Below, in pieces: positions 1 to 64,000 of a stretch of DNA of 64,000 nucleotides. The position numbers and the translations under genes were made by a program. The stretch spans positions 35,252,501 to 35,316,500 of the forward strand of contig NC_092568.1 of the NCBI RefSeq assembly GCF_037975245.1. Reading direction: 5' to 3'. The notes beneath the pieces were generated by a model. That model did not search any database. It saw only the letters and a program-made list of their open reading frames with translations, and was not told the origin of the DNA. This DNA is from Apostichopus japonicus. Its lineage: Eukaryota > Echinodermata > Holothuroidea > Aspidochirotida > Stichopodidae. Position 1 is the stretch's first letter; each line of letters begins with the position of its first letter.

Positions 1-957
1 TCGAGAAAAAATGCCTTGCCCAAAGACACAACATAACAGGATTATATATAAAACAAAAGCATTAGCCACTCGGCCTCCACGCTCCTCTTGGTTTGCTTAT
101 TCTAAGCTATTTTTTCCTGTGAGTGCACGCCATGTTAGGATGGGAGGAGCAGAAGGGAGGGGTGGGGCAAGCACAACCACGGTCCACCCCTCTAGTATGG
201 TGTGCATGATCATCATCCATACCCCCCATGCATTGTTTCATGGACCGCTGGGCTATCATAGTCAAACCCGGTTACTGTGTAGCCCGTTATACCAGCAGAA
301 TTGCCTGTAAGGTTTCATAATAGTATGTACGATTGTATGAAACATAAGTAAAGAAAGAGGCTTGAGACCACGACGTCACTACCATTTTGAAAAAAAAAAC
401 CTATTCTCTGGTCATTCTGTTTGCAGAAAGAATGATGATAATCTAAGAAATCAATTTAATTTTCCCTAGTTATAATAATTCTACATTCCAACTATAAACA
501 GATTAGTGATTGCTACATTGCCCACAAATTGCCACCCATAAGCCAAAGAATAATAGGTTTTCCTTGTAATAATTTTTACAAAGGCCGGTAGCGTCTGGCG
601 CTTACCCGGGATTTTTCATGGGGTGTCCCATCACCTTTAAGAGATTTCTCTACTGTACGAAAGTGTGCTTAGATGCCAAATGGTGTAATTTGTTGCCCTT
701 CTAAGGCAAGACTATACTAACATCATTGGCGCCTTTAGGAGTTCCGGGTAAATTTGGGGCATCCAAGTTCATGGTGATGTCACATATAGGGCCATCAGCT
801 GAAGGTCGAAATTCGCTTGTTTCGTTCCAGCAACTGCGGGTCTAAAATTTCTCTACAGCATTGAATACAAGGCGCCAGTTAGATATCTGTACCATGTGGT
901 ATGAATTGTCCAATGAGCCATGAGTTCTGTGTGCAATCTTTGTAGAAAACAACAAAC
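1..957. other. No gene recognised; contains left arm of an inverted pair
   Basis: I see no coding region here. The only structure noted is at 790-847, an arm that recurs in reverse orientation at 5171-5242. The first exon of the decayed gene starts right after this stretch. Confidence 0.5.
790..847 (+). repeat. Left arm of an inverted repeat pair (partner 5171-5242)
   Basis: The arm reads GGCCATCAGCTGAAG and later TTTCGTTCCAGCAAC, ending with GGGTCTA. The reverse complement of 5171-5242 shows the same blocks in the same order with some mismatches and small gaps. The arms enclose the decayed gene and the 4164-4630 MITE. They may be the ends of a large element, or two independent copies of a short dispersed repeat. 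I found no target duplication outside them. Confidence 0.55.
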
Positions 958-2897
958 ATGGCGGCTCCCACGGGCGCTAGTCAGTCTCCGACGCACGGAA
1001 ATCTACAGTGCTCAGTGCACATTGAATCTGTAAAATTTGAAGCAGTCAAGGCACTGACGAATAAACGACGGACTAAAGTTACTTCCTGCGCTAAAGATTG
1101 GCTTAATCTCAGCGGCGGAGACAGTGATATCGCCGTACTACTGATTACTCCATGCCCTACTACGATCAAGCGTGTGTTCAACAGCATAGTAGTATGATGG
1201 GGTTCCACGATAAGTGTTACAGGCGGTTCATTGATAGCAAGCACATTGCTGCAAGAAAACGGACAGTTCCAGAGGAGACCCCATATGATTTTAAACGAAG
1301 AATTGACGGAAAAGATCGAGGAAACCAAGCAGAAGCTCTGGTGTATTGCCTGTTCAATTTATTATATGTGGGAAAAGAAACAATACATTACTCGGCGTTG
1401 CAAACGGGTGCAGGGCAAGCTGCAGCAGGCAGAGACTTTCGATGGAGGTAAGCCTAAGCATACTACACGACTCTACTTGTACTTCTGTGGCATAGTTGAA
1501 GTGTTAAGAGAAGTTGCATAATGCAAGATCAGTAGCTCTTGAGGGATAGAATCCAAGTCAAAGGGCACAGTGTTGGACCTGAACATAATATAATTAGTGG
1601 CATGGTCATCTGATTTGTTTTGTTATAAGTTGGTAGGAATGGAAATTTGTTTCAAATTCTCCATCTGGGGCACTAGCCTAAGTGTTAAATACAGGCTTCA
1701 TAGTTTTCTTACTGTGGCCCTTTATTTGAATGATAGAGATATTATATTAGTTAGAAAAATAAGTGTAACAAAGGTGCAATAAGGTTAGGTTTGCAAGGTC
1801 TTATGGTCAGCCTGTCTAGCTTTACCAAAATGAACAAGTATCTGTCTCCTTTATTATTAGTAACAGATATAATCTACCATTGTATAATTTAAACCATAAC
1901 ATTAAGAGATACTGTACTGTCAAAAAAGCCTGTTTTAATTCTTTTTTGCATGACACTGGTTTGCAAAATTTGAATGTGTCTTTGTTTGTCCATAGAAGAT
2001 GAGCAGATCACATGGTATATAAATAAAATTGTCTTAGTTCTTATTTGTTCAAACTTACATTTTGATCAACAGAAAATGCAAAACAATTTGTTTTTTTTTA
2101 TTTCATTTTATTAAAGTATTGCTTCGACAAGCAGCAGAGCGGAAAAAAGATGAGCCCAGATTTTATGAATATTAGAGGAAAAGACCGTGTTGCCATTGAA
2201 GTGAGGTACCACTCTCTATGTTGAAGAAACTAGATACAATTCTTGACAAGGAAGACATACAGATCTTGAAAGGTAAAGTACTCTCTTCAATGTGTGGTTC
2301 AGGGGTGGATCTAGGACTTTTGGAATATGGGGGTCCTCCCCCAAGGAAAATTAAAAAATTCTCTAAACGCTTTGAAATGCAATATCAGGTTAATCTTTCC
2401 ATTGAAATTATTAAAGTAATTTGCAACATATTTCTAGCTGAATTGTTATTATATTGGTACCCCATCATAAAATGTGAGACTCAAAAATATCCAATTTCAT
2501 GGTACAAGGTGTTCTGTTCATCTCCTCCTCAGAGCAGAGTTTACCACCAACAAAAGATGCTCTGATCCAGCATGTTAAGCGCTGCACCAACCAGGCTGCT
2601 ATTCACAGTAGGGCATTGCAGCAAAGGATTGATGCACTCTCACCAGAGGGACATGGATGGAAACTTGAAAATGATGGCCTTATAATCACTTGGATGACGA
2701 AGCCACCTGACCCAGATGTTTTGCTTCAGTGTGTCAGCAGTAGCTGTAGAGTCGGCAAATGTCTTAAAGGAAGATGTTCCTGAATGAATGCACAACTACC
2801 GTGTACAGACCTATGTAAATATAGAAATTGCAGCAACTTCCAAGAAGATGTTGAGATTGTTGATGCAGGGGAAGATGATTTGGAGGATGAACTGTGA
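958..2897 (+). pseudogene. Decayed three-exon gene of a repetitive, transposon-like zinc-binding family
   Basis: I reconstruct three exons. Exon 1 (958-1447) starts ATGGCGGC and ends at a GTAAGC donor. It has a one-base frame change between the start and the segment GFHDKCYRRF, and another frame for CIACSIYY and KLQQAETFDG. Exon 2 (2117-2272) follows a TTAAAG acceptor and encodes LLRQAAERKKDEP, then after a frameshift GKDRVAIEVRYH, then stops. Exon 3 (2533-2897) follows CTCCTCCTCAG and encodes LPPTKDALIQHVKR and SPEGHGW. It is interrupted by a TGA at 2781-2783, probably a former Cys codon in a Cys-rich tail, but stays open to a natural-looking acidic end (EDDLEDEL) with a stop at 2895-2897. 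From memory, this architecture (HxxCY modules, then LPPT and SPEGHGW, then a Cys-rich tail) occurs in many uncharacterised, highly repeated proteins of marine invertebrates. The middle of the usual protein seems to be missing. No biochemical function is claimed. Confidence 0.72.
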
Positions 2898-4163
2898 TGG
2901 TGTTAAATCTTGATATCTTAGTCTGAAATTTTAATCAAGTTTGAAGTTTGTGAAGAGGGTTAACTTTTTCAAAGTCATGTTGTCATTATTTTGTTCCCCA
3001 GAGTTTAAAGGAACCAGAAAACATGATCTTATTCATATATTCATTTTAGCTATTAGTAGTTTTACGTAGATTACCCTACCTACCAGACACCTTATGATAA
3101 ATATCCACATTTTCTTCAAATCACACTTTTTTTGCTGAGAGGGGAGGGGGGAGGAAGGTGTTATGGGCATGCTTTACCTCTTGCATATTCACAACTACAT
3201 TTACTGATGACGATGAGGCAAATACCACGTCCTGAAACCAGTCAGAGGTTTATATACTGTTGTTGGGGAACCATCGCCCCTGACCCTGTTCCAATATCAC
3301 GGTTCTTTATTGTTTTGCCGTAACATTTCGTTACCTGTTTTATTCATATTGTTAACACGTTTTGTGCATCTGTTCAAGTTTTGACTGAAGGATATTCAAG
3401 TCTTTAGTGACTTTTATTTCATCTAATTTATCTTCACCTCTACTACGGAATGGACTTTCCCTTTTCCATACCATATCTGACTTCCATGCAGTGAATTGAA
3501 GTGGATCCTGTTATAACTAGTACAACTGTCCTTGGATGAACTTTTAATCACTTATTAATTCCTCGCCGCGCCTTTTGATGAAGAACCTGTATCTTGAATC
3601 ATCGCAAAGGCCCAGCTCTACTACACCATTGAGTGTATCGACCCAGTCTTAATAGATACATTATTTCTTTCTATCTGGGGCTTAAGTTAACTGTCTTCGT
3701 TATTCACTTATTTGTACCATTCACCTTTATTATTCATATTGTGAATATAGAACTATTATTATTCAAAATACCATTCGAAACCTTGTCGATCTTTTCTTTT
3801 ATACGTTAACTCCATTGGAAACACTTTTTGCAGGAATACGAATTATAAACATGTCGTTTCCGTAACATGGAGAAAGTACCTAGTTTTGCAGAAGACTGTA
3901 GAAAGAGTACTAACGTAACGGATATATACCGACTAACTTTATTTCACATCTACGATATGCCATGATGTCTTAGTGTGCCAACTTATATATTGATTTATAC
4001 AAAAGAAATAATTCACTGGTCTTGGGGCATTGGCACATCTCACTGTAACTAGGGATTTAGCTACATGTAAAGTAGAGGGGGAGGGGGTCACATGTGTAAA
4101 ACAGTTTGGATGGGGAGTGTAACAATTATGGAGAGGAACTTTTCATTATATGTGTATATTTAC
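2898..4163. other. Non-coding stretch, nothing recognised
   Basis: This stretch lies downstream of the decayed gene. It is AT-rich with short G runs. I see no gene, tRNA or repeat that I can support. Confidence 0.4.
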
Positions 4164-4630
4164 CAGGCATGAGACTCTTCCGCGGAAACGCGGATTTCAG
4201 ATTATTTTGTTTTTCATTTTCGCGTTTTTTCTCGTAATTCGCGTTTTTTATTATTTTTTATTATTTTTTTAATTTAATTTATTTATTTATTTATTTATTT
4301 ATTTTTTTTGCCGAACATGCTGGACTGTGAAGGGAAGGAACACCGAATTTGACCAGTGGTGGAATCAAGTAGCACAAAGCAAGCAAAAAAGCCTTTTTTT
4401 GGTTCAAAAAAGCTAATGGATAAATTATACAAGCAGAAATTCCACAATTTTTTGGCGAGTTACGTGATGTGATAGATTCCATCTAGAGTCCACCATTTTG
4501 CATTTAAGCCCACCTTACCTGACAAAAAAATTCTAAAGGGGAGGGGGACACCCCCTCCCCTTAAACCCCTCCCCCAGGACGGCGATCAATAAATTTCAGA
4601 TTTTTTTTCCCCGGCTCAGTCTCATCCCTG
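4164..4630. mobile_element. hAT-like MITE with 6-bp target duplication
   Basis: The left end CAGGCATGAGACT and the right end AGTCTCATCCCTG are imperfect inverted repeats, continuing inward as CCGCGG and CCCCGG. ATTTAC lies immediately outside both ends (4158-4163 and 4631-4636). The 467-bp interior is AT-rich on the left, has an ATTT microsatellite around 4270-4305, and contains no transposase. CAGG...CCTG ends suggest hAT, but only 6 of the usual 8 duplicated bases match, so the class is tentative. Confidence 0.6.
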
Positions 4631-5170
4631 ATTTACGCATACATGCACAGACGAAATGCATTCATAACATAGGGGGAAAATCTAAAAATATTTGATTTAT
4701 TACAAAGCATTATATCTGAGTTTATTAAAAGTGGTACATTTTCATAATTAAAACCCTTAAGGTATAATGTGCAAAAATTGTATTTCATATTTCAAAGTTG
4801 AAAATGTGATTTTTTACCATTTTGGCGAAAATGGAGGGGGGGGGGGGGGGCACAACTTGTAATGCCTGAAAACAACCCTCACTGACCCTTAGACCAGAAT
4901 CCTCTTCCACCATTCTTGTAACCCTGACCCAACTATTATATACAAAAAAATATATCAGTCGTAATTAAACATATAAGAAAAGAGTGGTATGTATGCACCA
5001 CTGTACCAAATCTAACGTTAGCACATGTGTTCCTAATACCTAGCATCGTAGCACGTAATGTCTACATAACATATCCAATTTCAAGGGTGCGTTACAAAAA
5101 TACTGCAGGAAATTTTTTGGAGAACTTTTGATATAATGTTTGTGATGCATTAAACTACCCAAAAATGCAT

Positions 5171-5242
5171 TAAAAGTCTAGACCCGGTGTTGCTGGAACG
5201 AAACTGATTTTACAGCCACATTTTGAGCTTCAGCTGATGGCC
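5171..5242 (-). repeat. Right arm of inverted pair (partner 790-847)
   Basis: In reverse complement this reads GGCCATCAGCTGAAG, then TTTCGTTCCAGCAAC, then GGGTCTA, matching the left arm about 4.4 kb away. Confidence 0.55.
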
Positions 5243-5249
5243 TAATATA

Positions 5250-6990
5250 CACAATCAGCATTGAGCGTGTGTTTTTATTTTGAGGTATCAAAAAACTACA
5301 CCTCAAGGTCCCCACCCCTACAAAAATGTCTCCTAAGATCTTCGCTTCTTCACGCCTCCATTTTGTGTGTTTGTGACGCTGGCCCCACAGGTTCAATTCC
5401 CATCTCGAGTATGGCTGTCAAAAGCTGTAATGTTAGTTTTTTTTTCAACTTCCGGTGCAGTCCAATAGCTGTACTGCAGTTGTTGTTGATTCCATTGTAG
5501 TGGTAAGAAATTGATTCGGGTTAACTGTGTTCACTAGTTAGGTTCGACAAGGCTCTCCTGCAGTGGCGACGGACAGGTTGATACCTACTCTCTCAGCATT
5601 CCGGAAAGTGGCTAAAGGCTGAGAATTGACTCACGTCTGTCGGATTGGGACATTAAATGACGACCCCGGGAACAGGATCAGATTGTAATAGTTACAAACC
5701 TGCCTCTCTTGTACTCTGAGCACTGTGCGAAACTACAAGGAAGATTAAATCACAAACGAGACAAGTCGACAAGGGGCCCCGGTATATAAACACAAAATTA
5801 GTATACACGCAAGTCTGGTATATGCAAATTCGGTATACACACAAAATTACTTGCGCGACGACTCTCCATGGAACTGCTACTCTGAGTAGCAGTTCCCTGG
5901 ACGCACCAATAGAAGAAAAAAAATGAGGCATGTGCAATAAATCTTCCTAGGTAATATGTTATGTTATTAACAATGTTATATTTTTAATCTTAGTTGCTAC
6001 AGAATACCGATACTGTATCAGCTTATAGGCAGGGACGTACCTAGGACTGGTAGGACTAGGGGTTGTAGGGTAAAAAAAAATCGACTAGGGTTAGTCTTTA
6101 AAGCCCATAAATTACGACTGCGGCACAAACTCGATTGCGCACGAAACGCAAAGTTTTTTTCCAGCCGTATTATCGTGTCCGATCTTACGGTCATATGACG
6201 TCATGTTGAAATACAAACAGAAGGTATGTTAAACAAACAAAGTTAGAGACATCAGTTGTCATAAATGAAAAGAGTTGAAGTAAAAATGATTCAATCAGAC
6301 TTGCAACTCGTAATACATGCATGACATCATATACATTCTTACTTTCTATTTCAATCTTTAACTCTCAATTAAACTAAATATTCACAGAAGCACGGAGTGC
6401 TGCACTGTTCGACAATTATTCGCTGTTGTTGGACCGAAAAGAGACTGGGGATAGGAGAACTTTGTCATATGTACTTTTTTTGATATCACTGGCATGTGAC
6501 GTGATTCTCAAATGAGATGTAGGTCTACATTCTACATAAAATACGCGTTTTTCGCATTATGTGCAAAATGCGCTTTTCCCTTATACCCCTCCCCACGACC
6601 GTCACCATTTCTCCATTTCCACTCTGCTTTGTAAATCAGACACGAACGCATGATTTCGCCATGGAGGTCGAATTCACGATAATGATCTGTATCCTGTGGA
6701 GTCTTAGGGGAGGGGTGGCCCCTTAATTTTCAATATTTATTTATATGATGGTCGTCCGAACCATTCGACCCCCCCCCCCCCCAGCGTATGGGCCTGCATA
6801 TATCTCATTTTTCGAAATGCCCTTGGATGCAAATCGGAGCAATCAGTTACACATCCATGTACTAAAATAGTTTTTGATCGCTCGTTCTTTTCACAATCGC
6901 TTTTGCGATCCCAACATTTCTGATGGTATTATTTCCTCTGCCCCCCGCTTGCTACGCCATTGGTCCCTTTCGCAGTACCCTGATCGGTAC
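5250..6990. other. Non-coding; degraded GCAGGG..GTA-type MITE remnants
   Basis: No gene is recognised. At 6027 a segment starts GGCAGGGACGTACCTAGG. C-rich segments ending CAGCGTATGGGCCTGC (about 6800) and GCTTGCTACGCCATTGG (about 6963) look like reverse-oriented ends of the same class. The boundaries are too decayed to fix. Confidence 0.35.
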
Positions 6991-7000
6991 AGAGAGAGAG

Positions 7001-7240
7001 TTTTTTTGTTGATTTGTTAAGGTTTTACGGCTCAGTTTCTAACCAATTGGTTTAAGTTGCGCCGACGACGGCCTTTTTTCAGTTGTGGCGCACTGCGCTT
7101 GTGTTCCCTACTCCATTGCTTGAGCACCAAGCACAATAGCAGTAGGTTCCAGTCTTCGGTATGACCCAGCCAGGAGTCGAACCCCTAACCTACCGGCTGC
7201 AAGTCGGATGCTCTAACCACGTGACCATGCAGTCGGTCTG
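7001..7240 (-). mobile_element. tRNA-derived SINE with target duplication
   Basis: On the minus strand the element starts near 7240 with a tRNA-like head. It shows an A box TGGTCACGTGG and a perfect B box GGTTCGACTCC, spaced as in a tRNA, followed by a non-tRNA body and an A-rich end (the T run at 7001-7007 on the plus strand). Direct repeats AGAGAGAGAG (6991-7000) and AGAGAAAGAG (7241-7250) flank it, matching at 9 of 10 positions. An internal RNA polymerase III promoter is implied by the boxes. I do not recognise the family name. Confidence 0.8.
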
Positions 7241-7793
7241 AGAGAAAGAGAAAGGGGAAGGGGGGGGGGAGTACAACTAAACGACAAATGTAAAGAGGTT
7301 GTCGGAACTGTAGCGAAATTTTATCATCAATTCTAAAAACATTTGCACTTCATCACAGTGTGTCTACAATTGTCAGTTGATTTTACTACACAACCATCAA
7401 TTGCCTTTCACCATCAACAGACCAGCAATTCCTTTTGAAATCATCTCTTTTGTTCACTGCTGGTCAGCCTATTTAACATTGTGACTCAACAGAATAAATC
7501 AAGCAAGCCCACCTTTTGTTGAAATATCTTCACTACCGAACCCTAGTAGATGTTTTTGTATCATGGCAACAACTAGCCAATCAAGAGACAGTCTGGAAAA
7601 AAACACATGACTCAATTTTGTGGATACATACCATGTGCAGCCATTTTAGTAGAAGGACTTCACCCTGGAAGCAAGAAATCTCTGCTAGACACATGCAACT
7701 GTATATTACAACTCATCTGCACTACGTTATGTTTTATCAGCTGCAATAACTACCAAGAGGAATTTTCATATAGATTTAATCCATTGGATATAA

Positions 7794-7987
<194 letters not shown>

Positions 7988-8181
7988 GCAGTAGCAGTAG
8001 TATTATTGTTATTAACTATGATACTTTTAAATGAGGTGTAAGAAATCGGCCTGACATTTCGACTGTAGAAAACAGTCGAAACGTCAGGCCGACTTCATAC
8101 ATCTTATTCTTCAACCTTGGTGATTTTGTGGATAAGCAGTTTTTATCAGCTACGTTATTTTACTTTTAAATTTGGTTATAT

Positions 8182-8610
8182 CAGGGTTGTCCAACCTTTT
8201 GATGAGGAGGGCCACCTCGAATGATTATGATAAAGGAGGGGCCGCATGAGCCTACAAGCTCCTGTGGCATATCCAGGGTTTCGTGCCAGAGCGGCAAATT
8301 TCAGTGGCCCCGCTAGGGGTCTGTATGGGAAATGAAGTTTCCATACAAGTGGAGCGCCACCGTAGGTTGGCGCGTGGCGTGCAAGAATAAAAATCGCCCA
8401 AAAGACCCCCAGATTGCAGGAAATGACACTTCACAAGCCTTCTGATCTGTATCAAAACAATCTTCATATTGAGATATAATGATCTCTGAAATTTATCAAA
8501 AAAGAATTCCTGGGTAAAAGTGCATTTGTAAATTAATGAGGTTGGCGGGCCGGACGGGACCTTGCGGCGGGCCGCACTGTGGCCCGCGGGCCGTAGGTTG
8601 GACAACCCTG
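8182..8610. mobile_element. hAT MITE with exact 8-bp target duplication
   Basis: The ends CAGGGTTGTCCAACCT and AGGTTGGACAACCCTG are a perfect 16-bp inverted repeat. GGTTATAT occurs immediately outside each end (8174-8181 and 8611-8618). The 8-bp duplication and CAG...CTG ends fit the hAT superfamily. The 429-bp interior has no transposase. It does contain, at about 8352-8440, a core (AGCGCCACC, then TTGGCGCG, then CAGGAAATGACACTTC) also found in MITEs here with different ends. Confidence 0.92.
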
Positions 8611-8619
8611 GGTTATATA

Positions 8620-8890
8620 GAAGACGTGGAACATCCGGTCAATTTCTAATTACTACATGCATTTTTGGATTGTCAGATGCTTTAACGTTTCATATCAGAA
8701 TAATAATCTGATATATCAGAATAATAATCTGATATACCAGATTAAGAAAATTTTCTTTCATGGCCCTAATGGGCTTTCGTACTACGGAGTTCACCAGCTA
8801 AAGGTCCGCTTGGTTAACGGGCTCGTAGGGGGGGGGGGCTGGGGCGTATTCTGGTTTAGTTCGGGTAGTAACCAGCTGGGTGAGGTATCT
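8620..8890. other. Short direct repeats, otherwise unremarkable
   Basis: Near 8694-8742 a unit close to CAGAATAATAATCTGATATA is repeated twice with a third partial copy. No gene is seen. Confidence 0.5.
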
Positions 8891-8894
8891 GTGC

Positions 8895-9225
8895 CGGTGT
8901 ATTTGTGCGGGTAGAGTTTTCCCGGAGGTAATTGCTGGGGGATGGGGTTAATTTTCCTCGGGGGTATTTGTCCTCGTGGGTGTATGTCCGGGGGTAGTTG
9001 TCCCGGGGTAGTTGTCTGGGGGGTACTTATCCTCGGGGGTATTTGTCCTCGGTGGTGTATGTCTGGGGGGTATTTGTCCGGGGGGTAGTTGTCCTCGTAG
9101 GTATTCGTCCTCGGGGGTTTTTGTCCGGGGGGTGATTGTCAGGGGGGTACTTGTCCCGGGGGTATGAGTCCGGGGGTATATGTCCGGGGGGGGGGGGGTA
9201 TTTGTCCGGGGGTTATTTGTCCGGC
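8895..9225. repeat. G-rich minisatellite
   Basis: Variable units of about 17-20 bases built on GGGGGTATTTGTCCTC / GGGGTAGTTGTCC are repeated through this stretch on the plus strand. The strand is strongly G over C and the open frames across it are low complexity. Confidence 0.9.
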
Positions 9226-9227
9226 AA

Positions 9228-9357
<130 letters not shown>

Positions 9358-9589
9358 TCATTTGCCTTTGTCGTTTACCTCCATTTCATTAACATAAAGT
9401 CTGTTCATCTTTCGAGATCCGGCTGTAGGAATCACAAATGATTTTAAGTTGGTTATCATCATGTTTGATCTCTAAAGAAGGGCAAAATATGTTTCCAAAA
9501 CAGAACTAGTATTGTTCGATACAGGTGACAACGCCTACAGTGGAATTACGATCTGCGTTACCGGTTCGAACCTCTGGATATACAATCAG

Positions 9590-9664
9590 CGTCCATGGCC
9601 TAATAGTTAGGGAGGCCCGTGTTCGAACCCCAGTGGAGGCAGGAAGTTTTATACACTGTTTTTG
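9590..9664 (+). mobile_element. Partial tRNA-like SINE head
   Basis: TGGCCTAATAGTTAGGG resembles an A box region and GTTCGAACCCC is a near-perfect B box, followed by a short tail and a T run. The spacing between the boxes is shorter than in a tRNA, so this is at best a degraded or internally deleted SINE. Confidence 0.4.
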
Positions 9665-9687
9665 ATTTTCCAACTACTTACGATTTC

Positions 9688-9690
<3 letters not shown>

Positions 9691-9740
<50 letters not shown>

Positions 9741-9752
9741 TATATATATATA
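9691..9752. repeat. (AT)n microsatellite
   Basis: Alternating AT dinucleotides with one TTAA interruption. Confidence 0.95.
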
Positions 9753-9759
9753 TTTACGA

Positions 9760-11255
9760 GCGTATTATAATTTTGATAAGATTGTCTGAAAAATGCATAT
9801 ATCAATTGAACACGTTAGAAAAAAAAAATTGGGGAGACTTATTGGGAGGCTGATAATAAAATGAATGTTAAAAGCGAATTACGATCACTATAACGAAAAT
9901 CAGTATCTGATGTTTACAGAGAATTTTGATTGATTGGAATCTAGGTTAAACATTGTCTGTGTTTGCCAACTGCGCTCTGTCTCTTTATCAAACACATAAA
10001 TTTTATACAAGTACTGGTATTAATATATTAATACAGTTGATGAAACTTTGTCATCTCTGTTAGATATTTTCAACATGTCAATTTTAGGTATAGTGAGCCA
10101 TCCATTTTCAATTCTGAACATTTTATTTTTCGCTCAGAATCTTTCTTCGTAGTATAACTCATATACTTTGATTTTTCACGAAATTTTTGCTTAAAATGTT
10201 GTGATATTTTGTAAATGCATCTGGCAATAACAGAATGGATGATGTCACTCTCTCTCCCTCCAACTCTCTTTATTTCTTGATGAATGTCTTCATGACTTGA
10301 TATGTTTTGTAAAGTTAACCGAAAACTGTTCGAACAGCCACTAATTTTTTTAAATTTATTCTATTAAATCTTCCAAAAAGTTTTGGTTCCAATTGTTGGC
10401 TTCTTGGATAATTTGAGACTCTCTGTTGGGAATATCGTTCCTCCAGGGAGTTGAAATTGACATTTAAAACAAACAAGTAGAGACTGTGTCATACTACGTC
10501 TTATACAACATTTTATCTATAGAAATGTTACTAGCTGAATAATCAGCCCGGACAATTTTATGTCACAGATCTGTCAAAATTAACCCACGCAACAATTGAA
10601 CAAGCCATGCTGTTAACAATTACCTATACATATAACATTTTATATAATTCAGTGCTTGGAACATTGATGTTTCATTATGCAATGAGTTCGGGAGCCGACA
10701 ATACAAGAAAACGAAGTTAATCAGCCTATTGGCGCCAGTCATCGAATTTAATATACCTGGAACTCTCATTTCACAGTAGGAAAACGTAACAACCACGGAG
10801 GGTCATGTGACGTGCTCCCATGTGCTACTAAAATCTTATTTAACCATTTGCGGTCAGTTCGAAGAGATAAACGTTCAGTGCATGGACACGGAACTTCACT
10901 ATCTATAACGGGCATTTACAGAAAATTTGAGAACAATTGTTTAGGTTTGGATGATAGCGTTGTTGAGGTTTTCTTTTCCGTCTCGTAAAATCTTGATCTG
11001 CATGGACCCTTGGCCCCGGGCCCCACGTAAATCATATGCTGTATACAAAATATGCGTCATCAAAAAAGTTTTATTTTTCTTGCAGTTGACCCAAACCTAT
11101 ACAGTTTACAATTACCAAATATGATTGTTTTTGCTAACACTGGACATCCTTACAGATTTAGTTAGTTTAAATTAGTAGGAAAAAAAGGATCAGGAGGGTC
11201 ACTTAAGTCCCCATCAAGGACCCTATAGAGAGAGAGAAAAAAACTGAAGACACAA
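9760..11255. other. Non-coding stretch, nothing recognised
   Basis: This is AT-rich, apparently unique sequence between the AT microsatellite and the LINE 3' end. I could not support any gene, RNA or repeat in it. Confidence 0.4.
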
Positions 11256-11259
11256 ACAT

Positions 11260-13150
11260 TCAGACCCGATTACAATGCTTAAAGTGCTTGTCCAAAGCAT
11301 TCTTAAACCCATTGACACTACTTGCAAATACAACTTTCTCAGGCAAACCATTCCACTCTTTCACAACCCTATTAGAAAAAAGGTATGCCGAATATTAATC
11401 CTACTGTGTGACTTTTGGAGTTTAAGACAACCTCTGGTACAACTACTGTTAGCAAACATGAAAAAGTCGGTAAAGGATAAATTGTCGAAACCATACACAA
11501 TCTTGAAAACCTGGATCAAGTCCCCACGTAACCTCCTAAGCTCCAGTGTGGTGAGATTCAATAGTTGTAACCGCCTATAATAAGGAACACTCTTTAAGGA
11601 ACTAATCTTCCAAGTAGCTCTTCTCTGGACCTTTTCAAGTACTTCCTTATCCTTAGCAAAATAAGGCTTCCAAGCCTGCACAGCATACTCCAGATGAGGC
11701 CTAACCAACTGCTTATAAAGCCTAACTACCATGTCCTCTTTCAGAACACTGAAGTTCCTCTTGATCATACCTAAAACCCTATTACCTCTTTTAGCAGCTT
11801 CAAGACAATGTTTAGAAGGTTGCAGAGATGAGTCAATGTAGATACCTAGGTCTCTTTCAACAGAGACCTCCTGTAACTTCACACCATTAAGATTGTATGT
11901 AAACTTTTGGTTACTACTACCAATGTGCATTACCTTGCATTTATCAATATTAAAAAGCATTTGCCACCCCTGAGACCAGGAAAAAATCTTATCCAAATCC
12001 GCTTGAAATTTCTCAGAATCGCTTTTGGGAGAGACCTCAGAATACAATTTGGTGTCATCAGCAAACTTCTTAGCTGTACACAAAATATCACCGTCGATGT
12101 CATTTATATAGGCAACAAACAACAAGGGACCCAATACAGACCCCCACTAGTAACGTTCTGCCAAGAAGAAGCACAGCCTTTAATTACCACCCTCTGTTCC
12201 CTATTACCAAGCCAATTCCCGATCCAAGACAGTAAATTCCCATTGACACCCATGCTCTTCAGCCTGAGTAAAAGACGCTGGTGGGGAACTTTATCAGAGG
12301 CCTTTTGGAAATCCAGGAACACAACATCTATAGACTTCTGCCGATTAAGTGAGCTTGTTACATTTTCCATAAACTCAAGGATATTAGTGAGACAAGACCT
12401 TTTTTGACAAAAGCCATGTTGAGACTCTCTGATCAAAGACTGACTGCTGAAGTGACAGACCATAGACTGTTTAACAATAGACTCCATGACCTTACAAACA
12501 ACACTAGTGAGACTAACGGGCCTATAATTACAGGGCTTAGACTTATCACCCTTCTTTAAAATTGGGGTAATATTAGCACATCTCCAGTCCTTAGGAACAT
12601 AACCTTCATCCATAAATTTACTAAAAACCAATGAGAGTGGAACGCATAAATGGTGTGCAAAAGTCTTCAACAAATACGGATAGATTGCATCCGGTCCAGA
12701 AGCTTTAGAAACATTTAGACGAAGCAGCTCCTTTAAGACAGCCTCATCCGAAAATAAGACCGTATCCAGTTTAGGCCTATCACTGCACCCCTGAAAATCT
12801 GGAATACTATTCATATCTTCCCTTGTGAAAACCGACACAAAATAGTTGTTCAAAAGATCTGCAAGATCTTGACTATCAGTAACTATATTATCAGCCTGTG
12901 GTGCCATAAGAGAAACAATTGCATCTTTAACTTTCTGCTTTGACCTGACATAATAAAAGAAGGCCTTTGGGTGATCCTTAATTTTTAGGGCAATGCTATT
13001 TTCGATATTCAATTTTGCATCAGAGACTAAGCATTCTACCTCAGCTGATGAATTTTTAACTTGGCCAAAAGAGATTCAGATTTAGTCCTCCTAAACATCT
13101 TCCACATTCTACGTTTTTGCCTAATTGCACATCTAACTTTCTTATTCATC
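11260..13150 (-). pseudogene. CR1/Jockey-type LINE reverse transcriptase, frameshifted
   Basis: Minus-strand reading gives a non-LTR reverse transcriptase in broken frames. The upstream part (13012-12104) has KASGPDAIYPYLLK, ILKKGDKSKPCNYRPVSLTS, QHGFCQKRSC and DVVFLDFQKASDKVPH. The downstream part (12134-11361) has GPLLFVAYINDI, the catalytic FADDTKLY, and the CR1/L2-like thumb with LEKVQRRATWKI. A small deletion at about 12140 removes most of the conserved VPQG motif and shifts the frame. A one-base change near 11375 shifts the last block (VVKEWNGLP), whose stop is at 11260-11262. Another shift near 13060 separates a short basic N-terminal stretch. No endonuclease domain is present, so the copy is 5' truncated. 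The protein would be a mobile-element polymerase; this copy cannot make it. Confidence 0.93.
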
Positions 13151-13151
13151 C

Positions 13152-13319
13152 AGAGACCTAGGCATCTACATTGACTCATCTCTGCAACCTTCTAAACGTT
13201 GTCTTGAAGCTACTAAAAGAGGTAATAGGGTTTTAGGAATGATTAAGAGGAACTTCAGTTTTCTAAAAGAGGACATCGTAGTTAGGCTTTATAAGCAGTT
13301 GGTTAGGCCTCATCTGGAG
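13152..13319 (+). mobile_element. Inverted fragment of the same LINE
   Basis: This plus-strand piece encodes RDLGIYIDSSLQPSK through VRLYKQLVRPHLE, near-identical to the opposite strand around 11690-11865. It starts abruptly at AGAGACCTAGG and ends at CATCTGGAG, where the satellite begins without a gap. It is either a second LINE copy or an inverted duplicate of the neighbouring one. Confidence 0.9.
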
Positions 13320-14045
13320 CATCAATTTTCTGCAAATTGACGAGTTGCACACTTACTACCATCTCGACAAAATGACAAAATTCAGAAAATTGACGTTTTG
13401 ACGAGATAACGGATGTCGTCAATGCATGAATTTTCTGCAAATTGACGAGTTGCATACTTACTACGTATACCATCTCGACAAGATGACAAAATTCAGAAAA
13501 TTGATGCATTGACGAGATCCGTTATCTCGTCAAAACGTCAATTTTCTGAATTTTGTCATCTTGTCGAGATGGTAGTAAATGTGCAACTCGTCAAATTGCA
13601 GAAAATTGATGCATTGACGAGATCCGTTATCTCGTCAAAACGTCAATTTTCTGAATTTTGTCATTTTGTCGAGATGGTAGTAAGTGTGCAACTCGTCAAT
13701 TTGCAGAAATTTGATGCATGGACGAGATCCGTTATCTCGTCAAAACGTCAATTTTCTGAATTTTGTCATCTTGTCGAGATGGTAGTAAGTGTGCAACTCG
13801 TCTATTTGCAGAAAATTGAAGCATTGACGAGATCCGTTATCTCGTCAAAACGTCAATTTTCTGAATTTTGTCATTTTGTCGAGATGGTAGTAAGTGTGCC
13901 ACTCGTCAATTTGCAGAAAATTGATGCATTGACGAGATCCGTTATCTCGTCAAAACGTCAATTTTCTGAACTTTGTCACGTTACCATCTCGTCAACTCGT
14001 CAATTTGCAGATAATTGTCGTTTTGTCAAGTTGGTAACTCGCCAA
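13320..14045. repeat. 105-bp satellite with an orientation switch
   Basis: GACGAGATCC recurs at 13511, 13616, 13721, 13826 and 13931, a period of exactly 105 bases. Each unit carries the palindrome GACGAGAT-ccgtt-ATCTCGTC. Between 13320 and 13500 related units run in the opposite orientation. The switch is a perfect inverted repeat with 35-bp arms at 13470-13504 and 13538-13572. Because 105 is a multiple of three, one frame stays open across the array as a 35-residue repeat; I treat this as incidental. Confidence 0.93.
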
Positions 14046-14069
14046 TGCAATGTCCCTTCTACGCTTCCG

Positions 14070-14232
14070 TACATATATAATAAAATCATATAATTACAAC
14101 TTATTTCGTGACTGGATGTAACTACAAACCTCTGAACAAAGTTATTGTGGTTCACAGTCACACATGGGTTAGCGGTACAGTCTGATTCAGTAATTGGCAG
14201 ATCCTGTAATACAACAGCATCATAACTATTAA
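14070..14232 (+). repeat. Dispersed repeat, copy 1 (copy 2 at 20558-20728)
   Basis: It begins TACATATATAATAAAATCAT and includes GTTATTGTGGTTCACAGTCA, with the same order and few differences in the second copy 6.5 kb away. It sits immediately after the 105-bp satellite here. No TIR or coding potential is visible. Confidence 0.85.
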
Positions 14233-16190
14233 ACCAGGGAACACCGGAACATTTTTTTATTCCTTGTGCTATTTTTATATATATATTTAAAGTATGGAAT
14301 GGTGGAAATCAAATGAGAGGAAATGATACCAGGAATCCATATTTCACAATACTGAGGGTGAAAACCCTTACTGCTCTCATATTTCCCATGAATTAGGGGA
14401 ACCCAGGGAAAGGTCAAAATGGTATTTCATGTAATATATGAATAAAATAGGTATTAGATATGACTATCAAATGAAAGGAAAACACCACAAGGAATGTTAA
14501 TCTTCGTGTTACCATGCTGAAGAGCTGAACTTTTACCAGAGAAAATATTAATCTACACCCATTATTGGCTCGGTTGGGCAACGTTGGTGGGTGGGGTTGG
14601 GAAGCGTAAAAACTGAAGTTATAAAAGTAAGGCATAATGGGTATCAAATCAAAGGAAATTAAATTAGGAACAACACATTTTCATAAGAATACAAGTGATA
14701 CTCCCAAACTTTGTCACATATGCTCACTTTTAGGATGGGTTTGGGGAGGTAGTGGAAAACTCATCCAGTTTGCATATATGTAGCCTAATTTAAAAAAATA
14801 TATATATGGGGTAAGGGAAGCCTGTGTTATCAGAGCCCTCCTTTAGGAAACCCTCCAGTGATAAGCATATACCTTCAGACAAAATCGTACCCCAAGTCAG
14901 AAAAGATGTTCAGGGCTATGCCAATAAGACAATGTTTCTCCTTCTTTTGGCATATCAGACAGTATCTATAATTGGTTACTCCTTCACTACAGTTCTGGCT
15001 GCACTCTGGAGTTTGCATGGTTGAATTTTTTATTGCTAAAAAGAATGGTAGATATTAATCAATGAGGCCTAACTGTAGCCGAAGCCAAACAGATACTAAG
15101 CAGAAACGTAATACATGCAATTGGATTAATTTCAAGAGGATACAGCTCAATTATTGGATGGGAAAAGCAGTGTGTCCTTCCCACTTTAAGAAATGTCTTC
15201 GTCATCAAACATTTTAAAAGAACTACATAGTGTTATATTTGATATAAATTGAATTTGGAATAAATTGGCTTCAATATTTGAAAATGTGTACCCATTAAGT
15301 TTTATGAGGGGGAGTGAGGACATGTCCCTGTGACTATGCCGACTATGTCACATACTCACATAGCCACTGATAAGTCAATATAAGCTTGTACTTGCAGCGT
15401 ACAATGTGAAGTACCAAAATATATGTCCATGTAAAGTAGATAGGAATTTTATAAGGCACATCCAACTTTTTGTAAATCGTGTGGGTAACCTATAAACCTC
15501 TTGGTTAACATGATCAGATAAGATATTGTAACAAGAAAAATTAAAACAGTGAACAAGAAACTGAAACAAAATAAATAAATAAATGTAAAATAAAATTGGA
15601 TCACAGTCCTAGATCATACCCTCATCCTATCAAAGTTTACCCACACCCACACATCTCCTCATGGTCGACTATTCTCTTAAGACTAATATATTAACTGCAA
15701 GCTACAATCCATGTAGTTGTATGGCTCTTGCTCACGCAGTTATACATAGCTTCATGCAGGGTACATTCCATGTACACCTTGCGCCAATGTCACACCAAGG
15801 CCCAAGCTATTATACACTTCAGTAACGTCATGCCCAGCTTATCTGAAACATTATTTGGGCTAGCCTGATATATTCCTACACCGGCAAGGTGTTGCTTGCA
15901 CGTGGACACACCAACAAAAAATGACGCGAGAGCCGTCCAATCCTTCACACTAACGTGAATCCTGAATGTTGTCTAATGTTTCACTTAGTTTCTGTAGATT
16001 TTTTCTTTTTATCAAAAACAAATTTTGGAGCATGATTTTAGAGCTCCAGATAACCCTCATAACAAATTTGAGCCGTAACCTTTTTTTTCGCACTTTATAA
16101 AGGCCTGTTTTCTTTGAGATTTTTTTGTATAGTAATACGGTAAAGTGGGTATAAACCTGTTTTACCAGTCAAATTCTCTCAGATCAGGGA
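14233..16190. other. Non-coding stretch, nothing recognised
   Basis: AT-rich sequence with only short incidental reading frames. I find no motif that supports a gene or RNA. Confidence 0.4.
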
Positions 16191-16195
16191 TTCTC

Positions 16196-16345
16196 CCCAA
16201 CCACATCTCTACCAAGCACCTATGCCCCTGGTATCCCACGTAGGAAGCGGGGGATTGTGGGGAGTTAATTATTCTCAGACCTCTCCCCAGGACAGCACAA
16301 GTTGTATTTGGCCCCCCCCCTTTCATAAAATCAAGGATCCGCCCT
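16196..16345. repeat. Degraded repeat ending in GGATCCGCCCTTGCC
   Basis: This piece contains TAGGAAGCGGGGGATTGTGGGGAGTTAA, echoed at 16421-16447, and a C run followed by a GGATCCGCC end. A third related end lies at about 17023-17055 (C run, then GGATCCGTACGCAG). These look like old copies of a short non-autonomous element. Confidence 0.45.
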
Positions 16346-16454
16346 TGCCCGCAGATCAAGTACATCTCAGAGCATCTATATTTAAAAATAAGATGAGAAG
16401 GCCCCCCTCCCTCACGACTTTAGGAAGTGGAGGTTGGGGGGAGTTAACCCCCAG

Positions 16455-16711
16455 CAATGGCGTAGCCAGGATTTTTGGCTGGGGTGCAGGCTGAATCCTG
16501 ATTTTGTTCTACGTGAGGCTTGTAAGCAGAGCGCCACCATCAGTTTGCACAGAAAGTAGAGATTTGTGGAAAAGGGTACCTCTAGATTGCCGGAAGTGGC
16601 ACTTCCCAGGTCTTGCAAGTTGTATCTAAACAAAATCCTTTATTTTGGACGAATCATTTTATTTGTCTTTTAATAGAGCGTGACTTTGGCCATCCCCTGG
16701 CTACGGGCCGC
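16455..16711. mobile_element. Degraded hAT MITE of the GGCGTAGCCAGG family
   Basis: It starts AATGGCGTAGCCAGG and ends CCCTGGCTACGGGCCGCC, giving imperfect inverted ends. The interior has the shared core: AGCGCCACCATCAGTTTG, then GATTGCCGGAAGTGGCACTTCCCAG. No target duplication remains visible. Confidence 0.6.
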
Positions 16712-18162
16712 CAAAACTATTCAGGAAATTTTTTTGGGGTTCTCTCACTAGGGATAATCACCAAATACACTACATTGCATCTAGCCTAAGGATCCTTTAT
16801 TGTTTAAAACATCCTCAACTTTATTATTTGCTCATTTAAAAAGTATTAAGACTAACCCCCAAAATAAGAAAATTCTTGAACATAAATTTACTTCAAAAGT
16901 TGCAACATATAGCCTAGGCCCTAGCACCAGATTGCAAATAAGGACCCTTAAATATTCAAAATATTCTCAAATGACCACTCTCTAGCCTCTAGAACGGTGA
17001 TCAAAAGATTACGATATATTTGCCCCCCCCCCCCTTCATACTTCATGGATCCGTACGCAGATGAAGTACATATTAATGCATCTATATAAAATATATAAAG
17101 TATGATTATGAGAGGGCATATACCCCCCACCCCCACCCGGTACAATTTTACACTCGGCTTCGCCTCCACATTCAGAACCCCCCTTCTTTTCTCAAAATTC
17201 TGGATCCGTGCCTGCTGCCTACATACGTACTGTCAGTTATTGCTTTTATGCTAGCCAGTAACGTTCAGGCCAACGTTAGGATAGCCTAGCCTAACATAGC
17301 GCAACTTTATTTAGAAAGTTGTTAAATATCATTGATAAAATCGACTTTTGTCAGCACATTGCATATGTAATATTTCGCAATGTACAATAATTGATATACC
17401 ACTTTTATTCTGCAATTCTTAAAGCTAGTTTGGTTAACAACGTCATTAGATCGGATGACTAGTGAAGTATATACCGTCCTGGCTGTCGTGCACTGGTGGT
17501 CATCTCATTAGCAATAACAGGACAGTGTTGCCAGATGCAAATCTATACTAGGTGCAAATTTGGTACAAACTTGGTTTTCTTTAATAAAAAAAATCACTGC
17601 GATAAATGTTTGCAATGGAAGGCATTAACGTATACTCAGATGAAAGAAAAACAATAGGGCAAAATTTTAATATTAAAGATGCTGAAATACAGTATATGAT
17701 AAAGAAATGCATTCAAATACAATATAAGGTCTATTTTCCCTATAACCCCTGTACAAAATATGATGTTTGCGACCTTCTGGTGGGGGTGAGTGTAATTATT
17801 GAAGTAATATAAGCCCTTAGAGGGAAGATGCCAGAGGTTCACCAAATATTTTATTTGTGATTAAGTTAACTGATGCCAAGTACAGTGCTGTCCCCCCCCC
17901 CCCGATATTTCCACTTCCTAAATAAAAGTATAGGTGTACGATAACCTCAATATTCTAGGCACGTACCGTACTGTTCGAATGGCGTTGAAACAGAGCACAA
18001 GGTACTCTTTAAAAAAATCACACAAGAAATAACCTGGGCATAAAAAACAACCAAACGAACGACTGATCCGTTCTCAACCCCAGTCCCCATTGTTTTGTCG
18101 ACTATGAGGGTGCGATCATCGTCAGGTGTGTATCACGATTCCCCTACAAGGGGAACATTATG

Positions 18163-18189
18163 CTACACATGATCTTAGCCAAAAGGCCG
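18163..18189 (-). pseudogene. U2 snRNA 5'-end-like segment, copy 1
   Basis: On the minus strand this reads CGGCCTTTTGGCTAAGATCA followed by TGTGTAG. The 5' region of metazoan U2 snRNA, just after its first bases, has the same 27 positions with one difference. A perfect hairpin TTCCCC-TTGTA-GGGGAA follows where U2 has stem-loop II. Further downstream the resemblance is weak and I see no Sm site. It could be a U2-headed SINE or a diverged pseudogene; a functional U2 is unlikely. Confidence 0.7.
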
Positions 18190-18209
18190 CTCATCACGTG
18201 CATGCACGT

Positions 18210-18498
18210 CAGGCGCGTAGCCAGGAATTTGCCAAGGGAGGGGCGAAACTGTAGATTCGGCATTGCTAACTATCTAAGCGTAGCTCCACAATGATTGGCG
18301 CGAAGAGTACAAGAAAATTTTGGCTGAAAATGCCTTCCAGATCGCTGGAAATGGCACTTCCCGGGCCTTGTTAGTTGCATCTTAGCATTTTCTTTTTCGA
18401 AAATACTAGCGATATCATAAAAACATTAAAAAAATATATATATACACTCAAAGGGGGGCGGCTGCCCCTTCGCCCCCCCCCCCCCAGCTAATCGCCTG
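18210..18498. mobile_element. hAT MITE, full copy, with 8-bp target duplication
   Basis: Ends CAGGCGCGTAGCCAGG and AGCTAATCGCCTG are imperfect inverted repeats. ATGCACGT lies outside both ends (18202-18209 and 18499-18506). The third copy of the surrounding block (around 23050-23060) lacks the insertion and has a single target-like sequence, an empty paralogous site. The interior contains the shared core, with GGAAATGGCACTTCCCGGGCC, and no transposase. Confidence 0.93.
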
Positions 18499-18710
18499 AT
18501 GCACGTTCGCGAAGGTGATGACCTTGCGTTTCTCGGTGTTCCTCTGCTGCCCTTATAGATTCTACTAAGCCAAACGGCCCTGTATCTGTAAAAACAACCA
18601 AACGAACGACTGATCCGCTCTCAACCCCAGTCCCCATTGTTTTGTCGACTATTACGATGCGATCATCGTCAGCTGTGTATCACGATTCCCCTACAGGGGG
18701 GAACATTATG

Positions 18711-18737
18711 TTACACATGATCTTAGCCAAAAGGCCG
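18711..18737 (-). pseudogene. U2 snRNA 5'-end-like segment, copy 2
   Basis: It has the same minus-strand block CGGCCTTTTGGCTAAGATCA as copy 1, with TGTGTAA after it. The adjacent hairpin is slightly altered (CCCCTGTAGGGG). Confidence 0.68.
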
Positions 18738-18757
18738 CTCATCACATGCATGCACGT

Positions 18758-18864
18758 CAGGCGCGAAGCCAGGAATTTGCCAAGGGAGGGGCGAAACTGT
18801 AGATTCGGCATTGCTAACTATCTGCCCCTATCTGCCCCTTCCCCCCCCCCCGGCTAATCGCCCG
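18758..18864. mobile_element. hAT MITE, internally deleted copy
   Basis: It sits at the same position in the duplicated block as 18210-18498, with the same ATGCACGT duplication (18750-18757 and 18865-18872). It is only 107 bp long because about 180 internal bases, including the shared core, are missing. Confidence 0.9.
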
Positions 18865-19400
18865 ATGCACGTTCGCGAAGGTGATGACCTTGCGTTTCTC
18901 GGTGTTCCTCTGCTGCCCTTATAGATTCTACTAAGCCAAACGGCCCTGTATCTTTACTTTAATATAGGTCCTTACTTTACATAGGTATCTTTTCTTTATA
19001 TAGGTCGTAAGTTCCGATACCTATTGCAACATTGCTTATTAAATACACGTAGGATACTATATGTGTGCATGTTGTAAGCATCTGTATAACAAGATTATTT
19101 TATTCGTGTGGTTAAAGTTTAAGAATATGTCTGTTTGTGGTTAAAGTTTCAGTTCTATTAATCATGATAAAGGGCCTAGGTAACATCCGGATGTTAAATA
19201 GATACGTCCTTCTTAATTTAAGTTTAATCACTTGTCAGATGTGACTATTGGTAAAATATGTTATGACTGACATGTCAACTCAGGAACCAACAGAAGCAAA
19301 CTTGAAGATTTTTACAAGTAAGTCCGTCCCCTGGACCCTCGACGGGGATCCCTGGACCCCACCAAGGGACCCCACCCTATGTAAAGTTGCACAACATTGA

Positions 19401-19496
19401 TCTTATTTATAGAAACTTATTTCAAGGAAATATCCATCAAAAAGCTATGTATATGTACTAACTTAATACACTGATGTTCTTTAAAGAAAGTGGTAC
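19401..19496. other. Putative intron start after candidate exon
   Basis: If the candidate exon at 19497-19629 is real, this is the 5' part of its first intron on the minus strand, starting GTACCA. No following exon was recognised. Confidence 0.25.
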
Positions 19497-19629
19497 CTTG
19501 TTCTTCGGGTGAATCTCCGCTCTGTTGTTCACATACTTCGGTAATCGGCACTTCGTCATCTCGAAGCAGTAAGGAGAGTACATATTTGGTATCCCGTCGT
19601 ACCTGTCTGCGTATTTTCACTGACGCCAT
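19497..19629 (-). CDS. Candidate first coding exon, unknown protein
   Basis: On the minus strand, ATG at 19629 in the context CAAGATGGCGTC opens a frame MASVKIRRQVRRDTKYVLSL, followed by an acidic stretch with DDEVPITEVCEQQ and SPEEQ. It reaches a possible donor CAAG|GTACCA after base 19497. About 60 bases upstream of the ATG is TATATAG (19692-19685). The N-terminus is basic and the following part acidic; no domain is recognised. The evidence is the ATG context, the TATA-like box and plausible composition only. It may equally be a chance frame, and I cannot find later exons. Confidence 0.3.
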
Positions 19630-19639
19630 CTTGTGCAGA

Positions 19640-20557
19640 TGATTCTTGTTACAAGAAATTGGGAATACTGATCCAGCAGGCAGCTATATAGTCAGTTCAG
19701 TCACAACTGCCGGAAGACTGTACAGAACAAATTGACAGGCTAATGACGGTTCCATTCACAGTAAAGATGGAAACATTTGGTTAATTAATGGTCTAATATC
19801 ACACGCTTTTAACAATTTGACGTGCTATGTGTACGCAAAACGTCACAAACTTAGAATTTGCCTGTTTTTGTCAATTTCACAACATTGTTGTCATGAAGTA
19901 ATGCTATGCCTCATTAAAGTGGCCATCAGGCTCCTGCAAGGTCGTTAACCCTTTAATCTTTTGACCTTTAAGTTTCACCTCGTTAATTCCCACGGTGTCC
20001 AAATAAAGAAGTACAATAGAATTTTTTTCGGTCCATTTTCAGACGTCTAGTTTAGGAGCTCGTATTTTCACGCAAAGACAAACTTAACCAAAGACTAGTA
20101 CCACGTGTTGTGTTCTTTGTTACCCATGATTGGTTCATTCATTAAGAGATTCGGTAATTATATACACAAGTGTACAATCAATACATATAAAGCTGCGGTC
20201 AATACCCACAACACAGTGTGCATAACAGCGATGGACATCTCAGGTCTAGATAAAAGATAACAGGGTATCACGTTTCATTACTGTCTGCATTTTGTAGCGA
20301 CAAGAAGAAAAGTTCACTTGCAAGCAACGGAAAGTTAACTTTTTTTCAGAGCGCAGCACGCAGTTTTGGGCGAGTCTTCAATACCATTAAAACATCTGAA
20401 GTAAGCATGCTTGTAATTTCCAATAGGCAGGCTGGCCTCATCACATTATGATCTAGCGCTCTTAATTACTTGGCAAGATGACCATAGATCCAACTTCAAA
20501 CCTAGCATCCTACACTATGCGAAACCTAAGGAGTTCTATATGAAGCTAACTACAATT
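19640..20557. other. Non-coding stretch, possible upstream region of candidate exon
   Basis: Apart from the TATA-like box at 19685-19692 I see nothing that I can support. Confidence 0.35.
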
Positions 20558-20728
20558 ACATATATAATAAAATCATATAATTACAACTTACTTCTGTGAC
20601 TGGATGTAACTAAAAAACCTCTGAATAAAGTTATTGTGGTTCACAGTCACACACGGGTTAGTGGTACAGTCTGATTCAGTAATTGGCAGATCCTGTAACA
20701 CAATAAAAACAGCATCATAACTACATGC
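20558..20728 (+). repeat. Dispersed repeat, copy 2 (copy 1 at 14070-14232)
   Basis: Same orientation and order as copy 1, with a short extra CAATAAAA before AACAGCATCATAACT. Confidence 0.85.
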
Positions 20729-20729
20729 G

Positions 20730-21790
20730 ACCAGACTACAACAAATTATCTAAACTTGTACACATTTCTATAGTCCATTAATCACTGCTAGCTTCAAAAA
20801 ACAACATCCAACAGTCTAACTTCAGCTCGCAGACGAACTTCAACCAAACTTCAGTCATGAATATTCATATCACCGAAAGTCCCATACATGTTGTGATCAT
20901 CGTGAACCACATTAAAACCTTTACTTATAAAAACCTCTGTAAACAGTAATATGACATGAACATAGTAACGTCAATTCTCCCAATATAGCCTCGATAACAC
21001 TTGGTAAACAGTACAGAGTATTGGTCTTCCTACGAATGCTAATTCTGAAACCAATACTGCGGTGTACATCGTTATCCAACAATGGAGCATCTAAACGCTC
21101 AAGATGTTCATAACACGAAACCCATAGTACAAATCAGATAATTATTAACAGTTATCAAATCTATAAAAAAAAAACTCACCCTCAATGTCATCAGAACATT
21201 AGCAATATTATTTGCTAAAAAAACAGTAATCTTTGCTCATATTACCTCCGTGAACATCCTTCAACTGCGCGCTAGGACGCGCAAGTTTGATCTGCTAACC
21301 CTATACCACAGAATTTCTGTGCCGTATATATATACAGAATAATGTATTAATATCTGTGTATTCAAGCCACAGACTATCTGTGATACAGGCATCGCACCAC
21401 CTGATACTAGTTAAAGATTAACAATTGTCGGAAAATTACGGCGGTCATAAAGTGACATGCGAGATGTAGAGTTACCATGTTAGAATAACACGTTACCGCG
21501 ACAAAATATGGAATTTTTGTCGAGATATACCGAGTTACGCTAACTTGACATCTCGGTAAAATGTCTCTTTTCTGAGTAATCGTTATTCTTTCTTATGCTT
21601 GGATATTGAAGAGGATCAAATAAACTACTGATGGTCTAAAAATTCTGGAGGATTGAAGGAGATTTAGGTCATATTAGAAAATCTTGGGTGAAACAAGAAC
21701 ATTCCGCGACGAGAGCTGGCAGATAAGTTGAGGGTGGACTATGCTAAACTTTGAGCTCTTCTAGCTCAAACTTCAAAACGTCATAGTGGC
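20730..21790. other. Non-coding stretch, nothing recognised
   Basis: AT-rich sequence without supported features. A segment near 21490-21560 (GTCGAGATATACCGAG and similar) loosely resembles the style of the 105-bp satellite, but I cannot align it. Confidence 0.35.
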
Positions 21791-21793
21791 AAA

Positions 21794-21945
21794 AGTTGAA
21801 TGTGCTGTGATAGCCCAAGCCATCAGCTATCATATGGTGGGTAGGACATGTCAGTTGAAAACTTCTATCTACAATTAATTGTGGGCGACACCTGTTGACA
21901 TAGTTGTGATAACTGATGGCTTGGGCTATCACAACACATTCAACT
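21794..21945. mobile_element. Palindromic MITE-like element
   Basis: The left arm AGTTGAATGTGCTGTGATAG continues GCCCAAGCCATCAG. The right arm is its reverse complement with very few mismatches. The arms are about 40 bp around a 70-base centre, so the strand can fold into a long hairpin. No target duplication is clear. Confidence 0.8.
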
Positions 21946-21949
21946 GGGG

Positions 21950-22820
21950 AAATAGGCCACTTTCGGACAAAAACGAAGATACAATAGGCCAGATCTTAGG
22001 CCAAAATCTATGTAGAAAATGTTGATGTAAGTAAACTTCGGCATGCTTGGCTATTTCAAAATAAAAATCCATCGGGAAAATTCTATGAAACACGTAGATC
22101 GTACAAATTTTTGAGTGAGCAGAGTTTACTGTTGTTCTGGTTGGAAGTTTGTGCGTATATCGTGGCTTGGAAAGGAGGAAGATAAACAAAATACTACTTT
22201 TCACATAAGGTTGTAATATACACACGCCGGATTAAATAATGAATAGCTGTACGGCCTATACATTAGAGTCCTGCCTACTGAAATATTAGTTCTTCAATTT
22301 TGCGCTATTTTTGCCAATCTAGACTACCAATTCTTTAGACAACATTAAGGTTAGGCTTTTATGGCCTCACTCACAACATTTCACTCTCCCTTCGCACTAC
22401 GTATCGCCTCCCGTGGCCAGCCAACGCCACAAACGTAAAGCCCCTCACAACCCCACCCCCACCCCACCCCACCCTTGTGTTTTTTACAAGGTGATGTGCG
22501 CTATTGGCTTCAAGCGTAAAGCCTACATGTTTTCATGGCGGCATTCAAAGTTTTGGTAGTGTTAATGCCGGGCTTAGGATTCCTTAACTTCGGGGTAATT
22601 TTTGACCAGACGTATACTGGCAGTCCTGATGCACTGACCTACATGACGTACTTTCTTGTACCCGCTGATTCCACTGACCAAACTTAAGCATGCCGATTAC
22701 CCAAAAATAGTTTTCTGGATATGTGCTATTTCAGTTAGTTTTAGCGAAATGTTCGTATCATTTCTTCTGATTTCGTTAGTCAGTCGTCTATACAACCTCA
22801 AGATTCTAGTCACGAATTCT
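21950..22820. other. Non-coding stretch, nothing recognised
   Basis: I see only incidental short frames and a short CCCCAC-rich tract near 22450-22470. Confidence 0.4.
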
Positions 22821-22822
22821 AG

Positions 22823-23585
22823 GAATGGCGTTCAAACAGAGCACAAGATCATTTTTAAGCAAAGTCACACAAGAAATAACCTGGACATGAAAAACCAAAA
22901 TCCGAACGACTGATCCCCTCTCAGCTCAACCCCAGTGCCCATTGCTTGTCGACTATGAGGGTGCGATCATCGTCAGGTGTGTAGCACGATTCCCCTACAA
23001 GGGGAACATTATGCTACACATGATCTTAGCCAAAAGGCCGCTCATCACGTACATGCCTTTTCGCGAAGGTGATGACCTTGTGCTTCTCGGTGTTCCTCAA
23101 CTGCCAGATTCTACTAAGCCAACGGCCCTGTATCTTTACTTTATATAGGTATTTACTTTATATAGGTATCTTTACTTTATATAGGTCGTAATGTTCCGAT
23201 AATGCGAACATGTCCAAATACCTATTGCAACAGTGCTTATTAAATACACGTAGGATACCATATGTGTGCATGTTGTAAGCATCTGTATAAAAAGATTATT
23301 TTATTCGTTGGTGTAAAGTTTAAGAAAAGTGTTTGTTTGTGGTTTAGGTTTCAGTTCTATTAATCATGATAAAGGGCGTAGGTTACACCCGTATGTTAAA
23401 TAGATAAGTCTTTCTTAATTTAAGTCTAATCACTTGTCAGATGTGACTATTGTTAAAATATGTTATGACTGACATGTCAACTCAGAAAACAACAGAAGCA
23501 AAACTTGAAGATTTCTACATGTAAGTCCGTCCCCTGGACCCTCGACGGGGATCTCTGGACCCCAATAGGGGACCCCAACCGATAT
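22823..23585. repeat. Duplicated block, copy 3 (no hAT insertion)
   Basis: It runs from GGCGTTCAAACAGAGCACAAG to CTCTGGACCCC and is collinear with copies 1 and 2. Where those carry the MITE, it reads straight through (CACGTACATGCC then TTTTCGCGAAGG). An extra short TATATAGGTATCTTTAC repeat lies near 23140-23190. Confidence 0.87.
23014..23040 (-). pseudogene. U2 snRNA 5'-end-like segment, copy 3
   Basis: Identical to copy 1 over the block CGGCCTTTTGGCTAAGATCA plus TGTGTAG, with the same TTCCCC/GGGGAA hairpin next to it. Confidence 0.7.
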
Positions 23586-23589
23586 AGGC

Positions 23590-24290
23590 TTTGCGTCAAG
23601 TCGGTCGCAGCTATATCTATGTTCAGTCATTTATACCCCCCCCCCCCCATAACAAAAAAAAACTTTTCAATCGGGATCGAAGCCACTGCTGTTACAGTCG
23701 GCCAGCGAATGGGGCCAATTATCATGGGGCGTGTCTTAACAAGGATTTCGTGCCTATATCACAGAGATGTATACATTTCTGTAACTTATATATGGCTCTG
23801 GCGCTTTTATAGAAAGAGCACCCTCTATTTATTCAACGAGGCTATCAAGTTTCGCTCGAAGCAACATTGTTACACTTTGAAGTCTCACAGTTGACGTTTG
23901 ACGGTTATAAGACTTGTTGGAGACGCGAAGGAGTCATTAACCATATCTGAATAAAGTTTTATCCAACTTGTTTAAACTTTACAAAGGTGTTGCATAAACT
24001 ATTTTACTCAACATTTAAGAATGTGGTACATGGATCACACTTTGTGGCATCTTTGTACATAGTTTTTAGAATGTATGCAAACTGTTTAAACTTCGAATTT
24101 CAAAATCAATTTCATACTTAAAATTGCTTATCGAAAGATAATTGTTAGGTTATGAAGTCAACCGCAAATGCTACTTATAGTGTGTACAACACTGTGTTAT
24201 TTGCCTGTATATGTTTTCGTTGTTGGTTCATTTTGACGATGTGCAAACAGCGTGCCATACCTAATAGAATATATAATATAAAATTGAATT
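23590..24290. other. Non-coding stretch, nothing recognised
   Basis: It contains a C run at about 23636-23648. No gene is supported. Confidence 0.4.
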
Positions 24291-24309
24291 GGCATAATAT
24301 GTAATTATG

Positions 24310-24560
24310 CGAAATCGATGGTCCCTTTTACACCTCCGTCTTTTTTTTACAACACAAGTAAGAATCACTCACTCATAATTAGGAAACAATAATTAACTGT
24401 CAAATAATTAACTTATGATATTGTGAACTCTGCACTGCTTATCTTGGTATCCTAGTATATAGTGTCGATGCAGATATTTCTATCGGTATCCTATAATGGA
24501 ACGTCTTAATAAAATGCAGTTGTTGATGATACGAAGGTTCATGCAGGTGTTGATGTTGCA
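24310..24560 (+). repeat. Dispersed repeat, copy 1 (copy 2 at 52928-53168)
   Basis: Shared blocks include TCGATGGTCCCTTTTACACC, ATTAACTTATGATAT and ATTTCTATCGGTATC, in the same order and orientation about 28 kb apart. No inverted ends or coding potential are seen. Confidence 0.82.
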
Positions 24561-24564
24561 AGCG

Positions 24565-25630
24565 GACATCGTCAACCTAAGCATACATATTCCAATTTGA
24601 TCATGCAAAGCCTCAGGCCTACAACAATTGGGATGCAGGTTAGGGGCGCAAAAATAACTCCTTTTTCCACACGTGAGCATAATATTCAGATCTTACAACG
24701 GGACTTCGTTTTGGATATCCAGAATTTTTTTAAGGTTGAAAGCCCTCAACTGAGGAGCCCGTATTTATATCATGTTGCTGGGCCCGGATCAGCTCGCAGC
24801 GGCCCTCTGTGGCAGCTAGGGATTTGGACCATAATTAGAGGCGGCGAAAGCTGTATCGAGGTAAGAAGACCTGGAGGGGCATATAATGTGAAGCTCACTA
24901 GAGTTGTACAATGTTAACATATTTTCGCAGAACATTTTCATGAAGTCATCAGATTTCTGTACTTGGGAATCGAATACAGGATAAAGATGTAATGAACATT
25001 CTGTGGTCAAATGACTCATAAATGTTGAACGGCATAGACCATATGCTTCATGCAACGGGCACGATATAGCCTCTTAATTCGGTATACAGTAGCCTACTTG
25101 TACAGATAATTAAATGCAATTCTGGATACAGGGGCGTCAATCCAAACTTGATCGCAGAGGGATTTTTTCGTGTGACTCATGTGAACGCCACTCTGGACAA
25201 CTAAAAAATGAGTTTGGAGGACGGGGTGTACACTGTTCAGGCACCGCAGAACCATTTTTATAATATGGGATTTTAATATGGGGTAAACATTGAAGCGAAC
25301 CTACTATGTTCAAGAATTCCCATGGTCCATGGATTCCCGACTGCAGGTTAAAGGTGATAAATTAGCCACAATGCATTAAAGTGCACATTGTTTCATTATG
25401 CAGTTATGTGTAATATCATATGCAGAGGTGCCGTCAGGAGGTTGCAAGTGGGGCCCAATGATGGCGGGGAGCGTCGAATTTTTAGAAGAAAGATCCCTCA
25501 GAATAGCAGAATTGACACATGTGAAGGCATTAAATTGCATCCAGATAGTTAGCCAAAGTTTGCAAGGAGAGATAGGAGAAGGCCTATGATGAGGTACAAC
25601 CGAAGTAAATATGTCACTAATATAATTCCT
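24565..25630. other. Non-coding stretch, nothing recognised
   Basis: A 106-codon frame at 24597-24917 has no recognisable domain, and I do not call it a gene. Confidence 0.35.
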
Positions 25631-25632
25631 TT

Positions 25633-26460
25633 ATAGGGAGAGTTGCGACATGATCGTTCAAAAACATTCATGTCACGTGGTCACTGGTGCCATTTTGTTT
25701 CCATATGTGGATGTACGCATTAAAAAACTACAACCCACCCAGGCTGACATATCCCTCAATGACCCCTCCCTCGCCAACCCCTCCTTCCCAGCTCTCCCCT
25801 CCCAGTCCCCGTCTCAGGTCGCCCTTCACAAATTTATGTTGGCCCACGTACACTCATGAGGTAAACTGGCATACTGAACGCAGTAAGAAGACTACAACCC
25901 ACTCAGACTCACATATCCCTCACCCCCACACCCCTTCCCATGGCCCCCTCCGAGGTCCCCCTCTAACATTTTTTGCTCGTTAACGCACACTCATGGGGTA
26001 ATCTAGCAAACTGAACGTAGTTCCCCCTTCCATCCACATTCCCCTCCCAGGTCCCCCCCCCCCCCAATAATTTATGCTCACTCATGCACACTCATGGAGG
26101 AAAACTAAAAAACTGAACGCAGTAAAAGAAACTATGACCCAGCTAGACTCACATATCCCGCAATAAACCTCCCCAGTTTCCCCTCTCAGACCCTTTCCCT
26201 CTCATGCCCACTCCCCCTCCCAGGCCCCACTTCTTAAAATTTCTGCTGGTTCACGCACACCCATGAGGTAAAGTAACAAACTGAGCGTAGTGAAAAACTA
26301 CAACCCATCAAGAATCAATGACCCCTCCCTTGCTACACCTCATTCCCAGGTCCCCTTCCCACTCCCCTCCCAGACCCCTTCCCACGTCTCCCTCCAATAA
26401 TTTCTGAATTTCTGCTGGCACACGCACACACATGAAAGTCGCCAACAAACTGAATGCATT
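25633..26460 (+). repeat. Dispersed element with internal minisatellite, copy A
   Basis: It starts TTTATAGGGAGAGTTG, then GTGGTCACTGGTGCCATTTTG. It continues as units of 100-170 bases built from CTGAACGCAGTAA, ACTACAACCCA, CACATATCCCTCA, C-rich tracts, and GCACACTCATGAGGTAAACT. The same leader and units occur at 51776-52612 (same strand) and 46280-48065 (opposite strand). The unit number and length vary between copies. Confidence 0.9.
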
Positions 26461-26472
26461 GAAATGTAAACA

Positions 26473-29400
26473 AGAGCCCAAAGGCTCAGTGATTCCTTGC
26501 CCTGTCCTGTTCAGCCTTTGACATCGGGTGACCTTTGACCTTACTGACAATAAATAGGGGTCATCAACTCTACATGGGTAGTACACATGAAGATTCCCCT
26601 ATTACTTTATGGTGATTACACTGTTTACTCCATTTGACCTCTGTTGCACCCACCATGACCCCTGGTGACCTCTGTCCGTAAGTGACCTTGAATGGACTCT
26701 GAAGATATGACGCTTTTTATGAAATATGTTTCCCTCCATGACATGCACCGTGTTGCAGATTATCGACCACATCGGATTGCGTCACTGGAAGTTGTTGCAG
26801 AAGTTGGTATTATTGGACAATTTTTACTGACCTTGGATGACCTTTGATGCCATGACAGTTTTAATGAAAATGCTACCCTTGATGAGATGCACCCAGTCCT
26901 ACAAGCATTTTGTAAACTAATCCACACACACATCGCTATTGCAAAAAAGGTATCAAAAACGAATTTTGACCCCTTGTAACTTGATAACGGGGTGTCTGAT
27001 TGAAGTTAGAGTTGGTTTCATCCATTAAGCACACATAGCACTACCAAATATCCCAAAATAAACAGTTATTAAATTCTTTGCCCCATATCTCCTGAAATAA
27101 GCACATTTGTTTGAGACTTGACTTTTGACCTCATCAGTAGATGTAGTTTTACCCACTGATTCAGAAAAACACCATAAAAAAATATCTATGAACGTCCTGA
27201 CTGCACTAAATTTTGAACCAAAAAATTTGGCCTCTATATCTTTGCACACAAAGGTCACAAGGGGTCAACTCATGGACTATTTTGATCAGAAGGTACCTTT
27301 GACATCTTTGAAAATGGCTACAAAAACTCAATTCGGCACCAAAATCGGCAGAGGTCAAGGGAGGTCAAATTGAGGTCAAAGGTCACACAGATGCGGGTCA
27401 AGTAGAGGAATACAATAGCACACCTCCCAACCTTGGCAGACATATGGTTGTCAAGTTATGGCCATAAAACTAGTTTTTGACCACTGAATGACCTTTGACC
27501 TCGGTGATAAACTATAGGGGTCATCTACTCCATATGGGTAGTACACACACCAAGTATGATCTTAATCGAAGATCCTCCCACCAAGTTGTAGTGATTACAA
27601 GGTTTTCATTTTTCGACCTCTGCTGCCCTCACATGACCTTTGAATTCGACCAATAACAATAGGGATCGTCTTCTTAATGTGGGCAATCTACCACCCAAGT
27701 ATGATAACGAACGGGCCTTGCGTTGTTGACTTAGAGTGATTACGAGCGGCCGGCGTAACACACACACACCCACACACACGCCAGCATGATCAAACAGATT
27801 ATTTCGGCCTTCGGCAATGAATAATTTAATGCCGACAAAACAATGATTCATAATGGTTATTTACACAATATCCGAACTCTCTCCAGAAACGTCCTTTAAC
27901 TCGAGTGCCTCTCTTTGCCCAGGTGTATGGGTATCGGTAGGGCGGATTGTACAAAGAGTAAAGCGCCGTATTGCGGCAGCACCCCTGCAATGTTCCTAAG
28001 GGGACCCCAGTGGCGCAACCATAGGGGAGCGCGGCAAAATTTGGTCCCCCCGTCAGTCCGAATTATTGCCACAGGATCCCCCCAATGAAAAATAAGGAAA
28101 TGCAATTCTGCAATTTTTGAAAAGGAACCTATGGAGTTGACATTTGTATGTATGTCTGTGTGTGTGACGCTCTGTTGGATAATGGATAACTGGAAAAGGA
28201 AGTGGTGGGTGATCGTAATACATGGCGTACAGATATATCGTAGTACGACGGGGGTTATTATTGTTTTTGGTAGATGACATAGGTCACGTGGGGTCAGGAG
28301 AGGGCAAACAGTGAAAGTCTTTCAACCTCCATAACTTGATAGGGGAAATTTCAATTGAGTTCACACTTGGTGTGCATATTGATCATACTTAGTCAAAAAT
28401 ATTGAGATGACAAGGAGGTCAGCAAAAGTCACTAAAGGTCAATCATTTTTATTAAACCTAATAACTTGACCGGGAAAACTTGAATTGAGTTTATACTTGG
28501 TATTTGTCCTTATTATACTTAGTAAAAAATGTTGAGGTCGCACGAAGGTCATGGGGGTCACGTTGGGTAACTAGAACACCAATAGTGCAGTAGCTTAAAC
28601 CTATACATTGCTCTGGCAGGTTTACCCCTAATAACCTCAGAAGACCTAACATGGAAAATCATGCTATTAGAAACACTGTTCAAAAGCAGGACTCGCTTTT
28701 ACGATAATCCAATATGATCTGTGTACTTGAAAATACAATTTGTAATTTTCCTCTACGAAGTCAAAAGGAATCTATGTAGTCACGCCTGTATGTCTGTGTG
28801 TTTGACGCCGCTCGTAATCACAGCTCTCAGCCAACAACGCAATGTCCGTTCATTATCATACTTGGGTGGTAGATTGCCCTCAATGATTAGACGCTTCCTG
28901 TTCTTATTGGTCGAAATCAAAGGTCATCTGAGGTCAACAGCTTTCAAATAGTGAAAACCTTGTAATCACGATAACTTGATATGGGAATGTTCAATCAAGT
29001 TCATACTTAGTTTGTGTGATCATCATAGTTAGTGCGCGGTTCCTACTGTTTTAGTGGATTTCAAAGGTCCCCTGAGGTCAACAGAGGTCAAAAAGAGCAT
29101 ATCTCATGAACCGTAATAGGTATGACAATAAGATTTGGAGGCCTATATGGGTTCTCTAACTGATTAGATTTCGAGCACGAAATATGCTTAATAGGTAGGC
29201 TAATTTGCATAGTTTACGCTAAATTTCTCAACATTGCTGGATTTAGGTGCTATGAAACTTGGTACGTATAGTAAACATTGAGTGACAAAATATGTGGAGG
29301 TCATGCAGAGGTCATCAGGTGTCATTGTAGGTCAAATTACTAGACATTGTTGTATTAACATGAAACTCAGTCAATATAGTAAACACTGAGTGGCAAAAGT

Positions 29401-29977
29401 TGTGAAGGTCATTCAGAGGTCTTTAAAGGTCACATTGCTAAACAATGCTGTAATGAAATGAAAATCAGTACACAGTGGCGTAGCCAGGCTTCTCCATCCA
29501 GGGGGCGGGGGTGGGGCGGGTAAAGCATTTGGGGGTGGGGCGGAATCGGCATATTTTGTATAGGCCATACAGTTTGTTTCTCGATTGGTGATTCCATTTT
29601 GGAGGGGGCAAGTGGCGGGGGGGGGGGGCTCCGGCCCCCATGGCTACGCCTATTTCAGTAGATATAGTAAATATTAAGTGGTGAAGATTTTGACGATCAT
29701 TCAGAGGTCATCAGGGGTCATTAAAGGTCCATTTATTATATGGTGTTGTATTAAAATGAACCTCAGTACATTTAGTAAGCATTGAGTGACGCAAGTGTTG
29801 AAAGCCATCTAGAAGCAGGTGGAACAGGGAGACCCCGTAAATCACCATAACTTCATAGAGAAAACTGCAACCGAGGACATACTTGATGTGTGTTCATCAT
29901 AGCAAGTAGACAGTCCCTATTGTGTTTTGTTAGTGTCAAAAGCCATGGCAAGGAATCACTGAGCCTTCTGGCTCTTT
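26473..29977. mobile_element. 3.5-kb element with inverted ends and AGGTCA-rich interior
   Basis: The left end AGAGCCCAAAGGCTCAGTGA continues TTCCTTGCC. The right end is its reverse complement at 27 of 29 positions (29948-29977). Inner segments also pair in inverted orientation, for example 27640-27770 (ACCAATAACAATAGG, CTACCACCCAAGTATGATAA, TGATTACGAGCGGC) with 28797-28930. The interior is degenerate tandem sequence rich in TGACCTTTGACCT and its complement, without a transposase frame. Another MITE is nested at 29473-29654. Confidence 0.72.
29473..29654. mobile_element. hAT MITE nested in the 3.5-kb element
   Basis: It starts CAGTGGCGTAGCCAGGC and ends GGCTACGCC plus a decayed tail. TCAGTACA (29465-29472) and TCAGTAGA (29655-29662) flank it, matching at 7 of 8 positions. 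The core found in other copies is missing. Confidence 0.75.
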
Positions 29978-30174
29978 TTTTTTAACATACTGGTGCATTG
30001 TGACCCTTTAATGAATTGCCATAATTCAATGCCACATCTAGCAAATCTAGTATGTATACGAAAAACCACAGGCCAAGACATTACCTTTATTAGATGTGCT
30101 TGTTAGGCAGAAGTAGACAGCCATTTCAAGATCCATCAGCTCAATGAAATTGTTGGAAAATCTGACCAATTCCA

Positions 30175-30600
30175 AATAACCTCTAAATAACCTCAGATGA
30201 TGTTGCATGTAAACTGTGAGAACACGCTATACGAAGCGCCGCTTAAGGAACATTAAGATTCATTTTGAGGACAATCCAATGCTCTTTGTAGGAGGAGGTG
30301 CATTTTGCAATTTTTCACTTAATGGTTCAATATGACCCTTCAACGACCCCTTACCATGACCTACCATGACTTCGTTTAAATCCTTCAAAGAATAAGCATA
30401 CAAAGGTCTGTTAAAGTTTTGGGGGCACTGATTTCAATTGTTGACCTTTAATGACCTTGCATAAAAAATATGTGAAAAGGCTATAAGAAGCATTCCTCAA
30501 GGAGCATTATTACTTGTATGTCAAGATAATCCAACGCTTATTTTAGGAGATACATTTTGCAAATATTTACATAATGGTTCATTATGCCCCTTTAGGTGGT
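30175..30600. repeat. Degenerate tandem repeat of about 255 bp
   Basis: Two diverged units share ATCCAATGCTC/ATCCAACGCTT, ACATTTTGCAA and TAATGGTTCA, spaced about 255 bases apart. They resemble the AGGTCA-rich material to their left. A short (GACA)n tract follows at about 30692-30716. Confidence 0.6.
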
Positions 30601-30765
30601 CAATGATGGCCCAGCAGTTAATGGACATCGTGTCCTAGTTTGGTCGACATCAGTCGACGACCGAATAGTCGGGGGCAAAAAGGTAAATGTAGACAGACAG
30701 ACAGACAGACAGATAGATGGCTGGATTTGACTTGCAGATTCCATGCTGGTTTCTTCTCCAAAAGA

Positions 30766-30771
30766 TTTATT
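30766..30771 (-). terminator. Possible SAA polyadenylation signal
   Basis: AATAAA on the minus strand, about 375 bases past the SAA stop codon. It is the first such hexamer I see downstream. Its use is inferred from position only. Confidence 0.4.
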
Positions 30772-31143
30772 TAACTCATTTGGGAAACCTACAAATGTTA
30801 TTCCACCCTCTCTGGCTCATAGCTATATTATTATTACACATATATTTTTACTCAAACACTTAACCTCTAACTCATATATTCCGGACAACAACAACCTCCT
30901 AGAATCTTCTACTAAAAGTAGTGTTTAAGCTAAAAAAAAATGATTAAATGGTAAGGTGGCGTGTTTTATCCAAATGCTGATCAGCTGATGGGAAGAACTT
31001 CATTTTAGCAATTTGACCATTTGTCCCAGCATATTTATAGTATATTTATAGTAAAACATCACTTGTTGTGCTTATGTCATCATGGGTCCACTAAAACGTA
31101 ACTAATTCTTGTATAAATGCTATTGTTGTGCACTTTTATGTCT

Positions 31144-33233
31144 TCAGTATCTATCAGGAAGGCCTGGTGGCCTGTAACGGTTGGGATCCCCTCCATTACG
31201 TCCATGGCGATTAGCCTCCTGGTCAGCCCTACTGTCCTCGTACCCGCGACCGCTGGAAGATTGAAAACTCTCTCTGCCATTGCTACATTAGGGAGAGAAA
31301 CACCAAATATAAGTAAAATTGAACAAACTCGAAATATTTTCAGCAAATCGATGAATAAGAACATTTTGTGCAATTCCTTTTAACTGAAATTCAAAAACAG
31401 AAATCCAGGTCATATTTTTGCAGCAGGAAATGTATGTCGGATCCACAAGACATAGTTTCCTGTATTTATTAGTAAAACATGCTTGTTGTAATAAATAGTA
31501 TAGGATGTGAGGCCAAATAAAAGAAGAAAAAAAATAGTTTCTCGTCCCCGCTGTCACGCTTTTTTTGGCCGCATGGATTTTTTTGGCTTCTCCAACATCA
31601 AAATTATAATATTTTACCAAAAAATGGCTTGTCCGACCCCGGACATTATCTGTCGAAGTCTTTAGCGATGTTTCGTTCCATTGTGGGCTTGGTAAGGCGT
31701 GCTGCCAACGGGCCCTTCGGATACCTAAAAAATAGGGCCCTCACGCCGACTTTTTCCGAAAAGTTAGGACGATAAACTATTTTACTTGGCCTGAGTAACT
31801 TTTGATACTCACCTGATAACTTCAGCTGCCCATCTGCCCCCTGGTCCTCTATTGGCAGCATCATAGTTTCCCCTGGCATGAAAGTATTTGTCTGAGTTTT
31901 TATAGTTTGCTTCCCTCATGTCGCTATAGGCTCTATACATGTCATAAGCCCCTGTGCAGAAGACAAACGATGATGGACTTTGGTTACATGAACGAGTTCA
32001 TAAAATATTAATCATATCATGAAAAACACAGAACATTAGATAACGTACATGTCAGAGGACCTGAATGTGTAGTGATTCCATGCTTATTGGGATCATGCAT
32101 ATTAAGAATGGACTTGACATCGCTACAAAACTACGCAACAAAAAACGCTACAAGACTTTTCAGTATTTGATCTCCGAGAATTGCAAAACCAACAGGTATA
32201 ATATAATCACCATAGGGAACAAGCATACAAAGTATGAATTGATGGTTGACTTATTGTGGTTACTACAAAAGAAATCGAACATTTTATTTTTTTTACCCAC
32301 ACTGAGTTAGTTATTTAGATAGCTTTTAACGACGCACCAACACTTGCGGTTTATGAAGCGTCAGTCAAAGGTTAGTTAGTTAGTCTACAAGATGAAACAG
32401 TAACAAGTCCTCCCTTTTAGTCGCCTCTTTCGACAGACAGGGAGTACCTCGGTCCTATTCTACCGCCCTGACTTACATGGGGGTCACCCAAACTGAGCTC
32501 AGACCTCTACTGAGATCATTAGGGGGGACCTTGTACTCATCATGAGGATCATACATACCAAGTTTCAATTTGATCCGACAAGGCGCGGTAGACGTAGCGT
32601 GTTTACAATATTTTCAGTCTCTGACCACTGTTGGCCGCGGATGACTTCTAACCTCACCCAAAAACAACAGGGATCATGTAATTATCGAGCAAATTATACC
32701 TACCAAGTGAACTTGACCAGATCAAGCATGGTACACTTATCATGTTTTCATGTTTACATGAAAACAGTACACAAAAATACCAAAAATCACATATTTCCAT
32801 TTTTTACCAAAATTGGGTTGAGACATCTACCACGATCAATAGGGACCGGACCGTCTACTCAAAGTGAGAAACATACATAACAAGTTTCAACCCGATCCGA
32901 CCAGGCACGGCAGACTCGGCGTGTTTACAAGATTTCAGTGTTTGAGCTCTGTTGACCTTAGATGATCTCTGACCTCTCTCAAATACAATGGGGGTCATGT
33001 ACTCATCATGAGAAATAAACCTACTAAGTATAAACTTGATGTGACCAGGCATGGTTGACTCGATTGGGACCCTTTTGATTCGCAAGGAATCAACAGGTGA
33101 TATAAATTCTTACTATGAAGACAGGGAAAATGTCAAGTTTCTAACCTACAGCAGCCTCTCCTGGCCAATTGTACCACTGGGCGTGAGTTTCCACAATGAG
33201 AATGAGGACAGGTCCTGCAAGTAGCAACTTCAT
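31144..33233 (-). CDS. SAA: Serum amyloid A, three coding exons
   Basis: SAA is a small secreted acute-phase apolipoprotein-like protein; in vertebrates it binds lipoproteins and is induced by inflammation. Coding exons on the minus strand are 33233-33146, 31951-31813 and 31282-31144. The introns have GTTAGA..CAG and GTGAGT..TAG borders. Together they give 121 residues, near the family's usual length. Residues 1-18 ([18 protein letters not shown]) form a signal peptide. Residues 37-46 ([10 protein letters not shown]), 49-58 ([10 protein letters not shown]) and 59-72, including RGPGGRW, are the SAA signature. [20 protein letters not shown] and GLPDRY end it, as in SAA. The TAG acceptor before 31282 is chosen because it restores the family's ISNxRE motif; a CAG nine bases inside would drop it. 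The start codon follows a CTTTTAG acceptor 12 bases upstream, so the 5' leader is spliced. All residues I would expect are present and there is no break, so I regard it as functional. Family identity is very secure; expression is inferred. Confidence 0.96.
32290..32490. mobile_element. SINE-like remnant in SAA intron
   Basis: It contains TTTTAACGACGCACCAACAC near 32325 and TTTTAGTCGCCTCTTTCGAC near 32416, followed by AGGGAGTACCTCGGTCC and TATTCTACCGCC. Very similar strings are, from memory, part of abundant SINE-like repeats of marine invertebrates. No A/B boxes or target duplications are clear, so the class is uncertain. Confidence 0.4.
32500..33095. repeat. Degenerate tandem repeats in SAA intron
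   Basis: Three diverged units share GGGATCATGTA or GGGGTCATGTACTCATCATGA, AAGTTTCAA, and GACCAGGCATGGT-like blocks, at roughly 180-190 base spacing. They resemble the AGGTCA-rich sequence at 26.5-30 kb. Confidence 0.6.
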
Positions 33234-33322
33234 GGCTGTAGATGCCTAAAAGTGGAGGAATACAATTATAAGGAACATAAATTCTAAAAAAATGCAAAAA
33301 CTGTCCATAGACACATCCTTAA

Positions 33323-33780
33323 AGGCCCTGTCTCGTCTACTCGCCCTCTATATTCAGTTATAGAGGGAGAGTAGACGAGATAGGGCCTATAAAATACTGG
33401 ATACTGAAGTACTGTATATTGTCACTTAGGACTTTCGTATTCTGTCTCCTCTTATATAATGTCCTGCAGTGTTGGTCCATGGAACTTCTTAATCATGGAA
33501 ATTCCGTTAGGAGACAGAATGTTGTTGTCACGCAATTGAGCATATCCGACGCTGCACCACAGATGCTCAAGTGCGTGACGACCCGTTCTTTTCACGTGTT
33601 AGGCGTATTGTCATCACCAGATGAATTGAGTGAGACTCGCTTAAATATAGAGGGCGAGTAGACGAGATATGGCCTTTAAAATACTGGATACTGAAGTATA
33701 TTGTCACTTAGGACTTCCGTATTCTGTCTCCTCTTATACTGTCCTGCAGTATTGGTCCATGGAACTTTTAAATCATGGAA
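33323..33780. mobile_element. MITE with duplicated unit in SAA leader intron
   Basis: Arm AGGCCCTGTCTCGTCTACTC (33323-33351) pairs at 27 of 29 bases with 33360-33388, forming a tight hairpin. A second forward-type end lies at 33647-33675. Each forward end is followed by the same sequence (AAAATACTGGATACTGAAGT, CACTTAGGACTT, GTCCTGCAGT). So a unit of about 287 bases is duplicated (33389-33512 and 33676-33780 are its repeated tails). TTAAA flanks the outer ends. No transposase is present. Confidence 0.75.
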
Positions 33781-34289
33781 TTCCGAACAAAATGATGTTG
33801 CTATTGAGTTTACACACTAATTGTCTTCCTGGAGATCCTCGCTAACAGCAGCCGCCCTGGAGTACAGGTTCGAAAAGAACGACCTAAATACCTCAGATGC
33901 CTAGTGACCTGACTTAGCGTGGGTTGTTCGCACAATTGACGTTGTGTTTATGAAGGGTTCACAATCGTACAAAATCTCTCTATGAGTCGGTATTCACATC
34001 TGGTCGGTTTTCCCTCAAGTTACCCTATTATATAGTTGACTCAATGTAATCAGTCTTACAAGACACTCGTAACTCCCATATAATAACGGGCTTTGCGACA
34101 GTGTCTATCCACGGTCGATCACACCTCAAAGTTCCCCAATAAGTCCCAAGTGGCTTCCTGAGCCAAAGTAACACAGTTAGAATACCAGTCATAACATATA
34201 GTCAGGGTGCTAGCCCAGTTTCATTTACACGTTTGAGGACGGAAGGTTTGATGGTCCCGATCAGAAAGTCTCATGGGGTCTGGGGAATG

Positions 34290-34835
34290 AATATATATGA
34301 AATTTCCTTTTTTTCCAGGCGGCAATATTAAATTCTGGCCGCCATCTTGGAAGTGGGTGGCCCAAGCAACATACCATGACCATCATTTGTTTCAGTGAGC
34401 TCGGAAACACCTTAATTGACCCCTCATTTGTTCATCTCCGAATTTTACAGCCAGATATATGACATTTCCTTTTTTTCTGGCGGCCATCTTGGATTTTGGC
34501 CGCCATCTTGGAAGTGGGTGGCCCAAGCAACATACCATGACCATCATTTGTTTCAGTGAGCTCGGAAACACCTTAATTGACCCCTCATTTGTTCATCTCC
34601 GAATTTTACAGCCAGATATATGACATTTCCTTTTTTTCTGGCGGCCATCTTGGATTTTGGCCGCCATCTTGGAAGTGGGTTACGCAAGCAACATGCCATG
34701 ATAATCATCTGTTTCAGTGACCCCGGAAACACCTGAATTGACCCCTCATTTGTTCATTTCCGATTTTTACAGCCAGATATATGACATTTTCTTTTTTCTG
34801 GCGACCATCTTGGATTTTGGCCGCCATCTTGAAAA
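34290..34835. repeat. 161-bp tandem repeat in SAA leader intron
   Basis: GGCCGCCATCTTGG recurs at 34337, 34498, 34659 and 34819. Units 2 and 3 are almost identical; the outer ones are more diverged. CAGCCAGATATATGACATTT is common to all full units. A related but scattered copy of the GGCCGCC / CCAAGATGG motif appears near 50580-50780. Confidence 0.95.
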
Positions 34836-35029
34836 ATCGGAACCGTCAAAGTGGGTTCCACGGATAAAATCGATAGATAGGTCGAAAAGAAACTCCATGC
34901 AAAATTTGGTATGTCTTATAAAATGTTTCCAATAAATTTTTATAATCATACCTAAGTTGAAAAACACCTCTCCTCAATTGCTATGCAACTTTGAAAAAAT
35001 GTTGTAATGCATGAAGATAACGATGGAGA

Positions 35030-36450
35030 TTTATTGTGACTCGCGTGACAAGAAAACGTGACTCGCGTGACGAGTTCACTTTTTGGATAGTTCTAGACCA
35101 AATGCAGTAGTGAATCGAAGGTATAGATCTTGCATAGTGAAATATAACATTCATTGGTCTAGAAAGTGTCCAAAAGGTACTTCCCTTGGGAATGTCCAGA
35201 TGATATTAATGTCCCCAAGTTACTGCAGACAGTAGGTAATACACTATACGGGTAGTACAATTGTTCAGGCAATATATCTTGTCAATTTAAAGTAAATAAC
35301 AATATTTAGTCTGTTGAAGTCACCCATTTCAAAGTTATAGAAGAAACAGATCTATCAAAATGTGATTCAAATTACCATTCTCATTTGTCATATTTGAATA
35401 AACCAAAAGTGTAATATTTGTGAAGATACATTTCGCTCATAGGATTTTGGGAATGATTAAGCAGTTAAAACTTTAAGGTTGTCAAGTCATAGCACATGGC
35501 ATTGCCAGATACAAATATAGATTATGTTTTTGTATATTACTAAAAAATCAATGACATGTGCTAACTTTCCAAATGTGGTGATAAAAAGGCATTATATTGC
35601 GAATAAATATTCATGATTTTATATTCTGATATTTCAAATGAAATTATTATAATTAGTTTAATTATGTGTGTCCATATTATTCAATTTGCCTAATAAAAGG
35701 GGAATGCATATATATCTTTAATCAGTGATTTATTCATCAAACTATTACATCCCTGTAATTTTCACACAGTAATTAGGTAGAAACACTATCTTGATTTGAC
35801 GTGACTCGCGTGACGTGACTCGCGTGACATTCGTTAAGGGTGATTTTCTGCAAAATTTGAATATCTTCTGAATAGGAAAATTCAGTAATCCTTTTGGTAT
35901 CTATGTGAAGACTTGATATTTATCATTTGGAGTAAAACTTTTGTGCAGGCAAAGAGAAAAAACAAAAACAGTCAATTTTGCGACTCACGTGACAGTAAAT
36001 CGAGGGTGTTTTCAATTCACCACTGTTGTCTAATGCCTTGATGTCAACAAAAATTGAAGCTATTAAGTGAGCACTGTGCTATAGCAAATATTATTAGTCC
36101 AACACAAAGTAAATAGGTAGAAACACTATCTTGAATTGACGTGACTCGCGTGACGTGACTCGCGTGACATTCGTAAAGGGTGATTTTCCGCAAAATTTGA
36201 ATATTTTCTGAAAAGGAAACTCAGTAATCCTTTTGGTATCTATGTGAAGACTTCATATTCATTATTTGGAGTAAAACTTTTGTGCAGGCAAGGAGAAAAA
36301 AAAGAGAGTAAATTTTGTGACTCGCGTGACAGTAAATCGAGGGTGTTTTCAATTCACCACTACTGTCTAATGCCTTGATGTCGAAAAAAAATTGAAGCTA
36401 CTAAGTGAGCACTATGCTATAGCAAATATAATTAGTCCAAAAACTGATAT
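35030..36450. repeat. 340-bp tandem duplication rich in GTGACTCGCGTGAC
   Basis: Copy 1 (35774-36113) and copy 2 (36114-36440) are near-identical, starting AGGTAGAAACACTATCTTGA. The 14-mer GTGACTCGCGTGAC occurs twice back to back at the start of each copy, again once in each copy in a slightly varied form, and twice near 35038-35075. No coding potential is seen. It lies inside the inferred SAA leader intron. Confidence 0.93.
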
Positions 36451-36454
36451 ACCT

Positions 36455-38100
36455 ATGATTACTATGTAAAAATCTGCAGAAAATGAAATTTCAGTGTAAT
36501 TTTCATAATTTTAGTTTCTACGGGAACCATTTGTTATTACCGACCCCATAATCAAACAAATGATGTTTCGGGGTTGAAAAAAATATTTTTAGTAACTACA
36601 AGTATTCTCTTTATTGGAAACTTATACAATTTTAATGTACAATGATTTTAAATTTGTTGGTATGATGTTGACCTTATCATGGAATTGACCATAGGCTTTC
36701 ATCTGATACTAAATTAATGGGGGTATAGTGAATGAAATTTCTGAAAAAAATGTCCCAATTTCCCTTGGGGGTTAGAAGTTTTACCTTTTGCCCTCAAATT
36801 TGACACCGGCATTCCAAAAAAATCCCAGAGAACCCCTAAAAAAGGAGACAGGTCCCAATTTTTTTCCAGTAACTCCCCCTGTCCTGTTCGTGCCACTGAC
36901 AAAGTTTCAGGAGCATCCCCGCTTCCATTTGGGAGGAAAGGGGAAACATTGGTGAAAATTAGGTCAAATTTGAGTCAAATCAGGTCAAGAAACAGCCGCC
37001 ATTCGAAAGTCATATCTCCTGACCCTCCTGGCCGATTTTCAAGCTTATTGGACTGTCCAGATTGTAGAACCATGTTTAACCGAATGTTGTGAAAGTACTC
37101 AAAATTTTACCCTGTGAGGTTCAGACAACTAGTGAGAAGCATTTCCGTTCGGAGTCGACGTTCGTAAACAAAGGATTTATATCATCGACAGCGAGAACAA
37201 ATTGCCGATTTTTTCTGGTAATTTCTTTCAGTCCAGTAAGTTCACCCTCCCTGAAGGCATTCTAGCATTGTTTTGGGCTCTAAATGTCAAAATTCCTAGC
37301 CAAATCGCAGCCAAAACCAACGTGAGCCGAAGCTTGTTTTTTTTCTCCAGCCTAACGCTAGCCTGTAAAAAGAAAATGGAGGGGTCAAGCCTAGGCTCCA
37401 GCCACGCGTAGTTTGATAGGATCTAGGACCCATTATGATTGGGACAATAAAGGATTTTGGTGGAATAAAATGGGATAAACTGGATACATGAGGGGAAGTT
37501 AGCTTCTTAGGACCTTCTACTGTCACCAACTTGGGTGACTAGTGCAACCGTGTTCGTGAGAGGCACCCCCGATGGCGGGGGAGAGACATCGAAATGGGGG
37601 CCTATCAACTTTTTGAAAATATTGTCAGAAAGCTCTCTTTGTGCTGAGCAAATTTATATGAGGTCATCATCGACAATTCTGAGCCAATTCTGAGTGTTTT
37701 TTGTTTGTTACTTAAAATTGACAGGACGAATTTTTGAAATTAAGCGCTCATATAATTAATTACCTGATCGACGAGAGTGCATGTTAGCATTTCGCACGTG
37801 ATTGATATACCACGTATATCATGTGATTGAGATATCACATATACCACATGATTGAGAAACCACGTATACTGGACATATTTCTAAATGGCTCTTCGTAATG
37901 CAAATGAATAAATAAATGTACCCCATTCAGCATCTCTCTTGATGTTGCCTGCATTTTTCTCTGGGTGGGGTGGGTAAAGAGGTTGTACTTCTTGTGTCCT
38001 ATTATATAATATTTACTATTTATCATGTTAACTGCATGGAAATGGCAACATCTATAATTGTTTGTGAAATAAAACCTTTACAACTCAAACCCTGGTTCTT
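36455..38100. other. Intronic non-coding stretch, nothing recognised
   Basis: This would be the 5' part of the inferred SAA leader intron. I see no other gene or repeat that I can support. Confidence 0.4.
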
Positions 38101-38165
38101 GCTTTAAATCTCTAAGAAAAATAATGTAACGCAACTATTTCAGTCTTGTAATGTACAGTACTTAC

Positions 38166-38420
38166 CAGAAGGCAAATAAAGGAAGACAGCAGCAAAGGTT
38201 GATACTGGAAACAGACGTCGGTGCAGGATTCTTATTAAAGAGTATAGCAACGATAGGGCAACGGCAACGCAATGACAAATATGTCAGTTTATGTTATCGC
38301 GAAGCTACTTATATACACAAAGAACAAAGCCCGGGCCCACGACGAACGTCGTAAAACATTAGGTTTCTTATGTGATTGGTGCATTTTTGGATGACGCGTT
38401 TAAAGGCCGCTTACGATTGG
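38166..38420 (-). promoter_or_regulatory. Inferred SAA promoter and non-coding leader exon
   Basis: On the minus strand, two CCAAT boxes (38420-38416 and 38379-38375) precede TATATAAG (38315-38308). About 118 bases after a start predicted near 38284 there is a strong donor, CTTCTG|GTAAGT, with the exon ending at 38166. That leader contains no ATG. The first coding exon of SAA has an upstream acceptor (CTTTTAG, exon start 33245), so a 4.9-kb leader intron would join the two. A non-coding first exon is the known layout of vertebrate SAA genes. The link to SAA is inferred from strand, splice signals and the lack of any other gene between. Confidence 0.6.
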
Positions 38421-38461
38421 TTGTTATTCACAAACATTTCGACACTCACGTTGCTATCAGG

Positions 38462-38630
38462 GCAGAATGGAGAATTCTAGAACCTAATTTATGAATTGAC
38501 CGTAAAAAGAACTGTTCCAGAAAGTTAGACCCTGGAGGTAAAAACTTTTACCCCTTTTTGAAAACTAAACCAAATTATAAATAGAGAAGCCTTCACTTTC
38601 GTGTCCCAGGCCAGAATGGAAAATTCTATG
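38462..38630 (+). repeat. Tandem unit flanking the foldback element, left side
   Basis: A unit of about 152-155 bases (CAGAATGGAAAATTCTAGAA, ACTGTTCCAGAAAGTTAGAC, AAAACTTTTACC, GAAGCCTTCACT) occurs once in full, then starts again and is cut at ATTCT by the foldback element. On its other side (40268-40508) the unit resumes inside the next copy, followed by a full one. Confidence 0.9.
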
Positions 38631-38797
38631 TATGGAGCGAGAAAGCGGAATATATTATGTACAACAATATGTATGCTTTACTTGCAAAATACATACATGG
38701 TTTACTTCAAAAATTTTAGACATATTTATATATATTCTGCAAAAATATATTCTCTGACACAAAAGCATTTATAATATAAATATATATTCTCTAAGAG

Positions 38798-38845
<48 letters not shown>

Positions 38846-40268
38846 TGTTAAATCTTGTTAAGTATACATCTTGTTAAAAAACATATATATTCTCTGACAG
38901 AAAAATATTTTTCTCTAACAAAATATATAAATTCTGAGACAGAAAAAATATATATATTCTCTAACAACAAAATTCTATTCTGTGCAAAAAAATATATTCT
39001 GGTCGAAAAATATATATATGCTGTACAAAGTACCAAAACATATATATTCTCTGACAGAAAAATATTTTTCTCTAACAAAATATATAAATTCTGAGATAGA
39101 AAAAATATATATTCTACAGGAAAAATTATATTCTGTGCAAAAATATATTTTTATTGTGTGTACAGAAAATATATATATTCTCTATAATTCAAGACCTATT
39201 CTGTGCGAAAAATATATTCTGTACGAAAAATATATTCTGTGCGAAAAATATATATATGCTGTACAAAGTACGGAGCTCTGTAAGTGCTGACCAAGATGTT
39301 CAGTAACTTCAGCAGTGACCAGCCTGTTCATTACACTGGCCATTCATAAAACGCACATGTTTGCTCAGAATCTTAATGCAGTTCATAGTTAGTGGGTTTG
39401 CGATATCACATTGCACATGATAGTACCCGATTATTCCATAACAACTCCCTGATTGTACGACGGTACGTTCGACAGCGAAGCCTTCTGTACCGTAACTAGC
39501 CGGCTTAACAGTAACTGCTCACTTCTTCACATTTCAAGGTTATTAGTTTGGAACGTTAGCCGGTGTGTTACGTAAGCAGTTTGCCAAACCTTGCAAAGGA
39601 AACGAACGTGGGAAAGTCATTTGCACAGCTCAAATTTCCTGCGATCTACCGCAAGTGCCTATTGAAATCTGTAAGGCAGGTAAACTGTTACGTCAGTGGT
39701 GCAGGGCGCATTTCACTCAATTGTATATTTTTTTTAGAGAATATATATATTTTTCTCTTAGAGAATATATATTTTCTTTCTCTTAGAGAATATATATATT
39801 TTTGCTCTTAGAGAATATATATATTTTTTCTCTTAGAGAATATATATATTTTTACACTTAGAGAATATATATATTTTTCTCTTAGAGAATATATATATTT
39901 TTTCTCTTAGAGAATATATATATTTTTCTCTTAGAATATATGTATTTTTTCTCTTAGAGAATATATATATTTTTTCTCTTAGAGAATATATATATATTTT
40001 TTCTCTTACAGAATATATATATATTTTTCTCTTACAGAATATATATTTATTTTTTCTCTTAGAGAATATATATATCTTTGGCATAGAAACATATAATTTT
40101 TGTGTAAGTATATATATATTTACAGAATACTTATTGTTAGATAATATATTATTATAAACATATATACAAATATGTCTAAAATGTATTTTGAAGTTAACCA
40201 TGTATATATTTCACAAGTACAGCATATATATATTTGTACGTAATATATTCCGCTTTCTCGCGCCATAA
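38631..40268. mobile_element. Foldback-type element built of AT-rich subrepeats
   Basis: The left end TATGGAGCGAGAAAGCGGAA plus TATATTA.GTAC matches the reverse complement of the right end (40236-40267) with two or three differences. Similarity continues inward for over 100 bases (ATACATGGTTNACTTCAAAA, TTTTAGACATATTT). Inside, subrepeats of about 28-40 bases fill both arms: TATATATTCTCTGACAGAAA on the left and its counterpart TCTCTTAGAGAATATATAT on the right. An unrelated 430-base centre lies at 39285-39720. It interrupts a tandem unit and seems to have replaced about 43 bases of it; no target duplication is visible. Confidence 0.85.
39285..39720. other. Unique centre of the foldback element
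   Basis: Balanced-composition sequence between AT-rich arms. A plus-strand frame at 39565-39786 starts MLRKQFAKPCKGNERGKVIC but runs into the arm repeats. I recognise no domain and do not call a gene. Confidence 0.4.
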
Positions 40269-40508
40269 GTTAGACCTTGGAGGTAAAAACTTTTACCACT
40301 TTTTGAAAACTAAACCAAATTATAAATAGAGAAGCCTTCAGTCTCGTGTCTCAGGCCAGAATGGAAAATTCTAGAACCTAATTTATGAATTGACCGTAAA
40401 ATGAACTGTTCCAGGAAGTTAGACCTTGGAGGTAAAAACTTTTACCACTTTTTGAAAACTAAACCAAATTATAAATAAAGAAGCCTTCACTCTCGTGTCT
40501 CAGGCCAA
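40268..40508 (+). repeat. Tandem unit flanking the foldback element, right side
   Basis: A partial unit from AGTTAGACCTTGGAGG followed by one full unit and the start of another, matching 38462-38612. Confidence 0.9.
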
Positions 40509-40856
40509 ATGACCTCGATGTGAGGCATTTGCTGGCTCATTTTTATAGTTTCGACTATCTTATTTGCTTGTTCTTTAGTGTGTGTGGGTGGGGGGGGGGG
40601 GGATATTTACAGAGTTTCATGTGTGCAGGATAAGAAGTTTTCTCTAGGTGAGCTTAAAAAAAATTCTGCTGACACTGTTCCTAGCTATTGCACGTTCCCG
40701 CGTGTTATCCCGAGTGACCTATGTCATATTACACTATTATCAACATATAATTACCATAACATTGAAATTTCAATAACTCCGTCCGTGAACTGGCTTATTG
40801 TTGACGATCCACCATGATTTGTAGAAGGAGTAGCAATGTGAATCAATTCTTGGCTG

Positions 40857-40975
40857 GCAGACAGATAGATATAGACAGACAGACAGACAGGCAGACAGAC
40901 AGATAGACAGACAGATAGATAGATAGATGGACAGACAGACAGACAGACAGACAGACAGATAGATAGATAGATAGG
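40857..40975. repeat. (GACA)n/(GATA)n microsatellite
   Basis: Alternating runs of GACA and GATA tetranucleotides. The Cys/Leu/Ser-rich open frames across it on the minus strand are artefacts. Confidence 0.97.
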
Positions 40976-41344
40976 GTCGGTCAATGTTTGGAGCAGGGGG
41001 GGCGGGGGTCATGCTCCCCATCTCCGTTTACTCTCGACATTGCCCACATTTATAGGACTGCCAGGATCCAGTCCTGTGTACCTCGATACTAATTACTAAC
41101 TTGCTATCTGGGCGATTCCCCCCCCTCCCCCCCCCCCCGGATACGCACCTGCATACCTGAATAAATAAATGAATGCGTAAGTGTAGGGCCTGCCGTAGAT
41201 GTAGATATAGTATCAACGATTTGAATAAACGGTGACTCCTCAAGATAGGAAGATGTGTGTTTAGCTTGTTGTCTAGCTGATTGCTAGTTGCTTGAGTGGA
41301 AGGGGAGGGAGGAACTCCTAGACGCAACCAGAGAAAGTCGGTGT

Positions 41345-41440
41345 GCAGTGGCGTCGCCAAGGGGGGGCCAGGGGGGCACGTGCCCCCTGGAAAACCCAGT
41401 GCCCCCCCCCCCCGAGTGCCCCTATCTGAGATTTGGGTTG
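41345..41440. mobile_element. Degraded end of a GGCGT..CC MITE
   Basis: GCAGTGGCGTCGCCAAGG followed by a G run and then C-rich sequence resembles the ends of the hAT MITE family. The other end is not clear. Confidence 0.35.
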
Positions 41441-41579
41441 GTAAAAAAATATATATTTTGTTATATTCAACTCCCATCATCTGAGTTGGTTTTTCATAAG
41501 GACAAAGAAGCACAGTAATTCATATTTTCTTCAAATGAGCTGCGAAAAAATGAAAAAGTTTATCCTTGAACGTCGGGTA

Positions 41580-42330
41580 TCGAAGTGCCATCATCATCTT
41601 CCATGAATTCTGACAGCTTAGTCAGGCACGAACGAATTTTTCCTAAAGCCATGCTGGGAATTCCGAATCTGGTTATTTTCGGTACAATATTACACCATAT
41701 GATCCAGGATGAACGTTTCCATTACCTTGCAAACAACACTGGTAAGACTCACTTGTATTGCACGGAAGATACTGATTGCCCTTTTTGAAAATGGGAGAAA
41801 CATTCGCTCTTCTCCAATCGTCGGAACCAACACCTTCTTCAAGAGTTTTATTAAAAATGACAGCTAATGGAAGAGATAATTGGTCGGCAAAAGACTTCAG
41901 GAAGAAGGGGTGCAAAGCGTCCGGACCACCAGGGGCTTTACCATTTTTGAGATTCTGTAGTTGCTCCTTAATCAAATCAGACGTGCAAACAATATTACCA
42001 ACACTACCAGAAGACATAATAACTACGAGATCCTCGAAATTATCCATGCTCTCCTGAGTGAAAACAGAAGACAAATAATTGTTGAGAAGCTTAGCGAACT
42101 CCTGACTATCGCTGATCGTAGTTCCCGTATCATAATCGAACAATGGACCACCAATGCTGTCATTAATTTTCTGCTTCCCCCTAACATAAGAGAAAAAGAG
42201 GATTATTCCAAATAAGGAACCAGAAGAACGATGCATTCGCCACAATGTTCGCTTCCATTTTACGGCCAGAAGAGGCTTGTTGTTTTTACTGCGACACCTT
42301 TTACGGATATATCGAATGATCATGGAAATT
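41580..42330 (-). pseudogene. Second CR1/Jockey-type LINE fragment
   Basis: The minus strand encodes the front part of a LINE reverse transcriptase. It shows YVRGKQKINDSIG, NNYLSSVFTQE, APGGPDALHPFFLKS and ANVSPIFKKGN. A small deletion at the NYRP motif shifts the frame, and the next blocks continue out of frame (VSLTSVVCKVME, then SQHGFRK, then SCLTKLSEFME). There is a further in-frame loss of about 45 residues near the N-terminus compared with the first LINE. The catalytic FADD region and endonuclease are absent. It is the same general family as 11260-13150, but a different, diverged copy. Confidence 0.9.
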
Positions 42331-42399
42331 GTGTGAAAGAGTCCTTCGCTTTATCACTATAACAAGTATCAGTCAGGCTAGTCAGCATGCGTCAGCTTT

Positions 42400-43000
42400 G
42401 AGGGGCCATTTTTGCCTTGAAAATGGTCAAACTGCTCCTTCTCCCAGGGGTTAAATGGGATGATCCTGATAATTGGTCAGTATGATTATTGGACAATGGT
42501 TCATATGGGGTGTTCAGGAATTTAAGGTCAATGGTCATCTAGAGGTCATTTCTGGCCATTTTGTTGGAACGGTCAAACTGCTTTTTCTCCTACAGAATAC
42601 ATCGGATGATCATAAAAGTTGGTCATTATTATCCATGACCAATGGTTCATATGTGGTGTTCAGAAATTTGAGGTCAAAGGTCATCTAGGGGGTGGGCAAT
42701 TTTGGTCCTTTTGTCCGAACGGTCAAACTGCTTCTTCTCCTACAGAATATATCGGATGATCATGGAAGATGGTCAGTATTACGTGTGACCAATAGTACCT
42801 ACGGGAGTGTTCAGGAATTTGACGTCAATGGTCATCTAGCCTGATCTAGGGGATCAATTTTGGCCATTGTATTTGAATAGTTATTTAAATGACCATGAAA
42901 GTTGGTCAGTATAGTCATTGACCAATGGTACATATGGGGTAGTCAGGAATTTGAGGTCAAAGGCGAACTAAGGGTCAGTTTTGGCCATTTTGTTTCATTA
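42400..43000. repeat. 150-bp tandem repeat array, left part
   Basis: GGTCAAACTG recurs at 42425, 42571 and 42721, followed by TCGGATGATCATGAAAGTTG-like text, TGACCAATGGTTCATATG, GTGTTCAGGAATTTGAGGTC and TCATCTAG. The fourth unit is degraded. It contains one perfect AGGTCAAAGGTCA (42671-42683). Confidence 0.93.
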
Positions 43001-44030
43001 CAGTTTTCCTTCCCTGAAGCGACTATATTTTAGTTCGCCTCTCCAATGGGGTAACCACAAGCTTGAGATTTTGACCCTCTGTCAGTGAACGTATACTGGG
43101 AACAAAATTCTGCTCCCAAAACATGCTGAAAATGTCACGAATCATAAAAATGATTACTGGAATAGGACAAAATAGGAACTATTTTCGTTTATTTATGAAT
43201 TTAAGTTGATTTGAAATGAAGCGGTTCCAACGTGTTAACACACTCACTGCTGTTTGTCTGACTGTTTGTCTGTCACACTTTGGGTGTGTTTGTTTGCTGG
43301 CGGGAACAGGGGATAAATATTCTATTATATACATATTTTTCAGCTTTGTGTGTTATTGAATGCTAAAATACTTTCGCATGTAATATTTCACATAATGCAG
43401 TGTTACTCCTAATAAAATAGCAATCATTATTCTACGTCATAATGGGTTTTTTTCAGATTGGTTCATCACCCGTTATAATGAAATTGCCCTATGTGGGAAT
43501 GTCAGTCAACCGTTTATTCTCACCGTTTTGTGGCGTCAAAGGTTTTAGTGTACTAACCAGGGAAAGACAACGTTTTTCGAAGATTCGTATCTCGATGAAA
43601 ATGCGACAAAAAACAATTAAAGTTATGAAAATCGACGGGAGGAAGAACAAAAATACTTTTTGATTCGACAGTCAAGCACCAAATTCTTCGAAAGTCGTAT
43701 TATCTGGCTATTTTTTATCCAACGAAAAGAAGTTTTAATCTTCCGTAAAATGGCCTAGTAAAAAATTGAGACTGAATACAACCACACAGTTTTCACAGTA
43801 AATGGAAGAACATGTTCTTTTTTGTCTATTAATGCAATAGTTACCTACATAGTGCAGATGAGTCAGGTACTCGGCAAATCCACTGGGAATGCATTCCAAC
43901 AGCGTTGGGGAAAATTTAGGCCAGAGCGCAACACATTGCACATACACGTGGGCCTATTGCGCAAAAAAGTGAGTGCGAAACGTTTCTCAGCGTCAGGCTG
44001 CACGGATTCTCAAAACATGGAACATAAGGA
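43001..44030. other. Unrelated segment splitting the 150-bp array
   Basis: About 1 kb of AT-rich sequence without recognised coding potential separates the two parts of the array. It may be an insertion, but I could not define ends. Confidence 0.4.
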
Positions 44031-44430
44031 ATTTCTGGTGTGTTCATGGATTTCAGATCAAAGGTCATCTAGGGGTCAGTTTCGGCCATCTTGCGAAAAA
44101 TTGAAAAACGCTTCTCCTATAGTTCAAGTCGGATGATCATGAAAGTTGGTCAGTATTAGCGGTGACCAATGGTACATATCGGGTGTTCCGGAATTTGAGG
44201 TCAGAGGACATCTAAGGGATAATTTTGGCCATTTTGTCCGACTTCGGAACGGTCAAACGGCTCCTCCTACAGAGTATATCGGATGATCATGGAAGTTGAT
44301 CAGTATTATCATTTGCTATTGGTATCTAGTGTTTACAGATTTTAGGTCAAAGGTCATTTGATGGTCATTTTGGCCAAAATGTTTATTTTGGCTTCCAAAG
44401 TGTCAAGCTGCTTCTTATCCCAGGGGTTAA
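44031..44430. repeat. 150-bp tandem repeat array, right part
   Basis: Same unit as 42400-43000, with GGTCAAACGG at 44251 and GTCAAGCTGCTTCTTATCCC near 44401. It contains AGGTCAAAGGTCA at 44344-44356. Confidence 0.9.
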
Positions 44431-44954
44431 ATGGGATGATTGTGAATACATTAATTCTATTGGTTTTCTATCACCTTCTCAATGTTAATTTTAACAGTCC
44501 AATAAACAAATACCAGTATTATGGCAAAATAAAACATCAAACCACCAGTTCATTTCCACTTAAGACTTCCTCCAGTCTTCAGTATCATATAGCCTATGAA
44601 GATACGTTAAAAATGTAACATCTCCCTAAAGAAATGCGGTTTTTTCTTAGCTATTGGCGGCTTTGCTCTTCATAAACATTATTCTAGCCTAATTTATAAT
44701 TACCTACCTTTATCTGGCTAAGTATAATACCCAGTTACTTAGATACAGGTCACATACTTCTACATGAAACTTTGGAAGGTACTAGCATAGTTTTCTACTA
44801 AGTATAGAAACTATGCTACAAAGGACGGGAGTTCGGTATACTAAAGTCAAAATGTTAAAATCTTTAGAGCGCGTTTACTCAAAACTCACTTTTTGCGCAT
44901 TCGTCACTACGCCAAAACGGGAGCGAATTGACTAATCAAATTTATGAGAATCAG
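44431..44954. other. Non-coding stretch, nothing recognised
   Basis: AT-rich sequence between two tandem arrays; no supported feature. Confidence 0.4.
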
Positions 44955-45620
44955 ACCACTTAACTAGATATGATGGTGGTCTTCTGGGTAGCAGAGACAC
45001 GTGGCTATCACTACCAAGCCACTGACCTAGGGGCGAATTTTGTTTGCGCCCACCAGCGGGCTCCGAAATGGGGTCAAGAAGGGAAAATTCGCAATTTTCA
45101 GGCACACTTTAAGCAAACATTTGTAAACAGTAACTCGATATGATGGGGGTGTTCTGTGGGGCTGAGACACGTGGCTGTCACCACCTAGCCGCTGACACAT
45201 GGGCAAATTTTGTTTGCGCCCACCAGCGGGCCCCGAAATCGGGTCAAGAAGTGAAAATTCGCAATTTTCAGGCACACTTTAGGCAAACATTTTGTAAACT
45301 TTAACTCAATATGATGGGGGGGGGGGGGGGGTTCTGTGTGGCTGAGACACGCGGCTATCACCACCTAGCTGCTGACACAGTGGCAGATTTTTATTTGTGC
45401 TCATCAACATACCCCAAAGTCGGGCTCAAGTAGGACAATTTGCAACTTTTAGGCACACTTTTGGCCTGGGGACTTTTGGCACACATTTCGAACTGTAGTA
45501 ACTCGATATGATTGGGTGTTCTGGGTAGCTGAGATATGTGACTATCACCACCTAGCCGCTGACGTGAGGGCAAAATTTGTTTGCGCCCATTATCGACCCC
45601 CGAAGACTTATATTTGAAGA
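44955..45620. repeat. Tandem repeat of about 168-195 bp, four units
   Basis: Units share AACTCGATATGATGG, TGAGACACGTGGCT, CACCTAGCCGCTGAC, TTTGTTTGCGCCCACCAGCG, GGGTCAAGAAG and TTTTCAGGCACACTTTA. Starts are near 44967, 45136, 45308 and 45506. The minus-strand frames across it repeat the same peptide and are not genes. Confidence 0.93.
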
Positions 45621-45804
45621 CACTGTGTTTAGGTGTCCTTAAACGTTTTCCAACCAGTAACCCAGACACCCGATCAAAGACTAAGAGAGGATTGCTGTTT
45701 AAGACACTATATAACCTTATAGCTCCATGATATAACCATGGAGCTATAAACTGGGATCCATGATATAACCTAGTGTCAAATTGTGTCCTACCTACCCTTT
45801 CAGC

Positions 45805-46040
45805 CTGGTCAGATTAGTCCAGTCGACATAGCTCTGGACTTTCAAATGAAAGGTTGTAGACTTGAGTCCCTTACGGCCGATCAGCTATTCCGTCGTACTT
45901 TTGAGCAAGGCACTGTGCCTTATCCTTAATGCTCCGCCAACCAAGACGATACCAGCGAAAATAGCAGCAACCCACTCTCCGGGATTGGCGGACAGCCTGC
46001 CTGGCACCCCTGATCAGGATATTATCTGTAAAGCAGGTGA
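45805..46040 (+). mobile_element. tRNA-derived SINE, probably V/Deu-like body
   Basis: The head has TAGTCCAGTCGACATAGC, then CTCTGGACTTTCAAATGAAA, then GGTTGTAGACTTGAGTCCC, which lies like tRNA A-box, anticodon arm and B-box regions. The body has TTGAGCAAGGCACTGTGCC, then TTATCCTTAATGCTC. From memory, this resembles the conserved body of several vertebrate and deuterostome SINEs. Target duplications were not identified. Confidence 0.6.
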
Positions 46041-46279
46041 GTAGGTACTTCCGTAGGAAAGCACTATATAGGTATACAATATTACCCAGATAACGGGGAG
46101 GTCTTTTGTCACGTTTTGTGATAGCAAACTTTCATATTCCCTTTGACGCTGGTAATCCGATAATCCTTGTGTAGCTTGGTAGTGATGATTACTTTGTGCA
46201 TCATTTACTTTATATATATGGATTATTTCATTTTATTGCCAGGAACTCATAGGTATTCACTTTTCGAAGGGAGTATTAT

Positions 46280-48065
46280 TCCCATTTACGGGGAGGGGGA
46301 CCGGAAAGGGGCGGGGAGAAAGGCGAGGGTTACCGAGAGATATGTGACTTCTGGTGGGTTGTAGTTTTTTAGTAAATTCAGTTTGATAGTTTCCTGTGTG
46401 TGAGTGAGCCAGTATAGGTTATTGGAGGAGGACCTGGGAGGGGAGGGGCCTGGGAGGGGGATCTGGGAAGAGGGAGTGGGCAAGGTCGGGGTCATTGAGG
46501 GATATGCGAGGCTTCGCAGGTTGTAGTTTTTAAATGCCTGGAGTTTGTTAATTACCTTTATGAGTGCGTGAGCGAGCGGAAAATATTTGATGGGAACCTG
46601 GCACGTGGAGGGTGATCTAAGAAGGGGGCTGAGTGAGGGAGGGGTCATTGAGCGATCCGTGAGTCTGCGTGAGTGGAAGTTTTTTACTGCCTTCAGTTTA
46701 TTCAATTTCATGAGTGTGCGTGATCCAGCAGAAATTTATTGAGGAGGACCTCGGAGGGGCGTGGTGCTCAGTGGAAGAGGGATCTTGGGGGGGGGGGGGG
46801 AGGTCGAGGTCCTTGAAAGATATGTGTGTCTGCGTGGGTTGCAGCTTTTCACTGCGTTCAGTTTGTTAGTTACCGTAATGAGTGGGTAAGCTAGCCTAAA
46901 TTATCGAATGGGAACCTGGGAAGGGGAGTGGGCGATGGATATGGGAAGATGGCTGAGTGAGGGAGGAGTCATTGAGGGATTTGTGAGTCTGTGTGGGTTG
47001 TAGTTTCTCTTAGTGCGTTCAATTTGTTAGTTCTCTTCCGTGAGTGTGTAAGAGCCAACATAAATTCTTGGAGGGGAATTGGATGTTTAACTGTGAAGGT
47101 TAGTTGAGTGAGGGGGGTCATTGAGGGATATGTGAGTCTGGGTGGTTGTATAGTTTCTCTTACTGTGTCCAATATGTTAGTCTACCTTCGTGAGTGTGTG
47201 TGAGTGAGCCAGCTGTAATTCTTTGGGGAGGGGAATGGGAGGGGGGGAATTGGAGGGGAACCTGGGGAGAGGGACCGAGTAAGGGAGGGGTCATTGAGGG
47301 ATATGTAAGTCTGGGTAGGTTGTAGTCTTCCTTACAGCGTTCAATTTTTTATTTTACCTTTTGTGAGTGTGCGTGAGCCAGCCTAAATTCTTGGAGGGGC
47401 TGGGAGGGGGATCTGGGAAGAAGGAGTGTGCAAAGGAGGGGTCATTGAGCGGTATGTGATTCAAGGTGGGTTTCATTACCTTCAATTTGTTAGTTTACCT
47501 TCGTCAGTGTTCGTGAGCCAGTGGCGTAGGAAGGTACTTTTGAGTGGGGGGGGCTGAAGACTGATGGCCGGCCTGGAGGAGGGGTCCTTTGGAATTTTTT
47601 TGCATTTCCAGGTGGCCTCAGATGCAATTTGGTGCAATATAGCACACTTCAACACTCACTTCATTTTGTAAATAATTTTGCATTTTCACCTGGCCTTAGA
47701 TGCAATTTGGTGGTCCAAATGAGATTTTTTTCTCATTCGGAAATGAAAAAGGGGTTTTCTGACTTGCGAAGCGGGGGGGGGGGGGCGGAATGATACTTCC
47801 TCCCCCCATATTTTTCACTGGGGGGGCTAGCGCCACCCAGCCCCCCGGTTCCTACGCCCTTGGCGAGGTCATTGAGCTATATGTGTGTCTGGTGGGTCAT
47901 GTTTTTTTTTCTTTTTCTTTTTACTGCATCCAGTTTGTTACTTCACCTTTGTGAATGTGCGTGAGGTGCCTCCTCTCTATATACAGGAGTCATATGGAAA
48001 CAAAATGGCACCAGTGACCACGTGCCTTGAAATGTGTTGACCGCTCAAGTCCCCACTCTCCCTAT
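46280..48065 (-). repeat. Dispersed element with internal minisatellite, copy C
   Basis: This is the reverse complement of the 25.6-kb and 51.8-kb elements. The leader at 47985-48065 includes CATATGGAAACAAAATGGCA and CTCTCCCTATAAA. Minisatellite units (GTGAGTGTGCGTGAGCCAGC, GTCATTGAGGGATATGTGAG, GGTTGTAGTTTTT) continue down to 46280. It is the longest of the three and is split by a MITE at 47522-47866. Confidence 0.88.
47522..47866. mobile_element. GGCGTAG-family MITE inside minisatellite
   Basis: It starts CAGTGGCGTAGGAAGGTAC and ends GGTTCCTACGCCCTTGG, imperfect inverted ends around C/G-rich inner arms. Two copies of CACCTGGCCTTAGATGCAAT-like text lie inside. A target duplication is not clear. 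Confidence 0.65.
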
Positions 48066-48069
48066 AAAT

Positions 48070-49290
48070 GCACTCTAGTTTAGAGTTTGAGAATTTCGCC
48101 CCCTCCGTGGCAAATTTCCCGGCTTTTCGCGCCTGGAAAAGTGCACTTTGATTTCACATTTTCTTTTAGACTTTTTAGGGGGAATACCAGGAAAGCTTAG
48201 TGATGGTGCAACAGGGTAATTCAGGAAGTGATCTCAGCCTTCGAAATTCTGATTGATCGTAAAACCATCTTCCTTTGTATGTATCGTTCTCAATTCCGAA
48301 ACTGGGAGCCAAAAGTAAAGCGATCCATAGTTATTACTTACGCCATGATATTTCATTATTTATCTTGGCTGTTCTTAGCAACTTGGAAGGACATAGTTTA
48401 GCTAATGTTGCTGAACCAGGATTAACAGACCTTTTCGAATGTTCCATTTTTTTTCTGTGCACCCAAAGATTATAGGACTAGCGTCAAGGATGAAAACCTG
48501 AAACTATTGGTCCAAATCCCATATTCGCGCGACATTCCGTTGCGATGATACATACATTCACAATTTGGAAATGTATATTGCGCAAGCACAACATTTTGCA
48601 AAAAGTGACATCACATCAGTACAACTCAGCAACTATTCTTTGTTTTCCTTTGAAATTTGAAGGTTAATTCCACCTTGAAGAATGAATTAGTTTCGAGCAA
48701 GGCTCACTGTGGAATGTAAAGTTGATTCGTTGTTCCATTTATTTCATTTATTCCATTAAACATCTCAAACTTTTGTGGAATGTCAAGTTTTGTTTACATG
48801 AAAAACAATAGAATACTGTAATATTGTGATGAGCCCGGCTCCTACGATAGTAATACTATATCGGGACTCGCGATAGTAAGGTACTGGGGTTATCTTGATG
48901 CCGTATTTTATGCTTCTTCAGGAGACGTCTCGAACGGAAGATAGAAGAAAACAATGAGTTCTCAGAAAAACAAGTTGACGAGATAAAATTTGATTATTGA
49001 TTCGGTATAATTTCTTCTCTGTCGATTCTCTTACAAATAAAACAAAATTATAATGATTTGACTTCGTCAATTACGCAATTAGAAGGAGTGATGAAATGGT
49101 GACGAAGCCACAAGGAAGTTGTGACGAAGTGATGAACTTTTGATGATATGATATGATACACCTCGTATTACGCTTCCACCCGAAGGTGCTTCAGCAGACT
49201 AAGGAAATCCTTAGTCGGAAATTATTGAGGTTCCAAGTTTTTGTGCGTGGAAGGACACCGGCGAAACTCGCCTTCTCGTGAACTTTTGAA
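48070..49290. other. Non-coding stretch, nothing recognised
   Basis: No supported gene. If the stress-type promoter drives leftward transcription, its transcript would start near 49275 and cross this stretch. Confidence 0.4.
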
Positions 49291-49300
49291 AACCATGCCG

Positions 49301-49309
49301 CCTTTTATA
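49301..49309 (-). promoter_or_regulatory. TATA box, leftward
   Basis: TATAAAAGG on the minus strand, about 150 bases from the heat-shock-element cluster. Inverted and direct CCAAT boxes lie at 49352-49356 and 49421-49425. No clear reading frame follows. Confidence 0.5.
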
Positions 49310-49456
49310 CATTACTTCTATAAAATCCCACTGCACACAATCAGAAGGCAGCCAATAACCTGCTCATCCTGTATTAACTTAACGATATACAAATAAGAGC
49401 TCTGGCACTGATCTGCCCTGATTGGTTGGGAGTTTGGAAGTCCACCCCTTTGTAAT

Positions 49457-49499
49457 GGAAACTTCCATACCACGTGAGAAGAACCTTCTCGAATGTTCC
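49457..49499. promoter_or_regulatory. Heat-shock-element cluster, six units
   Basis: GGAAACTTCC (49457-49466) gives two alternating nGAAn/nTTCn units. AGAACCTTCTCGAATGTTCC (49480-49499) gives four more, perfectly phased at 5-base intervals. This is the classical binding pattern of heat-shock factor. An E-box CACGTG (49471-49476) lies between them. TATA boxes lie on both sides (TATAAAAGG leftward at 49309-49301, TATATAAGG rightward at 49601-49609). Confidence 0.65.
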
Positions 49500-49600
49500 A
49501 CAGACACAATGGAATCTACTTTGGGAAAAGGCCCTGAAACAAGATTCAATAAGATAGTTAAAACTTCTCGTGGGAAAACTGAATCCATGACCTAGATAAA

Positions 49601-49609
49601 TATATAAGG
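49601..49609 (+). promoter_or_regulatory. TATA box, rightward
   Basis: TATATAAGG about 100 bases right of the heat-shock-element cluster. No gene is recognised downstream on the plus strand. Confidence 0.35.
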
Positions 49610-49619
49610 AGCCTGTAAG

Positions 49620-50190
49620 GTGTCTCGATGAAGTGTTTCGGGAACATCAAAGAGGCAGTATTACTATTTCATAACAAAACATAAGGAATTGTTAAAGTTG
49701 TCCATCACGTACGTCATAAATTATTGCGCAATAGCGATTTTCGCAATATTGTGCAATATACATAAATCCCAATTTCCCAACTTTGAAGTACAATAACTTC
49801 GCATCGAAATGTCGTATATGAAGACAGGGTTTGGACAAATGGATTCGGTTTGGATTCCTCTATAGTACGAGTCCCTGTATACATGACCCTTGGGAAACCC
49901 TTTGAGTAGAAGCTTCCACTACGGAGATCTGGGTTCTCTTGACCATGTTTCTATAGTAGAAATGGGCAAGAATCATACTCTGCCATAAAGGACTGGTTAT
50001 ATTAGGAACATTATGCTTTTCATTGTGCTGTTTGGCCAGATCATTCTCAATTTACTGACTGTATGAATATAACCGAGGGTGAATCCGCAGAAGCACCCAG
50101 GCGGAGATTCGACAAACCGGAAAATAAACTCACATATTAACCCGAATATGTGATTCCTCTGCGAAAAAAATGTAAAGGATCAGTTTTCTT
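49620..50190. other. Non-coding stretch, nothing recognised
   Basis: No gene, RNA or repeat is supported. Confidence 0.4.
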
Positions 50191-50199
50191 TTTGATTTA

Positions 50200-50491
50200 C
50201 AGGCGCGTAAACAAGAATTTGCCACGGGAGGGGCGAAACTGTAGATTCGGCATTGCAAACTATCTAAGCGTAGCGCCACCATGAGTTGGCGCGAAGCGTA
50301 CAATAACATTTTGGCTGAAAAATGCCTCCCAGATCGCTGGAAACGGCACTTCCCACGCCTTGTAAGTTGCATCTTAACATTTTCTCTTTTGAAAATACTA
50401 TCATAAAAAACATATATATATATATATATTTTTTAATTTGCTCAAGGGGGGGCGGCTGCCCCCTTGCCCCCCCCCCCTCTACGCGCCTGCA
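50200..50491. mobile_element. hAT MITE of the CAGGCGCGTA family
   Basis: It starts CAGGCGCGTAAACAAG and ends CTCTACGCGCCTG. TGATTTA occurs just outside both ends (50193-50199 and 50493-50499). The interior contains GCGAAACTGTAGATTCGGCA and the shared core (AGCGCCACCATGAGTTGGCG, then ATCGCTGGAAACGGCACTTC), closely matching 18210-18498. Confidence 0.85.
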
Positions 50492-50499
50492 GTGATTTA

Positions 50500-51585
50500 A
50501 GTAGGTAAAGGTGTCTAGATTTACCAAAACAGAAGATGCCGCCGATGCAGGCTGGGGAACTTGGATTTTTTTTTTCAAAATGGCATCCAAAATGGCCGCC
50601 GAATATGGTAATTAAATTCTTAGAAAATGAATAACTCAATCGAAATAAAGTGATACAAGTTCCACAAAAATTGTGGTATGTATATTTTTTATTCTTGCGA
50701 ACTCATACATGACATTCCCATGCTGCTAATATGTTCTAAAACCAAGATGGTGGCCAATATGGCTGCCAAATCCTTGAAAATTTACATAAAATTAGATATA
50801 ACTGTGATAAATGTCTACCAGCGAGCATGTTCCATGGAAATTAGTGATATGCATTCCTATAAAAGGATGATATGTGTCTTGCTTGACATTATTAACACAT
50901 AAAACTACTGTATGTTGTGAGCACATTTCAAAATCACGATAACAGCCCATATGGTTGCTAATCTTTATTCCGGTCTTGAAAATATAGCGTCTTTCACACC
51001 CCACTGTACTAAGACTGGTATCATTTTGAAGCTATAGAAGAATGGGATGCTGTGCGCAGTTGCTAACTTCACAGTCAAGTTGAATGGAGAGTAGGATGCC
51101 ATCGGAGGTAGATAACAACCAAGGTGCAAAATTACCGAGAAATCGGTTAATAAGAAACGATAGTATTTCAACTTTCTGAATACGTTACATTCAACCTAGA
51201 TTCTGACCTATCAATTGCAGCAGCAATGAGGGGCATCGATCTTAGTTTGAAAGTGGCGGGGGGGGGGGGGGAAACATATGTTACGGATCCTGGGATCAAA
51301 GAATTAAAAATTGTCCTCACCCTACCCTCACACAACAGCTTACGTTTTTCGGCTTTTCAATTTAATTTTCCTCACTGCGGAATTTCTATTTGCCAGTTTT
51401 CACTCCAAATGAGATGGCCACGTTATGGATTCGAGAGGGTGGGGTATTTGGTTCGGAGGATGTGACAGATTGTCAATAACTCAATTGAATTGAAGGTGTA
51501 ATTCATGAGCATTCACAGACTGGGTCATTGAATGCATGGGCTGTGATCCGAGTTTAAAAGTTAAAAATTCCTGCCACGGTCGTGG
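50500..51585. other. Non-coding stretch with scattered GCCGCC/CCAAGATGG motifs
   Basis: AAAATGGCCGCC, CCAAGATGGTGGCC and ATGGCTGCC occur between 50580 and 50790, loosely like the 161-bp repeat at 34.3 kb. No gene is supported. Confidence 0.4.
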
Positions 51586-51589
51586 ATAT

Positions 51590-51690
51590 CATCTAAGCGG
51601 AGTGCCACCAATTCCTTCAGAAGGCCCAAGATTGCAGGAAATGGCACTTTCCATGCGTTCCAAGGTGCATTCAAACTATCTGTACCAGGA
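51590..51690 (+). repeat. Solo copy of the shared MITE core
   Basis: TCTAAGCGGAGTGCCACC, then AGATTGCAGGAAATGGCACT and TTCCAAGGTGCAT match the core inside the hAT MITEs. I see no recognisable MITE ends around it. Confidence 0.6.
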
Positions 51691-51775
51691 GAACTTGTGC
51701 TCTCGATGCATTAATCCCAGGAAATAATTATTCAGATAGGCCTACTACTTTGAAACTGACGTCATAGAAAGGGTT

Positions 51776-52612
51776 CCTTTATAGGGAGAATTGAGACATT
51801 AGCGTTCAAGAAATTTCAGGTCACATGGTCACTAGTGCCAGTTTGTTTCCATATGACTCGACAACTGCATCGCATACGGTACGGAAGCAGCCTGGGCGTC
51901 GGTATCAATCATACGTGGATGGACGCAGCAAAAAAATATACAGCCCACCCAGACTCGCATATCCCTCAATCACCCCTCCCTCTCCCCCTTCTCTTACCCG
52001 GGTACCCTTCCCATCCACCTCCCCCTCCCAGGTCAACGCCAAGAATTTCTGCCGGCTCATGCACACTCCTGAAGGTAAACTAAAAAACTGAACGCAATAA
52101 AAAAAACCTGTAACCCATCTACACCCACATATCCCTTAATAACCCCTCCCTCGCGGACTTCCCCTTCTCAGTTCTACCTCTCAGGCCCCTCCCCCTCCCA
52201 GGCCCCACTTCTTAATATTTCTGCTGGTTCACGCACACTCATGAGGTAAACTAACAAACTGAACGCAGTAATGAAAAAAACATCCGGACTTCCATATCCC
52301 TCAGTGATCCCTCCCTCGCCCATTCCCCTTCCCCAGCCCCCTCCCTCCCCATTCCCCCTCCCCTCTCAGGTGTCCCCTCAAATGAATTATGTTGGCATCA
52401 CGCACACTCATGAAGATAAACTCACAAACTGAACGCAGTAACAAAAACTATAACCCACCCAGACTCACATATCCCTCACTGACCCCTCCCTCGCCCACTC
52501 CCCTTTCCCAGGTCCCACTCCCAGTCCCCCTCCCAGGTCCCCTCAAAAAAATGTTGGTTCACGCACACTCATGAAGGTAAACTAACAAACTGAACGCATT
52601 AAAAAATACTGA
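51776..52612 (+). repeat. Dispersed element with internal minisatellite, copy B
   Basis: Starts CTTTATAGGGAGAATTGAGA, then GGTCACTAGTGCCAGTTTGT, then minisatellite units as in copy A (CACATATCCCTCA, CCTCCCTCGCC, GCACACTCATGA, AACTGAACGCA). Confidence 0.9.
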
Positions 52613-52927
52613 CAAACTTCGGTTTTGATAGCTGCGACAGCACGTGAGGGGGATCATACAACAACCGCCAGGACGGGCGAGAATCTCAGCTGTTGGCCTT
52701 TTCATTATTTTAATTGCGGCAGTCACGTGGAATCTATTCCAGTTGTGCCGCTCGTAAGAAGTGCATCAACAAGCGGTGCACCATCCCGGGAAGGAGAACT
52801 CCAGGGCAGACGCCCTCCAGGATATCATAACCCCTGACGGAGTGGTCTCTTCACAGCGGGTTAGTAGAGGCAATCTTCGAGGCTCTCCACACCTTATGGA
52901 TTAATTATTATGTAATAATGACAATTC

Positions 52928-53168
52928 GATGGTCCCTTTTACACCTCCGTACCTTTTGTGAAAAAACAAGTAAGCATCACTCATTCACAATTAGGGAAAT
53001 AATAATTAACTATCAAATTATTAACTTATGATATGGTGAACTTTGCACTGCTTATCTTTGTATCCCAGTATAGGGTCGATATTTCTATCGGTATCTTATA
53101 ATGGAAAGTCTTAATCAAATGCAATTGTTGATGGTACGAAGGTTCTTTCAGGTGTTGATGGTGCGAAG
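52928..53168 (+). repeat. Dispersed repeat, copy 2 (copy 1 at 24310-24560)
   Basis: Collinear with copy 1, with small gaps; shares TCGATGGTCCCTTTTACACC and ATTTCTATCGGTATC. Confidence 0.82.
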
Positions 53169-53169
53169 T

Positions 53170-54983
53170 TCATGTAGCTACTTTACATCCAGGCACCAGA
53201 GCCTGCATCTCAGTTACTCCCGTAGGGTATAGAGAATTTAATGGTGTGTGTTGGGGGGGGCGGGGGATTGTGATTCAATCGACAGACTTAGCGCTATGTG
53301 AACTGAACCATTAAGGAAAGACCAAAGGCAAGTACACGATTTTATATAGGAGTGGGAGAAGGGGATGGGATCGGTAGAGGACAAAGTTAAAAGTTCTAAC
53401 GTCAAATGGTGTTTTCTGTGTCATATATTTAGACTATAAGTTAGGTCTGTGTCAAGCTCTGAACGTTAGGTTGTGCTAATAGACACTCAATTTTTGTGTA
53501 TGAGTGTGTGTTTGTAGTGGGGATGAAGGGGGGAGGGGTGTACATTCATGGAGGTGGTGTAACTCTCCCCCGTCTGAACTTCAAAATCCTCCGGCTGAAC
53601 TGTTTACCTACGACTGATGATTGGAAGTGGGTTCATTTCCCACCCCACCCCCACCACATAGACTTATTTGAACTCTATGCAAAGTGTGAAAACAGTGTGA
53701 AGTGGCTCTAATTGTATTGTTAATACGAGACGTGTTTGACAATGAAAAAAAAAATTAATAAATGATTGGACATATTGCCCAATGGACTGAAGCCCATACG
53801 AAATGCATATGTCAAATGTTAAAATGTTGAATGTGCCCGCTGTAGTCCCGAATCCGGGCATCTGGAAACATTTCTTTGCTTTCAAAAGTTCAAGTGCGAA
53901 TACGCTTGGAAAAGTATATGTATTTTTCGTCACGGTGGTCCGACAAGGAATTATCAATATAATGTATGGCTATGACGTAGCAAGAGATTGATCGTGAAAC
54001 TTTGTAAGCATCAAAATACGAACATACGAACGAAATATCATGGGGATTGATTGGAAAGACATTGTAATTTAAACGTTACAGACTGTTGATGTTCAAACAT
54101 TAAAGAGATACCTTTCATAAAGTACACTGCCATTTAACTTGCAATACGTATATAGGTATATGCGGAATTAAAAGCTCGTGTTAATTATGGCAATATTTAC
54201 AGCATCCGTCTTGACACACAAGTAATATTCTTTATGGTTTAGTGCAGCGTGTAGGCCCTAATGGAGAGCTAGTGAATTTCGTTTCATTAAACTGCAGTGA
54301 GAACTGGGACTACAGCAAATGAACAAACATGATCGATGGTAATTTACAATTTAGAGAAAATGTGACCAGGGGCTGAGGGATGCGCGTGGGGTAATAACTT
54401 GATTAGTAAAAATGTCTCATCACTATGACTGTGTAAATACGATCTGTAGTGTTTACTGTTTATTTTTCGCGTAAGCCAATTAATTCAACATTACCTTCAA
54501 AATGGCATTGTGGGACCTGGGTGTGATGTTTTTATGGGTTTCATTTACATGTACTACGTGGTAATGACTTAATTCAAGTATTAGATTGCTTGCTTGTCCA
54601 TGATTCTACATGACGCAAATACGCAATAACATTTAAAGAAAGAAAATTTTAACATGAACATATCGGTCTGGAATCGGTCCGGAAGGCAGTTGCTCTACAT
54701 ATGCAGGGGCGGATCCAGGGGGGCGACCCGGCCCCGGTCCCCCTTTTTGGAAATCAGTTGCGTTTTTTTTATGTGGGAGTACTTCAAATTGCTAATAGGC
54801 ATAACTTGGTGAAAGAAAAGCCTAATATATATCCAGCTGCTCTTCCCTGAAACGCGATCGTTTTTATTCCAAATTTGAAACTAAGGCAATTATCAGGCCT
54901 ACGCGACATCACGTATTAATTAGATACGGCTCAGTACTATAGCGCTGACTATTACTGTCAGGGAAAATCAATGCACAGTTAGC
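53170..54983. other. Non-coding stretch, nothing firm
   Basis: At 54703-54745 GCAGGGGCGGATCCAGGGGGG resembles a MITE end. Otherwise no feature is supported. Confidence 0.35.
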
Positions 54984-55002
54984 AAGTATATCATAATTAT
55001 CT

Positions 55003-57347
55003 GAATGAAAGGGGGTGTAGGCGGTTTTACACTATCTAACGCAACGTAGTCGCCAAGAACCTGAAGTATTTTTAAGGGAGGGCCCGAGGAACATGAACTT
55101 ATAGCATGCTCCTCGTGGTGAAACATAATTGCACCTATTAGGTGAATTGAGTGTACTGTTAATAGTAGGAGAGACTAGTGTAGGTCCTTATGACCAACTA
55201 GACCGGTTTCTGCTATCAAACGTTATAGGAGGAGCTTCATCAGTAGTAGCCTTTGAATATTTTATATTCGGCCTGGGCGTCTCGTTCTCAAAATGCATCT
55301 ATTTTCTGTGCACGAGTTTTTATGGACTCATAGTGCAGCTATAAGAGCATCTAAAAGAGCTTCGTGTGAACCTTGAGAGTCAGCTGATTCTTCGTTAGTA
55401 TGAAACCTTGAGTTAACAAGTAAATCTTTGAGATTTTGGTCCCTTTTGTAGGCTAGAATCGGTTCTTTTGGAAACAGTTTGGATAATTCCGCGTGCAGGG
55501 GCGTAGCGAGCAGGGGGGGGGGGTGTGGGGGTGTCACACCCCAATAATTTGGTCGCTGTCGGCAAATTTTGGGTCTGTCGGCAAAAGGAGAAAAGGTGAA
55601 GAGAGCGGAAGGGGAAGAAAGAAGGAAAGCTGAATAGAGAAAAGGAGAACGGGAGCTCCTTTATCGGTTATTTCGATTTTCCAGTTCTTCATCTGATAAA
55701 CTCATTCACCAATCCAATCACCCGACGCCTGCAAGTTAAAAACCTCTCGGCAAATAACTGATAATGTCACTGCCGTCAGTATAGCTACTATAGCCAGGCT
55801 CAGCTAGATGAGTCCCAGAATCGCCGGCAACTCAGTGAAAAAAATGGAATTAAAGGCTTCCGTATAGGCCGTAGCCCATGAGTCGTGCTATCGTGTTACA
55901 ACGTGTTGTTATTATCCTCTGTTCAGAATGACGTCATCGCAGATGTTATTCGTTTTCCGTGGAAAACTTAAGGACACGGCTCACGAATTGTACACAATTT
56001 TTTAACGTTTCTCGCTTGTATATCAATGAATGTTGTTATTTCTCATTACCGGGAAGTTTTCTGAACATTTTCATCACGAAGTTTCACTATTTCAACGATC
56101 GGTGAAAGAGAAAACACAGTTCGATAATTGGTCCCAATTAATTCTTCTTTTGCCGACTGCCATAAAAATAATATCGAAATGGAAATTCTTCGGTGCCAAA
56201 TTTGACTTAAAATATGCACCAGATTGCATCTAAGGACGATTCAAAACTAAAAATTTTCCAAAGGGGAGGGGGACACCCCCTCCCCAAATGCGTGGTTTTG
56301 ATATGGGGTGTATAGGTAAGCTTGAACACCATTAGTGGTTCATTTTGTTTAGATTTGGTAGTGAGGTATTGCCCACGGTTTCAAATTTTATGCCTTTCGT
56401 GGCTGAGGCAATTTCCTCTTTCTTATAGTTACGGAGTAACAGTTTCTCTGTGAACGCATTCTTTTTCTGTAAGAAATCAGTCTGATTGTTACATAGACGT
56501 GCGTATCGTAAGACTTCCCCTTTAATGAAGCCTTTAAAAGTGGCAAGTGGGTGTGCAGAGTTTCTGTCGAGGTATTGGAAGGTTTCCGTGGGTTTGGTGT
56601 AGACTTTGGTGTCTAGTAACCCATTGGTTTCAAACCTTGGACCTTTGAAGATTTTCAAATCTAGGTATGTTACCTCGGTGTGTAATATTTCTACCGTAAA
56701 CTTTAAGAAGCGGTGAATTTCTTTCAACCTGTTTACTATTTGTTCAAGTTCCTGAGGTGAACCGTCGTAAAGCAATAGAATTTCATCTCTATAGCGGAGC
56801 CATTTTAAGATTTTATTATCTGTCGGTAAAATCTGGTTTTCCAGTCTATGCATGACGATATCACAGATTTCCGGAGAGGCTTGGCTACCCATGGCGCAAC
56901 CGATCTTTTGTAGATAGAATTGGTTATTGAACTCGAAACAGTTTCTTTTTAAAAATAAGTTCAATTAGTTTGCGCATGGATATGGAAGATATTTTATTTA
57001 TTCCATATTCGCTTTTTCCCGCCTTTTCATAGACTTATTGACATATATCTAATGCCTCCACTTGGGGAGTATTGGTATACATGGCGACGACATCGAGTGT
57101 AGCAAGTACTACTGCTTTTGGTAACGTGGTGGCTTCCACAATTTTCAGAATGTGATTTGTGTCTTTCACATAGGTGCTTTGTTTTAATACAATAGGAAGC
57201 AAGAAATAGTCCACAAATTCCGATAATTTTTTCGGTCGGTGATCCGTTTCCGCTTATTATCGGGCCCTCCCTTAAAAATACTTCAGGTTCTTGGCGACTA
57301 CGTTGCGTTAGATAGTGTAAAACCGCCTACACCCCCCTTTCATTAAT
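55003..57347 (-). mobile_element. Penelope-like element insertion with 19-bp target duplication
   Basis: The 19-mer AAGTATATCATAATTATCT occurs in direct orientation at 54984-55002 and 57348-57366, just outside the insertion. Inside, about 83-87 bases at each end are inverted copies of each other: 55003-55085, with GGGGGTGTAGGCGGTTTTAC, and 57261-57347. The minus strand carries a Penelope-type reverse transcriptase from about 57262 to 56332. An inverted copy of the 5' end at the other terminus is known for Penelope-like elements. No GIY-YIG endonuclease domain is found, and a GGGGCGTAGCGAG-type MITE end lies at 55497. Confidence 0.85.
56332..57262 (-). pseudogene. Penelope-like reverse transcriptase, inactivated
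   Basis: Minus-strand reading begins GPIISGNGSPTEK, passes a LATLDVVAMYTNTP-like segment, meets a TAA where a Gln/Val context is expected (about 57040), and continues in the open stretch 56964-56332. That stretch shows GCAMGSQASPEICDIVM, WLRYRDEILLLYDGSP, EVTYLDLKIF, TKVYTKPTETFQYLDRNSAH and GFIKGEVLRYARLCNN, the conserved order of Penelope polymerases. The catalytic YxDD is YRDE, so a metal-binding Asp is lost. A stop, a frame change and the missing C-terminal endonuclease agree with a dead copy. In active relatives the enzyme copies element RNA into DNA. Confidence 0.93.
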
Positions 57348-57379
57348 AAGTATATCATAATTATCTCATTGAATATATC

Positions 57380-59990
57380 TTGTTTTATGTTTTTTCTTGG
57401 GGTGAATCTGGTGTCATAATTTTCGCGCAAAAGAAAAAACAAATCGACGCTATATTAGTGTATCCATTGTACATGCACTGTTGAGCGTTGTTAAATATGT
57501 GTCTATCGAGAAAAACTATGTGCACAAAAAAGCGTGTCTGCAACGTTTCTGGTTTTTCTAGTTTTTGGCGAAATGTTTCTCCATTTTGCATCTATAGTTT
57601 TAGGGTGATGATAAGGGGTGCTTATACTTTTAGTATACTTTGCAACTTTGGATTTGATTTAATTTATGTTAAGGGTTTTTCTACTATTTTACCCACCAAT
57701 ATTGGCAATTTAGTTTTAAAGTGTCGCTATTTTAAAGGTTTTGAAGAAGATTCAATATTTTCCCAACATTTACAGTTTCTCCTCGTTTCATGTGAAGCCA
57801 TTTCGTCATTCTTGTGAAAATTGTTAACAATCCATAGTGGGTGGAGTAAACATCTCGAGGTTAATTAAGATGGTAGAGTTGTCGTTTAGGTTGAAGTTTA
57901 CAATAGCGTTTACACGTCTTGATTGCACCCACTCCTTACGTAGAGAAGAAAAGATATGACCGCTGTTTTCTAACGGGAACATCCTCCCTCTGTATATAAA
58001 TGCTCGCTTTGTGGTATATGCAGCATTTACAACATAAACAGCAAAGGCCGGAGGATGGGGTGAAGATGGGGTGGGGACGGTCGAGGGCTTCTCGTTTTCT
58101 TTTAAATTCAGATATTACAATGTCAAAGAGGTACAAAGAATCGAAAAAAAGACATTTCAATGTCACCTCTCTCCTTCTTCCTATTTTGCCCAAGTTCCAT
58201 GATTTCTTGAGCCGAAGAATACATTTTCTCTTTTCGGTTTTTTTTTTTTATTTGATTTGATTTAACTTTCTTTTTCTTTCTTTTTTGGTGGCAATGTCAA
58301 GCTTCATTTACATCTGCATAGACAGATGGACCCAATTTAAAGAGGAATTTTTGAATAATTAACTAGATGTCATCTGTATATAATAGAGGGAAACGTAAGC
58401 GGCTTGTTGAATGGAAACGGATGAAAGGATATTTGCGACGTCACTATTGCATCTTAATTTTTTTCTCTCTCCATGATTTCTTCAGCCAGAAGAATAGATA
58501 TTGTTGTTTATGCTTTTTTGAATTATTTATTTATTTATTATTAATATTATTATTATTAATTTCTTCTATATATTTCAAGATTCGTTCATATCATATAGAC
58601 AGATGGGCCCAATTTAATGAGGAAGTTTTGAATAGTTAACTAGTTTCCAGTCTTCACGTTTGATGACTATCGTTATTGCTATTTTCTTAGAGAGGGAAAT
58701 TTAAGCGGCAGGGTGATTGTAGTGGCAGATAGTGCCAATAAAGTAACTTCGGATGCCACCTTTATGGCCTCTGTGAAAACTCTGGAATTTGTTCACCCAT
58801 AGAATTCCTATGTAGCTTTTATACACAATATAAACAGGTCGTTTTGTTGCGGTATCAAAGAGTTAGTCGTGTGCAACGATGTTAGTTACGATACTCGGAT
58901 AAAACACGTTTGAAATTAAACAGAACTTAGTAAACGCAGAAGACGGGGATGCCCTTCTTTTTTTTTCTGTCCATTGATCAATGCTTTCACATTTTATGAC
59001 GTCAGGTATATCTTTATCAAATCTTTCAAAACTATAGATAGAGACTGCTTATTCTGCGCAATGTTATTAACATGTCAAACGGTCATATTATTATTAACTT
59101 TAACATTTTCTTCGGGGATGCATGTGAATCTTTATAAATCGCTGGTACCCAAACTGGGTATAGCCAACCTTTTTAATGTCGCCAAAATACTTTGTCGCCA
59201 AGAAAAAAGTCAGAAGAATTGGAAAACATTGCCGTTAATTGTGGAATACAAAAAGTGAAAAGCATCTTTCACCTATATAAGCACCATTAATCATATATAG
59301 GTTAGTCAAATATGAGGGGATACCTACTCTCAGTGCCCCACCCCCACCCCTTCCCCATCTAGGCCGCAACATTCGCCACTGGAGGGTCGCCAAGGTGATC
59401 AAGGTGAAATTCGTGTCACCAAGCAACGTAGAAAAGTCTGCAATACCAGGCAGCGTTAGAAATGACTTCCATAAACAGGTTACTGTTCCATGGTTCATGT
59501 ATGCAGATGTGTGTTTACTTCAGTTGATAAGGGTTATCAAATGAATAAACAAACGGCTATGGCAAATCTTCATTGTATCTTACATAAACAATATATACAT
59601 CATTTAGATTACATTCAAAATCGTATATATGTATCAATAATCAAGCATCAAGTTGTGTCAACGAGAAAACATCACTATAGCAACGTTTCGGCTAGCGGTT
59701 TTCCATTCTCGATATCTGTACAAATAGATAACGGGAAAATATACTTTAATGGCGTTCGTCTTATATCGGTTAAATTTATTGATTCAGTTTGAGATTTGAT
59801 AGACTGATTCATCACAGATACAAACAATACACCTAAGATTTAGATAAGTCCAGTGTATCTAGATACACTATATTGTTAGTACAATAATATGACATAGGGC
59901 TGCAGGGTGGATGTATGGTTTAGTTCGCTATAAATGTCGATAAAAGAACAACATTTTATGGAGACATCTTTCAGAGAAGAGACGATATTT
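57380..59990. other. Non-coding stretch, nothing recognised
   Basis: AT-rich sequence with a short duplicated theme (GACAGATGG.CCCAATTTAA..GAGG at 58320-58345 and 58599-58623, each followed by TTTGAATA.TTAACTAG). No gene is supported. Confidence 0.4.
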
Positions 59991-59999
59991 TGATCAGTC

Positions 60000-60560
60000 A
60001 GAGAGGTGCATGCTTGAAGGTAATTTGACAATATTTCTGATCCGTTGCTGGGGGACTTGATGAGACTTGAAGGGAGTGTTGATCCACTGGGTGATCATAT
60101 GGAGGGAAGACTTGAACGCTTTGATCCGTCAGGAAGGAACGTGTGTGGGGGGGGGGGGACTAGATCCGTGATCCGTAACAGTGAAAGAAACTTGACGATG
60201 GACTATAGATGAGATTACAGGGACACTTGAAAAACAAACGTTGATCCGTAAGGTGAACACGTGGAGGAGAGACAAGCGAATTGATCCGTCGGGAACACAC
60301 GTGAGGGCGAGAATCTTGAATCGTTACAGGGGCGCTTGCACTGAGATACTTGACGGGAGCGCTGATCTGCAAGATAGGTACGCAGAGGAAAAGATCTGTT
60401 AGAAAGGCGGGATGATTTTCACGAGAATATATCCGTAACAGGGTCACTTGAAGACACTTTACGAGAGTCTTGATCTTTCGTGCGAGGGGCAGAAACTTGA
60501 AGAGAGTTGTAATCCGTCAGATATACATGCAAAGGAAAGACAAGAACCATATGGGGAGGG
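60000..60560. repeat. Degenerate TTGATCCGT minisatellite
   Basis: TTGATCCGTMAGG-like motifs, GACTTGAA or CACTTGAA, and ACACGTGGAGG recur at irregular 40-90 base spacing. The units are too diverged for one period. Confidence 0.65.
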
Positions 60561-61265
60561 GTGTGGGGGGGTCTTAACAGGACCGGTGAAGCAGAGGCGA
60601 GACACTTGCATACAGGTCTGGGGATACCTATATAATGATAACACCGGTCAGTGTTTGTGGCATATTAATTATTCTTGTAGAACCCAACTTATCTACACTC
60701 CTCTCACCATATACTCACTGTGAAGTAATCAGGTGAAGGAAGTTACGAAATTACAAATTTAGTGAAGCGGGAACAAATACGCCCCCCCCCCCCCCCGTAT
60801 ACAGAGGCACAAAGCAGGTTCTCTGACAATATATAAATTACACGAAAAGCAAAGTTTGACGTTATATCAAAAACAATTACAAGTTTCGACAAAATTCGTG
60901 CAAAACATGTTTGCTCCAAACGAAAATAATTCGTAATTTATGGTGCTTTTAATACTCAAAGCAAGATATTTTGAACTCTCACACGAAACGGATAAACAAC
61001 GTAAATAGGTCTCTAAGGAATTCAAAGTAATGACGGTTAAAACTTGTTGAGGAAAAGAATCAGCTATCAAAAAAGTACGTATCAATCTATCTGGTAATCA
61101 TTTAAAGTACGGATGGAGAGTTTTTAGGGCGTATCATCACTATTTATCATCCTTCTAAACGTGACTGAACACAGTCACGACGAAAGACATATTATATCAC
61201 ACAGAGTCGTAAAGTATCATATATGCAAGAGCCTGGAAGTGTTACATTCTCTGTTTATAGTTACA
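60561..61265. other. Non-coding stretch, nothing recognised
   Basis: A C run lies at 60782-60796; no other feature is supported. Confidence 0.4.
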
Positions 61266-61327
61266 GAAAATGTTGAATCCGGGATATTGTTCACTTGAAA
61301 ATGTTGAATCCGGGACATTGTTCACGT
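61266..61327. repeat. 31-bp direct duplication
   Basis: GAAAATGTTGAATCCGGGA, followed by TATTGTTCACTT or CATTGTTCACGT, occurs twice back to back. Confidence 0.9.
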
Positions 61328-61925
61328 TTGAAAACGCTAAGAGGATCATGATCTTATGTTTCCTATGAGAGTTATAACGAATAACGCTAACCCCGGACGC
61401 GGCTGCATTTGATAACGGTTATTGTATCAATGTCAAACGAGGGAGAATTGCCGAGTTGCGGAGAGGTGACAATCTTTGTTTACAATATCAATTAGCTAAA
61501 AATAGTAATACACGGTGCACCCGCCTTTTGACTCGCGTATGTCCTTTATATGAGGAAGTGACGGGACAAATATACGGGTCACGTGATGCCCCGATCGTTC
61601 ACACTATAATCTTGTTCGCTCTTGCTGGGCCAGGATCCTCCTTGAGAAGGGAGATCATGATTGCGGGGTCTGATCATGATCAGGTCATGCTTGCGGGGTC
61701 TGATCCTTCAGGGTACGCTAGCGTTCACACAAGAAGTAACACTTGTCCTTATATCCTCTTGACACTCTCAGATGTAGACAACGAGCTATCGTGAAGACTA
61801 CGACCATTCCGTGTGCAGTGATATAACTACACAATTGAATTATTTGTACTCCTTTTATATCTTATGTCGATTTGATCCAATTGACGGAGATTTTACGGTG
61901 ATCTGTTCTTTTCCCCCTTCTCAAA
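61328..61925. other. Non-coding; small duplication of TGCGGGGTCTGATC
   Basis: ATGATTGCGGGGTCTGATC (61657) and ATGCTTGCGGGGTCTGATC (61687) form a short direct repeat around TGATCATGATCA. No gene is supported. Confidence 0.5.
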
Positions 61926-62215
61926 CATTGGTCGTTACCATCGCCAATCGTCACCTCCTCATCCTACTCCTCCTCCTCTGCTTCCTTCTCATTTCATCAT
62001 CGTCTTCATCGTCGTCGCCCGTAATCGCCTTTGTCATGTTTATTACTAATCACAGCGTCACCATCACATTTACCGGTGACGTAACCATCACCATAATGAT
62101 CGGCCATCATTATAGGCACCGTCATTAGCTATAACCATAAATAACATTATTATAGCATTGTCGTCATCACCATTATATCGATAATCACCATCGTCGTCAT
62201 CGTCTTCCCAAACAA
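61926..62215. repeat. Degenerate (ATC)n/(GTC)n-rich stretch
   Basis: Many CATCACC, CATCGTC and TCCTCC triplets in imperfect runs. The frame across 61811-62128 is low complexity and not called. Confidence 0.7.
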
Positions 62216-63715
62216 CATTTCAACGCAATATTAGACATCGGTACCGCCATCACGTCGGTATGACGGTCGATTGCAATGACGATCGATCGGTATGACGGTC
62301 GATCGGTGGAACACTGTTTGCTTTCTGACATTCTCAAACTTACGGCAGAAATCGGAGTTTAATTCATTTCCAAGAATCACGCATTAAAAAGCATATGTAC
62401 ACATGTATAACATACAGTCTCAAATAAGAAGATTGCCCCCCCCCCCCCCCACCCCTGTATTATAATTTTAGATGTTTCTATGGAGAAACTAATCTAAAGT
62501 ATAAAAAGATCGACATACCTTTAAATACTATGTCCTTTCACCGTTCATATCCTGGATTGTTGCAAACGCCGGAATCCTCGGGCTAAGTCAGCTGGTGTTT
62601 AAGTTACCAGACTCTGTATAAGGTCGAAAGCTAGATACTACGGGCTAGATACTACAGGCTAGATGCTAATGATGGCGCTATGACGCTAAATAATATACGG
62701 CTTCCGCGATCCAATGGCTTCCAGTAAATAAATGGTATATGCTGTATCGCGTGAACGCTTTCGCGACCGAATAGCTTCTAGGTACTAAAATGATATATGT
62801 ATGAACACGTAAACACTCTACGAATCGGTGGCGAATATTTTCGCCAGCCCCTTTTAAAAGTGTTGATGCTCACGCTACATCTAGGTTATAATAAGTAAAA
62901 GTAGGTAAGGCGGACCTACGTATAAGTGCTATAGGTAGAATCAACGGTAGGCTATATATAATTGGTAACGCTAAAATGTTCCTCGAAGTTCAGTCGACTT
63001 TAAGGTTGGATAAAGTGTCCTCGGGTAAAATCCACAGATAAAAATAAACGTTCTGTGAAAAGATCCTTAAATATACTAAGATCCGAGAATCAATCGCTGT
63101 AGAAGTCGTTCGCTACAAAATATATACAGTTGGCCAAGTTAATCGCTCGCGTCGCTCGTCGGTTGTGCCCACGTTTCCTAGAAACTTTCTAACCCCTGAA
63201 AATCAGGGGCTTCCGGAAACCCGTCACGGAATGTTCAATTCTAAAGGAGGGTGGACGAAACTAAATCACTACATAATAACAGATTAAAGAAAGATAAATC
63301 GACACCTTGGCATTCAATATTATATTACCAGCCATGAAAGGTTTCATTGCGTCATTAAACCAAGAACTTAAAGAGCAAAAGAATAAAAAAGTAGAAATTA
63401 AGAAACACATTTTAATTGTAACGACATTACGATATACGTCAGATCTAGGTGGTATACCTTTGAAATGTCAGCCAAGATAGAGCCTGGACACGAAAGCGAA
63501 ACAAGCATGATCCACTCTCAAGCCCAGTTTCCTTATACAACGAGACTGTAACTAGGTGTGATTTATGTGGCTCTCTGAAAACCGCATCATAGAGGTATAC
63601 ACATACATAATGCAGTTAACTTCATAGCACATACAGTATATATAGCTGACATCAACTTTTAACAAGCTGAATGGTATAGGATGATGTGACCAGTCGTTTT
63701 ATTCAATCTACTACA
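62216..63715. other. Non-coding stretch with very short direct repeats
   Basis: GGTATGACGGTCGAT occurs twice near 62260-62310 and GCTAGATACTAC/GCTAGATGCTA three times near 62630-62665. A C run lies at 62436-62450. No gene is supported. Confidence 0.45.
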
Positions 63716-63720
63716 CCACT

Positions 63721-63870
63721 GAAGTTCCATTACTGAGCGTATTATTTAAAGCATCTTGGTTTATATAGGTTATATACTGCTCACTGATGGTTCCTTTACT
63801 GAAGTTCCTTTACTGAGCGTACTATTAAAAGCTTCTGGGTTTATATAGGTTATATACTGCTCACTGATGG
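63721..63870. repeat. 80-bp tandem duplication
   Basis: GAAGTTCC.TTACTGAGCGTA, then GGTTTATATAGGTTATATAC and TGCTCACTGATGG occur twice, 80 bases apart, with few differences. Confidence 0.93.
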
Positions 63871-64000
63871 CGGGAAAATATCGTCTGCTCCACGTCTGTT
63901 TGACGTGCATTCCATAAAATAATGTAATTGGTTATTAAACTGGAACGTTAAAATGTCTCGGTCGTATGGCAAGCCGTTTTACTTTTTATTCGATATTTGA

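Follow-up and report, generated by a model that had tools for sequence, protein, structure and literature searches.

Does the minus strand of the window (the whole 64,000-nucleotide stretch of DNA analysed here) carry a complete gene for serum amyloid A (SAA), a small secreted protein of immunity and lipid binding, and what would such a gene say about the history and function of this family? The original prediction held that three minus-strand exons with proper splice sites join into a 121-residue SAA, and rebuilding the product confirmed this. Scripted splicing of 33245-33146, 31951-31813 and 31282-31144 yields an open frame of 121 codons plus a stop, made up of coding pieces of 88, 139 and 139 nt with GT-AG borders throughout, and a Pfam scan of the product returned a single family, SAA (PF00277), with an E-value of 9e-46. 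As calculated from the exon borders, the coding introns are 1194 and 530 nt long; the first interrupts codon 30, after residue 29, in phase 1 and the second codon 76 in phase 2, likewise as predicted. We consider it probable (roughly 0.87) that the locus is an intact gene of the nuclear genome, encoding a secreted SAA and transcribed from the minus strand, with one leader exon followed by three coding ones. Its coding and 3' parts are as follows:

33146..33245, minus strand: exon 2, with 12 nt of 5' untranslated region, the ATG at 33233, a hydrophobic leader and the first mature residues; ends in phase 1; tblastn 66.6 bits
31813..31951, minus strand: exon 3, residues 30 (part) to 76 (part), including His54; ends in phase 2; raw-frame Pfam SAA match 1.4e-24
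31144..31282, minus strand: coding part of exon 4, residues 76 (part) to 121 plus the stop, including Asn77, Glu80, Asp96 and ANxxGR; raw-frame Pfam SAA match 1.2e-11
30766..31143, minus strand: putative 3' untranslated region, to AATAAA (30771-30766)

Exon 2 is preceded by ctccacttttag and followed by gttaga, exon 3 is preceded by tcttctgcacag and followed by gtgagt, and exon 4, which starts at 31282, is preceded by tccctaatgtag, the end of its stop codon falling at 31144. The exon 2 donor (AG/GTTAGA) is weak as judged by eye; a GT located 4 bases upstream was tried as an alternative donor and rejected, as it leads to an early stop in exon 3. A motif scan of 31143-30500 found a single polyA-type motif (AATAAA or ATTAAA), at 30771.

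The original prediction also provided the gene with a promoter and a leader intron, for which the following candidates were found:

38309..38315, minus strand: TATA-box-like TATATAA, candidate core promoter from a consensus motif scan, one of six TATAWAR motifs in 38420-33246; CCAAT at 38420 and 38379
38166..38290, minus strand: candidate non-coding leader exon 1, with the donor G/GTAAGT (the sole GGTAAGT of 38420-33246) and a guessed 5' end
33246..38165, minus strand: candidate intron 1, repeat-rich

The TATATAA at 38315 and the GGTAAGT at 38166 fit that part of the prediction. The 5.2 kb stretch 38420-33246 contains two GTRAGT and six TATAWAR motifs, and the combination of a TATAWAR 60 to 250 nt upstream of a GGTRAGT, of which the window has two instances on the minus strand (the candidate leader included) and none on the plus strand, was also seen in 15 of 500 shuffles of this stretch. 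Since the motif pairing also arises in shuffled sequence, the leader exon is plausible and unproven. A scan for NF-kB motifs, strict and loose, found none in 39200-38166 and none in 33800-33246; a loose C/EBP motif and a STAT-like TTC-N2-4-GAA motif each occur twice in the former region and are absent from the latter.

The leader exon is also the point at which the most serious alternative parts from our reading. The coding exons would be real, and transcription would start just upstream of exon 2, with no leader exon and no 4.9 kb first intron. A second TATATAA at 33458 lies some 213 nt ahead of exon 2 and could serve such a start, and the weakness of the leader-exon signature, with its frequency among the shuffles, speaks in the same direction. 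However, the 12 nt ahead of the ATG are preceded by a pyrimidine-rich acceptor (cctccacttttag), the arrangement that splicing to a leader would call for, and mammalian SAA genes start with a non-coding exon, as described in PMC3795699. On balance, we regard a start at exon 2 as unlikely, though it retains appreciable weight, and prefer the four-exon gene.

The assignment to the SAA family is clear. The PF00277 match covers profile positions 4-102 of 102 and scores 154.9 bits against a curated cut-off of 30.8, i.e. it is a whole-domain match above the cut-off, and the eight PDB sequences found at E 0.001 or below all bear the name serum amyloid A or amyloid protein A (best E-value 1.8e-43). In an ungapped alignment over 101 residues, the window protein is 67% identical to 4ip8 (SAA-1), 70% to 6zcf (SAA-2) and 66% to 4q5g (SAA-3), which we take, with the species assumed from the molecule names, to be human SAA1, mouse SAA2 and mouse SAA3, respectively. 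Of the 65 positions that are invariant among these three mammalian chains, 58 are kept; the seven changed ones carry W23, Y35, N77, G78, S85, N105 and G107 in the window protein. The individual exons matched by tblastn with 66.6 (exon 2), 102 and 102 bits, and an unspliced raw-frame scan, run as a control, recovered SAA exon pieces as well (1.4e-24 and 1.2e-11). By tblastn, the window holds no second SAA copy, the next matches after the three exons scoring at most 20.8 bits, and an Rfam search gave no matches at gathering scores.

Bacterial and archaeal genomes were scanned with a profile (alignment A1), and 2 of 182 pattern stretches were confirmed:

L001, Rhodobacteraceae bin: 217-residue frame whose end holds an SAA domain (Pfam, 1.5e-18)
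L002, Caulobacteraceae bin: 90-residue SAA ORF (Pfam SAA, 2.8e-16)

The 217-residue frame of L001 also has an RHS match (E 0.00015) that at 22 bits lies below the curated cut-off of 27.9, and the frame upstream of it matches RHS repeats (6e-15). Identity of the L001 and L002 domains to the window protein is 45% and 42%, respectively, in a six-sequence alignment (the window protein, the three mammalian chains, L001 and L002) and 39% and 40% over the best segment. The same profile confirmed none of 27 pattern stretches in viral contigs, and a scan with the single protein confirmed none of 29 in bacterial and archaeal genomes and none of 2 in viral contigs; the L002 ORF had no match in phages and the L001 domain none in plasmids. 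L002 lacks the N-terminal part, so that the six-way comparison of residues covers residue 41 onward. Within this range, the window protein keeps 23 of the 24 columns that are identical in the other five sequences (three mammalian, two bacterial), and the sole departure is Asn77 in place of Asp. His54, Glu80 and Asp96 are invariant in all six sequences.

These comparisons also bear on whether the locus could be a duplicate, silent or dead only recently, whose active SAA counterpart lies elsewhere in the genome. A raw-frame Pfam scan (E limit 0.01) took in 20 frame-chunks, each of some 15 kb. It left aside 1-15 kb and 45-49 kb on the plus strand, together with one plus-strand frame of 30-45 kb, and, on the minus strand, one frame of 1-15 kb and another of 30-49 kb. 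No match was found in 15 of the 20 chunks, two contained the SAA exons and three contained RVT_1 matches, one of which (51.5 bits) is above the cut-off of 29.6 and the other two (29.4 and 25.4 bits) below it:

12556-12191, 12167-11901 and 56970-56689: reverse-transcriptase pieces from the raw-frame Pfam scan

As the other domains are reverse-transcriptase pieces, the scanned window offers no neighbouring gene for an analysis of synteny. A setting in which the only other recognised domains of the scanned frames are retroelement remnants would suit a silent duplicate, and so would the change at a residue that is identical in the five compared sequences. Against it, the 366 coding nucleotides are free of stops and frameshifts, every splice border is still in place, the presence of introns shows that the gene is not a retrocopy, and the 58 of 65 mammal-invariant positions mentioned above have been kept. 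We therefore consider a dead or silent copy very unlikely. The probability that unrelated open frames were put together by chance is negligible, as no point in its support was found, the Pfam E-value is 9e-46 and dinucleotide shuffling of the window, repeated 50 times, gave some tblastn match in 49 cases and a top score of 25.0 bits against 102.

An intact SAA gene raises the question of how its exon layout compares with that of vertebrate genes, which the original prediction described as the same. In the ungapped alignment, codon 30 corresponds to human mature Gly13 and codon 76 to human mature Ser59. These two sites are, we assume, the intron positions of vertebrate SAA genes. Mammalian SAA genes are described as having four exons and three introns (PMC6117975, PMC12110822, PMC3795699, PMC7933664), with a non-coding first exon reported for mammalian SAA (PMC3795699) and for SAA4 (PMC13163884). 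According to PMC3795699, the forward primers for pig SAA are located in the first 94 coding bp, exons 3 and 4 having been deemed too alike. If 94 is the coding length of pig exon 2, that exon comprises 31 codons plus 1 nt and ends in phase 1, like the 88 nt (29 codons plus 1) of the window gene. Human SAA codons 52 and 57 are placed within exon 3 (PMC7933664). Furthermore, the presumptive read-through product that joins SAA2 exon 3 to SAA4 exon 2 is given as 208 residues (PMC6117975) and pre-SAA4 as 130 residues (PMC13163884), which leaves 78 residues and fits an end of exon 3 near codon 77, the Ser59 site. Thus, the published descriptions, as distinct from vertebrate genomic DNA, indirectly support an agreement of the window introns with those of mammalian genes in both phase and position. 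With its plausible leader exon, the window gene would fit the published plan of four exons and three introns with a non-coding exon 1.

As to function, the N-terminus of the window protein is hydrophobic and signal-peptide-like in a hydropathy scan. Removal of a signal peptide of about 18 residues from the 121-residue precursor would leave about 103 residues, forming a soluble SAA with four helices. During injury or infection, this protein most likely attaches to bacterial surfaces and to the debris of membrane lipids. By analogy with SAA, which has been argued to bind lipids at sites of injury or infection (PMC6557629), a secreted, soluble four-helix lipid binder acting at such sites is the best supported role.

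A catalytic role is possible as well. For the Lipocone superfamily, a 2025 paper infers an ancestral active site acting on lipid head groups, with His, Glu and Asp contributed by H2, H3 and H4, respectively, describes another polar position of the predicted site towards the H3 end, gives an sNxxGR motif in the fourth core helix for the SAA-Wnt clade and proposes head-group catalysis for animal SAA (PMC12419801). We assigned His54, Glu80 and Asp96 to this site from their invariance in the six sequences and from the text of that paper rather than from its figure alignment. The motif is present as A99-N100-x-x-G103-R104 and is likewise invariant in the six sequences. With these three residues and Ala-Asn100-x-x-Gly-Arg in place, the head-group chemistry may have been retained. 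Asn77 sits three residues before Glu80, and position 77 may correspond to one of the pair of polar positions described in H3 for the superfamily. Its change from Asp could weaken or abolish this chemistry, so that catalysis is doubtful in the window copy, and enzymatic head-group cleavage, weakened by Asn77, is to be seen as a possible activity.

The claim that this gene would be useful for studying how the acute-phase response arose went too far, as SAA from invertebrates has long been in the literature, and so has its LPS-driven induction in a sea cucumber (PMC2702171). Sea cucumber SAA has been known since 2000 from Holothuria glaberrima (Santiago 2000 and 2003, cited in PMC2702171), where it was raised by LPS on Northern blots, and the microarray described in PMC2702171 showed no significant SAA change after LPS. 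In the same species, SAA is reported to be up in gut regeneration (PMC7801731). An SAA has been described from a clam (PMC5712350) and an SAA-like protein from a fan mussel (PMC13093298), and an SAA tree spans molluscs, echinoderms, ticks and bacteria (Zamocky and Ferianc 2023, as described in PMC13163884). Since SAA is already known from vertebrates and many invertebrates, the window gene is a clean but ordinary example, and alone it alters no current view. It adds a further complete SAA gene model in which the introns are exactly placed, of use for annotation and for testing the age of the SAA exon plan, and the combination of the kept His, Glu and Asp with a changed Asp77 makes its product a useful test protein for the proposal, published but unproven, that SAA in animals is a bacterially derived enzyme. 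One speculative scenario, which we rate as rather improbable and which presupposes an invertebrate host, is that the whole gene plan (a leader exon, phase 1 at Gly13 and phase 2 at Ser59) predates the split between the host lineage and vertebrates and postdates the acquisition of an intronless bacterial SAA domain. As the product retains most of the predicted catalytic residues, SAA would in this scenario have served the animal ancestor as a secreted antibacterial enzyme acting on lipid head groups, and the window copy would perhaps be drifting from enzyme to binder through the change of Asp77 to Asn.

Among known systems, the bacterial SAA-like domains of L001 and L002 have DKYFH, RE, D, ANxxGR and RPxGLPxxY in common with the window protein; they are encoded in single, intronless open frames, whereas the window gene has introns. 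The SAA of Holothuria glaberrima provides an invertebrate precedent for the window gene, the comparison being one of descriptions rather than of sequences. With vertebrate SAA (human SAA1, mouse SAA2 and SAA3), the window protein shares the domain through the C-terminal GLPxxY, although it has WYNWPG, with a proline, where the human protein has FFSFLG, Ser-Ser (in an SSS stretch) in place of the Phe pair near the end of helix 3, and Asn77 where the mammalian chains have Asp. Unlike 7zh7 and SAA4 (PMC6117975), it lacks the octapeptide insert. With assumed helix borders, the mean hydropathy of the window protein is within the mammalian range in h1 and h2 and lower in h3 (-0.70 versus -0.06 to -0.34 in the three mammalian chains), h4 (-2.51 versus -1.09 to -2.05) and the tail (-1.90 versus -1.53 to -1.59), which hints that it may bind lipoproteins more weakly than its mammalian counterparts.

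The SAA gene of the window encodes Asn77 in place of Asp (31279-31281 region), the Asp at this site being invariant across the compared animal and bacterial SAA sequences (5/5: three mammalian chains and two from bacterial genome bins). Codon 77 is the first to lie entirely within exon 4. Repeats and retroelement remnants found in the window, and the SAA domains of the two bins, are as follows.

12556-11901, reverse-transcriptase remnant
13494-13978, tandem repeat, 105 bp unit, 4.6 copies, 96% match
33319-33780, fold-back repeats directly upstream of exon 2
34293-34831, tandem repeat, 161 bp unit, 3.3 copies, within candidate intron 1
35763-36440, duplicated block of ~340 bp, within candidate intron 1
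39734-40121, AT-rich tandem array, 25 bp unit
56970-56689, reverse-transcriptase remnant
L001 2665-3318, SAA domain, alphaproteobacterial (Rhodobacteraceae) bin
L002 3034-3306, SAA domain, alphaproteobacterial (Caulobacteraceae) bin

The fold-back repeats, with arms at 33319-33354, 33359-33392 and 33644-33679, resemble a small non-autonomous mobile element. Within candidate intron 1, the array of 161 bp units contains AAGATGGCGGC/AAGATGGCCGCC motifs, similar to the YY1 site, and the duplicated block carries short TGACGTGACTCGCG arrays. The AT-rich array sits ~1.3 kb upstream of the candidate SAA promoter. The first retroelement remnant is spread across two frames, and the 105 bp repeat lies ~0.9 kb away from it.

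In L001 the SAA domain is located C-terminally, at the end of a frame of RHS type, and another RHS-repeat frame lies upstream of that frame. The SAA ORF of L002 is small and is preceded by a long ORF, presumably terminase-like, as judged by eye. Toxin tips formed by bacterial SAA-like domains (prok-SAA) were previously published, in the 2025 Lipocone superfamily paper (PMC12419801).
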